Assembly: GCA_032622095.1 (NCBI GenBank)
Contig: CP136068.1
Location: 158,481,465-158,545,464 of the forward strand
Length of the DNA stretch: 64,000 bases
Reading direction: 5' to 3'
From: Siphonodentalium dalli
Lineage: Eukaryota; Mollusca; Scaphopoda; Gadilida; Siphonodentaliidae
Shown here: piece after piece, positions 1-64,000 of the stretch
How positions within the stretch are numbered: position 1 is the stretch's first letter
How the letters are laid out: every line of letters starts with the position of its first letter
Made by a program: the position numbers and the translations under genes
The notes under the pieces: generated by a model
Databases searched by the model: none
What the model was told of the DNA's origin: nothing
What the model saw: only the letters and a program-made list of their open reading frames with translations

Positions 1-178
1 TTTTAATGGCGTTTTTGGTTGCGTCTGTCGACCCTTTTCTATAGATAACATATGATAGCTAACACGTAGTCTGGTGAACATCTCTCTTGCCGCTGGCGAT
101 CGAACGTGTCTGATGTAAGTGTCATAAGTGTCTTTGAACGTTCCGCAGTTTATTCGCACCATCTGGTCTGTCGTCTTC
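1..178. other. unassigned edge sequence
   Basis: No open frame, structured repeat or RNA gene is apparent in these bases before the 113-bp tandem repeat begins. Confidence 0.4.
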
Positions 179-495
179 GAGCCCCACAGCGCGGTGACCA
201 GACGACAATCAGCAGTACATTATTATGTTTGTTTGGGGATCCCTATGGGGTATATACAGCCCTGGCTAAGTAGTCCTGGTTGACCCATAGTGAGCCCCAC
301 AGCGCGGTGACCAGACGACAATCAGCAGTACATTATTATGTTTGTTTGGGGATCCCTATGGGGTATATACAGCCCTGGCTAAGTAGTCCTGGTTGACCCA
401 TAGCGAGCCCCACAGCGCGGTGACCAGACGACAATCAGCAGTACCTTATTATGTTTGTTTGGGGATCCCTGTGGGATATACTAGTATACCACCCC
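179..495. repeat. 113-bp tandem repeat, three copies
   Basis: Copies begin at 179, 292 and 405, each opening with GAGCCCCACAGCGCGGTGA and passing through a TGTTTGGGGATCCC motif. The first two are almost identical and the third diverges in its last third. A further copy lies at 2690 at the head of the second segmental duplicate. A decayed relative (GGAGCCCCACA ... TGTCTGGGGCTC) lies at about 59496-59575 inside another element, so the unit is probably the end of a dispersed element amplified here. Confidence 0.8.
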
Positions 496-2170
496 CGGTC
501 AAGTGGTCCTGCTAGCTAGTCTGTTGAGATATTGGTGGTCCTGCTGAATTGCTATGATGCTGGTAGGACAAACTGATGCTGTTACGAAGAAGTACCCTTA
601 TTGTTTCTAAAGCTCACAATGTCGCGGTGTTTGACAAATCGAGCGATTTTAGAAAAAAGACAGTGTCAATGTGAAACATTGGAACTGGTTCATTGACCAC
701 ATTGTGATGGTTACAGTTATGCCCTGTGCCAATGCATTCTCTTATATATGCGAGTCGACCATAGGTCGCCTCGCATATATAAGAGAATGCATTGGCCAAA
801 AACATTTCTTTTTTTAACACTTTTTACCATTTTTTCTTACATTCTTTAACAATTTTAGAATTTTGTCTTACATTTTAAAACAATTTTTATAATATTTTTC
901 TACATTCTTTGACAATTTTATAATTTTGTCTTACATTTTTTAACAATTTTTATAATATTTTTCTACATTCTTTGACAATTTTATCATTTTTAATATGTGT
1001 TAAGCCAATGCATTCTCTTATATATGCGAGGCGACCTATGGTCGACTCGCATATACAAGAGAATGCATTGGCACAGGGCCGTTCTGTTGGGTAAAGGGTT
1101 AAGAAAAATACATTGTTTGAAACATTCAAGAACATATACATTTTTTTGGAGAAAAAAAAAATAATGGTTGCGCTGGGTAAATAACCAGGCAAGATATTAC
1201 ATAATAAAACGAATAGCTGGCTCATACTAACCTTTAAACCTGTAAACCTTTCAATCTGATGTGGTTCGCCTTTATGTGACAAACTATTATCCACCACACG
1301 AGATCGTCGAATGGAACTATACTTTGCTGCGGATTATTTTAGCAGTGATGAGGTGAACACGCCACATCTGTCGCGGTGTTAGAAAAATATAACCACTAAT
1401 ATGCACGACATATCATCACGAAATGGCAGGACGAAACAGATAATATTATATGTTACCAAATGGTTATATCCAAATTGGCCGAGTTATGAGGCCGGGGACT
1501 GTCGTATTTGCCTCGGGTCGCAGACCGAAGGCCAATATATACGACAGACCGATGCCTCGATCATAAGTCGGTCAATGTGGAAACAACAAATTAATTTATG
1601 TAGTATTTTAAGTATTGATGAAGTATTTTAATATTAGCAATAACAAATGGTGTTGTTCGACCATAAGAAAATATTAAAATAACTATATCTTTGTGTGTTT
1701 TATTAAATTAACAATTATTCACAATGTCCAGTTCTTGTGTGTTTTGTGAAGCTTGAAGCGATTTCACATGCAGTAAGCCTACTCTCTCTTTCTTATGGGA
1801 ATGTAAGTTCTTCCATGTATAGTTGTCGTGTTTCTGTGTGTTGTTAATTGGGTAAAGTGGTAAAAAATTGGGTCGAGGAGTCCCAAAAATTACCAAAGGT
1901 AACATACATGCACTGTCTGAAAACAATCCCCTGGACCAACAAGGACATTCTCAAATTACTTATGGGTGGCTGTCTTTCTAAATGAAGATAATTATGAAAT
2001 TTCTGGAATCAATTAAGTTTCCTCTCATGATCTTCGGATATATGGACTTCTTCCTACATATCTGATATACATATATGATCTTCAGATATGTGGATTTGTC
2101 CCTACATCATTCCGGTTGTAACTAGCAATCTGATTGGCTACGACGCCAAGTTTAAATCACCATGTCCCCC
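405..2170. repeat. segmental duplication, copy A
   Basis: Bases 405-596 and 657-2170 match 2690-2873 and 3604-5048 almost base for base. The offset is 2875 bp over much of the block (for example 1401 with 4276, and 1708 with 4583). Homology stops abruptly after CCCCCGCCACC at about 2170. The two 60-80 codon open frames shared by the copies show no recognisable protein and are not called. Copy A keeps about 70 bp of AT-rich MITE interior that copy B lacks. Confidence 0.85.
676..1102. mobile_element. TTAACCCTTT-type MITE with two inverted hairpins (copy 1, 5' truncated)
   Basis: Two 69-bp hairpins lie at 728-796 and 1004-1072 in opposite orientation, separated by an AT-rich spacer made of repeated TTACATTCTTTRACAATTTT units. 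The right end reads GTTGGGTAAAGGGTTAA, the conserved terminus of this family. The left terminal repeat is missing; homology to full-length copies starts near the motif GGAACTGGTTCATTG. Full copies elsewhere in the window are 375-440 bp with TTAACCCTTTACCCAACA ends. TTAA plus a CCC start suggests a piggyBac-like non-autonomous element. No transposase is present. Confidence 0.75.
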
Positions 2171-2680
2171 GCCACCGCCACAAGGGTGCAAATATATATT
2201 TCAAGTATATTTTCCAAAGGGTCGGTGTAACTTTTTGTTTAAGGAATAACTCAGATTTAACAACCAAAATTACACTCTATATATGAAAACATCATATTAG
2301 TGGTATAAATTATAATTTGCAGTTACATTAGCTGGAAAAATAGCCATTGTAATGAGTACAACCTATTATTCAGTCTTAATTGTCAAATTCAGTGCCATTT
2401 TCTACCATGGAATCGCGGGTAACATTCACGTATAAGGTCTCCGCTGACCCAGTGCACCTCCATCCCTGAACCATATATTATTTCCGAGTCCGGAAAACTA
2501 TATTTGCACCCCATTCGGTTGAAATTCTGAAATGATTACCCAAGATTTCCACCCATTGAACGTCCCTGCATGACATTCCCAATTGTTGAGTATTTTGATG
2601 AGAATCGCCCCCGTCACAACATAATTTATATGCAAACCCTTATTTATCAAAGCCAATTTGTCTATGTTTATGAGCGAGCC
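1103..2680. other. no gene seen; unique part of the duplication and flank
   Basis: Only short frames (about 72-76 codons) occur, duplicated with the DNA and without recognisable domains. A short direct repeat (ATGATCTTCGGATAT / ATGATCTTCAGATAT) lies at about 2030-2095. I see no RNA gene or conserved coding exon. Confidence 0.4.
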
Positions 2681-2873
2681 CCACAGTGAGCCCCACAGCG
2701 CGGTGAGCAGACGACAATCAGCAGTACATTATTATGTTTGTTTGGGGAACCCTGTGGGATATATACACCCTGGCCAAGTGGTCCTGCTAGCTAGTCTGTT
2801 GTGATATTGGTGGTCCTGCTAAATTGCTATGATGCTGGTAGGGCAAACTGATGCTGTTACGAAGAAGTACATT

Positions 2874-3620
2874 AAAGACAGTGTCAATGTGAAACATTAA
2901 AGACAGTGTCAATATGAATCATTCAAGAACAAAGACAGTGTCAATATGAATCATTCAAGAACAAAGACAGTGTCAATATGAATCATTCAAGAACAAAGAC
3001 AGTGTCAATATGAATCATTCAAGAACAAAGACAGTGTCAATATGAATCATTCAAGAACAAAGACAGTGTCAATATGAATCATTCAAGAACAAAGACAGTG
3101 TCAATATGAATCATTCAAGCACAAAGACAGTGTCAATATGAATCATTCAAGAACAAAGACAGTGTCAATATGAATCATTCAAGAACAAAGACAGTGTCAA
3201 TATGAATCATTCAAGAACAAAGACAGTGTCAATATGAATCATTCAAGAACAAAGACAGTGTCAATATGAATCATTCAAGAACAAAGACAGTGTCAATATG
3301 AATCATTCAAGAACAAAGACAGTGTCAATATGAATCATTCAAGAACAAAGACAGTGTCAATATGAATCATTCAAGAACAAAGACAGTGTCAATATGAATC
3401 ATTCAAGAACAAAGACAGTGTCAATATGAATCATTCAAGAACAAAGACAGTGTCAATATGAATCATTCAAGAACAAAGACAGTGTCAATATGAATCATTC
3501 AAGAACAAAGACAGTGCCAATATGAATCATTCAAGAACAAAGACAGTGTCAATATGAATCATTCAAGAACAAAGACAGTGTCAATATGAATCATTCAAGA
3601 ACAAAGACAGTGTCAATATG
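2874..3620. repeat. 32-bp minisatellite, about 23 copies
   Basis: The unit AAAGACAGTGTCAATATGAA plus TCATTCAAGAAC repeats with a 32-bp period. It is nearly invariant; single substitutions include AAGCAC at about 3120 and GTGCCAAT at about 3515. The equivalent point in duplicate A has a single AGACAGTGTCAATGTGAAAC, so the array expanded after the duplication. The high identity suggests recent expansion. Confidence 0.9.
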
Positions 3621-3976
3621 AAACATTGGAACTGGTTCATTGACCACATTGTGATGGTTAGTTATGCCCTGTGCCAATGCATTCTCTTATATATGCGAGT
3701 CAACCATAGGTCGCCTCGCATATATAAGAGAATGCATTGGCCTAAAAAACACTTAACTTTTTACCATTTTTTCTTACATTCTTTAACAATTTTAGAATTT
3801 TGTCTTACATTTTTTAACAATTTTTATAATATTTTTCTACATTCTTTGACAATTTTATCATTTTTAATATGTGTTAAGCCAATGCATTCTCTTATATATG
3901 CGAGGCGACCTATGGTCGACTCGCATATACAAGAGAATGCATTGGCACAGGGCCGTTCTGTTGGGTAAAGGGTTAA
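3621..3976. mobile_element. TTAACCCTTT-type MITE with two inverted hairpins (copy 2)
   Basis: Hairpins lie at 3673-3741 and 3878-3946 and are reverse complements of each other in the loop. The right end is GGGTAAAGGGTTAA at 3963-3976. The 5' part is missing, as in copy 1, and its place is taken by the 32-bp array. Confidence 0.75.
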
Positions 3977-5294
3977 GAAAAATACATTGTTTGAAACATT
4001 CAAGAACATATACATTTTTTTGGAAGAAATAAATTAATGGTTGCGCTGGGTAAATAACCAGGCAAGATAATACATAAGAAAACAAATAGCTGGCTCATAC
4101 TAACCTTTAAACCTGTAAACCTTTCAATCTGATGGTTGGTTCGCCTTTATGTGACAAACTATTATCCACCACACGAGATCGTCGAATGGAACTATACTTT
4201 GCTGCGGATTATTTTAGCAGTGATGAGGTGAACATGCCACATCTGTCGCGGTGTTATGAATAATATACCACTAATATGCACGACATATCATCACGAAATG
4301 GCAGGACGAAACAGATAATATTATATGTTATCAAATGGTTATATCCAAATTGGCCGAGTTATGAGGCCGGGGACTGTCGTATTTGCCTCGGGTCGCAGAC
4401 CGAAGGCCAATATATACGACAGACCGATGCCTCGATCATAAGTCGGTCAATGTGGAAACAACAAATTAATTTATGTAGTATTTTAAGTATTGATGAAGTA
4501 TTTTAATATTAGCAATGACAAATGGTGTTGTTCGACCATAAGAAAATATTAAAATAACTATATCTTTGTGTGTTTTATTAAATTAACAATTATTCACAAT
4601 GTCCAGTTCTTGTGTGTTTTGTGAAGCTTGAAGCGATTTCACATGCAGTAAGCCTACTCTCTCTTTCTTATGGGAATGTAAGTTCTTCCATGTATAGTTG
4701 TCGTGTTTCTGTGTGTTGTTAATTGGGTAAAGTGGTAAAAAATTGGGTCGAGGAGTCCCAAAAATTACCAAAGGTAACATACATGCACTGTCTGAAAACA
4801 ATCCCCTGGACCAACAAGGACATTCTCAAATTACTTATGGGTGGCTGTCTTTCTAAATGAAGATAATTATGAAATTTCTGGAATCAATTAAGTTTCCTCT
4901 CATGATCTTCGGATATATGGACTTCTTCCTACATATCTGATATACATATATGATCTTCAGATATGTGGATTTGTCCCTACATCCATCCGGTTGTAACTAG
5001 CAATCTGATTGGCTACGACGCCAAGTTTAAATCACCATGTCCCCCGCCACCTTTGACAGCGGGGAACAAGAGAACGTGCGCGATACATCGAGGTATATGA
5101 GCACGTGAAACATCGGGGTATATGTATGACCCTTGAACTAGCAGTTTCCACCAATCGTGACGTTGCTCTTGCAATCGAAGAAAACAATTGGCTGCATGAA
5201 ATATTCAAGAATAGATACAGTTTAAACTATTTTTAAAATGGCTGCGATGGTGACTGATAGAAATATCCATCTTGCAACAACCAACACTCCGGTA

Positions 5295-5741
5295 TTAAAG
5301 GTGCTCAGTCCGATCATATACACTCCTAAATTACTATTTCTTTGGCTTCGGGGTCGAGGAACCCACCAATCAAAGCTCAGAGTGATCAGATATCGATTTT
5401 GAACTTTGTTATTTCTCGAGATGTGTAATAATATGTGGCCCAGAAACACGTGGTCAAACGGAGTGTATCGGACAAAATTGCGGATGCAGCTGGATAACTC
5501 TAAAATCAAGTAGTAATACGGTCAAATTTCGTGATACTTTAGTGATAATACGGCCATATTTTGTTGAACAAAATGTTAATAAATAATACGTTTTGGGAAA
5601 TTTGATACCATAGTTGACAGTGGTTAGCAATATTTTGTTGTAATAAATCGATTCTGATAACTGAAGAGTATTTTGAAGAAATGTTGTTGTTGTTGTATCT
5701 TGATGGTATGGGGACCGTCTGATCGGATTAAGTACCTTTAA
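5295..5741. mobile_element. MITE family 2 (TTAAAGRTRCWCAATCCGA ends), copy a
   Basis: The element starts TTAAAGGTGCTCAGTCCGA and ends TCGGATTAAGTACCTTTAA. The interior has the family landmarks: a GGAACCCACCAATCAAAG block, GATGGATAACTCTAAAATC, a TTAACC-like AAATAATACGTTTTG block and a (TTG)n run near 5685. About 450 bp, non-coding; open frames over it are chance. Confidence 0.7.
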
Positions 5742-6258
5742 CATATTTTGTAACATATATGCTTTTAAATGTTTTATACACATAATGACTTTTCCTCGAT
5801 TCGTTCTTATTAGCAAAACATCGCAAAAATGACAACTTTAGATAAAATAACGTTACTTGTTCTTAACGGCATCAGTTTGCTCTACCATCATCATAGCAAT
5901 TGACCCGCCAACATTATAGAAAATTAGCAGGACCACTTGGCCAGCAGGGGTGATAACTCTTTCATGCAAATGAGACAATGACTATTTATTGAAATGATCT
6001 GTATTGAAATGGTCCGCTTTGTCCTCCAAAGTGATACCATCATGATAATAGGCGACCATAACAGATGGTACGTTATAATCACCCATGGATTGATATCATC
6101 ACGAAGCTCTACGTGTACCTTTTGTTTGACAGGAATAGTAGTTCACTGGGTGATGACATACTTCAGCAACTGTCCGCCAACGGGATAACGCTGTTTTCAC
6201 CTACAGTCACAGTGCAAAAGGGTACAATTAAAGTGATGTATTTTGCGAAAAACTCTGC
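5742..6258. other. no gene seen; fragment of the 405-596 repeat
   Basis: At 5860-5945 the sequence is a decayed reverse complement of the segment at 500-590 and 2785-2870 (GCATCAGTTTGC ... AGCAGGACCACTTGGCC). The remainder shows no supported feature. Confidence 0.45.
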
Positions 6259-6327
6259 GCCAATGCATTCTCTTATATATGCGAGTCGACCATAGGTCGC
6301 CTCGCATATATAAGAGAATGCATTGGC
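6259..6327. repeat. solo 69-bp hairpin
   Basis: A near-perfect inverted repeat, GCCAATGCATTCTCTTATAT followed by GCGAG, a short loop and the complementary arm. It is the hairpin carried by the TTAACCCTTT MITEs but stands alone here. The arms pair over about 27 bp, and the loop contains TCGACCATAGGTCG. Confidence 0.85.
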
Positions 6328-7140
6328 TTAACAAATTGTATATTACTTTTTATTATTGTTAAAGTGATGTGAAACGTAAATTGAACCTCACAATTGAGTT
6401 CCCTGTGTCATTCTGTGGGAAGAGTGAATAAAATAACTCAGATACACGAAATCCCCCATCCTGAAGTCAGTTTGTACACATTATACGGCCATTCGGCTAA
6501 CTATTTATATTCATCAATCGTCCCGATTAATCTCACCATAATAACACGAAAATACAAACCGATGCGTTGTCTTGTGCAGTCACGGAAATGCCCGAGCACT
6601 TCCGACTCGATTGGGATTGAATCGGGTTTCGTTCTCAGAAATGGCTTCTAGGGAGGATGACCGTTCGCTGGAATAGCGTCATGCACATCAGAATATTAAA
6701 GCGAAAAACAAATTGACATCGCAATCGGTAGTCAATTCGACAGGGAAGGAATAGAAAGGGAATTGTTGCGTGAAATCACAAACGGAAGAACATTGGCCGA
6801 GTTAGTGGCAAAGATTATAATCGAACAGTGATCGAGAGGTAATAATTCCAAAATGTTACTATTTATAGAAAATTGTAAGCTTATTGACCGAATTTTTACA
6901 TCAATCTGGCCGCAAGCACAGTACCGTGCAGAAAGAGTTGTCTTACTTTTGTAACTCAAAACTGTTTAATTACATTATACCTGTACAATAGTACAAATAA
7001 TTGGTATTCAATATGCCAGTACAGAACATTTGTTAGCTCATTGGCCATGAAATGTTTTTAATGGCAAATTCTGTTGTCAAGCTTTAGTAAGCACTATTCA
7101 TTCTGATGGATGATAACTATAATGGAAAGCCTTTTTCACA
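6328..7140. other. no gene seen
   Basis: Only short frames without recognisable domains are present, and I see no RNA gene or structured repeat. Confidence 0.35.
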
Positions 7141-9300
7141 TGTATTAGCTAATTGCACATTAGCGTAAGTGAATTACAATTAAGCGTAATGTATTACACT
7201 CAGGTGTAATGAACACATATAAAGCGTACTTCACTTACGCTTAACCGTATGATGTAGATAAAGCATTACTCCTATGAGTAATAGAATTATGACTAGTGTG
7301 CTTAAGCGTAATTGATTAAAGTGTGCTTAAGCGTAATTGATTTACGCTTAAGCTCACTGGTCATTTATTTTCATTGATAGATTAATTACACTTAATCATA
7401 AATGAATTATGCTTAAGCGATTATACGAGAAGCCGTTTACACATTTATTCTGATTCTGCTTAATCGCAAATCATTTACGCTTAAGTGTAAATCATTTGCA
7501 CTTAAGAGCAAATCATTTATACTTAAATACAAATCATATGCGCTTTAGCGGAAATAGTATGGGAGGCCCTTTTCACATTTATTATTTATTTGCGCTTTAA
7601 ATAAGCGCAAATATTTGTGCTTAAGCATAAATCATTAAGCGCAAATATTTGTGCTTAAGCGTAAATCATTTGCGCTTAAGCACAAATATGTGTCTATCAA
7701 TTTATTTGCGCTTAAGCGCAAATACCTAACACTCCATTACATCCCTCTGATGTGAATGATTGAGTCCATCTCATATTATATTAGCATGGGCCCATAGTAA
7801 TAGCCCCATACAGACTCGAAGTTGAAGAAAAAACATATTTCCATATGCATATCAGCATCTCTGTCCCTGGTGTCCCAAGATTTGGTGCCTCACTCCCAGA
7901 GCTCATGTATATTTTATTATCTCCTGCACAGATATATACCATTTCCATGGCCATAAATAGGGAATTAGGGGTTACTGGGGTTTGCTTCCCTCATATGGTG
8001 TACTCATTGACTTGAAGTTGGGGAAAAACCCCTATTTTCATAATATCAGCATCCCTGTCCCCAAGAATTTGTGTCGCCATCCCAGAGATATAGTATATTT
8101 TATAAAAGAGACATATCCTACACAGATCTATATCATTTCCATGGTCATAAAACAGATCTTGGGGTTTCTGGGGGATTGTTTCCCTCATATGGTGGGGCTA
8201 TATCAACTTTAGTGATGTGTTTAGGCCTGTGCCATGTAAAATTAATTCAGGGGGGATCATTGCATATTGATTTTTATTTGCGCTTAAGTGCAAATGATTT
8301 GCGCTTAAGCGCAAATATGATCTATTTGCTTAATTGCAAATGATAGAGGTTATTTGCGCTTAAGCGTAAATAAATAATAAATGTGAAAAGGGCCTCCCAT
8401 ATAATAGATCACATTTATGGCAATTTTATGCTAAAGCGCAAATATATTATTAGACACATATTTTTTGCGCTTGAGCGCAATTGATTTACACTAATAAATA
8501 ATATATTTGAAAAGGCTGTCTCCCATGCGATTTCCTCTAAACTCAAATTTACTCTGGCAATAAGACATCAATCAAACATCGGTTTAGACTCCCCCATATA
8601 CTATGAGATGGACTCAATTATTCAGACAGAGGAAATCAGTTGGAGTTAGGTATTTGCTTAAGCATTATTCATATTAATTATGCTTAAGTGTAAATGAGTT
8701 CCGCGCTTAAGCGTAAATGAAGTACGCTTAAACGTAATTCATATACACTCTCATTGAACTCCCCTCAAGCTGAAATGGATGCAACCGCATTACTAATGCC
8801 AGTAACCTACATCAGGTTATACCAATATACATGAGGTATATGGGGAGCCAAATTAACATTTAATAAATAATAGAGCTTAAGCGATATAATTGAGCTTAAG
8901 CGATATAATAAGGGAAGATATAATTGCGATTAAGTTCAATAAGGAAATATCTAATTGCGCTTAGCACAATAAGGAATATCTTATTGCACTTAAGCACAAA
9001 AAGGAATATCGTATTGCACTTAAGCGCAATAAGGAATCTCTAAGCGCAATAAGGAATCTTCTTAGAAATATTCTTATTGCACTTAAGTGTAATTAGAGAT
9101 TCCTTGATTGGGGGGGGGGGGGGGGGCTTTAGCTCAATTATTTATTAAATGTTAATTTGGCTTCCTCCCATAGAGGTGAGATAGCTGATGAACCCAATTA
9201 CACTCAAGCGTAATTCAAATGTATTACGCTGATCGTAAGTTAATTATGCTTAAGCATAAATAATTTATGCTTAAGTGTAATTAGCTACTATAAAGTGAAT
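7141..9300. repeat. field of CTTAAG-centred short palindromes
   Basis: Dozens of degenerate copies of a palindromic word with core CGCTTAAGCG, usually flanked as TTTGCGCTTAAGCGCAAAT, are scattered over about 2.1 kb with irregular spacing. Opposed copies of GGGAGGCCCTTTTCACATTT (about 7561) and its complement (about 8381) show the field contains a large inverted repeat. A 17-base G run lies at about 9110. No protein or RNA gene is visible. It may be one large palindromic element or several nested ones. Confidence 0.75.
7805..8205. repeat. direct duplication of about 195 bp inside the palindrome field
   Basis: Two diverged copies (about 7805-7995 and 8010-8205) share in order CGAAGTTGAAGAAAAA / TTGAAGTTGGGGAAAA, ATATCAGCATC, CCCAGAG, ATTTCCATGG and TTCCCTCATATGGTG. 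Open frames crossing them are not conserved between copies. Confidence 0.7.
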
Positions 9301-10300
9301 CTGGGATAAGGGGAGTACTCTAAATTGTTCTTTCGACCAGCTGTTTCTACCAATTAAAAAAAATTCTCATTTATTTTGAAACTAATGAAAGACAATGGTA
9401 TATTTTTTTACTAGTAATATTCATTATAAACTTGTACAAATCTGAAAACAAACAAAATTTTAATATTTAAGAAATTTAGAGTTCCCTCTCTTACAGCAGC
9501 AACCACTATGCCAGGAAGACCAATCGATCTAGTTCAGCCCGATTGGGCTATTATAATTTATAGATCGATCGGTGGTTCATGCACTCTCTGCGTTTGAAAT
9601 ATTGCTAATAATTTCCATTTACATAAGTCAATAATGCCATTGCAGATAACTTCATCTTAAATTCGACCAAATGTGTTGACGTTTGATAAGAAGGGCAGGA
9701 ATTCCCCGATTTGTTTATTTTCAATCGACGAGAAGCATGACGACCTGGATCAGCTGATCGGTTCGGAGGTGTGCCAATCGTATTTTGCATGCTGTGCACG
9801 AATACCCATTCACGCCTAAATTTGCAAACAATCCATATATAACATATACACAGGGTGTACACTTTGTTAGTTGCCAATTAATTCTCGACATTTCAATTAG
9901 AAAACATGAGATATCGATGCAAAAATCAAGACATAATCACATTATCTAGTTTGTGTTTTGTTGAATCTACTTTCGGTTATCGACATGTCGGCTATTGTTT
10001 TGGCTGTTCTCTTAACCGTGCGTGCCAGCCGATCGTCGTTTTTCGGGCGGTTCCGATTTCTTCCGAATATAATTCCATGACCTCCACGCGATGATTCGCG
10101 CCGAAAATGTGGTTGTATCTGAGAAGATTTCTTACTCTGACCGCAGTTTTCAACAATTTAATACGGGGCGAATACCGCATCAATAATATGCAACCTTGGG
10201 GTTTTATTTCTAGTTTTTTATGACCTTTCTTATGGTATATCGGATACAGTTCTGTCTGACATGAAATATATACCCACCGGGAGTGAAGCTAATGACTTTA
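9301..10300. other. no gene seen
   Basis: Ordinary AT-rich sequence. Short frames on both strands lack domains or flanking splice signals that I would trust. Confidence 0.35.
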
Positions 10301-10465
10301 AAGTATGTAAGAAAAATGAAAAAAAAATGACAAAATATTGTTTAAAAATGTAAGAAATAATGTTTAAAATGATAAAATTGTTAAAGAATGTAAGAAAAAA
10401 TAATAAACATTGTTAAAGAATATAAGAAAAATGATAAAAAAAAATGATAAAATTGTACTACCAAG
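10301..10465. repeat. AT-rich minisatellite of MITE-spacer type
   Basis: Repeated AAAGAATGTAAGAAAAAATG units about 28-32 bp apart. The same words form the spacer of the two-hairpin MITEs and the AT-rich stretches at 36453-37620, so this is probably a relic of one. Confidence 0.65.
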
Positions 10466-10590
10466 CCGAAAGGCAGAGTTCAGTCCCCCTCTGACCGCTG
10501 CCATAAAACAGATGGTACGTTATAATCACCTTCGGGGTGGAGATGGACACGTTGCCACCTTGGACACCGGAATACCATCACATAAGAAAT

Positions 10591-10731
10591 GAACGGCGGT
10601 TTCAATTTGGTCATGGGATTTTGAACGCGAGAAAAATTCAGCAAACTGCATGAACCCCGAAGGGGTTCATGCGGAGTTTGCTGATTTTTTATCGCGGTCA
10701 AAACCCATGACCACGTTGAATCCGCCGTTTA
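10591..10731. repeat. long imperfect hairpin
   Basis: An inverted repeat with arms of about 65 bp: AACGGCGGTTTCAA ... GTCATGGG on the left, CCCATGAC ... TTGAATCCGCCGTT on the right. The centre is a strong stem, GAACCCCGAAGGGGTTC. It is MITE-like and non-coding. Confidence 0.8.
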
Positions 10732-11151
10732 TTATTTATATTTATATACTTACGCTCATTAAAACACTTCTCCAAATATGTCCGTTATTTCGTCAAAAAC
10801 ACTTTTTCAAATATCTCCGTTATTTCGTTTATAAAAATAATTTCCTATTTCTATATTTCGCTCTATATTTCGCCCTATTTCGCTGTATTTTCATATTTCG
10901 CTTTTTCGTTGTATTTCATATTTCGATAATTCGCTATATTTGACATATTATGGGATATGGGATTATATGATAACCAACATTCTGATAGTCAATCGAACAT
11001 CTCGTGCCACCCGTGCTCGCGATTAGATGCCACTAGCCATCCAATCGTGAACCTCGATTACATATTGTTTGCTATAAAATTCTTGGCGTATTGGCTGACT
11101 AGATACTCAAGCAGTCGGTAATGTCCGACAATCCCCGGTGATTTCCGGGAC
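10732..11151. other. no gene seen; TTTCG-rich low complexity
   Basis: Between about 10780 and 10930 the words TATTTCG and ATTTCGCT recur at short intervals. Nothing coding is recognised. Confidence 0.4.
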
Positions 11152-11224
11152 CAATGTGTTCATAAACCTATGAACGACATTGAAAGTGACGTCACGTTAC
11201 GTTCATAGGTTTATGAACGCATTG
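11152..11224. repeat. short hairpin element
   Basis: The left arm, CAATGTGTTCATAAACCTAT followed by GAACG, pairs with the right arm CGTTCATAGGTTTATGAACG plus CATTG. The loop is about 23 bp and contains TGACGTCA. Confidence 0.8.
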
Positions 11225-11440
11225 AATAAGGGGGCGTGTCTACCGTAACGCTATGGGGAAATCGGAAGAGATATCAGGTGTATGTAAATATATCATCATG
11301 AAGCTCTATGTTTGCCAGGAATAGTAGTTCACTGGATGATGACATACTTCCCGTCAACGGGATGACGCTGTCCTCACCGACAGTCACAGCTCGTGCTGAA
11401 GGGTAGTCGAAGTACAACATAGCTGAAAGACAGAGTACAG

Positions 11441-11882
11441 GTTACACTGGTGTAACTGTTTTCCAGTGGCATCAGTGCTAACGTTTTTGCGTATACTGTT
11501 GGCAATATAAATATTGGGTCCAAAATTTACTTTAAATCTGAAAAATTGACATTTGGGGAAACTTTTTACGCAAAAAAAATCATGTCCGTCTAGCAGGGAA
11601 TTCGCCTTTAAATATTGTGTTTTTATAACTAGTGTGAGAACCGCATAAAAAAAATACTGTCATATTTTAGACCACACCAACAAATTTAAACTTCACTACA
11701 AAGGGTTAATTCCCGTGCCAATGGCTATTTGACCTATGGGAAATCATAGGGAGGATGTGTGATGAATTTTTGTATGCAAAAAGCACACAAGGCTATTGAC
11801 CAATCAGGGCCCATTGTCTATTTTATTCTCTCCTATATATCCGCTAGATGTCACTCCGAACCCTATTTACACCAGTATAACC
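11441..11882. mobile_element. MITE with GGTTACACTGGTGTAA-type ends and a visible empty site
   Basis: Terminal inverted repeats GTTACACTGGTGTAA and TTACACCAGTATAAC bound 442 bp. Immediate flanks TACAG (11436-11440) and TTCAG (11883-11887) look like a 5-bp target duplication. A related unoccupied locus lies at 10474-10503, where CAGAGTTCAG runs directly into a CCTCTGACCGCTGCC block; here the same two blocks flank the element. Interior non-coding. Confidence 0.75.
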
Positions 11883-11963
11883 TTCAGACCCTCTCTGACC
11901 GCTGCCATCGTGTACATTTTCGTAAATTAATCTAATATTTGCTTTCATTTTTTTGGTTTGATA

Positions 11964-12051
11964 GTTACAATTCATTCTGGCTATATCTAGACAATTTTCA
12001 ATTGAATATGGACATTTCGGTTTCTCAGAATAATGCAGAATGAATTGTAAC
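11964..12051. mobile_element. 88-bp mini inverted-repeat element, copy 1
   Basis: Ends GTTACAATTCATTCTG and CAGAATGAATTGTAAC are inverted. A second copy at 26390-26477 shares the interior words (TCTGGACAATTT, GAATATGGACA, TTTCTCAGAATAATGCAGAA). Confidence 0.8.
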
Positions 12052-12062
12052 CGACATAAGTC

Positions 12063-12420
12063 TTAAAGATGCATGCATAATCCAAATTAACGCTCCCAAA
12101 TTAATATTTCTTTGGCCTCGGGCATATAACATATTTGATTCGAGTCGAGGAACCCACCCATCAAAGCTCAGAGTGATCGGATATCGATTTTGAAATTATG
12201 GATGAAGATGGATAACTCTAAAATCAAGTGTAATACGGCCAAATTTCGAGATACCCAAATGATAATACGGTCATATTTCGTTGAACAACACGTCGATAAA
12301 TAACACGTTTTTGGGAATTTTAATACCATAATTGACAGCGGTTAGAATTATTTTGTTGTAATTAATCGATTCTGATAACTAAAGCGAATCTTGAAAAAAT
12401 ATTGTTGTTGTTGTTATTGT
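12063..12420. mobile_element. MITE family 2, copy b, truncated by satellite
   Basis: It starts TTAAAGATGCATGCATAATC and carries the family blocks up to the (TTG)n tract at about 12400. The far terminus is missing, and the satellite begins immediately after the TTG run. Confidence 0.7.
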
Positions 12421-12428
12421 TGTTGCGA

Positions 12429-15400
12429 AATCACTCTTAAAAACACTTCTCAGTCAATATTAAAACTCGATTAATCCTACATCAATCTTAAAAACACTTC
12501 TTCTCAGTCAATTTTAAAACTCGATTAAAACTAAAATCAATCTTAAAAACACTTCTCAGTCAATATTAAAGCTCGATTAATCCTCAATCAATCTTAAAAA
12601 CACTTCTCAGTCAATATTAAAACTCGATTAATCCTAAAATCAATCTTAAAAACTCTTCTTCTCAGTCAATTTTAAAACTCGATTAAACCTAAAATCAATC
12701 TTAAAAACACTTCTTCTCAGTCAATTTTAAAACTCGATTAAACCTAAAATCAATCTTAAAAACACTTCTCAGTTAATTTTAAAACTCGATTAAACCTAAA
12801 ATCAATCTTAAAAACACTTCTTCTCAGTCAATATTAAAACTCGATTAATCCTACATGAATCTTAAAAACACTTCTCAGTCAATATTAAAACTCGATTAAT
12901 CCTAAAATCAATCTTAAAAACTCTTCTTCTCAGTCAATTTTAAAACTCGATTAAACCTAAAATCAATCTTAAAAACACTTCTTCTCAGTCAATATTAAAA
13001 CTCGATTAAACCTAAAATCAATCTTAAAAACACTTCTCAGTTAATTTTAAAACTCGATTAAACCTAAAATCAATCTTAAAAACACTTCTTCTCAGTCAAT
13101 ATTAAAACTCGATTAATCCTACATGAATCTTAAAAACACTTCTCAGTTAATTTTAAAACTCGATTAAACCTAAAATCAATCTTAAAAACACTTCTTCTCA
13201 GTCAATATTAAAACTCGATTAATCCTACATGAATCTTAAAAACACTTCTCAGTCAATATTAAAACTCGATTAAACCTAAAATCAATATTAAAAACACTTC
13301 TTCTCAGTCAATATTAAAACTCGATTAAACCTAAAATCAATCTTTAAAACACTTCTTCTCAGTCAATATTAAAACTCGATTAAACCTAAAATCAATCTTA
13401 AAAACACTTCTCAGTCAATTTTAAAACTCGATTAAACCTAAAATCAATCTTAAAAACACTTCTCAGTCAATATTAAAACTCGATTAATCATAAATCAATC
13501 TTAAAACACTTCTTCTCAGTCAATATTAAAGCTCGATTAATCCTCAATCAATCTTAAAAACACTTCTCAGTCAATATTAAACCTAAAATCAATCTTAAAA
13601 ACACTTCTTCTCAGTCAATATTAAAACTCGATTAAACCTAAAATCAATCTTAAAAACACTTCTCAGTTAATTTTAAAACTCGATTAAACCTAAAATCAAT
13701 CTTAAAAACACTTCTTCTCAGTCAATATTAAAACTCGATTAATCCTACATGAATCTTAAAAACACTTCTCAGTTAATTTTAAAACTCGATTAAACCTAAA
13801 ATCAATCTTAAAAACACTTCTTCTCAGTCAATATTAAAACTCGATTAATCCTACATGAATCTTAAAAACACTTCTCAGTCAATATTAAAACTCGATTAAA
13901 CCTAAAATCAATATTAAAAACACTTCTTCTCAGTCAATATTAAAACTCGATTAAACCTAAAATCAATCTTTAAAACACTTCTTATCAGTCAATATTAAAA
14001 CTCGATTAAACCTAAAATCAATCTTAAAAACACTTCTCAGTCAATTTTAAAACTCGATTAAACCTAAAATCAATCTTAAAAACACTTCTCAGTCAATATT
14101 AAAACTCGATTAATCCTAAATCAATCTTAAAACACTTCTTCTCAGTCAATATTAAAGCTCGATTAATCCTCAATCAATCTTAAAAACACTTCTCAGTCAA
14201 TATTAAACCTAAAATCAATCTTAAAAACACTTCTTCTCAGTCAATATTAAAACTCGATTAATCCTAAAATCAATCTTAAAAACTCTTCTTCTCAGTCAAT
14301 TTTAAAACTCGATTAAACCTAAAATCAATCTTAAAAACACTTCTTCTCAGTCAATATTAAAACTCGATTAATCCTACATGAATCTTAAAAACACTTCTCA
14401 GTCAATTTTAAAACTCGATTAAACCTAAAATCAATCTTTAAAACTCTTCTTCTCAGTCAATTTTAAAACTCGATTAAACCTAAAATCAATATTAAAAACA
14501 CTTCTTCTCAGTCAATATTAAAACTCGATTAATCCTACATGAATCTTAAAAACACTTCTCAGTTAATTTTAAAACTCGATTAAACCTAAAATCAATCTTA
14601 AAAACACTTCTTCTCAGTCAATTTTAAAACTCGATTAAACCTAAAATCAATCTTTAAAACTCTTCTTCTCAGTCAATTTTAAAACTCGATTAAACCTAAA
14701 ATCAATATTAAAAACACTTCTTCTCAGTCAATATTAAAACTCGATTAAACCTAAAATCAATCTTTAAAACACTTCTTCTCAGTCAATATTAAAACTCGAT
14801 TAAACCTAAAATCAATCTTAAAAACACTTCTCAGTCAATTTTAAAACTCGATTAAACCTAAAATCAATCTTAAAAACACTTCTTCTCAGTCAATATTAAA
14901 ACTCGATTAATCCTAAATCAATCTTAAAAACACTTCTTCTCAGTCAATATTAAAACTCGATTAATCCTACATGAATCTTAAAAACACTTCTCAGTCAATA
15001 TTAAAACTCGATTAATCCTAAAATCAATCTTAAAAACTCTTCTTCTCAGTCAATTTTAAAACTCGATTAAACCTAAAATCAATCTTAAAAACACTTCTTC
15101 TCAGTCAATATTAAAACTCGATTAAACCTAAAATCAATCTTAAAAACACTTCTCAGTTAATTTTAAAACTCGATTAAACCTAAAATCAATCTTAAAAACA
15201 CTTCTTCTCAGTCAATATTAAAACTCGATTAATCCTACATGAATCTTAAAAACACTTCTCAGTCAATATTAAAACTCGATTAAACCTAAAATCAATATTA
15301 AAAACACTTCTTCTCAGTCAATATTAAAACTCGATTAAACCTAAAATCAATCTTTAAAACACTTCTTCTCAGTCAATATTAAAACTTGATTAATCCTAAA

Positions 15401-16695
15401 TCAATCTTAAAACACTTCTTCTCAGTCAATATTAAAACTCGATTAATCCTACATGAATCTTAAAAACACTTCTCAGTCAATATTAAAACTCGATTAAACC
15501 TAAAATCAATCTTAAAAACACTTCTCAGTCAATTTTAAAACTCGATTAAACCTAAAATCAATCTTAAAAACACTTCTTCTCAGTCAATATTAAAACTCGA
15601 TTAATCCTAAATCAATCTTAAAACACTTCTTCTCAGTCAATATTAAAGCTCGATTAATCCTCAATCAATCTTAAAAACACTTCTCAGTCAATATTAAAAC
15701 TCGATTAAACCTAAAATCAATCTTAAAAACACTTCTTCTCAGTCAATATTAAAACTCGATTAAACCTAAAATCAATCTTAAAAACACTTCTTCTCAGTCA
15801 ATATTAAAACTCGATTAATCCTACATGAATCTTAAAAACACTTCTCAGTCAATTTTAAAACTCGATTAAACCTAAAATCAATCTTTAAAACTCTTCTTCT
15901 CAGTCAATTTTAAAACTCGATTAAACCTAAAATCAATATTAAAAACACTTCTTCTCAGTCAATATTAAAACTCGAGTAATCCTACATGAATCTTAAAAAC
16001 ACTTCTCAGTTAATTTTAAAACTCGATTAAACCTAAAATCAATCTTAAAAACACTTCTTCTCAGTCAATTTTAAAACTCGATTAATCCTAAAATCAATCT
16101 TTAAAACTCTTCTTCTCAGTCAATATTAAAACTCGATTAAACCTAAAATCAATATTAAAAACACTTCTTCTCAGTCAATATTAAAACTCGATTAAACCTA
16201 AAATCAATCTTTAAAACACTTCTTCTCAGTCAATATTAAAACTCGATTAAACCTAAAATCAATCTTAAAAACACTTCTCAGTCAATTTTAAAACTCGATT
16301 AAACCTAAAATCAATCTTAAAAACACTTCTCAGTCAATTTTAAAACTCGATTAAACCTAAAATCAATCTTAAAAACACTTCTTCTCAGTCAATATTAAAA
16401 CTCGATTAATCCTAAATCGATCTTAAAAACACTTCTTCTCAGTCAATATTAAAACTCGATTAATCCTAAAATCAATCTTAAAAACACTTCTCAGTCAATA
16501 TTAAAAATCAATTAATCCTAAAATCAATCTTAAGAACACTTCTTCTCAGTCAATATTAAAACTCGATTAATCCTAAAATCAATCTTAAAAACACTTCTCA
16601 GTCAATATTAAAAATCAATTAATCCTAAAATCAATCTTAAAAACACTTCTTCTCAGTCAATATTAAAACTCGATTAATCCTAAAATCAATCTTAA
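12429..16695. repeat. satellite array, 52/55-bp units, about 80 copies
   Basis: The unit is AATCAATCTTAAAAACACTT, then CTCAGTCAATATTAAAACTC, then GATTAATCCTAA. Two length classes differ by an extra CTT (CTTCTCAG or CTTCTTCTCAG), and there are recurrent variants: TTAATCCTACATGAATC, AGTTAATTTTAAAAC, AAAGCTCGATTAATCCTCAA. The variants recur in the same order in blocks, for example around 13527 and 14152, indicating higher-order repetition. Non-coding, about 4.3 kb, with sharp ends. Confidence 0.92.
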
Positions 16696-16821
16696 TATCT
16701 TGATTTAATATAGAGATCATGCACGTGTATTCCCCGTGAATGGGATTAGCTATCAAACAATAGCTATAATCATCCCTCAGATTAAGTATTTGTTTATATG
16801 TAATCCTATAAGAATGACCTG

Positions 16822-17385
16822 TTAAAGATGGATTATCTCTTTAAAGATGGATTATCTCTTTAAAGGTGGATTATCTCTTTAAATAACAAATTTGAAATAG
16901 TTGCGTGGGTATATAATAATAAATATGAACTGAAGACCCCTGTCCGGAAAGGCTTTTATCGATTAATATTGATTTTATTTCAAATATTTTATTGGGGCCT
17001 TTATTTGTCTATTTTTAGAACAGACCATTCGGGTGATACCATATACCGATATAGAGCATTAGGCTGTTCCTATGGCTATGTACCGAACGTCAAATGTCCT
17101 AGATTGATTGGTTGTATTGTTTTATTCCATAGTTATAAGCGATAATGAATATAATTAACGTTTACTTGTGACAAAATTACACAATAAAATTTCTGGTCTA
17201 TGTTAACAGTAACCACTATTATTCGTTAGCTAAACAACCACACATTTTTAGACCAGAAAATATTCGAAATAAAATTAATATTTATCGATAGAAGCATTTC
17301 CGGACAGGAGTCTTCGATTAATATCAAATATTTTATGACCGGTAACTATATAATATATGTCTACAAAGAGATAATCCACCTTTAA
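16822..17385. mobile_element. MITE family 3 (TTAAAGATGGATTATCTCTT ends), copy a
   Basis: The terminus TTAAAGRTGGATTATCTCTT is repeated three times at the left (about 16822-16880). The inverted partner AAAGAGATAATCCACCTTTA closes at 17385. The interior matches 26748-27274 throughout, for example GAAGACCCCTGTCCGGAAA and ATAAGCGATAATGA. An internal inverted pair (GACCCCTGTCCGG / CCGGACAGGAGTC) adds a second nested stem. Confidence 0.85.
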
Positions 17386-17486
17386 CTGGTATTCATGAAT
17401 TCATTATTTGGGGGGTAGGGGTGACTCCCACTACTGTGGACACCGCGTTGATACAATTTAAAGATGCGAATATTATCAAATTCACT

Positions 17487-17925
17487 TTAAAGGTACTCAA
17501 TCCGATTCGATGGTCCCCATATAATCAGATTTCAACACCAACAACAACATTTTAGAAATGCCGCTTCAGTTATCAGAATCGATTAATTTCCCAAAATTAT
17601 GCTAACCTTTGTCAACTATAGTATACAATTGCCCGAAGCGTGTTATTTATCAACATGTTGCTCAACGAAATTTGGCCTTATATATCAACATAAAGCCTCT
17701 TGATTTTGGAGTTATCCACCTTTAACCGCAATTTGTCCGCGGCCGTCGCCTCGTCGACTAGCCACTGGGCCATTATAAGTCTCGTTGGTGAAAAATAATA
17801 GATTTCAAAAATAGATATCTGATCACTCTGAGCTTTGATAGGTGGGTTCCTCGACTCGAATCAAATACTTTTTATCACCGAATCCAAATAAATAGTAATT
17901 GAGGGGCGCTTAATCAGATTATGCA
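17487..17925. mobile_element. MITE family 2, copy c
   Basis: It starts TTAAAGGTACTCAATCCGAT and runs through the family blocks in reverse order relative to copy b, ending near AATCAGATTATGCACC. The right terminus has decayed. Confidence 0.7.
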
Positions 17926-18733
17926 CCATCAAGTCCCGACTGGAGCCTTGGTGATCTGGACAACGCATGATGAAATATGGACAGCAGATGTCACGACAAT
18001 TTTTCCACTTGTACTGTTCTCATGAATATTTAAATAAAGTATGTATCAATCCGCACGAATAATTAACACGTGTGTCACTGCCCGTGTACATGTTGTATCC
18101 ATTCGTTGGTTTTCTCTTGTCTCATTCAGCTGGCGAACAAGGACACCAGGTACGTCTATCAACAGTAACTTTTATTAGAGAGGTTTCGCAACTCGCGGAT
18201 ATAGTTACGACTATATTTAGCTATTCGTATCTGTAACATTCAAGTGGGGCCAAAACAAATCGTTTCGCAATGATAACGACGACGATTGGGATCACTGAAT
18301 ACGGTATCGATCGCAATCAGATAATCCCATTCGTTCAATAATCTTCTATTCAATCAGCCAATAGAGGATAGATGTTCGAGGCTAAAGTTCTTCAGTTTTT
18401 ACCAAAAACTGAATGGAAAGATACATATACTCGACCACTTATCAAGTCGTCGACAACTATAGCTAAAGTTGCAATTCGCCGACTGGAGATAAGATTATTG
18501 TACACGTTGCGACTATTCTGAAATATGATCTTACGAAGCGGAAAGCTCATTGTGCACGATTCAGTCATGCGTTGTCAAGATTAATAATCCTTCCCGTCGC
18601 CATTTTTGTAAAACGAACTGTTTGCTCCTGCACGATTTTACGACGACGAATATAGCTAGCGGAGACGTCACTCTATTCGTGTGATGCGAAATCTGTCTAC
18701 AGAACGTACACGGGTATATTATGTTTCTGAATG
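17926..18733. other. no gene supported
   Basis: A possible donor-like CACCAGGTACGT at about 18145 could be a 5' untranslated exon of the secreted-protein gene that starts at 22116, but nothing else supports it. Otherwise unassigned. Confidence 0.3.
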
Positions 18734-18816
18734 CCAGTAACACTCTCATAACTAATATGATGCGAAACCTCTCTCCAGTACGTACACAGGTATATTATGT
18801 TTCTGAATGCGCAGTA

Positions 18817-19437
18817 ACACTCTCATAACTAATATGTATGAACTATTACACATAAAATATGTAAACCTGGTTTATACATACACCAATTGTGTCGTTTAGA
18901 ATTCCTACTTGTGGGTATATAATTATTGATTATATATGAAGAATTATTTGTTAAAACTTTCATGGTGATTACTGTCCGTAGAATATTGTTATTGTCGTTG
19001 TAATAATGCTAATATTATCCAACCACGCCGCGACCCTGGTTTTTGCAGTGGTTCGGTTAAAAAAAACTCACACATTAAATACTACGTACCATGGTATGCC
19101 ATCAAAGTTTAAACAAATTAATCATTAATAAGATAGCCACAAGTCGGAATTCAGAACTCACGTTTCTTGGTTACGATCTCTATAGATTGTATTATTGTGT
19201 AAGAATCTACACAAAATGTATAAGGGATATGTGTTGATTTTATACACACCGAAGTGTTTACATTTGTAGAAATTTACCCATTTAATGTGTAAAAAAAAGT
19301 TACAATTATTTTTGTACGTATATGAACCTATACATAAACTACACAAATATGTTTAAGATAAAAAATTAAATATGATTGTGTAGCAGCTAGGTCTACACAT
19401 TTTGTGTAGAAACCCTACACATTAGTTTTAAGAGTGT
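18817..19437. mobile_element. MITE family 4 (ACACTCTTATAACTAATGTG ends), copy a
   Basis: The left end ACACTCTCATAACTAATATG pairs with the right end CTACACATTAGTTTTAAGAG plus TGT. Subterminal TGTGTAG/CTACACA words are frequent. A partial tandem duplication of the left end lies at 18734-18816. The interior matches 32599-33273, including GGGTATATA, GAATTCCTACTTGTGGG and AATCTACACAAAATG. Confidence 0.8.
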
Positions 19438-19541
19438 ATATTGTTAAAATAATGTGTATAGTTCTTGGCTTAAAGAATACAGTTTCGTTCCACTCTGGAC
19501 AATTGCACTAAGTTGGGACTATATTGCAAAATATAGCTCTC

Positions 19542-20117
19542 TTAAAGGGATACTGTACCCAAATGTTGTTGTTGGTTTCTTTAGTCTCTGAGTTGTAGAA
19601 TAAGGTAACCAGAGTTCCATTATTTGAAAGTCTGTTGAGTACGAAGTAATGTTACGGATGGCAGATTAGCCGGGATGCAAAAATACCAATTGTCGTTGTC
19701 GAGTAAACTGTGGACAGTTTTCAAGCAAATGTATTAAATAAATGTTCTATTATATGCATACTAGTCCCATATACACATTAAATCATTGTGTAGTCACTAG
19801 TCAGTGAGTGACTTGAGTTTACGCCCCTTATCAACACAATTGTGTACACGATAATGTGTGCCACGCTTTGCCCAATCCACTATCCGTGAATTATTTTGAT
19901 TACGGCTTGTAGACGACAATTGGTAATTTAATTTATGACTCCAGCCATAAATTAAATTTATATCAAATTATTAACTTTGATTTTAAGATAAGCTACTAAC
20001 CTGAACGTTTACAGAATACATATTCGACTCAAATTACTTAGTTTTCTATTTATTATCGATATTAGATCGTTGTTATCACCGGGAATTTATTGAAAATGGC
20101 GTACAGTAACCCTTTAA
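19542..20117. mobile_element. MITE with TTAAAGGGATACTGTACC ends
   Basis: Inverted termini TTAAAGGGATACTGTAC (left) and GTACAGTAACCCTTTAA (right) enclose 576 bp of non-coding AT-rich sequence. An internal inverted pair, TGGTAATTTAATTTATGACT / AGCCATAAATTAAATT, lies at about 19920-19960. Confidence 0.7.
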
Positions 20118-20179
20118 ATCATATTTGTTCAAATCGCCATCAACAGAAGGAATATTAAAAAATATATAGTTTTGTTCAT

Positions 20180-20575
20180 AATGCCAAACATAATCAGCGC
20201 GTAAATAGCATATTGTCAAGACATACGATGGCGTACGTAAAGAGCCTGCTCGTGTTACAGAGGTTGTGCTTCTGTTTACGCACTTCTATTGGCTATATAA
20301 TCACACACAAATGATATAAACGCTCTTTATTATTTCCATATCAGGAAAACAGTAACAAATAACGCTCTTTATTTTTACCATATCCGGATCTAAACAAAGC
20401 CAGGTAACGTAACGTTTTTTGCTTTTGTTTACATAACAAAGAGGGGGGGGGGTGAAAATAACATATTGTTTATGCATATTTCTGATTGGTATAAGAACAA
20501 GGTTTGTCTATATTTTACTATTCTTGCTGTTTATGGCGGTTTTTGACGGAGGTGAATGTTTTAACAGCTTACACA
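20180..20575. mobile_element. decayed relative of the 58445-58712 inverted-repeat element
   Basis: The right part (GTCTATATTTTACTATTCTT, CTGTTTATGGCGGTTTT, TTTTAACAGC) matches the right arm of the element before PP2D1 exon 2. The left part is too diverged to bound. Confidence 0.45.
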
Positions 20576-20751
20576 CCGCCAACGCCGCCCGTATCTTTAA
20601 TTAACACAAGGAGTTGACTAGGAATATTTGTTAGAAGAATTTTGGATTATATCCGGAATCAGCGACCGAATCAAAATGGAAATATCGGGAAATTTATTAA
20701 TTCCGGAAATAGTATCCGATAATGGTCTGTTGGCAGATATTAAATTATTCT

Positions 20752-20845
20752 GTGATATAATGTGATTATACTATGGTTCATATGTGATATAATGTGATTA
20801 TACTATGGTTCATATGTGATATATGTGATTATACTATGGTTCATA
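20752..20845. repeat. 32-bp tandem repeat, three copies
   Basis: The unit TGTGATATAATGTGATTATA followed by CTATGGTTCATA occurs three times, the last with a 2-bp loss. Confidence 0.85.
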
Positions 20846-21224
20846 TGTCTGGATTGTTTGTGGTGTCCATGGAATTAGAGTCTCGACTTCAAAATGTTAC
20901 TCTTTAATGGGGTGACCAACTTATGAAGTTCCGACATACCTATCTCCTCCTATCTCAATGTTGCATTTATAGTCCCACAAATATTGTTGAAACGTAGATT
21001 AAACATCTCGAAATGACTACCATTATATATGCAGTGATTTAAATTGAGTTATTGTTGCTATAGAACTTTTAATCAATTGCTTAAAACACAAATATATCAT
21101 TGTAGATATGGTGATTTGTTATTGTTGAGTACTCGTTACTCAACCGGTGAATACAAACCGCTCAACAAATTATCACATTTTAGTCAACGATATTTTCAGT
21201 GTACGCCGAACAAATAATATGAAT

Positions 21225-21900
21225 GCGGATCAATGTTCTGGTATATGATATTCGTCTCTGGTTCTGACCATTCCATTGGGCGCGGTTTTACACTCAGTTC
21301 AGATGTGTGCTCTTCCATATTTTTCAGGTTCCTGGTTGTGGACCTTCTATTGGGCGCAAATATAAATTCAGTTCCGTTTTGGGCTCCTTACATCATGTCC
21401 ATGCCCGTTGTTCGTGTCCGTATATTGGGCGCGGTTTTACATTCAGCTCACTCTTGCCTCTTCCAAAAACGCCATGTCGTTGCTTCTGGGATTCAGTAGT
21501 GGTTCTCCCCTTGCTTATCCGTAGAAATGTGACACTTTGTTTCGAATGAAATTCGCATTATTATTTTGTATCAAAAAAGCCTATAGTCTGCGTGTACTAT
21601 AATGCGAACATTTTGTGGTTTCAGATTTTAGCTATTTTTCAATGAATTGCTGCCCTTAATTATGTCTCCATCCATCTCTGCAGAGACTGTGGAGTTTCAC
21701 CCATGGTTCTTCTATTTGGGCACGGTTGTACATTCAGCTACATTTCATTGGGGTTTTTGTACAGGACTTACGTGTGCCTCGCCCTTATATTGGGTTCTAC
21801 ATTCAGCCCCTTCAAGTCCTTTTGTTTGGTTAATGTCTGTGTGCCTCGCCCTTATAATGGGTTCTACATTCAGCCCCTTCAAGTCCTTTTGTTTGGTTAA
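21225..21900 (+). repeat. degenerate copies of the signal-peptide exon start
   Basis: The words TTGGGCGCGGTTTTACA, TCAGTTC and TCAGCTCA recur near 21277, 21345, 21420, 21710, 21785 and 21850. They are diverged versions of the sequence encoding the hydrophobic signal segment of the gene starting at 22117. One at 21396-21455 still reads as a start codon followed by a hydrophobic stretch. They are older, longer-period relatives of the 75-bp array that follows. The hydrophobic frames over them are by-products. Confidence 0.65.
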
Positions 21901-21910
21901 TGTCTGTTCC

Positions 21911-22178
21911 TCGCCCTTATATTGGGCGCGGTTTTGTATTCAGCTATATTTTTTATTTCTTACAGGATGTTTTTGCCTGTGGTTATCGCCCTTATATTGG
22001 GCGCGGTTTTGCATTCAGCTATATTTTTTATTTCTTACAGGATGTTTTTGCCTGTGGTTATCGCCCTTATATTGGGCGCGGTTTTGCATTCAGCTATATT
22101 TTTTATTTCTTACAGGATGTTTTTGCCTGTGGTTATCGCCCTTATATTGGGCGCGGTTTACGCTCAAGACGAGACGAC
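21911..22178 (+). repeat. 75-bp tandem repeat of splice acceptor plus signal-peptide start
   Basis: Copies begin at 21911, 21986, 22061 and 22136 with TCGCCCTTATATTGGGCGCG. Each full unit also contains TTTTTTATTTCTTACAG and GATGTTTTTGCCTGTGG, that is, a polypyrimidine tract, an AG acceptor, an ATG and the first codons of the secreted gene. The period is a multiple of three, so a frame stays open through all copies (25 residues per unit). Only the last unit is continued by mature-protein codons. Confidence 0.9.
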
Positions 22179-22265
22179 CCAGAGGATTGAGCAACTGGAG
22201 AATACTGTCAACACTTTAGCTCGACAAGTTATGTTACAGCAACTATTCGTCGAAGAGAGAATACG
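22116..22265 (+). CDS. secreted gene, coding exon 1 (signal peptide and coiled coil)
   Basis: Acceptor TTTCTTACAG ends at 22115 and the ATG is at 22117. The exon encodes residues 1-49 and two bases of codon 50. It holds the signal peptide, a probable cleavage after VYA, then a heptad region ending VEERI. The donor is CG|GTAAGA. This ATG is preferred to upstream repeat copies because only here does the frame leave the array into mature protein. Confidence 0.85.
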
Positions 22266-25200
22266 GTAAGAGCTATACGGGAACCACACACATAAATACA
22301 ATGCGCATCCCAACATTGGTAGTGTTTTGTCAATATTTGGATTTGATTGGCGGTCGATAACTATTTTATTCACGGTGTTCACGGTGGGCCGAAAAATCTT
22401 TTGACCAATTTTTTGGCCAATTCTGATTGTTTTGGCCAAATTAAAAAAACTTTGGCCAAGTTAAACCTCATGTTCTGGTCTCAAAATTAAAGGCACTCAA
22501 TCCGATTCGATGGTCCCCATATCATCAGATTCCAATAACAACAATTTATTTTTGAAATGCCGCTTCAGTTATCAGAATCGAGTAATTGCCCAAAAATAAT
22601 GCTAACCACTGTCAACTTTAGTATAAAATTGCCAAAAACCTGTTATTCATCAACATTTTGTTCAACGACATTTTACCGGTTTGTGAGATATCTGACACAA
22701 AAAAGACACTTAATTTTAGAGTTATCCATCTTCATCCGCAATTTAGTCAGAGAAAGTCTTCCCGTCGACTGTTTACTGGGCCATTTAAAATACACGTGGT
22801 GAAAAATAATAGATTTCAAATATCGATATCTGATCACTCAGAGCTTTGGTGGGCGGTTTCCTCGACTCGAATCAAATATGTTTTCCCCCGAAGCCAAGGA
22901 AATAGTAATTTGCAAGCGTTAATTCGGATTGTGCATCTTTAATGAATCCCTTTGTTTTATTTAAAATCTAACATTCTATATAATTATGTCCACACCTTCA
23001 ACTACCGTGTCTAGACTTCTTTAATCCCAACCTTGTAACTGACAATATACCACGACTACACACCATTTACCATTCAGCCTTATGACAAAGGAATCATTTG
23101 TGTTAATCCTCATTACTGTTTTATTACGTTCTTTGATAATGCATTACAATGAGTGTTATTTCTTGCAAATTAAGCTGTATCACCTAATCAATTATCAGAT
23201 GACCATTCTATAAATTAGATGCTCATGTCGCTCCTGCTACAAAATAATTTGGGTTTTGAAATAGATTTCCAATTTTGGGGTAAAAAAAAAACATTGGCTA
23301 AAGGCCAAATTTTATTTTTCCATTTTCGAAACAAATTTGCCGTTGGCCAACGACAGCGTGAACCCTAATTATTACGTTCGGTGCCGTGTCAGCATGGCCT
23401 CGTTTTTGTTTATATAGCACACGAGGAAATATCCGCTGTCTAAAACAATAAGCACAAAGGTGCCAACATGGATACCTTTAACTATAGCTTACAGACAACA
23501 GGCATATAAAATTTCTTGTTGACTATATTAAAAGCCTACTTAATTTTCGAGTCACCGATTATTTGTTTTATAGTGCCTTGATATACGGTTTTAATAGTAA
23601 TCTATGCCATAAGATATGATTAAAATACTATAATTCATCACCATTTGGAACGGCTGTGTCTCAGAATGTGCCCATAGAGTAATAGAAAATAGCTAAAATC
23701 ATAACATTATTTCCCCCTTTATGGCCCCCAGAATGCAACATAATTCAAACTATAGTTTATTTTCAATGGAAAGGGAATAACTCTATATTACATATGTCGA
23801 GTTATTCCCCTTACATTGAAAATAATCGACTTTTTGCAGAAACTTTAGCACAGAATAGACGTTGATCGATATCTCAACAAAAACAACATGTTCACAGTTT
23901 ATTATACCGAATAAGTTGATAATACAATGTTTTGGAGCTTCCTCTTTCAAATGGTATATCATGTAATATGGCATATATTTTATAGAAAATTATCTGGCGG
24001 TTCGAATATTAAGTGGGCCTTTAATGTTCACGATCGAAAGCTGTCAGCACATAAACATGTCCGACAAACTTGGATCCATACTCCATTTACACTCAACTGG
24101 CAGAAGAAAAGAGTATTTAGCACCCATGTCCTACTCAACAGGCAGATTAAAAGATAATTTAGCACCCATGTCCTATGTTATTCTCGTTGCAACTTGCATC
24201 TACACACAATGAAAGTAAGTATAGTAGTTTTCGTGCGACGTCACGTGACATAACTACCCAACCAGCGTCCTGCATTCTAATTGTTCCATAACGCGAATGC
24301 ACGTGTGAGTGTAAATACCACTATATATTATCCCCACCTCAACTGGTTTCGCAATGTAAGTATCTGTCATGTATGCTATAAACTATCATCGAGTCCAACA
24401 ACAAGTGTATTTAAGATCATAAAAGCATCAACATAATTATCACAGCGCTGCGGTCAATATAATAAACCACATACAAAATAGTCCTTACAAATGAAATCTG
24501 CATTTTATTTTGATAATTATATAAGGATTAACTGTCATGTGGACTGTTTTTATGGAGATGTAACCGTGAGGTAAGTGTTCATAACTTGTGTAAAACCCGA
24601 AGGGTTTTACATACAAGTTATGACCACTTACCTCACGGTTACATCTCCATAAAAACAGTCCACATGACAGTTAATCCTTATATTTATATACATTTAGCGA
24701 AAAAGCCACTTTTGTAAATGTATTTAAATCGAAAAGTGTATCGTGACAAAACAAGCCCAAAATATCCCATAGCACCCTTGGCAAAAGTTAACAGGAACAA
24801 TTGAAACCCGATGATTTATTAAGTCAATCCTGCGCGAATCCAAATGCGCCCAAAACACTACGCGTTCGTCTTTCCAAACCTAAAATGACGTATCGATGTT
24901 GTTATGAGCTTGCAGTTATACGCTGTTGCGCATTAACCGAGAAATAACAGCAACTAGCCACGTGGGCGCCGACCAATCAGAATGCTGGATTTAGTGATAA
25001 TAACACTTAGTGTGTAAATATATTAACTTATTACTCAACCCTAATAATATTATATTTCAGTTAATTTGATTTACAGTAAATAGTATCAGGATTCCAAACT
25101 ATGAGAATACAATAATAGAAGAGAATTCGAATAGTATAACATATACATGTATACCGTTAAAATGATAAATTAATTTTTGGCTGAAACGCCCATATACTAT

Positions 25201-28200
25201 ATATGTGGTAGGAAAAATAACTGGAATAAAATCCTGAATTATACGGGAAATTTGGGGTGGGCGGGAAAAAATTATATTATATTGGTCGAAATCTAATAAC
25301 GGGAAATCTAAGTTTCGATCCGCTCAGTGTAAAATACAAACCAAACGTGTCTATATTCAGATCGGACGGTCGGTCTGGATTGAAGCAGATTCGACATAAT
25401 AAAGGAGGGACTCGGCCTTACTACTACGAGTCCCACACTCTGGATTCCGTCTGCCAGATACACGACCACAGTAACAACATAAGGACGGTCGGACTCGGAG
25501 AATTCATCGCTGTTCTCAACGGAGTGGAGTTCCGAACGCGTCACAACGACTACGCTCTTAAACAACCGTCGACAACGAGTACCAACTATCACGAGGTATA
25601 AACGGCAAACTCCATGCATGATTTATTAACACCACCAGGTGTATACTGTGGGCCAAATTATAAAATTCCGTGGTCGCATGTAGGTTTTATGGTTTTTCCG
25701 GTTTATTAGTTTAAAAGTCGAACTGCACGATCAGGAGGCTGGTCACCGGTTTATTAGTTTAAAAGTCGAACTGCGCGATCAGGAGGTCGGTCACCAGTAA
25801 ATGGTGTAGTTGGGAATTTCAATTTCGTATAATGTCCTTTACATTATTATGTCAATAATGTTGATTTTTGGTTTGTGACAAGCTATGTCAATTACCAATA
25901 AAAGAAATTTAAAAGATAATTTGTAAGTCTTATATTTCAACTTTTATAGATATATTTCGTTCTGCAGCCCACTGATGGTTGTGTTGTGATGGTATTATAG
26001 TTGCAGTATGCAATAATTATGACCTCGTTAATTGCTTTCGATCTTTAGGTATGAACAATGGCTGAACCATGCACTCTTGGCGGGAACACAATAATTAGTT
26101 GTTTTAACGGAATTCTGATGGGGTGAATTCATGTAACCAATATATTTCATATTATAATTTATATTTATGGCTAATAATATGATCTTGAGGGCGTTACCAT
26201 TTCTGACTATGGTTTTCTTGTACTTCCTTAACAGCGTTTGGCGTGACAACATAGTTGTTCGTAACAAACAATCGATATTGTTTGACCCGAAACATCGAGT
26301 CACCAATTGAGGTAAACCCTGCATGGAGTTTAGCCGGCATGTGTATTTTCTTAATTAAATCTAACATTTTTTATTGAAGTGTTTTGTCAGTTACAATTCA
26401 TTCCGGCTTGATCTGGACAATTTCAAAATGAATATGGACAGTTCAGTTTCTCAGAATAATGCAGAATTAATTGTAACCTACTAAAATCTCAAATAAATAA
26501 ATGTGATATTCCTTCACATTGCACGTAGGTGCGGGCAGCGGAAGTCCTGCGTATGGGACTGAAATCTGCATGGAGCTTGGGAAACTCCGTGCAAGGTTTA
26601 TCTCCCTTGCTGACCCGATAAGACCGCTGCCACTGGCGACATTTTACCAACATGTTTCTGACTTGCGCGATATAGATATAAATATACTAAGTGAACCGAG
26701 CCACATGTTGCCCTGATGAAGCACACAATATATCTAACAAAGGTTGCTTAAAGATGGATTATCTCTTTAAATAACAAATTTTAAATAGTTGCGTGGGTAT
26801 AAAATAATAGATATGAACTGAAGACCCCTGTCCGTAAAAGCTTCTATCAGTTAATATTGATTTTATTTCGAATATTAAATCGGGACCGTTTATGTGTCTA
26901 TTTTTAGAATAGACCATTCGGATGATACCATATTGCGACATAGAGCACTGGGCTCTTCATATGGCTACGCACCGAAAGTCAAATGTTCCAGATTGATTGT
27001 TTGTATTGTTTTGTTCCACAGATATAAGCGATAATGAGTATAATTAACGTTTATTTGTTACAAAATTGTACAATAAAATTTCGGGTATCTGTTAACAGTA
27101 ACCACTATTGTTCGTTAGCTGAACAAACACACCTTTTTAGACCAGAAAATATTCGAAATAAAATTAATATTAATCGATAGAAGCATTTCCGGACATGAGT
27201 CTTCGATTCAAATCTAATAGTTTATACCCCGGTAACTATATAATACATGTTACAAAGAGATAATCCACCTTTAAATTAGTTTACTACGTTTGGAAAGTCC
27301 CAATACAACTATTTCGCGAAATGCAGTGCTTTATCTCTCCGGTTCTTTTAATCTCATTAAAATGCGTTTGTAATAGACAAACTTAAAAATAATTTAAACT
27401 TAATTTATACATATATATTTATTTATTGTTAAGTTCCGAGTTCACAGTACAATGTGTAGACTCGGCGGTTAAAATAGATTCTGCATGGTTAGCGGAAACA
27501 AAGGACCGGGTCAGCGGAAACAAAGGGCCGGGTCAGCTGAAATAAAGGTCTCTTTTAGGTCTAATCACAATGTTAAAGTTATAATGGTGACACCATGTCA
27601 CACGCGTACGGCCAGGTTATGATATTTACAAGTTTAATACTTTTGGTATGCATGTTTTTTATCCAGTTCGATGGAGAATATGATCGACATAGAATGTAAC
27701 AACACACAGATTGGACATGACTTAGATATTTGTTTCTTTGTCATCTTTACAACTTATATATGAGATCGACCAATTGTTATTAAACCATATATATACGCCA
27801 CACCAATTAGAAATATTAGTGTTCATATTCTGAACCATATTCGAGATGGCTGCCAATATGGCCTTCAGAGTTGACAAAACTACATAAATTGGAAATTGGT
27901 GTAAACTGTATTAAGTTTTAATACATATAATTACATTACACAAAAATAATAGTAATTTTAATTATTATAATAATAGCATGGATTAGATTCGACATGAGAA
28001 GTTGAGCGGTAGTTTGTAACAAGACCTATCCACGGTGGGGAATCACGTGGTTTCGAGTTGATGAGTATCACACATTCAACAAGGCCGAATCCATGGCAAA
28101 CGCCACCAGAAACGAGGGAAAAGTTAATAATTTATGATAATGATATAGTACATAGTATTTTGACAGCTACGTTTGAGCATATGTTATTCTATTTTTCAAA

Positions 28201-31200
28201 CAAGCTGATACACTGGGAATTTGTGTCTAAACTCACAGTTGTTTGCTCTAACATTCTGGCCAAAGTCGAAGTATTTTCCTATGTTGTATTCCAAGAACAT
28301 CCAACTGGCAACTTTGCTCATAATGTTATAGAAAACTGCTGAGTATTTCCGAACAAATAATATATCATATGTTCGTAATAATCAACATGCTATATTTTGT
28401 GTCAGTTCCTCATATAGTATGATTTTGAGCGTTTGCACTCGCCTACGACATTTTTAATGCGTGATACTCCAACCTTGAAACCATGTGATTCCCCACCGTG
28501 CTATTCTTCTTTCTAGGTGGAGAACATTCCATTTCCCGAAGTACCACAGAGCGTCCTCGACATGCCGACACTGGACGAACAGATAGCGGAAATGCGCGAA
28601 TATTTCCGAGCGTATAAACTCCAGGACCCGACAATCCGGGACTACAAACCTTACTTCCGACCTGTTCTCTGTTACCTAGAGGGCGCTTGGCAATCGAAAA
28701 CAGACAGCATAGACGAACCATTCGACAGCGATCGGCACCACATCGACGCCAGTAGCTGGTTTGATTTGCAAGAGAAACTCATGTACACATCGAAAACAGG
28801 TTAATATAGAAAATAGAAAATCACTTGTACCCAGCCGGTGACAGAGTCTGTAATGAATTGAGTATGACTGGTGCGCTCCGGTAGAGATTGGCAGACGCCT
28901 TATCCGCCAGCTCCTCTCGTGCATTAATGAGTGTGTGCGAAACGCTCCATTATCGGCACAACCAATTAAAGTGATGTGAAACACCCCAGTATGGTGATCA
29001 AATAGAAATGGAGAATAATTTTGTTCAATGTAGTAATTTTTACAAATAGTATATCCAAATTGACAACACACACCGTCATTTTTATATATGAATTAAATGC
29101 AGTGACTCTCGATGGCTAAATCGTTTTCGATAGTTTATCGCCGATAGACGCGTCCCGAATCCAGTAGTAAATATTTACAATTGAGCCTAGTTCTGATGAT
29201 GTTTTCTATGGAATGGTAAGATGGATTTGCTTTAATTTTTTGGTAATGTTAGAAGAATGTTACATTCCTCCAGTTGTCATAGCGCCTGAATACTATCTTA
29301 ACAGTTTCACGCACCAGAACAAGTACATAATATGTCTTTAATTGTATACACCGGCTCTATCCGAATTACAACTAAGTTCAAGTAGGTTGGAACCATGAAT
29401 ATATCTTGTATAACCATGAATCTCTAAGCTGGAAACATTCCAAAGTGATGACGGGCGACATGTTTTTGAACCATTTGACTTCCTACTAGTAACACTCGTT
29501 GCGAGTTATCCTCTCTACGTTATTGTTTATGATATTTCGTTATTCCGAAGGTTCTTTGTTCCGAGGGTTTTTATACCGAAGATTCATGTTGACATAATAA
29601 AGAACATTCGGAATAAGAACCTTCGGAACAAAGATCCTTTGGAATAACCCTTTACCCAACAGAAGGGCCCTGTGCCAATGCATTCTCTTATATATGCGAG
29701 TCGACCATAGGTCGCCTCGTATATATAAGAGAATGCATTGGCTTAACACATTAAAAATTATAAAATTGTTAAAGAATGTAAGAATTTTTTTTTTAGGCCA
29801 ATGCATTCTCTTATATATGCGAGGCGACCTATGGTCGACTCGCATATATAAGAGAATGCATTGGCACAGGGCATAACTGTAACTATCACAATGTGGTCAA
29901 GGAGCCGGTTCCAATGATATCCATATTTGTATGGTTCTATTGAGACAGACCGAAGATATTTTAGGCTGTTGAAGCTTTATTTGGCCGGTTTTGGCCGTTT
30001 TGTTGGGTAAAGGGATAAACAAACTTCGAAATATAGATATGACCCCACACCTTGAATGTCAGAGTCCCACGTTTTTATGTTGATATGGATTCATTCAGTG
30101 ACCGCTTTGAACGCATCGGGAATTATCGGTTGGTGTTATCGTACATAAATGCATGACATTCCCAATGTGCATGTATTATCTCGTTGTCTCTCTGTCTGTC
30201 TGGTTATATTTCCTGAATATCCCTCCAGAATAACCGAATGGAAGAAATGGTTAATAAGTTCAAATCCGCCCATTCGCTACAATCATTCTGAAAGTCCGCG
30301 TCATGTACGTTTTCTGATTCGAATGGGATGGTCCCCTTCATTAGGAAATGCATTTGGGATTTAACCCTTTACCCAACAAAGCGGCCAAAAACGCCCAAAT
30401 AAAGCTTCAACAGCCTAAAATATCTTCGGTCTGTCTCAATAACACCATACAAATATGGATATCATTGGAATCGGTTCATTGACCACATTGTGATGGTTAC
30501 AGTTATGGCTTATGCCATGTGCCAATGCATTATCTTGTATATGCGAGTCGACCATAGGTCGCCTCGGATATATAAGAGAATGCATTGGCCTAAAAAAAAT
30601 CTTTTTTAACACTTTTTACCATTTTTTCTAACATTCTTTAACAATTTTATAATTTGTTCTTACATTTTTTTGACAATTTTATCATTTTTAATATGTGTTA
30701 AGCCAATGCATTCTCTTATATATGCGAGGCGACCTATGGTCGACTCGCATATATAAGAGAATGCATTGGCACCGGGCCGTTCTGTTGGGTAAAGGGTTAA
30801 TGCATGGCGTCATCGTTATATTAACTAAATGGCGGTCTTTTATTCAGGGCTCAAAGATACCAACGAGAACTACGCCTACCTCCCAACAACACTGGCAGAC
30901 GTTCTCGATGGAGGTCCAACTTACGCCCAATGGAACTACCGAATACTGTGTCACCAAATCCAGAAAGATATTAACCTCGATCGAATCCGCCCAGTTGACG
31001 ACGTATCAGCGAGAATGGCAAGGGACATAACTCTGGAGGAATATACCAACTCCAGGGCTGCGAGGTTTAACTTCAACGGGAAGGATAACTCTTTTCTGGT
31101 AAGTTAATAAAAAGTCTTGTTTCGCCGATATACGGAACTGTGTATTAGTACGCGGGTATGGGTCTCTGTTGGTGGTATCCAACTTGGGATTTCCAAATGA

Positions 31201-34200
31201 ATCCCCAAGTCATAATTTTCAAGTCCTCGAAATTCCGTTTGCACTGCCCCTCCCCCGTATTAGTCATCAATTCGTTCGTCGATTTGGTTCAAGTTTCGTG
31301 GTTCTGCATGTCCACAGGCCCCTGGGGAAAATTACTAAAATACCAATATAGACTATACCGCATAGTCTATATTGGTATTTTAGTAATTTTCCCCAGGGGC
31401 CTGTGCTTCTGTCAGTTTAGGAAACAAATGCAATGAAAGATTGGAATTTGGTGCATGGCAACTTTTTGTCAAGAGATCAGGTTTTGCAAGAAGGAATTAT
31501 CACGAAATACGGAGCACAACAAACATAAAATACCTCTTCTTCTTCAGAAAGACGATAAGTACCAATTTGGAATTATCGATGACATCATGGAAGAAATCCC
31601 AGGAAAAGATAACTATCCGGGGGTTTTAAGGGAGAACTCGTTCGGACAGACGGCATACAGATTCCGAGACGGCAACGAAGAGCTCAACGCGGGTCGCTAC
31701 CACAGAATGTACAGGTCCAAGGTCGCAGGCGCGCTCGGTCTGACTGTCCGGAACAGAGGATTCTCAGATGACAACTTGTTTGTCTCCGTGACGTCACACC
31801 AGAACATCGTCGAAGCATCAATCAACGACTGTAACACAGTGAATAAGGTTAGCCGTAATGCCCCTTTAAGTACATTGTACATTGATTTCTATAATTGCAA
31901 ATGTTTGGGTCTTTTCATTACATTCAGAATTTATACAGTCTAATAAATAGATATTGAATGAGCATTGCGTGTGTTGGTATTCTTAATCCGACATGCAACA
32001 CTCAAATTCGTTATATTAGTTTAAAACACGATACTTAACGAGACTTAATTAATTAGACGGGTTTTATCTGTTCTACATTTCAAGTGTTGTGTTGTCAGTC
32101 GCCGTGTCAATTGTCCGTGGCGATTGTTAAACCTTAAGTAGAGGGCACATGTAACTCCCTACTCGCTCGCAGAATCGTGAATATCAGTTAACAGAGAGGG
32201 GTGAATTATCCAAAACTTCAACATATCAAGAGGTAATATTTAGACTAAATTACATCAAAATTTGTCATTTGGGCTGGAACATAATCAAAATTGGTGTGAT
32301 AGCGCGTACCAGCCTTTTTGTTGAATCCCGAATACCGGTTAAATTGGGCATATTAAACCCGAGTACTAGATAACAGCGCCTGAAATGCTTGAATCCCGAG
32401 GGGGTGTCACCCTCTAAGTATATATAATGTTTGTTTTTCCCACGTTCTGTATATAGGATATATAGGTCAATAAACCCGGGATGTTCTTCCATATATAGGT
32501 ACTTTATATGCCCCGAAATAATACCACTAATCGATCCATTTTCATGCATATAGCGCATTATATATAGTTAAAGATGCACAATCCGAACTAACGCTCCTAC
32601 ACTCTTATAACTAATGTGTAGAAACGATTACACATCAAATGTGTAAACCCGGTTAATACACATAGCAATGTGTAGTTTTACATACAAATACATGGACCAA
32701 GGGCCGTTCTACACATAATGTGTATATTTTGTTACACACAATTGTGTAAGAACTTAGAGCATGCGCATTGCGGTGCCTTCAGTTCCATAGTCTGCAATAC
32801 ATGCCGGCCATATTGTTTGAGTATATTTTTTGGAATACAATCTACAGCGATCGTAGACAAGGACTGTAAGTTCAGAATTCCGACTTGTGGGTATATAGTA
32901 TTAATGATATATGAGGATTTATTTGTTAAAACTATCATGGCGAATACTGCCCTTAGACTCGTTTATATGATTGTTTGTAATACGGTAATACTAATATTAT
33001 GCAACCACGCCATGACCCTGGTTTGTTCATTTAAAACGAAAACTCACACATCACAGAGCAAAATATTACGTACCATTGTACGCCATGAAAGTTTTAACAT
33101 ATAAATCTCCATATGTCATCAGTACTATATACCCACAGTTCGGAATACTGAACTTATATTCTTGTCTACGATCTGTATGTGTAAGAATCTACACAAAATG
33201 AGTAAGGGATATATGTTTATTTTATGCACACCGGTGTATATTAATGTGTAGAAATTGACCCATTTATTGTGTACCAGGTAAGGTCTCCGTTGGGGTATGC
33301 ACCTTGAAATTTACAACTGCATCCCCCTTAATTTTTTCGCAAAAAAATATCATTTGCACCCACCCCCCATTTGGGTTGGAACGTTCTAACTGGTACCTCA
33401 AACTACTTTCCAACTATTGGCAAGTTAAAGTGATGTGAAACACTCCGGTTGGGTGATCAAATAGAAATGGAGAATAATCTTGCTCAAATATGCATAGTTC
33501 AGAGGATGATATCTACGGAGTGGTATGGTCGATTTGTTTGAGATTTTACGAAATGTTAGTAGAATGCTACATTGCCACAGTTGGCATAGTGCCTGAGTAC
33601 TAACTTATCAGTTTCACGCACCCGAACAACTCCATAATATGTCTTTAACGAAATTATCACATTCAAACTATATATATATATAATTCAGGAAGAGACGTGC
33701 ACGCGTTACTCCCGTGCTATCCTACTGGAGTCTAACACTCTATAACCCATCTCTATAATTCATGTCATGAACATTGGTGGGCGTTATATACAATATATGA
33801 TACAGATCTCGAACAGTGTAGTATCATATAGTAAACTTGGGGAACTGTACCATATCATAGTATAATTAATCTGTATGAGAAACATGGGATACTGTGACTA
33901 ATCATTATATACATTTACACACAGCCGTGCATTTTACACGACCAGTATTATAGGTAATCTTATGACAAATATGTTTGAAGACGCTTTGCTTTTAACTAAA
34001 TCTAAAACATTCATTTCTAAAATGCCTTTGGTTAACCTGCCGCTGACATTGTCTCCGTCATTATAGTGTGCTAAGTGTGCTGTTCCCTTACCCTGTTAGT
34101 CGTGTTACCTGGTCAAACCACCACTTACCTATATATTGGTTACATATCAAAACAAACCCATTGAGAGCCCCTCATATAATGGAGCAGACGACAATCAATG

Positions 34201-37200
34201 GTGCATGCTTCCATATGTGTGGGACTGCCTGTGGGTTCACAATCATGCAGTGCATTACTCTGGTATGTCGTTCTAGTATGCTAGGTGTGGCGATCGCTTA
34301 CCATGACAGTCGCGTTACCTGGTCATACCAGCGATGTATATATATCTCATTTACGTCCATGGTCATACACACAACTATAATGGTTACATATATAAAATAA
34401 CACTATATTTCAGGTAGAGACATGTACGCCTTACTCCAGTCGAGTTTCCTATGCTATTCCACTGGAGCTTGTGATATTGACGCCCCTGTTGTCATGGAAC
34501 CCATACGATATAGCATTTAAAGGGTGGCCAGGCGGCATCGACGGAAAAACTGTAGAGGTCGGAGGTCGTAACGGAGGGCTCACGCCAGATAAAGCATGGG
34601 ACGGCAACCACAATCAGATATTTTACCGGACTCCTAAGGAGCTGTTTGATGGGTCGGAGATCGGGAAAGATCCCGCTGATACAGCCAAGCCACTAGTCGG
34701 AGTCCTCGATCAAACAGGTGAGTCTCTTGGTACGATCCCGGCGATACAGCCAAGGAGCAAGTCGGAGTCCTCGGTCAAACGGGTGAGTCTCCTGGTACGA
34801 TCCCGGCGATACAGTCAAGCAGCAAGTCGGACCTCGACCAAACAGGTGAGTCTCCTGGCACGATCCCGGCGATACAGTCAAGCAGCAAGTCGGAGTCCTC
34901 TATCAAACAGGTGAGTCTCCCGCAAACACAGCCAAGCAACTAGTCGGCGTCCTCGATCAAACAGGTGAGTCTCCTGGCACGATCCCGGCGATACAGTCAA
35001 ACAGCAAGTCGGAGTCCTCGATCAAACAGGTGAGTTTCTTGGTACGATCTCGGCGATACAGCCAAGCCACTAGTCGGATTCCCCGATCAAACAGGTGAGT
35101 TTCCCACAGGTACAGTCAAGCCTCTAGTGGGAGTCCTCGATCAAACAGGTGAGTCTCTTGGCGCGACCCCGGCGATACAACCAAGCCACTAGTCGGAGTC
35201 CCCGATCAAACAGGTGAGTCCCTTGGTACGATCCCGGCGATACAGCCAAGCCGCTAGTGGGATTCCTCGATCAAACATGTGAGTCTCTTGGCACGATCCC
35301 GGCGATACAGCCAAGCCGCTAGTGTGAGTCCTCGTTCAAACAGGTGAGTTTCTTGGTACGATCCCGGCGATACAGTCAAGCCACTAGTGGGAGTCCTCGT
35401 TCAAACAGGTGAGTCTTATGGCACGATGCTGGCGATACAGTCAAGCCACTAGTGGGAGTCCTCGTTCAAACAGGTGAGTCTCATGGCACGATGCTGGCGA
35501 TACAGTCAAGCCACTAGTGGGAGTCCTCGTTCAAACAGGTGAGTCTCATGGCACGATGCTGGCGATACAGTCAAGCTACTAGTGGGAGTCCTCGTTCAAA
35601 CAGGTGAGTCTCCTGGCACGATGCCGGCAATATAGCCAATTAAGCCGCTAGTCGGAATCCTCGATCGAACAGGTGAGTCTCTTGGTACGATCCCGGCGAT
35701 ACAGTCAAGTCGCTAGTCGGATTCCTCGTTCAAACAGGTGAGTCTCCTGGCACGATGCCGGCAATATAGCCAATTAAGCCGCTAGTCGGAATCCTCGATC
35801 GAACAGGTGAGTCTCTTGGTACGATCCCGGCGATACAGTCAAGCCGCTAGTCGGATTCCTCGTTCAAACAGGTGAGTCTCACGGCACGATCCCGGCGATA
35901 CAGTCAAGCCGCTAGTGGGAGTCATCTATCAAACAGGTGAGTCTCTTGCATACACAGCCAAGCCGCTAGTGGGAATCCTCGATCAAACAGGTGTGTCTCC
36001 TAGTACGATCCCGGGGATACAGCCAAGCCACTAGTCGGATTCCTCGATCAAACAGATGAGTCTCTTGATACGATACCGGCGATACAGCCAAGCCACTAGT
36101 GGGAGTCCTCGATCAAACAGGTGAGTCTCTTTGTACGATCCCGGCAATACAGCCAAGCTACTCTCGCACACACAGCCAAGCCGCTAGTCGGAGTCCTCGA
36201 CCAAACAGGTGAGTCTCGCGGCACGATGCGAATGTGGTGAGAGAAGTGGTGGCATCCGGAACGAGAATTATCATTCCTGAAATGGAAGGCATCGGACTGG
36301 TCCGCACCAGATATCACATAATGCCCATCCATGCAGAAAGCAGCGCCGCTTGATGGGAACTTGACGTAGTCAAATAAAACCCTGTGCCAATGCATCTCTT
36401 ATATATGCGAGTCGACCATAGGTCGCCTCGCTATAAGAGAATGCATTGGCCCCACAAATTTTAAACTATTTTTTATAATTGTTAAAAGATGTAGGAAAAA
36501 ATAAAAATAAAAAAATGTTAAAGAATGTAAGAAACAATTAATATTTTTTTTTTAAATTGTTAAATAATGTAAGAAAAAATGATGGAAATTGATAAAGAAT
36601 GTAAGAAAAAATGATTAAAAATATTATACAATTGTAACAGAATGTAAGAAAAAATTATGAAAATAATACAATTGTTAAAGAATGTAAGAAAAAATTATAA
36701 AAAATTATTTGCACAGGTGTGGTGAGAGAAGTGGTGGCATCCGGAACGAGAATTATCATTCCTGACATGGAAGGCGTCGGACTGGTCCGCACCAGATATC
36801 CCATAATGCCCAAACATGCAGAAGGCAGCGCCGCTTGGCGGGAACTTGACGCAGTCAAAGAAAACCCTGTGCGAATGCATTCTCTTATATATGCGAGTCG
36901 ACCATAGGTCGCCTCGCATATATAAGAGAATGCATTGGCCCCACAAATGTTATACTATTTTTTATAATTGTAAAAAAATGTAGGAAAAAATGATAAAAAA
37001 AATATAAAAAATTGTTAAAGAATGTAAGAACAAATTATGGAAATTGATAAAGAATGTAAGAAAAATGATAAAAAATTATACATTTGTAACAGAATGTAAC
37101 AAAAATTATGAAAATGATACAATTGTTAAAGAATGTAAGAAACAATTATAAAAAAATTTATTTGCACAGGTGTGGTGAGAGAAGTGGTGGCATCCGGAAC

Positions 37201-38110
37201 GAGAATTATCATTCCTGACATGGAAGGCGTCGGACTGGTCCGCACCAGATATCCCATAATGCCCAAACATGCAGAAGGCAGCGCCGATTGGCGGGAACTT
37301 GACGCAGTCAAAGAAAACCCTGTGCCAATGCATTCTCTTATATATGCGAGTCGACCATAGGTCGCCTCGCATATATAAGAGAATGCATTGGCCCCACAAA
37401 TGTTATACTATTTTTTATAATTGTAAAAAAATGTAGGAAAAAATGATAAAAAAAATATAAAAAATTGTTAAAGAATGTAAGAACAAATTATGGAAATTGA
37501 TAAATAATGTAAGAAAAATGATAAAAAATGATACAATTGTAACAGAATGTAAGAAAAATTATGAAAATGATACAATTGTTAAAGAATGTAAGAAACAATT
37601 ATAAAAAAAATTATTTGCACAGGTGTGGTGAGAGAAGTGGTGGCATCCGGAACGAGAATTATCATTCCTGACATGGAAGGCGTCGGACTGGTCCGCACCA
37701 GATATCCCATAATGCCCATACATGCAGAAGGCAGCGCCGCCTGGCGGGAACTTGACGCAGTCAAAGAAATGCTTCTCAATCTCAACACTAACAAATACCT
37801 TCTGCACGAGCAGCCGAATTTCGTGTTGGGCGAGGATCCTACAGCAGGGTTGGTGCACATGCGAATACAGGACACGGTACAGATGGAGCCCGGTAATCAC
37901 CATCACGATGTTTACGTGTCCGCAGACGACCTCGGGACGGTAACTGATGGTGTGACGCGTATCACGGCATGGACTACGTCATCATTACAGCACCAACATG
38001 AAGTAGAAATCGGATATGACTTGAACGTGTCCAAATACAAGATATATACATGCGACGGTGTCAGCGTATGCTGGGATAAACATCCTAAAGTTCTGCTGTT
38101 TGTTGAGTAA
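22117..38110 (+). CDS. secreted protein of unknown function, seven coding exons, 669 aa
   Basis: Coding exons 22117-22265, 25361-25595, 28517-28799, 30848-31098, 31548-31847, 34414-34717 and 37623-38110 join in phase with AG acceptors and GT donors throughout, giving 669 residues. A short hydrophobic N-terminus (FLPVVIALILGAVYA, about residues 2-16) is a signal peptide. A leucine-rich heptad segment (about 20-48, IEQLENTVNTLARQV) suggests a coiled coil. The rest looks globular, rich in charged and aromatic residues with scattered cysteines, including two near the C-terminus (YTCDGVSVCW), and no transmembrane anchor. I recognise the type as a conserved uncharacterised invertebrate extracellular family but know no function. 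Introns are crowded with MITEs, and several junctions are tandemly repeated. A non-coding 5' exon must exist because the ATG lies 1 nt after an acceptor. No poly(A) site is certain. Confidence 0.85.
22487..22942. mobile_element. MITE family 2, copy d (intron 1)
   Basis: It starts TTAAAGGCACTCAATCCGAT and ends GATTGTGCATCTTTAA, with all family blocks inside. The open frames over it (about 80-94 codons) are shared with other copies only as decayed fragments, so they are not called. Confidence 0.75.
23756..23830. repeat. short hairpin
   Basis: Arms TTTATTTTCAATGGAAAGGG plus AATAACTC and GAGTTATTCCCCTTACATTG plus AAAATAA flank a loop of about 18 bp. Confidence 0.75.
24531..24681. repeat. 151-bp near-perfect palindrome
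   Basis: Left arm ATAAGGATTAACTGTCATGT ... and right arm ... ACATGACAGTTAATCCTTAT pair over about 70 bp. The centre is AAAACCCGAAGGGTTTT. It is fold-back-element-like, in intron 1. Confidence 0.9.
25361..25595 (+). CDS. secreted gene, coding exon 2
   Basis: Acceptor GTCTATATTCAG, donor CACGAG|GTATAA. Encodes residues 50-128 (split Arg codon with exon 1, phase 0 at the end). It begins SDGRSGLKQIRHN and includes VGLGEFIAVLNGVEFRTRHN. Codon use is clearly coding and GC-richer than the introns. The in-phase junctions on both sides are the main support. Confidence 0.88.
25690..25800. repeat. 50-bp direct repeat, two copies
   Basis: CCGGTTTATTAGTTTAAAAG through GATCAGGAGG occurs twice back to back. 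Confidence 0.8.
26390..26477. mobile_element. 88-bp mini inverted-repeat element, copy 2
   Basis: Ends GTTACAATTCATTCCG and CAGAATTAATTGTAAC; the interior is as in 11964-12051. Confidence 0.78.
26515..26720. other. GC-rich unassigned patch in intron 2
   Basis: A block of about 200 bp that is clearly GC-richer than its surroundings, open on the plus strand for 65 codons. It ends LSEPSHMLP followed by a stop and GATGAAGCACAC. It could be the 3' tail of a decayed retroelement ORF. No domain is recognisable. Confidence 0.3.
26748..27274. mobile_element. MITE family 3, copy b (intron 2)
   Basis: Ends TTAAAGATGGATTATCTCTT and AAAGAGATAATCCACCTTTA plus A. Co-linear with 16822-17385, with a single left terminus instead of three. 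Confidence 0.88.
27275..28030. other. rest of intron 2, nothing recognised
   Basis: A short duplicated word, GGAAACAAAGGACCGGGTCA / GGAAACAAAGGGCCGGGTCA, lies at about 27493-27540. Otherwise plain AT-rich DNA. Confidence 0.4.
28031..28500. mobile_element. MITE with CACGGTGGGGAATCACGTGG ends, 16 bp from the exon 3 acceptor
   Basis: Terminal inverted repeats of about 45 bp (CACGGTGGGGAATCACGTGG ... and ... CCATGTGATTCCCCACCGTG) bound 470 bp. The right end lies 16 bp before the exon 3 acceptor AG at 28515-28516, so the polypyrimidine tract TTCTTCTTTCTAG is directly next to the element. The 92-codon minus-strand frame across the end is a shadow. Confidence 0.85.
28517..28799 (+). CDS. secreted gene, coding exon 3
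   Basis: Acceptor TTCTTTCTAG, donor AAAACAG|GTTAAT, end phase 1. Encodes residues 129-222 and one base of codon 223, opening VENIPFPEVPQSVLDMPTL. It includes an acidic helix-like stretch (DEQIAEMREYFRAYK) and LCYLEGAW, and ends DLQEKLMYTSKT. No known domain signature that I can name. Confidence 0.88.
28970..29335. repeat. dispersed repeat, copy 1 (intron 3)
   Basis: TAAAGTGATGTGAAACACYC, GGTGATCAAATAGAAATGGA and GTTTCACGCAC recur in the same order at 33427-33645 (copy 2). Both are flanked by TTAAAG-like ends. The copies differ in internal length. Confidence 0.65.
29535..29648. repeat. imperfect hairpin rich in CCGAAGGTTC
   Basis: TTCCGAAGGTTCTTTGTTCC is answered by GGAACAAAGATCCTTTGGAA, with an inner inverted pair. 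Confidence 0.6.
29644..30018. mobile_element. TTAACCCTTT-type two-hairpin MITE (copy 3, intron 3)
   Basis: Ends CCCTTTACCCAACAG and GTTGGGTAAAGGG are bounded on both sides by ATAA instead of TTAA. The two hairpins are at about 29676-29744 and 29798-29866 in opposite orientation. The right half carries the family block GGTTCCAATGATATCCATAT and GACAGACCGAAGATATTTTA. Confidence 0.85.
30361..30800. mobile_element. TTAACCCTTT-type two-hairpin MITE (copy 4, intron 3)
   Basis: Perfect TTAA on both sides (30361-30364 and 30797-30800), ends TTAACCCTTTACCCAACA and TGTTGGGTAAAGGGTTAA. Orientation is opposite to copy 3. Hairpins lie at about 30521-30589 and 30703-30771. The right end is 47 bp upstream of the exon 4 acceptor. 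Confidence 0.9.
30848..31098 (+). CDS. secreted gene, coding exon 4
   Basis: Acceptor CTTTTATTCAG, donor TTTCTG|GTAAGTTAA, phases 1 and 0. Encodes residues 223-306: GLKDTNENYAYLPTTLADV, then AQWNYRILCHQIQKDINLD, RPVDDVSARMARDITLEEY and RAARFNFNGKDNSFL. Strong coding composition and a consensus donor. Confidence 0.88.
31313..31405. repeat. 93-bp near-perfect hairpin (intron 4)
   Basis: CACAGGCCCCTGGGGAAAAT ... and ... ATTTTCCCCAGGGGCCTGTG form arms of about 44 bp around a very short loop (TATACCGCATA). Confidence 0.9.
31548..31847 (+). CDS. secreted gene, coding exon 5
   Basis: Acceptor CTCTTCTTCTTCAG, donor AATAAG|GTTAGC, phase 0 at both ends. Encodes exactly 100 residues (307-406), opening KDDKYQFGIIDDIMEEIPGK and ending SINDCNTVNK. 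A symmetric exon, so its skipping would keep the frame. Confidence 0.88.
31848..32598. other. intron 5, first part, nothing recognised
   Basis: AT-rich sequence without repeats I can name, except a 30-bp end of MITE family 2 (TTAAAGATGCACAATCCGAA) at 32569-32598 that is cut by the next element. Confidence 0.45.
32599..33273. mobile_element. MITE family 4, copy b (intron 5), inserted in a family 2 end
   Basis: It starts TACACTCTTATAACTAATGT immediately after a family 2 terminus and is co-linear with 18817-19437. The right terminus is lost near TTTATTGTGTACCAGG. Confidence 0.75.
33427..33645. repeat. dispersed repeat, copy 2 (intron 5)
   Basis: Matches 28970-29335: TAAAGTGATGTGAAACACTC, GGTGATCAAATAGAAATGGA and GTTTCACGCACCCGAACAA. 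Confidence 0.65.
33689..33732 (+). pseudogene. decayed duplicate of the exon 6 acceptor and 5' end
   Basis: ATTCAG followed by GAAGAGACGTGCACGCGTTA and CTCCC...GCTATCCTACTGGAG mirrors the exon 6 start (GTAGAGACATGTACGCCTTA ... GCTATTCCACTGGAG) about 725 bp downstream. A deletion of about 11 bp breaks the frame. It is a fossil of an earlier junction duplication. Confidence 0.65.
34070..34330. repeat. diverged direct repeat before exon 6
   Basis: GTGTGCTAAGTGTGCTGTTC ... AGTCGTGTTACCTGGTCA and GTATGCTAGGTGTGGCGATC ... AGTCGCGTTACCTGGTCA are about 205 bp apart. A third, weaker relative (GGGATAGGTGTGATTTTCGT, CACTTACCTGTATATA) is at about 40938-41010. Confidence 0.55.
34414..34717 (+). CDS. secreted gene, coding exon 6
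   Basis: Acceptor CTATATTTCAG, donor CAAACAG|GTGAGT, phases 0 and 1. Encodes residues 407-507 and one base of 508: VETCTPYSSRVSYAIPLELV, LTPLLSWNPYDIAFKGWPGG, KAWDGNHNQIFYRTP, and ends KPLVGVLDQT. The first donor is taken as authentic because its phase matches exon 7. The last 40 bases of this exon and the donor are then repeated about 23 more times downstream. Confidence 0.85.
34718..36215 (+). repeat. about 65-bp minisatellite of exon 6 3' end plus 5' splice site, about 23 units
   Basis: Each unit reads approximately GTGAGTCTCTTGGTACGATC, CCGGCGATACAGCCAAGCCA, CTAGTCGGAGTCCTCGATCA, AACAG. The second and third parts are the last codons of exon 6 (ADTAKPLVGVLDQT region), and each AACAG|GTGAGT recreates the donor. 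About 21 units keep GTGAGT; variants include ATGTGAGT (about 35277), GGTGTGTC (about 35990) and GATGAGTC (about 36054). Blocks of units share private variants (GATGCTGGCGATACAG at 35425-35560), so the array grew in steps. Confidence 0.92.
36232..36384 (+). pseudogene. partial exon 7 duplicate 1 (broken)
   Basis: Matches the first ~150 bases of exon 7 but follows the donor array directly and has lost the acceptor. An in-frame TGA replaces the Trp/Ala region (GCTTGATGGGAA), and there are several substitutions. It ends, like the others, at GTCAAA followed by the CCCTGTGCC hairpin junction. Confidence 0.85.
36385..36450. repeat. 69-bp-type hairpin after exon 7 duplicate 1
   Basis: Arms as in the TTAACCCTTT MITEs with small deletions (GCATCTCTTATATA, CTCGCTATAAGAG). 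Joined to the exon fragment by AAAACCCTGTGCC. Confidence 0.85.
36451..36715. repeat. AT-rich minisatellite between exon 7 duplicates
   Basis: Repeats of AAAGAATGTAAGAAAAAAT-like units; parallel stretches are at 36940-37169 and 37393-37622. The last bases before each duplicate are TTATTTGCACAG or TTTATTTGCACAG, an intact acceptor. Confidence 0.8.
36717..36866 (+). pseudogene. partial exon 7 duplicate 2 (intact acceptor, truncated)
   Basis: Starts after TTTGCACAG in the same phase as exon 7 and is open through GVVREVVASGTRIIIPDME to WRELDAVKEN. It then runs into the hairpin, where the frame stops within about 15 codons (ending YASRP). If spliced from exon 6 it would be a terminating (poison) exon or an alternative short C-terminus. 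Confidence 0.8.
36871..36939. repeat. 69-bp hairpin after exon 7 duplicate 2
   Basis: Near-perfect arms; first base pair changed (GCGAATGCATTC). Confidence 0.88.
37170..37319 (+). pseudogene. partial exon 7 duplicate 3 (intact acceptor, truncated)
   Basis: 453 bp downstream of duplicate 2 and almost identical (one Ala to Asp change, GSADWREL). Same acceptor, same phase, same stop inside the following hairpin. Confidence 0.82.
37324..37392. repeat. 69-bp hairpin after exon 7 duplicate 3
   Basis: Standard arms and loop; reads in the same direction as the two upstream. Confidence 0.88.
37623..38110 (+). CDS. secreted gene, terminal coding exon 7
   Basis: Acceptor TTATTTGCACAG ends at 37622, phase 1, stop TAA at 38108-38110. 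Encodes residues 508-669: GVVREVVASGTRIIIPDMEG, RYPIMPIHAEGSAAWRELDA, a His-rich segment (PGNHHHDVYVSADD), VEIGYDLNVSKYKIYTCDGV and the end KVLLFVE. It is the only one of four copies that continues past LDAVKE, so it is the functional exon. The His cluster and Cys pair might bind metal or form a disulfide; that is inference. Confidence 0.88.
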
Positions 38111-38234
38111 AAAAAAAGCACCATGAATTTCGTTAGTTATTCCTTATTCAAGAAAGTTCTGGGCAAATTTTCAACAATTCCTCGTAAATTATAGGCAAAG
38201 TCTGAAACTAAACGGAAGTTGTACAAAACAAGTC
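38111..38234. other. presumed 3' untranslated region
   Basis: Directly after the stop there is a run of A and AT-rich sequence. The first AATAAA-like words are farther on (about 38563), within repeats, so the cleavage site cannot be placed. Confidence 0.35.
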
Positions 38235-38830
38235 CATGGTCATAAATGGCCACGGCCTGCATGGGCCAAACTTTTTGGTCCGAAAATATTTTGCGTTGAG
38301 TCAGAAAAGTGGGTCGAAATTCAGTTTTCATTCTGCTCGGGAACATTTAAGAAAATGTGGCACATTGTCCCATATTAATAAATGGGTACACGGGCCGGAA
38401 AGTTGTGGCCGACAATGTTTTAGGACGAGTCCGAAAAATTGGGTCGAAATTAAGTTTTCGCTCTGCTCGGTCAGGAAAATGCGGCAAATGACCATGAGAA
38501 CGTTCTTAGTAAGCTGAGACGAAAATTTTAGTAAAACAAATTGGGGTCAAAAATTCCGAAAATAAATTAATTTGTTCGAAACAATTTCAGAGTAAATGTA
38601 TGCCCACCTGGGCCAAACTGTTTAGGCCGACACAATTTTGAGTCGAAATTAATTTTTTACTCTGATCGGTCAGGAAATTTTGTAAAATGCGGCAAATGAC
38701 CACATGTTAATAAATGGCCACCTGGCCTGAAATGTTTTGGACGACCAAAATTTGGCCGAGTCCGAAAAAGTTTGACAAATTACGTTTTTACTCTGATCCG
38801 TCGGGAAAAGTTTGGAAAAGTCCAAAAATA
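38235..38830. repeat. diverged tandem repeat of about 140-160 bp, four units
   Basis: Recurring words: AATGGCCAC or AATGGGTACAC, GGGCCAAACT, GTCCGAAAA, TGGGTCGAAATT, TTTTCATTCTGCTCGG or TTTTTACTCTGATCGG, GGAAAATGCGGCAAATGACC. The open frames over it are repeat translations. Confidence 0.75.
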
Positions 38831-39480
38831 AACAGAAATTGTCCAAAACAACTTCATCGCACACCATCTCATCGCACCCTACCACCTTTCCATCCAACCT
38901 GCGCCAATATTTCAGCCATCCCTCATTCCATTCCATCCACCCCTGCCATCATTCCATTCAATCACTTCATAATGTTATACCACCCCGGACACCATTCCAT
39001 TTCGTTGAAGTGACCGATAAATCATATGTATATATGTTTAATGATCTGTGTACCCTTAAAGATCGTTAACAACAGACTTGTATATTATCAATTATCAATA
39101 AGTATTTCACTCACTCGGTTTTCCGATATGTTGCTTTCGCCGTGGCAGGCCTTAGGGTTGCGGCCATTTTGAAAGCCATTTGATGGCCGCGATTGTATTA
39201 GTTTCTGTCCTGTCACTCTATTCGCTCCCATACTCTAATTCCACATAAACTGGTTTAACGGAGTAACACATATACCACAAGATATCGCATAATGACTTAT
39301 TTCGAAAGCTGTTGTAATTTACTATATAGACAACCATGTTGAATGCCATCTTGGATAACAAAGTTTTCCCAAAGCGGATTTTGGATATGTTATTCCTGAT
39401 ACTTTTTCAGACAAAACGAGACCAAAACTAGTACACTCCGCCGCTTTTCAAATAAGGGCCAGATCATGGTGTACGTGCAT
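38831..39480. other. no gene seen
   Basis: A C-rich stretch (CATTCCATTCCATCCACC-like words, 38870-39000) followed by AT-rich sequence without recognisable features. Confidence 0.35.
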
Positions 39481-39489
39481 TCTTTTAAA

Positions 39490-40160
39490 TATTTTGGAAC
39501 GTCTGTCTGTATGTATGTATGTATGTGTGTGTGTATGTATGTGTGTTATGAACTCGAAAGATGCCTACTTTGATCCGGGGAACAATATAGGCGGGTCCAA
39601 TTTCACGTGCGGCGGTGTCATTGACCTTGACCTCGCTCATATACGATCATATAGGTATATTTCTGGACCGATCGACCAATTCGACTCAAATTTGGTAGGC
39701 CTACTTTGATCCCGGGAACAATATCGGGGGGGGGGGTCAATTTCACGTGCGACCGTGTCCTTGACCTTGACCTCGCTCATATAGGCATGTGTCTGGCAAA
39801 GAAATCCCTAAATAGCCCAGACGAAGTCGGGCACATCAGCTAGTGTATGTATGTATGTGCTTATGTATGTGTGTGTTATAGACTCGAAAACTGCTCGAGC
39901 CGATCCGACTCAAATTGGTGTGTAGGCCTACTTTGATCCGGGGAACAATTTCACGTGCGACCGTGCCCTTGACCTTGACCTCGGTCATATACGCTCACAT
40001 AAATAGGCATGTTTCTGGACCTCAACCAATCCGACTCAAATTTGGTATGTAGGCCTACTTTGATCCCGGGAACAATATGGGTGAGTCCAATTTCACGTGC
40101 GACCGTGTCATTCGCCTTGCTCATATACGCTCATATAGGCATGTTTCCGGACCGATCGAA
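39490..40160 (+). mobile_element. Helitron-like repeat(s) with a 3' terminus at about 39842
   Basis: Near 39818-39842 the sequence has a short stem, CCCAGACGAAGTCGGG, then CACATCAGCTAG followed by T: the layout of a Helitron 3' end (hairpin, then CTRR, inserted before T). On both sides are (TGTA)n runs and blocks of about 165 bp (CTACTTTGATCCGGGGAACA, ATTTCACGTGCG, TTGACCTTGACCTCG, CGACTCAAATTTGGTA), four copies. These resemble the conserved body of animal non-autonomous Helitrons. No Rep/helicase ORF. Confidence 0.6.
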
Positions 40161-40376
40161 CAATAATTTGTCCAGACGCTGTATATTCTGCCCAGACCAG
40201 ACTAACTTCCGTACTTTTCAAGCGATGGTAAATCGGGCGAATTAAACCGTTCACCTATAAGTTGTTTTGTGTTAATAACAAGAAAATTTATCATATTTTG
40301 TCATTGCATAGATATATGTCGTCATTTCATACAATATGTTGGTCCCCTTGTGTCGAAATAGGACAGTCAGGTTTCT
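40161..40376. other. unassigned
   Basis: Nothing recognised. Confidence 0.3.
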
Positions 40377-40465
40377 GAAATCCTTCTGACAAATCTCACA
40401 TGCATCTATACGACGTAGATTTAGGTTAATGTGGTATCTGAATTCGAAACGTTATATGACATGCG
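40377..40465 (-). pseudogene. C2H2 zinc-finger fragment
   Basis: The minus strand reads an INLNLRR stretch followed by CEICQKDFRN, a Cys-x2-Cys half finger with a typical F, then disabled sequence. The bases at 40415-40450 are repeated at 41029-41064 (TACGACGTAGATTYAGGTTA ATGTGG), tying it to the next fragment. Confidence 0.55.
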
Positions 40466-41040
40466 CTTAGCATGGCATATAGTCAGCAATCTGCAGCTGA
40501 TGATGATCTTATCAAAACATTTTGGCATTGGGAGTAATTTTTTTTAATTTCTAATTTCTACTTTTGGCATTAAATGAAATCTTGTTTTTGTGGGGTACGT
40601 TCTTAAACTATTTTCAAAGTTCCAATAAACCGCTCCAGGATCCAGCTTCCACCTCAAAATTTATGTCATCAGAACGAGGAGCAATTTGTCTGCGAGAAAT
40701 TGGGACCTCGGTCATCATCATATTTAGCCTCGAATCTTCTTTAGTATGTCTAGCGCAGACAACCTCCCCTTTTTGACATCCATACATTTATGCACCACCT
40801 TCATTATGTGGGGAAATTATATGACGGATATGTTGTAAGCCATTATTTCTTTCACTCTACTTAATACGTTGACAAACGGAAAGGCCGCAAGGTCCGTCAG
40901 CCAGTGCTCCATTCTGACTTCTTATTGTCATTACGGAGGGATAGGTGTGATTTTCGTTACCCGGGCAAATGTTTTACCTTGTCAGGCACCCACTTACCTG
41001 TATATATATATTGGTTAACCTTTAAAAATACGACGTAGAT

Positions 41041-41640
41041 TCAGGTTAATGTGGTATCTGAATTCCATTTCGGAACACAATTGTACGGCGTGTCTTCCGT
41101 GTGGATCCTCATATGGCAATCTAGGTCATTCCGTTTTCGGAATTCCTTCTGAAAAATATATTTATAATGGCTTTTCTCCCGTGTGGATCCTCGTATAAGA
41201 GTGCTTGTGTGACTAGTCTGTGTGTATAGTTTTCCCACATTCGGCGCACTCGTATATGGTCTAGAATTATCTTGTGACTCGCCAAGTGAGACTTCTGTTT
41301 GAATGATTTGTCGCATATACGTCACACACGTATGGTCAAAAATGGGTCCTCGTGTGAGACGTGAGAGCAGAAACATAGGAATGTTTTATCATCCTCTATA
41401 AACGGATGTGGTCTATCGTCCTCTCTATCTACACTGGTATGGTCTATCGTCCTCTCTACAAGCATGGATGCGGTCTTTCGTCATCTCTACGCGGATGCGG
41501 TCTCTTTCCCTCTGTACATGGATATGTGGTATCTCATCCTCGCGTATTCTTTCGTGGGTGATCAGCGCATCGTGATCTTGGTCGTCCCACATCGTCTCGT
41601 GTATAAATAATATTTCCCCGTAGTGCTGCATGAGGGATGG
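41041..41640 (-). pseudogene. decayed C2H2 zinc-finger gene fragment
   Basis: Minus-strand reading in shifting frames shows linker and finger remnants: RIHTEDTPYNC, an HTGEKP-like STREKS, ECGK-like and HM/H-x3-H pieces, and DRPYQC near 41430. No finger is complete in one frame and Cys/His pairs are mutated, so it is not a working gene. It may derive from a retroposed or transposon-captured array. Confidence 0.6.
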
Positions 41641-42042
41641 CGCGACACGAATCAGTCGTTAACTTACGTTATGCTCATCACTTCACCCAATCGCGATAGA
41701 TGGTATAGAGTCGACAGTGTCCTGTATTTTTGTTTTATTAGGAGTTTGGGGAACGGACCCGGGAGGATTTGGAAGGGGCGAATTTCGCCCCTTCCCTACA
41801 ACCCACTTTGTATATTTTGGATGAGGGAATGGAATACATCACACATAACAGGGTGAACATGAAATGGAAATGATCTAATTTTTTTTTCTTTGGTTTCTTT
41901 TTCTTTCTTTCTGTTGATGTGTCCTGTATGGGCAGGGATAGTGATTTGGGGGGATCTTCGAAAGGGCCGAATGGCCCTTTCCTTAACCCCTCATTTTCAG
42001 CTTTTAATTGATAAATACATATAAAAAAAAAAGAAGCAATTT
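41641..42042. other. no gene seen
   Basis: Two short inverted pairs, GGGGCGAATTTCGCCCC (about 41776) and AAAGGGCCGAATGGCCCTTT (about 41961), lie in T-rich sequence immediately downstream of the minus-strand ORF. They could serve as 3'-end structures of that unit. Confidence 0.4.
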
Positions 42043-42768
42043 TTATAGAGTTTTCATTTCTTCTTTTTTCTTGGGGTGTTGCTTTTCCCCGGAAGATGGA
42101 GGAGATGTCAATTGTTGTTGTCTCACAGGATGTTCTGTTGTCTTTTGATGTTCTTCCATGTCTCTTTTATATTTTTCTCTCGACTCCTCATTCAGCCTTC
42201 TAAGTTCTTCCAAGAAAATTTGATGTTCGGCTGCTTGTTCTTCTCTGTATTTGTTTTGTTCTTCGGTGAGCGACGCTGGCTCCTCGTGGTATCTCGGCGT
42301 CGCGGTGGTGGTGAAATCCGCTCCTAGTGAAAACTGGCAAGGTGGTGAATCCAGTGTCTCCGCCTGCCTCCGTGACGACAGCAGGGACCTCCGGCAGATC
42401 AACGGAGTCCCTGCTAGCTGGTGTGACGTCGTCGACGACCGGGTCAGCAACCAAGTGGGGGGGGGAGCTGGGCGTCTCTCAGCTCGCCCCTGTATCCATT
42501 TGGCTCTTCTCTCGGCGTCCCTTCTCTTCCTGGAGGGGGTCTTCTTTCTCTTCTGATCCCAGAGGTCCAGATCCCCGTACCGGATGGTAGGTCGCTGGTG
42601 GAATCCAGCTTCCGGTGTACCGCCAGCAGAGGGTACTACTGGAACAGTCCGGTACTCCATGGATAAACGCACATTGCCTCCCTTAGCCTGGGTAAGTGTC
42701 CAGCTAAGGATATCCACAATGCGCAGTTTATCCAAGGCAGCGACAGCGACAGATGGGATTAGCAACAT
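42043..42768 (-). CDS. 241-codon ORF, probably mobile-element derived, function unknown
   Basis: An intronless open frame clearly GC-richer than its surroundings. The middle has a basic stretch (KRKKTPSRKRRDAERRAKWI), and the C-terminal third is a charged helix likely to coil (EEQNKYREEQAAEHQIFLEE ... RDMEEHQKT), followed by a Lys-rich tail. The N-terminus (about 1-60) looks globular. Basic KSPSxxRRDxxR-type segments are common in orphan ORFs of dispersed animal repeats, so a retroelement ORF1/gag-like or orphan origin is plausible; I cannot name the family. Start at 42768 is the first ATG in frame. A TATA-like box lies about 200 bp upstream on the same strand. Confidence 0.5.
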   Translation of the reverse strand: MLLIPSVAVAALDKLRIVDILSWTLTQAKGGNVRLSMEYRTVPVVPSAGGTPEAGFHQRPTIRYGDLDLWDQKRKKTPSRKRRDAERRAKWIQGRAERRPAPPPTWLLTRSSTTSHQLAGTPLICRRSLLSSRRQAETLDSPPCQFSLGADFTTTATPRYHEEPASLTEEQNKYREEQAAEHQIFLEELRRLNEESREKYKRDMEEHQKTTEHPVRQQQLTSPPSSGEKQHPKKKEEMKTL

Positions 42769-42965
42769 AATCCCCTGCCAAGTCCAAATCAGCTCACGCC
42801 GGAATCGCTCGGGCGGCTAGGATCTTTTCAGATCGGCCACACAACTCACAAGCGATCCCGCTCAGCCGGCCGGAACAGCGACAAGTCATAGAGCGCAGAG
42901 CATGCACAACCTGCCCGCTCAACGGCTAGCCGAGGAATGATGTCCTGTATGATCTGGCTAAGAGC

Positions 42966-42975
42966 TTATATATAC
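42966..42975 (-). promoter_or_regulatory. TATA-like box upstream of the minus-strand ORF
   Basis: CTAGTATATATAAGCTC on the minus strand, about 200 bp before the ATG at 42768, followed by a GC-rich leader. Plausible core promoter; not proven. Confidence 0.4.
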
Positions 42976-43582
42976 TAGTACATGTACAATTGGAAGTGAG
43001 ATATGTCAAGTTGAATTAAACAATGAGCGAAAGGTGTCAGGTAAGACGCGCTAATGCATTTAGAAAGTGTTAAATGGATTGAATATGGCAAATTGTGGTC
43101 AGGGAACTAATTAAGATGGTAGCTACCTAATAGCTACAGGTGACACCCATGCAATCTCGAGCTGGAACCCCCTAATGTGAAGTAGATTATTGAGGATCAA
43201 GTATTAACAAAGAGATATATGCCCCGTCGTTAGGCAGATTAGAGATACGTGGCACGATTAAGCCACGACCCACATGTCACAAACAACAAACATTTATCCC
43301 ACTCAAATAATACATGATCCTGTCAATTATTGGAGCGGTGTACTTTTTATTTGTTTTGGGGATATGAGGCAACTTCCCTGTAGTCATTCGTTATTTGTGG
43401 GGGGGGGGAAATCACATGTAAATTGACCCCAACCCAATTCATAATCCTAACTCATTGTTACGACTCTAGTCACTACATATACTCTCCATCTAGCTGAAAT
43501 TGGGACAACGTAATATTGAAGCTTCATCCCGAACAAACAGGTTTAAATAATACTTTGACGACAAAGCCAAGGGCAGCTATGT
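42976..43582. other. no gene seen
   Basis: Intergenic AT-rich DNA with a short G run at about 43400. Confidence 0.35.
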
Positions 43583-43940
43583 ATCCCAGATAGCATGACA
43601 TGGTTGGGCCAACGTAATTTTGCTCATTTGGTCAACGTATTGGGCCTACGTTTGGCCAACGTTGGACGACATATACAGAGGGTTGGCCCAACGTTGGGCC
43701 AACGTTGATAACCAGACAACATGGTTGGCATAACGTTGGCCCAACGTTGGAAACTAAACCCATTGGTTGGCATAACGTTGACCCAATGGAGGGACAACGT
43801 TGGAACCTCAAACTAAATTGGTTGGCAATACGTTGGGCCAACCAAAGGCCAACAACGTCAACCCAACCAAACCGAATGCCAACCGTGCCGACATTATGCC
43901 AACGTTGCATGGTCCAACGTAGTCATGCGCTATCTGGGAT
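43583..43940. mobile_element. MITE with ATCCCAGATAGC ends and GTTGGC/GCCAAC repeats
   Basis: Termini ATCCCAGATAGCATG and TGCGCTATCTGGGAT are inverted. The interior is almost entirely spaced palindromic words (TTGGGCCAACGTTG, GGTTGGCATAACGTTGGC) every 20-35 bp. Frames on either strand translate the repeats only. Confidence 0.85.
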
Positions 43941-44140
43941 ACATTGGAGAGGTTTAACATATTCTTATTCTCTTTTTTGTTGTCCCCGGCTTTCGGTACC
44001 AAGAACTGATAGAATAATTAATAATTTTATACAACACTCCAATACCAAATAGCTTATTTCTTGACTCTATGCGATGTGATTTCATTTGTATCATATTGTT
44101 GAGTTAATTTTCTAATTGCACAATATAACATCACATTGCT

Positions 44141-44230
44141 ACGGTGGCTGGTTTAGGACATGGTAAAAAAAGGGCTCACACGTTCGAACGTGCGAGCTGT
44201 TTTTTTACCATGTCATAAACCAGGCACCGT
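44141..44230. repeat. 90-bp hairpin just left of the Ngaro element
   Basis: ACGGTGGCTGGTTTAGGACA TGGTAAAAAAA pairs with TTTTTTTACCATGTCATAAACC plus AGGCACCGT. The loop centre is ACGTTCGAACGT. Confidence 0.85.
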
Positions 44231-44259
44231 ACATTGCACCCCCCTCATATATTATAATG

Positions 44260-44696
44260 GTGTTATTTTATTTCGGTATCAAAGGGTACCGAATTAAAAT
44301 GGCTAATTACACGAGGAATAACAAATCTGTGGTCGAAATTTACCACGCTCGCTGCATATTTTCCCGGAAGTGGAGAGTGGGCGTGTCAATCGGAAGTACA
44401 TTAACGAATCATGTATTGTATATAAACTGAACGATTGGATGAAATAAAAAGTGATTAAATAAATTAGAAAAGAACTTTATTACTTTGATCACATTAATTC
44501 GTGACAAAACAACGACGAATGATTATAGTGAATTAACAAAAATAATTCAGAAATAGTGACAAATTGTAACTGATCTACAAATGGCAGCTTTTAATTGATT
44601 GGTCTAAGAAAATTCCCGCGAAATATTAATCGCTGTCATTGTTCTTTTGGACACAATACATGATTCGCCGATAGGTGCAGTCGCACTAAGTTTTAC
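44260..44696 (+). repeat. Ngaro split repeat A1
   Basis: Begins GTGTTATTTTATTTCGGTAT and ends GTCGCACTAAGTTTTAC. Contains a TATATAAACTG TATA-like box at about 44419, so it probably carries the element promoter. Matches A2 with few substitutions and small indels. Confidence 0.92.
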
Positions 44697-44835
44697 ATTT
44701 GACAAATACATGGACAGTTTACAACGGGCGATCAAGAACAACCACAACCACGATAACAACCACAACTGGCGATCAACAACCACAACCACTGAGCAGCTAC
44801 CTGCACTAATTGCAAGCAAACCATACAAACAATAA

Positions 44836-46130
44836 ATGGCTGACGGAATACAGACGAGGGGTAAAAAACAAGATTACCAGAAAATGTTGAAAGGAAATTA
44901 CACTCAATCTGAATCTGAGATCGAAATAACACGGGATCCAGAAAGACTAAAATCTACAGTAGTAATTCCCAAGATGGAAACACAATTACCATGGGAAGAC
45001 AACCCAGAGGAGATAGTTCGAATGAAGAACGAAAAAACATTGAACAGAAAAGAGTTACCAAAACCAGTAAGGTACGGAAGACACGATAACACTAGATATC
45101 AGGACACCTGCAGTTCCGATGATGACGATGATGAAGCAGAGTTGTTACGAAAATACGAGGAGACAAGATACAGACGAGAAAAAATGGAAAAACGGGATAT
45201 GAAGAAAAGACTGAAAGAAAAGATAAGAGAAGAAGAAGATGAGATTGAAAGATTACAAAGAAAGAGAACAACGGAAGGTAAAAAAAATTAACTTGCCGCC
45301 AAAAAAGTTAATAGACATTGGGTTGAAAGAGTTAAGGAATGATCATGAGTCCAGAGTAAAAGCTGAAAAACAGCTCAAAAAATTAAAAATTATTGACAAA
45401 AGTTCATCGTGCCCTGAATCCTCATCATCTGAATCAAGCGAGAATGATTCAGACTCACATAGATATAAGAAAAGGTCTTCTTGTAAGAAAAAAGTTTCAG
45501 GCTTGGAGACAAATCCATCTATGAAAGTTAAATTTCCCCAAGCATGTCCACAGGCTTATTTACAAATGGAATATGTAAACCGCAAGGTGGATTTCAAAAG
45601 TTTGAGTTTGAATCAATTTTTTGCTGGGGAGATGGAAATTATTGTAGCTTGTGATGATGATGAGGAACAGAAAGGCAGGATGAACTTGTTAATGAAGATA
45701 GCATATTATCATGACAAATATGATTGGTCCTCATTACTAGATTTCTATGCGGCTTGGATTCGTCGCATAGAATATGGGCAGAGCTCATGGGATGATGATC
45801 CAACAAAAATAGAACCCCAATTTTGGCCGGGAATTTCAAGAGGAAATCAAATATTCTTCCGAAAAAGTCAGGCAATTTCCAAAGGGAAAATTTGTAAATA
45901 AACGATTTGGATCATTTGGTAATGTTAGTAACAGCACCAATGAATCAAAAGGTGAAGTTTGGTATTGTCCTGATTATCAGAGAGGACTCTGTTCAATCCC
46001 AAATGCTCATTACAAGTTTATCAGGGGTGAAATGAGGAATATGGCACACATTTGTTCAACTTGCTACCAGAGGGACAGGTCACAAAAAAATCACCCAGAA
46101 AATTCTGTTGAGTGCCCTCATAAGAAATGA
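44836..46130 (+). pseudogene. Ngaro gag-like ORF1 with two frameshifts
   Basis: Frame 1 (44836-45291) opens MADGIQTRGKKQDYQ and has an acidic DDDDDEAE patch and a Lys/Glu-rich helix. The reading then shifts to the frame at 45239-45901, with Ser-rich SSSESSEND and a globular part (FAGEMEIIVACDD, WSSLLDFYAAWIRRIEY). It shifts again near 45880 to a third frame ending at 46130 with a Cys/His cluster, WYCPDYQRGLCSIPNAHYKF, then HICSTCYQRD and a last Cys-His. That zinc-knuckle-like end is typical of DIRS/Ngaro ORF1. The host-side role would be nucleic-acid binding. Confidence 0.75.
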
Positions 46131-46146
46131 CAATTAGAAACTACAA

Positions 46147-47951
46147 TGTTCCAAACTGTAAAACAGAAAACAGCATTAGTTTCTGACAACAACATTGAAT
46201 GTGAAAATCCATCTGGTAGCAATATTGACAACAATGATGGGCCAAATAATCACATTGATAAATTGGATATTAATGAAAGGGGGGGGGGCAGAAACACATA
46301 ATGCAGTGACTCAAACGATAATTGAAGTGCACAATGAAGTTTTACAGTCCGGACGTTGTAATGCGCTTGGATGTAAGATTCCAATTTACTCAAGGTTAAA
46401 TATAGAATACATTCAAGAATTCTTATATGGTTACAATGACAGGGAAATCCTTAAATTCTTGAATTATGGATTCCCTATTAATTTTGAAGGGAACGTAGAG
46501 GAAATTAAATTTAAACACACAATGAACCACAAAGGGGCGAGGGAACACACGTTAGAAATTGAAAACTATCTAAAAAATGAGATAGAAAACAAGGCAGTGA
46601 TAGGCCCCTTTGCTGACAATCCATTCAAATCAAAGGTGGTCTTATCCCCTCTCAACACGGTTTCAAAGAGAGACTCTGTTGAACGGAGGATAATTTTGGA
46701 TCTAAGTTTTCCTCCGAATAACTCGGTGAACTCATTTATTCCCAAAGATACATATATGGGGGAAAACATCACAATTAAGTATCCAACAGTTGATGATCTA
46801 GTAGATTTAATCAAATCTCAAGGAAATGGAACTGTATTAATGTGGAGAAGGGACTTACGAAGAGCGTACAGACAAATACCTTGTTGTCCAGGGGATATCC
46901 ATCTCCTGGGATATAAATTCCAAGAAAAATTATACTTTGATCATGTGTTGACAATGGGTTTGCGATCAAGTGCATATATTTTTCAAAGAGTTTCGAATGC
47001 ATTTGCATTCATAGCTCTTAAGCATGGAATCACAATTATAAACTATCTGGATGATATGGCATCGGCACAGATAGCTAATGAGGCAGAAAGCTCATTCAAT
47101 TGCTGGGTAACATAATGGAGAAATGTGGATTGGAGGAATCAAAATCAAAAGCTTGTGCACCGTCCACAAAAATGGTATTCCTTGGGGTACAATTCGATAC
47201 TGTTCAGAAATCATTAACAATAACAAAAGAGAGACTCCATGAAATATTATTGTTAGTAGATGAATGGTTAATCAAGCCGAAGGTTTCATTGCACGAATTA
47301 CAAAGTCTGTTGGGAAAGCTGAATTTTGTATCAAATTGTGTAAAACCAGGAAGGTTATTTGTTTCCCGATTGTTAAATTGGTTACGAACTTTGGATTCAT
47401 CTAAACCCAACAAGAAAATCAATATCCCAACTGAAATAAAATCAGATTTAAAGTGGTGGTCATTGTTTCTGCCAAACTTCAATGGAGTATCAATGATGTT
47501 TTATGATGAATGGAGTCAACCAGATGCCATATTAGCGACAGATTCGTGTCTAGTGGGCATTGGTGGGATTTATGGATGTCAATGTTTTCATGCACAGTTT
47601 CCGATTCATATTCTTGACCAGAAATTACATATCAATGCTCTCGAATTGCTTGCAATTGTTGTATCAGTGGGCTTATGGGGCAAATCCTTCACTGGCAAAA
47701 GAATATTAGTTTATTGTGATAATCAATCAACAGTTTCTGTGTTGAATTCAGGTGCTACAAAGGATATTTTTCATCAAAAATGCTTAAGAGAAATTTGCTA
47801 TGTAGCAGCAATTTATGAATTCCAGATTAGGGCTCAATATTATCCAGGTGAACAGAATAGATTGGCAGACTCATTGTCAAGGTGGTACTTAGATGCACAG
47901 TATAAGACAAGATCCATAAATGATACACATGGCTTGTATAAGGAAATTTAA
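46147..47951 (+). pseudogene. Ngaro reverse transcriptase / RNase H, two frameshifts
   Basis: The likely start is 46147. A G10 run at 46279-46288 shifts the frame, after which 46290-47115 is open. RT landmarks: RRIILDLSFPPNNSVN, MWRRDLRRAYRQIP (first catalytic Asp), LTMGLRSSAYIFQRV and the NYLDDM box. A second shift near 47105 leads into 47100-47951, with the thumb/connection (MVFLGVQFDT) and RNase H motifs ATDSCLVGIGG (Asp), INALELLAI (Glu), VYCDNQSTV (Asp) and RLADSLSRW (Asp). Motifs are intact apart from the frameshifts, suggesting recent inactivation. Confidence 0.9.
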
Positions 47952-48029
47952 ATTCCACAAAGGTTATTCAATTTTTCTAATACATGGTAAATTTCAGACG
48001 AACAACTAAGAAAATTGGCCAAAGAAACA

Positions 48030-48976
48030 AAGGTTTCATGATGTTCAGCCTTCGCGAAAGGAACTTACAGTAATTTAGAGACTCAGTTCAAAACATTCTT
48101 ACAATTTTGTTTTTATTTCAAATTTGATCCATTTCCGGTTGAAGAAAATGTGCTTAATTATTATGCACAGTTTCTTAGCAGGTCTTTCAAGTCTGTCACA
48201 TCGGTAAAAAAAACTATATTTCTGGAGTAAAAACACTGCATGCCATGTTAAATTTAGATTGCGAGGCTGTATAATCTTATTCATTGAAATTAGTACTGAA
48301 GGGTATTGCCAGACGGCAACCTTATTTGCCAAAGAGAGCAAGTCCAATCACAATTGAAATTTTGAGAAAAGTAGCACAAATTATCGATTTCAATAATCCA
48401 CTGCACACAACAATGTGGGGCATAATGTTGTTTGGGTTTTTTCTGATGGCTAGAAAATCAAATGTATTGGTAGATTCAATCAGTAAATTTGATTTGAATA
48501 AAGTGCTGAAACGAGAAGATATAACAGTTGAAAACAACTTTTTGCAAGTCAAATTTGGATGGTCAAAAACTATCCAATTTGGAGAGAACGAATTATTAAT
48601 ACCTTTAGTAGCCATTCCTGGACATATCCTTTGTCCAGTTTCAGCATATAACAGAATGGTGAATATTGTAAAAACGGTCGGTAAAAGCCCAGCATTTGTT
48701 AGAAAGACTGGAAAAGGTCTTGTACCAATTACCTACAACTACTTTACTCAGTTTTTACGTGACAGACTTGATAAGATCGGAGAAGAGTCCGAATTACATG
48801 TATTCTCATCACATTCACTGAGAAGGGGTGGGGCATTATATGCCTTTCAGTCTGGAGTTTCGGCTGAACTCATTCAGTTACATGGAAACTGGATTAGTGA
48901 TGCCTATAAAATCTATTTGGAATTCACTCTAAAGGACAGATTATCAGTTACCCAAAAAATGGTTGAGAACATGTAG
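48030..48976 (+). pseudogene. Ngaro tyrosine recombinase, N-terminus broken
   Basis: 48284-48976 is open and contains the catalytic set: Arg in FFLMARKSNV, HSLRRGG (His-x2-Arg), HGNW and the Tyr in KIYLEF, spaced as in DIRS-group recombinases. The N-terminal SAM-like part (about 48040-48270, YSNLETQFKTFLQFCFYF ...) is readable only in two other frames with stops near 48228 and 48271, so the protein is truncated. It would integrate circular element DNA. Confidence 0.88.
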
Positions 48977-49106
48977 AATGTTAATATAGATCTCTTACTA
49001 GTATCCTTGATATGTCACTGAATGTGTTAAAAATAAACTCTTTGACTGAACCACAAAAATTCAAAGTTATGATGAATTTTAAATGTAGCCTTCTTTTACA
49101 GGTCAG

Positions 49107-49658
49107 ATGGGCATCAGGTCGGTTTTGATACTGGAGGACTCCATAGTTAAATACATAGAAGGTATCGATTACACAGAAGTATGCAGTATAAGGGGAGTCA
49201 CAATAGGAAAGCTAAATTGGCATCTGAATTCAAAAAAGGATTATCTGGCAAAATTTGATCTTATACTAATTCATGTGGGCACTAACAATGTTGCAGAACA
49301 TATGTCTGTAAAGGATTTTGAAGGAGCATATAGCAATATGTTGGCAGCGCTTTTCAAAATCAAGAAATTCAGAGTTGTTATATCTTCCATTTTGCCAAGA
49401 CCAAAAGACTTTGAAGAGTCAAATAGGCTGGTTATAGATTGTAATGCCAATTTGAGAAATATAGCATTAGAGGATGAAAGAGTGGTAGAATATGTTAGTT
49501 CATATAAACCATTTATGAAAGATGGAATGCCTAAACATAGGTTTTTTGCTAGAAGCGATGGTGGATTACATTTAAACTTTGAAGGTACAAGGCAATTGAA
49601 GAACTTTTTTATACAAGTGCTCAAACAATATAAATTGAGAGATAATAATACGTTATGA
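49107..49658 (+). CDS. Ngaro SGNH/GDSL-type hydrolase ORF3
   Basis: 183 codons. Block I reads SVLILEDSIVKYIEG, where the usual Gly-Asp-Ser has Glu in place of Gly next to the presumed nucleophile Ser. Block III reads LILIHVGTNNVAEH (Gly and Asn conserved), and block V GGLHLNFEG supplies the Asp-x-x-His-like pair. SGNH ORFs are a recognised feature of many Ngaro elements; the role in transposition is unknown. The frame is unbroken, unlike the other ORFs of this copy. The start at 49107 is tentative. Confidence 0.8.
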   Translation: MGIRSVLILEDSIVKYIEGIDYTEVCSIRGVTIGKLNWHLNSKKDYLAKFDLILIHVGTNNVAEHMSVKDFEGAYSNMLAALFKIKKFRVVISSILPRPKDFEESNRLVIDCNANLRNIALEDERVVEYVSSYKPFMKDGMPKHRFFARSDGGLHLNFEGTRQLKNFFIQVLKQYKLRDNNTL

Positions 49659-49988
49659 AAATGATGGAGTAATGATTAGATAGAGTGATGTCATCAGGCT
49701 TAGAATGAGCTTTTTTTTTGTGAATGACTGAATTTTCAAGGGTTAGTTCAGCAATCACTCCCAACTACCCTGGGCCGGAAACCACTTGGTGAGTCACGCG
49801 GAGTTGTGGACTTTTTCCCTCATTCTGAGACGCTGACAACTTTTTCTAATCAAGACCTACATATAATATGTTCATTAAGGCTCTTTACGGTAAAGAACAT
49901 AAAGAGATATTCATGTAAGCTACTTCATTAGTGTGCGCTCTTTTTTGGCACCTACGGTTTGGTGGCCTTTTAGGCCAAGAATTGGTCA

Positions 49989-50215
49989 ATATTCAACTAT
50001 GCAGGTTTATACAGTAGTACATGTATTCATTTAACGCATGATATGTATCTGTCCTATTTATTTTGTTTCGCTTACATGTGTTTGTCCATGTATTTGTCAA
50101 ATGTGATAATTGTGTTGTATGCATGATTGTGTTATTTTAGTTTTCAATATTTACATAAAATATATTTCGGCCAACAAAGGAGTGTTAGTTTTAAATTTGT
50201 GCCACTCGGGTAATT
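49989..50215 (+). repeat. Ngaro split repeat B1
   Basis: Begins ATATTCAACTATGCAGGTTT and ends TTTGTGCCACTCGGGTAATT, directly joined to A2. Confidence 0.92.
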
Positions 50216-50657
50216 GTGTTATTTTATTTCGGTATCAAAGGGTACCGAATTAAAATGGCTAATTACCCGAGGAATAACAAATCTGTGGTCGAAATTTACC
50301 ACGCTCGCTGCATATTTTCCCGGCAGTGGAGAGTGGGCGTGTCAATCGGAAGTACATTAACGAATCATGTATTGTATATAAACTGAACGATTGGATGAAA
50401 TAAAAAGTGATTAAATAAATTTGAAAAGAACTTTATTACTTTGATCACATTAATTCGTAATAAAACAACAACGAATGATTATAGTGAATTAACAAAAATA
50501 ATTCAGAAATAGTGACAAATTGTAACTGATCTACAAATGGCAGCTTTTGATTGGTCTAAGAAAATTCCCGCGAAATATGAATCGCTGTCATTGTTCTTTT
50601 GGACACAATACATGATTCGCCGATAGGTGCAGTGACTGCAGTCGCACTAAGTTTTAC
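50216..50657 (+). repeat. Ngaro split repeat A2
   Basis: Second copy of A1, with a 9-bp insertion (GTGACTGCA) near the right end and a small deletion at TTTTGATTGG. Confidence 0.92.
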
Positions 50658-50713
50658 CCACCCTATAAAATTGTCCCACCCAATTAGAAGAATAATTATT
50701 AAAAACCAAAAAT

Positions 50714-50940
50714 ATATTCAACTATGCAGGTTTATACAGTAGTACATGTATTCATTTAACGCATGATATGTATCTGTCCTATTTATTTTGTTTCGCTTAC
50801 ATGTGTTTGTCCATGTATTTGTCAAATGTGATAATTGTGTTGTATGCATGATTGTGTTATTTTAGTTTTCAATATTTACATAAAATATATTTCGGCCAAC
50901 AAAGGAGTGTTAGTTTTAAATTTGTGCCACTAGGGTAATT
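50714..50940 (+). repeat. Ngaro split repeat B2
   Basis: Second copy of B1, same length (227 bp), with one clear difference near the end (CACTAGGGTAATT). Marks the right end of the element. Confidence 0.92.
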
Positions 50941-52144
50941 AAGAATAAAGCAGTCACAATTAAATATTCCACAAAAATTAAAACAAATGTTGATATGAAG
51001 TTTGCATGGTCCACATCAATAATCGCCGCTTGCACCAATTTCACAAAGAAATTCCTGACAGAATCCACTGACAGATTTTATGAAAATACATTTTGAAATA
51101 CCAGGAAATTTTGGCAAAACGTGAGTCTGATCATTGACGTTGCGAAGTCACATAATATATCTCCGCAGAACGTCTAAAGAAGGGTGACGATATTTGTGAC
51201 CCAAAAATAAAATTTTGTTTTCGTAGTCGCCTGGGTTACACATTCTAACAGGTGCGCGGAAATAACAAAGAATATTAGGTAAAATTACTTTAATTCGGTC
51301 GAATTTTATTTAATTGATGTAGGGGATAAATATATTTTACTTATATTTGGCTCTAATTCAGCGAAGTATCGAATTTCGTAAGGTAAATAAACCTAAACTT
51401 GTCACCAATTTTCGTGTCATTCACAATTTCACTCATTCAACAACAACATTCACTCATTCATGATTCAATTGACTGATTGACATTCACATTGAAATTTGGC
51501 AGTGGAACGTACAATAATCGGGATAGCACAGCAAACGCTCAAACTATTGAATTGATCATTGTCTCATGGAAAAATCTACACAAGATCTGAAGATCTCCCA
51601 AAAATGTAAAAAGTGACTAAACTAAACACCATATAACGTAATTGACCACACTCCACAGTTCACAGGCACCTTGTAGAAAACAAAATTAATAATATATTAT
51701 ATATAGTAAAGGCCCGAAAATCAGGATTGTCAACAATCAGAGTTCATTTATCTATGAATAACACAATTTAAGATTGGTGAATTATTTCTTTTGGTTAATA
51801 ATTTAATAAACGTACAGGACCAAATAACGATCGTACAGGTGAGAATTTTACCTCGATTTTAATAATCGTACATGTACGTTTATTAGGCACTCAAGAGTAG
51901 ATGTTAGAGTTATTGACTCATTAATGTAATTTGAAGATGAGCAACCTACTAGTATTTAAGTGAATATGCACGTTGTATTATATTGGTGTAATAAATTCCT
52001 CCTACAGTTTGTAGTATAGGGATCTGAAACCCACAAATCCTTCAAACCTGCCACCTTCATCGGGGGAAATTTTGGTCACCGATAGATACATGTATAGATA
52101 CTATATATAGATAAATTATCATGATATTATTGATTATGACCAGC
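50941..52144. other. intergenic, possibly PP2D1 promoter region
   Basis: No element recognised. Any 5' untranslated exon of the gene starting at 52448 should lie here or further left; no convincing TATA or donor could be chosen. Confidence 0.35.
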
Positions 52145-52145
52145 T

Positions 52146-52396
52146 ACAGTAATGCCCTAATTAATCGACTGATTCGACTCCATAACCACAGCAGAATTAT
52201 GGGTAACTTTTCAGGATTTAGTCGGAAATATGGCTTGTTGTCATTCATCGGAAAGCTCTCTTGTTGTCATTCATCGGAAAGCTCTCTTGGAGAGCTTTCC
52301 AATGAATGGCAACAAGTCATATTTCCGACTAAATCCTGAAAAGTTACCCATAATTCTGCTGTGGTTATGGAGTCGATTAATTAGGGCATTACTGTA
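52146..52396. mobile_element. palindromic MITE, copy 1
   Basis: Left arm ACAGTAATGCCCTAATTAAT ... and right arm ATTAATTAGGGCATTACTGT pair over about 110 bp. The central word GGAAAGCTCTCTTGTTGTCATTCATC is partly duplicated. Ends 51 bp before the PP2D1 exon 1 acceptor. Confidence 0.88.
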
Positions 52397-52447
52397 TAGA
52401 TATATAAGTTCATTATCCTATACATTATCATTGAATTTATTTTTCAG

Positions 52448-52584
52448 TGCCGATTTTGGATTTCAACCAAACATGGAGGTTTTACGTGGCTACTCAGCGA
52501 TGGATTCTGTGTCATCCAATAGGACGCCTTCTCAAACACGCACGCCGACCATGTTCTTCCAGGGACAAGGTGTTGATAGATCAG
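52448..52584 (+). CDS. PP2D1: PP2D1-like gene, first coding exon
   Basis: Acceptor TTATTTTTCAG, ATG at 52473, donor GATCAG|GTATGC. Encodes residues 1-37 (MEVLRGYSAMDSVSSNRTPS ... GQGVDRS) and one base of codon 38. The phase (1) matches the exon at 59067. The N-terminal segment is polar and Ser/Thr-rich, probably disordered. Because an acceptor precedes the ATG, there must be an upstream non-coding exon. The exon is small, so its assignment rests mainly on phase and splice sites. Confidence 0.65.
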
Positions 52585-52684
52585 GTATGCCATGGATTGT
52601 TCTACACTTCTTTGGATACTCTAGAGTGCCTTAGATAGTAGTACAGATCAGAATAATAGTACAAAGTAGCTGTACATACAGTAA

Positions 52685-53208
52685 CTGTAATGCCCTAAAT
52701 AATCGACTCCTTAACCCTTTTGAGTGCCAGGGGCCGATATCATCGGCCCTAAACCTACAAAATAAGTCTGTTAAAGAATATAAGAATAAATTATTAAAAT
52801 TGTAAAAAAAAAAAAAAAAATATTGTTAGGCCAATGCATTCTCTTATATATGCGAGGCGACCTATGGTCGACTCGCATGTATAAGAGAATGCATTGGCAC
52901 AGGGTATATGGGTTGACACAAAAATCGACCTGGCACTCAAAGGGTTAGACACAGCAGAATTATGGGTAATTTTTCAGGATTTAGTCAGAAATGTGGCTTG
53001 TTGCCATTCATTGGAAAGCTCACTGAGAATTATGGGTAACTTTTCAGGATTTAGTCGGAAATATGTCTTGTTGCCATTCATCTGAAAGCTCTCTCTAAGA
53101 GCTTTCCGATGAATGGCAACAAGTCATATTTCCGACAAAATCCTGAAAAATTACCCATACGGTAATTCTGCTGTGGTTAAGGAGTCGATTATTTAGGGCA
53201 TTACAGTA
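52685..53208. mobile_element. palindromic MITE, copy 2, interrupted by another MITE
   Basis: Same arms as 52146-52396 (CTGTAATGCCCTAAATAATC ... GATTATTTAGGGCATTACAG), with an inner duplication of the TTTTCAGGATTTAGTC arm. The left arm is split at CTCCTTAA by the element at 52711-52948. The unbroken right arm (GGTTAAGGAG) shows the empty site. Confidence 0.88.
52711..52948. mobile_element. TTAACCCTTTTGAGTGCCAG-type MITE carrying the 69-bp hairpin
   Basis: Ends TTAACCCTTTTGAGTGCCAG and CTGGCACTCAAAGGGTTAG; the target TTAA on the right has mutated to TTAG. Contains one hairpin at about 52829-52898 plus an A17 run. Confidence 0.88.
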
Positions 53209-53484
53209 GATTCTTGTAAATGTTAGTGATAGTCACTGGTGAATGTTAAGATAAATATGTTCCCATTAACTGCAGTATATACATATTTCTATGTTGAACT
53301 GTTCATACTGAAAATTGAATAGTCAAAGGATTGGTCAGGTTCACAGATTGGACATGGCAAAAATTAATAAAACTTACATGGCCAAATAAGAGTACAGGTA
53401 TGAATTACATCAGGAAAAACAGAAACATACATGTAAATGTATCATGTATGACTATTAGGCACTCGAGAGTAGGGTAATTGGCCC

Positions 53485-53884
53485 TTAACCCTTTACCCAA
53501 CAGAACGGCCCTGTGCCAATGCATTCTGTTATATATGCGAGTCGACCATAGGTCGCCTCGCATATATAAGAGAATGCATTGGCTTAACACATTAAAAATT
53601 ATAAAATTGTTAAAGAATGTAAGAAAAAATGGTAAAAAGTGTTAAAAAAAGATTTTTTTTAGGCCAATGCATTCTCTTATATATGCGAGGCGACCTATGG
53701 TCGACTCGCATATATAAGAGAATGCATTGGCACAGGGCATAACTGTAACTATCACACTGTGGTCAAGGAGCCGGTTCCAATGATATCCATATTTGTATGG
53801 TTCTATTGAGACAGACCGAAGATATTTTAGGCTGTTGAAGCTTTATTTGGCCGGTTTTGGCCGGTTTGTTGGGTAAAGGGTTAA
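53485..53884. mobile_element. TTAACCCTTT-type two-hairpin MITE (copy 5, PP2D1 intron)
   Basis: TTAA at both ends (53485-53488, 53881-53884), ends TTAACCCTTTACCCAACA and TTTGTTGGGTAAAGGGTTAA. Hairpins at about 53515-53583 and 53663-53731. Confidence 0.92.
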
Positions 53885-54112
53885 CCCTTCCATGACTGGA
53901 GCTTCTTGAAATTTCACGAAAACCCTGTACCAATGCATTCTCTTACATATGCGAATCTCCCATAGGAAGCCTCGCATATATAAAGCTCTAGAATACATTG
54001 GCCTGACAATATTTTCCTTGATCTTGTAAGCCAGTGCATTCTCTTCTCTGCACTGGCATTACACATGATCTTTAATGCTGCACCAGCACAGCTCCCATCA
54101 TGAAAGGGTTAA
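53881..54112. mobile_element. TTAACCCTTCCATGA-type MITE abutting copy 5
   Basis: Ends TTAACCCTTCCATGACTGGA and TCATGAAAGGGTTAA; shares its left TTAA with copy 5. Contains a diverged hairpin (ACCAATGCATTCTCTTACAT ... ATACATTGGCC) and CCAGTGCATTCTCTTC. Confidence 0.8.
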
Positions 54113-54141
54113 TTTCCATTCAGGAAAATTTGTGGCATAGA

Positions 54142-55025
54142 TAGAGGGGGGGGGGGTCCAATCCCAGATTCCCAGGAAATAAATCAGCAAATCCCAGTTC
54201 CCAGGAGAAAAATATGCCATTTCACAGTTCCCAGGAATTAAAAGCAAATCCCAGTTCCCAGTAAATAAAAAAGCCAGTTCCCAGGAATTAAAATATTATA
54301 TAGAGTATCGACCAAACATACAATATTTACAAGTAATGTAGATCGATGTACATATATTGTATTTTTATGCTATCTTATGATTTACTGGCTACTGTCTGGT
54401 CAATTACATCATTTTACATGACATAAAATGCGAACGTATATGCAAATCCATTGAACAGAATCAACAGATCACTCTTTACACTGATCTACACCACCGCAAA
54501 TCAGGTATTTCCTAAATGTCCAGGTGATGTATGCAAATTCATGTGGTCTCAATATATCTAAGACGGTTTGTGATTTGAGATTGTGTCCCATAACTGGAAT
54601 GTTAGTATGAAAAACCAAGTCACAAACCAACTGAGAAATAGGAGACAACACGGATGTACACAAGTCACCGGATACAACAGCTTAGATTGACCAAGTGGTA
54701 AAACTCGTGTAAATAAATGACTTTAAAATTTACTGGAGACCAGCAGACTTTGTTGGTAGTTGTTACAGATGCACGGTATCGACAACAGCTGAATACTCCC
54801 TACAGAGATTTTTGGGGAAATCAGTTCATAATTAGGTGAATAAAAATGGAAATCCCGATTAATTGGGGATGATTTCCCGGGTCCCGGAAAATAATTTCAA
54901 CCTTTCCCGGGTCCCGGTGGAATTCTGTTCCCGATTCCCGGAAGATTAAATCTGACGATCCCAATTCCCGAAAAATAAAAAGTGTCGATCCCGGTGTCCC
55001 GAAAATACCCGTTCCCCCCTCTAGA
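54142..55025. mobile_element. degenerate inverted-repeat element, TCCCRG-rich (hAT-like?)
   Basis: Ends TAGAGGGGGG and CCCCCCTCTA with subterminal reiterations of AATCCCAGTTCCCAGGAA on the left and TTTCCCGGGTCCCGGAAAAT on the right. The interior is AT-rich and non-coding. Superfamily is uncertain. Confidence 0.5.
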
Positions 55026-55229
55026 GACTTTTAATTGGAAATTTGTATGAGTGACTGAGAATATACATGTAGCAACAATCATTGTCATTGTGAAAATCAG
55101 TGTAATTGGACAGTTCAATGCAATTTCTTAGGTATTTTAGTATGATATGTGAATATGGAGCATCCTGAAAACCATCATAAGGCCATGGTTATGGTCCCCC
55201 AAAAATTAATTTCGCGGACTATAGAAATC

Positions 55230-55660
55230 AGCACTGTCCGTCTGTCCATGTGTGCATCCGTCCGTCCAATCCGGTCGTAAGCGCAATAACATGAACAAAT
55301 ATTAACCGATTTCAATAATTTTTTGTTTATGAGTTGGTTGCCACACTATCTTGGACGAGTTCAAAAACAAGTTTCGTCCGATTTTTCTTACCTCAGTTAC
55401 ATGTATGCCCTTCAGTTTGACAAATTTCTTGCCATTTTTTTGTTTTAAGTGCAATAACTCGAACAGATATTAACCGATTTAAATAATTTGTTGTTTATGA
55501 ATTGGTTGCCACAATGTCTAGGACGAGTTCGAAAACCAGTTTCGTCTGATTTTTCTTAACTGAGTTATGCCCCTTAGTTTGACGATTTCTCACCATTTTT
55601 TGGTCGTAAGCGCAATAACTCGAACAAATATTAACCGATTTCAATAATTTTTTATGTGGA
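55230..55660. repeat. tandem repeat of about 175 bp, 2.5 copies
   Basis: GCGCAATAACTCGAACAAAT ATTAACCGATTTCAATAATT recurs at about 55279, 55449 and 55612. Between are GGTTGCCACA, GGACGAGTTCRAAAACMAGT and TTCGTCYGATTTTTCTTA. Upstream, CTGTCCGTCTGTCCATG precedes the block. Probable part of a dispersed non-autonomous element. Confidence 0.7.
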
Positions 55661-56106
55661 TTACTTAATTTTATTCCTAACACTGCCAATCTCAAAGTTA
55701 GCCACCTTGGAGTTAGCCACCGTTTTTGGGGTACACTGTGGTCGGTGACCTTGTATTATTTAATTTGATGTTTCAGCATCAATTGCCGCAATTCCCAATC
55801 CGTTGTGAAAATAAAGATAAGTACATTTACTCTTAGTCCCTAGTCCAATGCTTCTTCACATAAAATTAATGTAAACAACATTGGGGTTAATATTTATGTA
55901 ACTTCGGAAACCTATTGTGAATAATTAATAATGAATTAACCACCGCATTTCGCATTTAATTCTCAGAATCCTGGATGATGCTAAACATAAACATAATTAC
56001 CATGACCTAATCGGCGTTCAATATAAATTGGGGAAAACCTAACTATTGGGAATGGGAGTGTTTGGGTAACCTAGGTTCTCTGAATCTTAAAGATGCATAA
56101 TCCGAA

Positions 56107-56506
56107 TTAACCCTTTACCCAACAGAACGGCCCTGTGCCAATGCATTCTCTTATATATGCGAGTCGACCATAGGTCGCCTCGCATATATAAGAGAATGCA
56201 TTGGCTTAACACATTAAAAATTATAAAATTGTTAAAGAATGTAAGAAAAAATAGTAAAAAGTGTTAAAAAAAGATGTTTTTTAGGCCAATGCATTCTCTT
56301 ATATATGCGAGGCGACCTATGGTCGACTCGCATATATAAGAGAATGCATTGGCACAGGGCATAACTGTAACCATCACAATGTGGTCAATGGGCCGGTTCC
56401 AATGATATCCATATTTGTATGGTTTTATTGAGACAGACCGAAGATATTTTAGGCTGTTGAAGCTTTATTTGGCCGGTTTTGGCCGGTTTGTTGGGTAAAG
56501 GGTTAA
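56107..56506. mobile_element. TTAACCCTTT-type two-hairpin MITE (copy 6), nested in a family 2 fragment
   Basis: TTAA at both ends. The left flank AAAGATGCATAATCCGAA and right flank CGCT are the two halves of the family 2 terminus AATCCGAATTAACGCT seen whole at about 57349. Confidence 0.93.
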
Positions 56507-57345
56507 CGCTTTGGTACAGATTTATTGATCAATTTGGCATTGACTGTTTTGTTCACGTAGATAAATTAACACAAAATCAAAGACTTGAATTATTTCTTGG
56601 CAAATTTCCTACTTTTATTCATACAGACGTGGATGTTCGCGATTGGATAAGATTCTTCGTCAAATCAACTAGGTATTTGTGGGACTTATGGACAAGTCGA
56701 TCGCCCCAACCTGCTATTGGTGAAAACCATACATAGACGTTCATAGACACGACATATATATTCACTATTCAAAAACAACATTGATGACTCGACAATAATA
56801 ACAATGTTAATTAATATGTGTCTAGTACATATTACATTATAACATACATACGAATTACAGTATATAGATACAATTATAGACAGTAGCTAAGCTCCAGTTC
56901 CAGGAGCTTACTGATGCGCGCCACAATACACAGGCATTACTTTAATCCGGCGCCATTTATTTTCATCTCGCAAATCGATGATGACCTTGCGCATGTAAAT
57001 ATGTTGCTTTAGATTTGTATCTTGCCTCACCATGTATTGTTTCTCCTTTTTGTTTAAATTTTTTTTTTTTTTAACTAATTAAAACTATTTTTTGTATTTT
57101 GTATTTTTTTTCCTTTTCTTGATGTAGATTTTGTTTTTTTTTCATGTCAATTTTGTTTTATACCTTTATACCACATTTGTTTAATTACTTCATTGGTTTT
57201 TTTTCTTCTTTCGATTTAATATTTCCTTTTTTCTTGCACTTTCATGTTTGATTAGAGATTATTTTGTATATCTTTATGTAATTGTGTTAGTTTCCTGTGT
57301 TTGTATGAAACTCTCCATGTATGGAGGAAAGAAATAAATATATAT
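56507..57345. other. no gene seen; T-rich tract
   Basis: The 85-codon frame over 56479-56736 begins inside the MITE and has no recognisable domain. 57050-57250 is T-rich low complexity. Confidence 0.4.
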
Positions 57346-57785
57346 ATAATCCGAATTAACGCTCGCAAATTACTATTTCCTTGGTTTCTGGGGTAAAAAA
57401 TTATTGATTCAAGTCTAGGAACCCACCTATCAAAGTTCAGAGTGATCAGATATAAATTTTTGAAATCTATTATTTTTCACCACCGATAATTTTAAGTGGC
57501 CCAGTAAAAGATTGATGAGAAGACGGTATCAGTCCAAATTGCAGATGAAGATGGATAACTCTAAAATCAAATTTTTTTGTCAGATATTTGACAAACCAGC
57601 AAAATTTCGTTGAACAAAATGTTGATAAATAACATGTTTTGGGAAATTTTATACTATAATTGACTGTGGTTAGCATTATTTTTGGGCAATTAATCAATTG
57701 TGATAACTGGAGCGGCATTTAAAAAAATGTTGTTGTTGGAATCTGATGATATGGGGACCATCAAATCGAATTGAGTGCCTTCGCA
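57346..57785. mobile_element. MITE family 2, copy e
   Basis: ATAATCCGAATTAACGCTCG ... CGAATTGAGTGCCTTCG with all family blocks in the copy b orientation. Outermost bases decayed. Confidence 0.75.
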
Positions 57786-58016
57786 ATCTTACAAATCTAT
57801 AAGAGAAGCAGATAACATGATGGTGGCGATTTCGTAATCTGTAACATTTTCAATTAGCCTGGAAAATTTATTAAAATAAAACATTTAGATTGAGTCAAAA
57901 TGTGTATACTGGCTATTATATACATACAAATGGTTTAGAAATGTCAATTTATTGTTATTGAACCAAAGCAGATAACCTATAGAAGACTGTTGATCCTGGA
58001 TATCAGCAATGTCTGA

Positions 58017-58400
58017 TTACCTGTTAACGATTTAGGGTTTCATGGAGATCTGATGATAATCAGAGCGGTAAATGCTGATCACCTGTTAACGAACTAAGGG
58101 TTTCATGGAGATCTGTTCATATTCAAAGCGGTGACTGCTGATCACCTGTTAACGAATTAAGGGTTTCATGGAGATCTGATGATATTCAAAGCGGTGAATT
58201 CTGATCACCTGTTAATGAAGTAAGGGTTTCATGGAGATCTGATGATATTCAAAGCGGTGAATTCTGATCACCTGTTAATGAAGTAAGGGTTTCATGGGGA
58301 TCTGCTGATATTCTAAGTGGTGAATGGTGATTACCTGTTTACAAATTTAGGATTTTATGGAGATCTGATGATAATTTGAGAGTTTATTGCTGATTATAAG
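58017..58400. repeat. 63-bp tandem repeat, six copies
   Basis: CTGATCACCTGTTAACGAAT, TAAGGGTTTCATGGAGATCT, GATGATATTCAAAGCGGTGA repeats six times, the outer copies most diverged. Confidence 0.88.
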
Positions 58401-58444
58401 CTTGAATCTTTTTTGTCTATATTTAAAGCCATGGATGGCCTTCG

Positions 58445-58712
58445 CTGTGGTTATTGCTGTTAAAATAGTCACATCAGTTAGAACTGCCGTAAACAGAAAG
58501 AATATCAAAATATATAGACAGGCCAATCATAAATATTGTGTAAATAGTATGTTAAGAACCTGACTTTTGTTTACATAATACAGCGTACACACTTGACAAT
58601 AATATACTTTTTGCACAAAATTTAATATTTGTATAAGAATAAAATATGTCTATATTTTAATATTCTTTCTGTTTATTGCAGTTTTAACAGGTCTGACTAT
58701 TTTAACAGCATA
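58445..58712. mobile_element. inverted-repeat element (TGCTGTTAAAATAGTCA ends)
   Basis: Left TGCTGTTAAAATAGTCA ... AACTGCCGTAAACAGAAAGA and right TCTTTCTGTTTATTGCAGTT ... TGACTATTTTAACAGCA pair over about 60 bp. A partial relative is at 20415-20575. Lies immediately before the 18-bp array. Confidence 0.82.
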
Positions 58713-58728
58713 CCCATCCATACCTTTA

Positions 58729-59060
58729 AACCAGACATTACTATATTTAAACCAGATGTTACTGTATTTAAACCAGGCATTACTATATTTAAACCAGACG
58801 TTACTATATTTAAACCAGACATTATTATATTTAAACCAGATGTTAATATATTTAAACCAGATATTACTATATTTAAACCAGACATTACTATATTTAAACC
58901 AGACATTATTATATTTAAACCAGATGTTACTGTATTTAAACCAGGCATTACTATATTTAAACCAGACATTACTATATTTAAACCAGACATTATTATATTT
59001 AAACCAGACATTACTATATTTAAACCAGATGTTAATATATTTAAACCAGACTTTATTATA
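58729..59060. repeat. 18-bp minisatellite, about 18 copies, ending at a splice acceptor
   Basis: The unit TTACTATATTTAAACCAGAC has an exact 18-bp period. The last unit, TTTATTATATTTCAG, is the acceptor of the 59067 exon: the units look like acceptor copies in which TTTCAG became TTTAAACCAG. Because the period is a multiple of three, all frames on both strands stay open (IFKPDI and similar); those frames are not genes. Confidence 0.92.
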
Positions 59061-59066
59061 TTTCAG

Positions 59067-59323
59067 GAACACCAGAAACCATAATGACAGAATTGTCGAT
59101 AGAACCAGATATAACGATGCCATGCTGTTTATGTCAAATTTTCATCGATTTACGCGATTTAAATTTCCATCGCTCTTATCACAACGCTCTCAACACACTC
59201 AAATACAAGCCAGGAAGCAAGCCCAAAAATGTTGACTCGCTGCTCAAACGTCGTAACGTTATTCTGAAGAAACTACAAAATAGTTCCGACGGAAAGAGTC
59301 AACTTACCCCAAAGGAGATTCAG
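59067..59323 (+). CDS. PP2D1: PP2D1-like gene, second coding exon (zinc-finger-like segment)
   Basis: Acceptor TTATATTTCAG, donor GATTCAG|GTAATT, phases 1 and 0. Encodes residues 38-123. MPCCLCQIFIDLRDLNFHRS YH places Cys57/58 and Cys60 with His72 and His76, a C2H2-like knuckle as found at the N-terminus of PP2D1-type proteins. A basic stretch follows (NALNTLKYKPGSKPKNVDSL LKRRN). A MITE with a 69-bp hairpin starts about 10 bp after the donor. Confidence 0.82.
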
Positions 59324-59333
59324 GTAATTTTTT

Positions 59334-59716
59334 TACCCTGTGCCAATGCATTCTCTTATATATGCGAGTCGACCATAGGTCGCCTCGCATATATAAGAGA
59401 ATGCATTGGCCTAACAATTTTTTATCATTTGTTTTGAATAAATGTTTGTGACAATTTTTAGGACATAAAATAAAAAACATCCGTTACCCTGCAGGGAGCC
59501 CCACACATATATAGAAGCATATAGAAGAGTGTCGTCTGCTCATGTTTGTCTGGGGCTCTGTATGGGTGAAATTATAAAATTGTTAAAGAATACAAGAAAA
59601 AATTATTAAAATTGTAAAAAATTGTTAAAAAATTGTTAGGCCAATGTATTATCTTATATATGCGAGGCGACCTATGGTCGACTCGCATATATAAGAGAAT
59701 ACATTGCCACAGGGTA
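59334..59716. mobile_element. two-hairpin MITE with TACCCTGTGCC ends, 10 bp after the exon donor
   Basis: Ends TACCCTGTGCCAATGCATTC and its complement (...GCCACAGGGTA). Hairpins lie at 59342-59410 and about 59640-59707. The spacer includes an inserted relative of the 179-495 repeat (GGAGCCCCACACATATATAG ... GGGGCTCTGTATGGGT). Confidence 0.82.
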
Positions 59717-60132
59717 AAATAATCCCGACTTAGCTCTTGTGTGTGATTTCTTGAGTGATTATAAAGGATAATATCACTAGAGCATTATGTCACTTTAACT
59801 AGAGCATTATGTATTAAAATTATGCTATCAAAGTTTATGCGTCATTTGTATAATGTTGGTATTATTCAGATTTCTGGTAATTCAGATGTTTATAGTGGAA
59901 TATAATAAACAGAATAAATACTTGATTGAACCGGTGATATGAAATAATACATGAGCGGTAGGGACTTTTTCGTAAAACAATTGAGCGTAAAGCGAATTAT
60001 TTCATGTCACTAGTTCAATCCTCTATATAATTTAGAGCTTCATATCCTCTCAATGGTGCTCATAGGCTTTACAATGATGTGCATTAATGGGAGACTGTAC
60101 CTAAATCCAGTAATTTGTGGGGCCATACATGT

Positions 60133-60482
60133 ATACCGCTATTCTCAAAGTAATTGACCAGAAAAACGGGGTGATACCCCGGTCATGACCGCGGTGATAC
60201 CGGTAATAAACGGTAGTGGTATCAAGACGGTCATGGCGGTGGAGTTACGGTATTGGGCGATAATGATACTGCGGTCTTTTAGCGGGCACCGCATTAATTT
60301 TGTTGAATACCGCGGTGATTTTCATGGAACTGTTTGAGGGGAGGTATTTACTCACACATACTTGTTCGCGTTAACAAGCGATATCAGTACCGCGGTATTG
60401 GAGGATACAGCGGTATAGTACCGCCATATTAACGGGGTGACACCACGTTATTGGTGGTCAATTACTTTAAGTATAGCGGTAT
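60133..60482. mobile_element. MITE with ATACCGCTAT ends
   Basis: ATACCGCTATTCTCAAAGTA ATTGACCA and TGGTCAATTACTTTAAGTAT AGCGGTAT are inverted (about 28 bp). Interior rich in ACCGCGGT words. Confidence 0.88.
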
Positions 60483-60595
60483 GCTCAACATAAAATATCC
60501 AATAAAAGAATTAATATGAGTCAAGAATGAGAGTGAAATACAACCACGTGCACAAAGTACCAAGTATAAAAACCTAATAATTATAATGACAATGA

Positions 60596-60995
60596 TTAAC
60601 CCTTTACCCAACAGAAGGGCCCTGTGCCAATGCATTCTCTTATATATGCGAGTCGACCATAGGTCGCCTCGCATATATAAGAGAATGCATTGGCTTAACA
60701 CATTAAAAATAATAAAATTGTTAAAGAATGTAAGAAAAAATGGTAAAAAGTGTTAAAAAAAGTTTTTTTTTAGGCCAATGCATTCTCTTATATATGCGAG
60801 GCGACCTATGGTCGACTCGCATATATAAGAGAATGCATTGGCACAGGGCATAACTGTAACAATCACGATGTGGTCAAGGAGCCGGTTCCAATGATATCCA
60901 TATTTGTATGGTTTTATTGAGACAGACCCAAGATAATTTAGGCTGTTGAAGCTTTATTTGGCCGGTTTTGGCCGGTTTGTTGGGTAAAGGGTTAA
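60596..60995. mobile_element. TTAACCCTTT-type two-hairpin MITE (copy 7, PP2D1 intron)
   Basis: TTAA on both sides; about 400 bp; same order and orientation as copies 5 and 6. Hairpins at about 60627-60695 and 60774-60842. Confidence 0.92.
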
Positions 60996-61175
60996 AAGGT
61001 CTAAGCCATTTACTCATTTTCATTATAATTACCCTGTTGTTTTACTTCGTTCATAGATAACATTAGTATACTCTGCACTTATCTCTGAGACATATTCATT
61101 CATTTGTTGTATATTTTCTGTTGAAGAGAGTAGGAAATGACTTATAAAATAGATGGATTTAGCACATAGTCTCTC

Positions 61176-61385
61176 TTAACCCTTTCAGTGCCAAGTCCGA
61201 TTTTTGTATCATCCCATATTTCCTTGATCATTTTTCAAATTTATTGATTATAATAATGTGATACATTGATGGAAATTAAGAGCTCTTTCCATCAATGTAT
61301 CACATTATTATAATCAATAAATTTGAAAAATGATCAAGGAAATATGGGTTGATACAAAAATCGGACTTGGCACTGAAAGGGTTAA
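61176..61385. mobile_element. 210-bp fully palindromic MITE with TTAA ends
   Basis: TTAACCCTTTCAGTGCCAAG ... CTTGGCACTGAAAGGGTTAA: arms of about 100 bp are near perfect, with a loop around TTAAGAGC. Its outer 20 bp resemble the 52711 element, so it may be a full fold-back version of that family. Confidence 0.93.
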
Positions 61386-61746
61386 ACATGAATACAGAGA
61401 AATAAATAAATATTGTCCACGATATTTACATTTAAGTCTTGGAAAGATCTTTCGAAAAGATAACTCTTCAACCCAGATTTGAAATCTTTGAATGGTAAGA
61501 GGGAATCTTAATTTATCCGGGAGACAGTTCTATAAGATACGACTTACAACTGAAAAGCACAATTTCTATCTGTAACCAAACTGCATGTTTCGCCCCTATT
61601 GCAGTTTTCTTTGGACGATCTCAGACCCGATTTGCCAGCAACATATTGTAATAGTAAACTATAGATAGTTACATTGGGGATCGGCCATTCATACATTTAT
61701 AAGTCTGCATGAGAATTTTGAATTCAATGCGCTCTTCAATTGACAG

Positions 61747-62581
61747 GTGACAAACGATGCGTATGAATTACTGAAAGGGGATGTAGAGCAAACTGAACAC
61801 AGTCGTGTGATTCGTGAAGACATCAATACAGAAGTTTCCGGACTTGGGTTAAACTGTTCTTTGGACTGCGTCTATTCTGTTGGGATCTGTAGCCATGAGA
61901 ATCACAGATGGAAAAGTTCGATGGAGGACACGAAGGTATTCCAAGATAATTTCGGCGGTGATAAAAATAAATGTTTTTTCGCTGTATTTGATGGATACCA
62001 CGGTCGATTTGCTGCAGAGGTCGCTGCTAGTGAATTACATCGTCTTCTTTTACATGAGATTTCGAAGTTTGACACATATATCGAGTCAACGCATGCTGAA
62101 AATATGGCGGAAAAAACAGACATATCTCAGTATGAGTTTTCACAACCCGAGGATGAAAGTAATGAAATGCTACGAAACGAGAGCAGAACTATCGTTCAAC
62201 AGATCATGAAATTCTGTGAAGAAAAATATGAAAAACTCACTAAAAATGATGAGACATCAAGAAGCGCCAAAGGCAGTGAAAAAATTAGAAAAGAAGTGAC
62301 CAAGAGTCCTTATGCTAGAAATATGTCAGCAGCATTTCATAAAGTGTACAATCTTATCGATATTCTGTTGTCCTATGGGAAGGATGAATGCTCCCGTGTG
62401 AGGTGGAGTGGATGCTCTGCCGCCACGCTGGTAATACAGAACAATGACAAGATAGATAACTCTGATGTGGGGGCTGGTGGCAGAAGTGGGATTTTCACAG
62501 ATGGTAAAGCTGACACCGATGGAGAGTCTACTCATTCTGAGTCCTTGGCAGAACTAGGACAGATACATCTTGCCAATCTAG
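61747..62581 (+). CDS. PP2D1: PP2D1-like gene, third coding exon (PP2C domain start)
   Basis: Acceptor CAATTGACAG, donor AATCTAG|GTAAAT, phases 0 and 1. Encodes residues 124-401. PP2C landmarks: SHENHRWKSSMEDTKVFQ (the Met-Glu-Asp motif, about 182-184) and FFAVFDGYHGRFAAEVA (204-209), where canonical metal-dependent phosphatases have DGHGG. A long acidic/charged insert follows (about 235-330), then the CSAATLV strand and LAELGQIHLANLG. The family is PP2C-like (PP2D1/CG9801 type). The altered DGYHG makes catalytic activity doubtful. Confidence 0.88.
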
Positions 62582-62654
62582 GTAAATGTGAGACTGCAAA
62601 ATATTAATATTTTGAAATTCAGTAAGGTTTTAATCAAGCCTGCATGATCATATT

Positions 62655-63009
62655 GTGTCTGTCATTTGCAGAATGAGATCCCCAGAGGGTGAATTTAGTT
62701 ATGCTATCCCGCATGACAGGCTAGCATCACCAAATTCACCCTCTGGTGACCTCATTCTGCTTAGGCATCAACTGCTATGGGAGACCTAGGATCAGATTGA
62801 AGTTCCCCAGATTAAGATGGTGATGTTCACCCATTAGTCACCTCGATTATGCATTTTATCTTCTTCAAATTAGGGGATATAGAAACTTCCCAGAAGGGAA
62901 AAAGTAACTAACAACAATGCAGAATTATTTGGTGATGCTAGCCCACTGTGTTGGATAGCATCACTAAATTCACCCTCTGGTGACCTCATTCTGCAAATGA
63001 CAGATACAC
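62655..63009. mobile_element. MITE with GTGTCTGTCATTTGCAGAAT ends (PP2D1 intron)
   Basis: Ends GTCATTTGCAGAATGAG and CTCATTCTGCAAATGAC; inner inverted copies of CACCCTCTGGTGACCTCATT occur at 62737 and 62972, and of GCTAGCATCAC. Confidence 0.85.
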
Positions 63010-63078
63010 TAAATTCAGTAAGGTTTGAATATTAATTCTTTCTATACTAAATACTCATTGGCGAGGAGTCCCTTAGGA

Positions 63079-63147
63079 AATGTTCAGATGATAAGTTCAA
63101 CAAACGACCTTCGGTCATTTTTTTAACTTCTTATATGAACATTTCTC
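63079..63147. repeat. short hairpin
   Basis: AAATGTTCAGATGATAAGTT ... AACTTCTTATATGAACATTT around GACCTTCGGTC. Confidence 0.8.
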
Positions 63148-63987
63148 ACCAATAAATATGAAATCTTCTGAACTTTTGTTATCTTTTTGTCTGTTTGTCA
63201 TCTGCTTTTATTACCTGAACATCTCTCCAAATGAATAATAGACCATTCCAATGTATACTTTTATAACTGAATGGGAGAATCCATTCACTATAGAAAGGGT
63301 TAAGGTAGAGCTATATTATTTTATTTTTTATTCTTGATGAAGAATATAGGCTGCTAATTAGCATCGGTTATCAGCTGAATTGAGGCAATTACCTAGACAA
63401 AAAGGAAATTTTGTCGGCTATAGTTTAGCCAAGGCAAATTTCAGAACCTGCCAATTTTTTGTCTGTAAAATTTAAATAAATTGCTGCAGATATTGTCTTT
63501 ATTGTAGAATGCCAAGGACTACTTGTATTTTGATAATCAGCAATTTTATGCCAGAGTCAGACCCAAACAAAGTCCCCATGATAATGGACCAAGTTCCCAT
63601 TATAAACAGAAGTTTAACAAGAAGACTGTGCATGGTAGATAAATTGATACTGGTCATGACAGGCACACACAAACATGCATGTCATTTGGGCTTTTTTTGT
63701 CTGACATTTTTGGTCAATCATTGATCATGACCGGACGCTTATTTCCAGACTTGAATATGTCTATTTATTAATTATATGCTCGCCTATAAAATAGTGGGAA
63801 ATTACCGAAAAGTAAATCGTTGTATTTATCTCTTAGAAGTCAAGGTCGATCGAGTGATTATTGTGTGCTACTGTCCACTAGCGGCATGATCAATCGATAA
63901 TTCTATATTTGAGATATTTCTTTCCAGACGCTCATGAGATATTTTGGTATTCTCTATATCTTTCATGAATTTCAATTTGTATTTCAG
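63148..63987. other. rest of PP2D1 intron 3
   Basis: AT-rich; the 71-codon frame at 63509 has no domain. No repeat identified. Confidence 0.45.
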
Positions 63988-64000
63988 GAAATACACATGC
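63988..64000 (+). CDS. PP2D1: PP2D1-like gene, fourth coding exon (cut by window end)
   Basis: Acceptor TTTGTATTTCAG ends at 63987. The 13 visible bases read, in the phase left by the previous exon, G-N-T-H-A, giving NLGNTHA across the junction. This fits the PP2C strand that is followed by AVLCR-like sequence in the family. Continues beyond the window. Confidence 0.7.

Follow-up and report, generated by a model that had tools for sequence, protein, structure and literature searches.

The window analysed here, 64,000 nucleotides of the genome of the scaphopod Siphonodentalium dalli, carries on its forward strand a conserved protein gene, termed gene C, with an intron that begins in a tandem array of splice donors and contains partial copies of the last exon towards its other end (Table 1). 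Exon 6-like sequence occurs at 14 places in the genome, including exon 6 itself, distributed over nine gene loci, namely gene C, its paralogs A and B on the minus strand of the same chromosome (with their exons 6 at ~162 kb and ~63 kb from gene C, respectively) and six loci on C5, C7 and C9 (L019-L024). Among the C5 paralogs, the exon 7 part of L021 is broken by a stop and gaps, and the neighbouring L022 is open over the match. Exons 2a and 2b, 6a and 6b, and 7a and 7b are split in A and B and unsplit in C. A Pfam search with exons 3-7 gave nothing above the cut-off, with two weak matches far below it, and no PDB chain related to exon 6 was found.

Purifying selection acts on the protein between gene C and its paralogs, with dN/dS values of 0.136 against A and 0.143 against B over exons 3-7 (534 codons), and a ratio of ~0.14 implies that gene C has produced a correct protein for most of the time since it diverged from A and B. 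The paralogs A and B are young duplicates of each other (dS 0.090), and the constraint on these two copies looks weaker, given a dN/dS of 0.53 between them. Elsewhere in the window, open frames at 44836-49658 resemble by eye a retroelement with a reverse transcriptase and a recombinase-like frame, and elsewhere in the genome, G000:C2:149.8-150.6 Mb holds dozens of protein-kinase matches with near-identical scores, arranged in tandem and mostly ~2-3 kb apart.

Table 1 Gene C exons, intron 6 and its repeats, and exon-edge arrays of the family. Plain positions are those of the window; positions with the prefix C8 are those of the chromosome.
Feature	Position	Strand	Basis
Acceptor-side repeat at the start-codon exon of gene C, 75-bp unit, 3.3 copies	21911..22159	+	TRF; acceptor by eye
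Gene C exons 3 (28517-28799), 4 (30848-31098) and 5 (from 31548)	28517..31844	+	Open frames, splice sites
Coding exon 6 of gene C, starts in phase 0, ends in phase 1	34414..34717	+	Open frame, splice sites
Unit 0, the presumed array source, at the coding end of exon 6	34669..34717	+	Homology with the corresponding exon end (GVLDQTG) in A and B
Intron 6, phase 1, GT at 34718, CACAG ending at 37622	34718..37622	+	Inferred from protein homology
Donor-side minisatellite, 24 donors, mostly 65-bp units	34718..36229	+	TRF, donor positions; end set by eye
First bases of donors 1-12	34718, 34783, 34846, 34911, 34965, 35030, 35095, 35149, 35214, 35279, 35344, 35409	+	
First bases of donors 13-24	35474, 35539, 35604, 35673, 35738, 35807, 35872, 35937, 35991 (GTGTGT), 36056 (ATGAGT), 36121, 36209	+	
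Partial exon 7 copy 1, without acceptor, in-frame TGA	36234..36374	+	By eye on alignment
Partial exon 7 copy 2, acceptor intact (CACAG ends 36716)	36717..36863	+	Alignment
Partial exon 7 copy 3, acceptor intact (CACAG ends 37169)	37170..37316	+	Alignment
Authentic exon 7, last exon, stop codon at its end	37623..38110	+	Open frame, homology
Exon 2a donor array of A, 7 copies of ~41 bp, 6/7 GTAAGT	C8:158374946-158375212	minus	
Exon 2b acceptor array of B, 13 copies of ~109 bp, 9 keeping AG|GT	C8:158459508-158460960	minus	
Exon 7b (last exon) end arrays of A and B, 41 bp, 15 copies each	C8:158339303-158339917 and C8:158444583-158445197	minus	

Twenty-four donors at the end of exon 6

A tandem array at 34669-36229 (+) holds 24 donors, with first bases from 34718 to 36209, and its TRF scores (557, 1325 and 1480) argue against a chance arrangement. 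A copy of the terminal 49 bases of exon 6 stands before each donor, and the 65-bp unit is made up of these 49 exon bases and 16 intron bases, the donor included. Successive donors lie 65 bp apart in 16 of the 23 spacings, the others being 54 bp (three), 69 bp (two), 63 bp and 88 bp. The motif GTGAGT is intact at 22/24 donors, the exceptions being those at 35991 and 36056, and the full CAG|GTGAGT is present at 20/24. ACAG-type AG sites number 22, one of which is exon 6's own and two of which lie inside unit 23; the distance from the AG to the next donor is 33 nt in 19/23 units (18 by script alone, with unit 5 read by hand). The sequence-only reading had described about 24 repeats of the exon 3′ end with its donor between 34678 and 36215, about 21 of them keeping GTGAGT and each holding an acceptor-like AG about 33 bases before the next donor; the array, its donors and the AG spacing all stand, whereas the GTGAGT count is slightly higher and the limits move to 34669 and, by eye, to ~36229, where the homology of the copies abuts a partial copy of exon 7.

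On approximate human donor weights, the consensus copy reaches 12.48 where the maximum is 12.61; none of the 3328 other plus-strand GT sites in the window outside 34600-36300 scores as high, and CAGGTRAGT is likewise absent from the plus strand outside that interval. A DNA search of the 2.23 Gb, nine-contig genome, which scored first-look candidates and could miss diverged copies elsewhere, returned 24 matches, all within the array. No directional growth of the array, with units added progressively away from the exon, is seen (Spearman 0.06, p 0.80, units 2-24).

Downstream of the array, the partial exon 7 copies, aligned from 36234, 36719 and 37172 and lying within 36234-37345, are linked to AT-rich DNA and a fold-back element inside a 453-bp tandem repeat. 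From each of copies 2 and 3, the frame runs for 63 codons from the junction to a stop, that of copy 2 entering the fold-back element before the stop, and both copies could act as short alternative last exons.

Age of the array and its counterparts in the family

The intron between exons 6 and 7 is present at three of the nine family loci, and only gene C among these carriers has the array; at the six other loci, the coding sequence is uninterrupted at this position, and the joined product of exons 6 and 7 aligns through the junction to the loci without the intron. In A and B, the same intron begins with one plain donor each (CCAAACAG|GTAGAAATTC), and a blastn comparison with each exon end plus 40 flanking bases detected no copies of the exon 6 end on the donor side in either gene, the same comparison giving in B one weak 41-bp match ~5 kb away. 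The intron of A contains an unrelated 32/33-bp repeat. Since A and B carry the same intron without the array, the array is younger than the intron and is a growth on a pre-existing splice site and exon boundary; an origin of the intron from the array is rejected on the same ground. An octamer common to the unit and to the start of exon 7 of B, considered by eye as a possible sign of intron origin, was judged to be chance because it straddles the joint between units.

Other exon edges of the three genes have also been multiplied. At the start of gene C, the 75-bp unit of an acceptor-side repeat holds TTTCTTACAG, the ATG and the signal peptide, and a related 67-bp unit lies just upstream, the two together spanning 21772-22159; the edges of exons 3, 4 and 5 of gene C showed no array in the edge-in-array test. 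The end of exon 2a, arrayed in A, is by eye a single copy in B, and the acceptor of exon 2b, arrayed in B, is by eye present in two copies in A. The start of exon 6a has three copies in B and one in A, plus a single additional decayed copy in each gene, and the array of B at this edge sits at an intron common to A, B and C. The exon 7b array units of A and B contain the stop codon and AAG|GTGAGA. A and B thus differ at three of four compared array edges despite a dS of 0.090. As read here, the authentic edge in each case is the copy joined to the exon body, and the arrays lie outside it. Two introns with arrays, 2a|2b and 6|7, are lacking in some family members, a hint of mirage-linked intron turnover (mirages are described below). 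Repeats that do not include an exon edge were also observed, namely a 67-bp array of nine copies in gene B (C8:158449752-158450372) ~29 bp behind the end of exon 7a, which it does not include, and 42-bp repeats in A (C8:158375328-158375622) and B (C8:158462852-158463622) that end ~15 bp before exon 2a begins and by eye resemble acceptor surroundings.

Arrays with a period of at least 15 and at least five copies number 29 in the 264 kb examined and cover 28,278 bases (10.7%). A rotation test of exon edges against these arrays within the three gene spans, with a 10-bp tolerance and some exon limits approximate, placed 5/54 edges in arrays versus 5.61 expected (p 0.67); the corresponding values were 7 versus 7.45 at three or more copies and 8 versus 8.98 at 2.5 or more, and if the two arrays lying ~15 bp from where exon 2a begins in A and B are included, the first figure becomes 7/54 versus 5.61. 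Exon edges as hot spots of array formation are therefore unsupported, as edges fall in arrays about as often as chance and no hot spot is needed, and the lack of depletion fits tolerance of such arrays. A donor score of at least 10 in the consensus unit was found for 4/29 arrays (exon 6 of C, exon 7b of A and of B, and exon 2a of A), each running in the sense of its own gene; as two of the four have a common origin and the donor weights used are approximate, this donor excess is a lead only.

Comparison with mirages and other splice-site repeats

Repeats of this type are known from amphioxus as mirages, reportedly first noticed in Adh. The sequence-only reading knew of no described system of this kind, a view that the amphioxus literature overturns: in PMC3087553 and PMC3902484, mirages are described from cephalochordates, in Adh3, the globins BflGb6 and BflGb9, troponin C and PGBD5, the last two from PMC3902484, and are reported not to disturb splicing, their length being unstable among haplotypes or somatically (PMC3087553, PMC3902484). 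As in those accounts, the gene C array is a minisatellite-like tandem duplication of an exon-intron boundary, which in mirages may be on the donor or the acceptor side; the unit sizes overlap (10-72 bp in Adh3, mostly 65 bp here); many units, not all, keep their splice signals, as do those of gene C; and the authentic boundary is found among the copies. Either exon boundary can be affected, and in this family the start of exon 7 is present four times in intron 6, including the authentic one, alongside the donor and acceptor arrays of the paralogs. By contrast, gene C has 24 copies, compared with 3 and 6 in two BflGb6 haplotypes and up to 7 in PGBD5, and the BflGb6 mirage is documented in two haplotypes, whereas the array here is known from the DNA of one assembly. 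In its structure, the gene C array is thus of the mirage type, to which it adds a case of 24 donors.

Two further systems share part of this arrangement. Arrays of dual-specific AG|GT sites occur in human UBC and VCX3A, with tandem units each carrying AG|GT, and 792 human introns are embedded in tandem repeats (PMC10809524). In UBC, the sites recur every 228 nt, a distance divisible by three, and the spliced introns are whole units, whereas the gene C units are mostly 65 nt with stops, and the homology-based intron ends outside the array. Because its predicted acceptor, ending at 37622, lies beyond the repeats, the gene C array falls outside the definition of a DSS-intron. Intron gain by tandem AG|GT duplication, proposed by Rogers in 1989 (cited in PMC3087553) and reported for potato RdRp (PMC4974935), likewise places a duplicated exon segment with AG|GT in tandem beside an intron, but the gene C intron predates the array, being present in A and B without it.

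Splice-site choice within the array

Exon 6 was joined in silico at each of the 24 donors to exon 7, and donor 1 alone yields the conserved protein. Use of donors 2-4 puts exon 7 out of frame, and with any of donors 5-24 the exon-6 frame meets an in-array stop at its codon 167, which then lies 53 to 1297 nt before the junction. The distance to donor 1 is divisible by three for 8/24 donors, donor 1 included, and 7 of these hold the codon-167 stop. The proposal that the array could be tolerated because any donor used first is in phase therefore fails, and phase tolerance of the array donors is ruled out. Delayed or diversified splicing, also proposed in the sequence-only reading, may still result from such a string of donors.

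We favour the reading that the array is a neutral mirage-type minisatellite in which the exon-attached donor is used, which we regard as probable, and the neutral amplification that the earlier reading had allowed as one possibility becomes the favoured one. A 65-bp segment over the 3′ edge of exon 6 would have been duplicated in tandem when the intron was already present, presumably by ordinary repeat expansion through unequal exchange or slippage. New copies would have been added on the intron side, leaving the exon body joined to copy 1. Under exon definition, the acceptor of exon 6 would pair with the nearest donor, so that donor 1 is chosen and the remaining 23 donors would leave with the intron. 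Such exon-proximal choice would let the array be tolerated and evolve nearly neutrally, and neutral repeat growth combined with it is the best supported mechanism. The exon-proximal rule fits both donor and acceptor arrays, whereas a "first transcribed wins" rule would fit donor arrays only.

The neutral reading is weakened by one observation, namely that the donor core is better preserved than the remainder of the unit, which drift would not need. We counted inferred changes per column and compared them by permutation, with columns treated as exchangeable and the unit tree taken as true. Over all 24 units, CAG|GTGAGT has 4 inferred changes versus 13.6 expected (p 0.011); with unit 1 left out, the expectation is 14.1 and p 0.005, and on non-CpG columns p is 0.0135. 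As a contiguous 9-mer it ranks 5 of 65 windows. For GTGAGT alone, with 2 changes, p is 0.045, or 0.073 on non-CpG columns, and the check for preferential GTGAGT retention suggested by the sequence-only reading is accordingly weakly positive, CAG|GTGAGT giving p 0.005-0.014. Among 65 windows, the 13-mer CAAACAG|GTGAGT shows the fewest changes (permutation p 0.0001, with the length chosen post hoc). No core retention was detected in four other arrays of the family (exon 7b of A, rank 29 of 41, p 0.72; exon 7b of B, 11 of 41, p 0.21; exon 2b acceptor of B, 71 of 109, p 0.59; exon 2a of A, 17 of 41, p 0.29). The excess retention in the gene C array is a hint and not a result, since rates differ between columns, the units have a common ancestry and this was one of five arrays tested.

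That the downstream donors are kept by selection, with some 20 near-perfect U1 sites at the start of the intron serving the gene, appears unlikely to us. If this were true, U1 snRNP loading may secure the distal donor, premature polyadenylation may be suppressed in the AT-rich intron, or the intron may be removed stepwise through its CAG|GTGAGT sites, and a mirage would have been put to use.

We give a similarly low probability to competition among the 24 donors, by which the array would lower or tune output, as use of any donor except donor 1 would lead to a frameshift or early stop and hence to nonsense-mediated decay. The 20 donors with CAG|GTGAGT are stronger than the donors of exons 3 and 4 of the gene (approximate weights), the stops left by donors 5-24 lie upstream of the junction, decoy exon 7 acceptors are present, and the mild donor-core retention points the same way. 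Against this, the same kind of array in amphioxus is reported to yield no aberrant mRNA (PMC3902484), and copy numbers at other arrays of the family change quickly. RNA structure that hides the inner donors is rejected as a means of favouring donor 1: five 300-nt pieces showed no unusual fold (z from -1.25 to 0.97), and donor 1 is not specially open, since its 9-mer has a probability of being unpaired of 0.0115, exceeded by 5/23 of the other donors (median 0.0025, highest 0.041).

We consider it very improbable that the array is removed by recursive or dual-specific splicing, with CAG|GTGAGT acting as acceptor and then as donor in steps of unit multiples that leave the exon end unchanged. The motif is present in 20/24 units, its least-changed 13-mer (chosen post hoc) reaches the acceptor side, and dual-specific AG|GT sites are used in the tandem repeats of UBC (PMC10809524); however, no U-rich tract is seen by eye on the 3′ side of the units, and stepwise removal is not needed, given that the authentic acceptor (37622) is located beyond the array.

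Least probable, to the point of being scarcely credible, are in-array micro-exons running for 33 nt from the AG of GATACAG to the next donor and adding 11-residue in-frame repeats in variable number: the spacing suits them in 19/23 units and 18/23 are open in frame (17 by script plus unit 5 by hand), but changes fall 13/14/14 over the codon positions, giving no sign of coding constraint, the intervening intron pieces measure 21-32 nt in most units, introns of that size being too short for most animals, the pyrimidine tracts are poor, although the authentic acceptors of the gene are also poor by that measure, and the aligned paralog proteins lack such a repeat.

Intron 6 of gene C is a natural test of splice-site choice, in which two dozen near-identical strong donors are followed by three like acceptors within one intron, and only the outermost donor and acceptor pair gives the protein. 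Several exon edges have become minisatellites within three paralogs, with copy numbers that changed since a duplication at a dS of 0.09, and the family is thus a good place to measure how far splicing tolerates mirages, and whether mirages occur outside lancelets.
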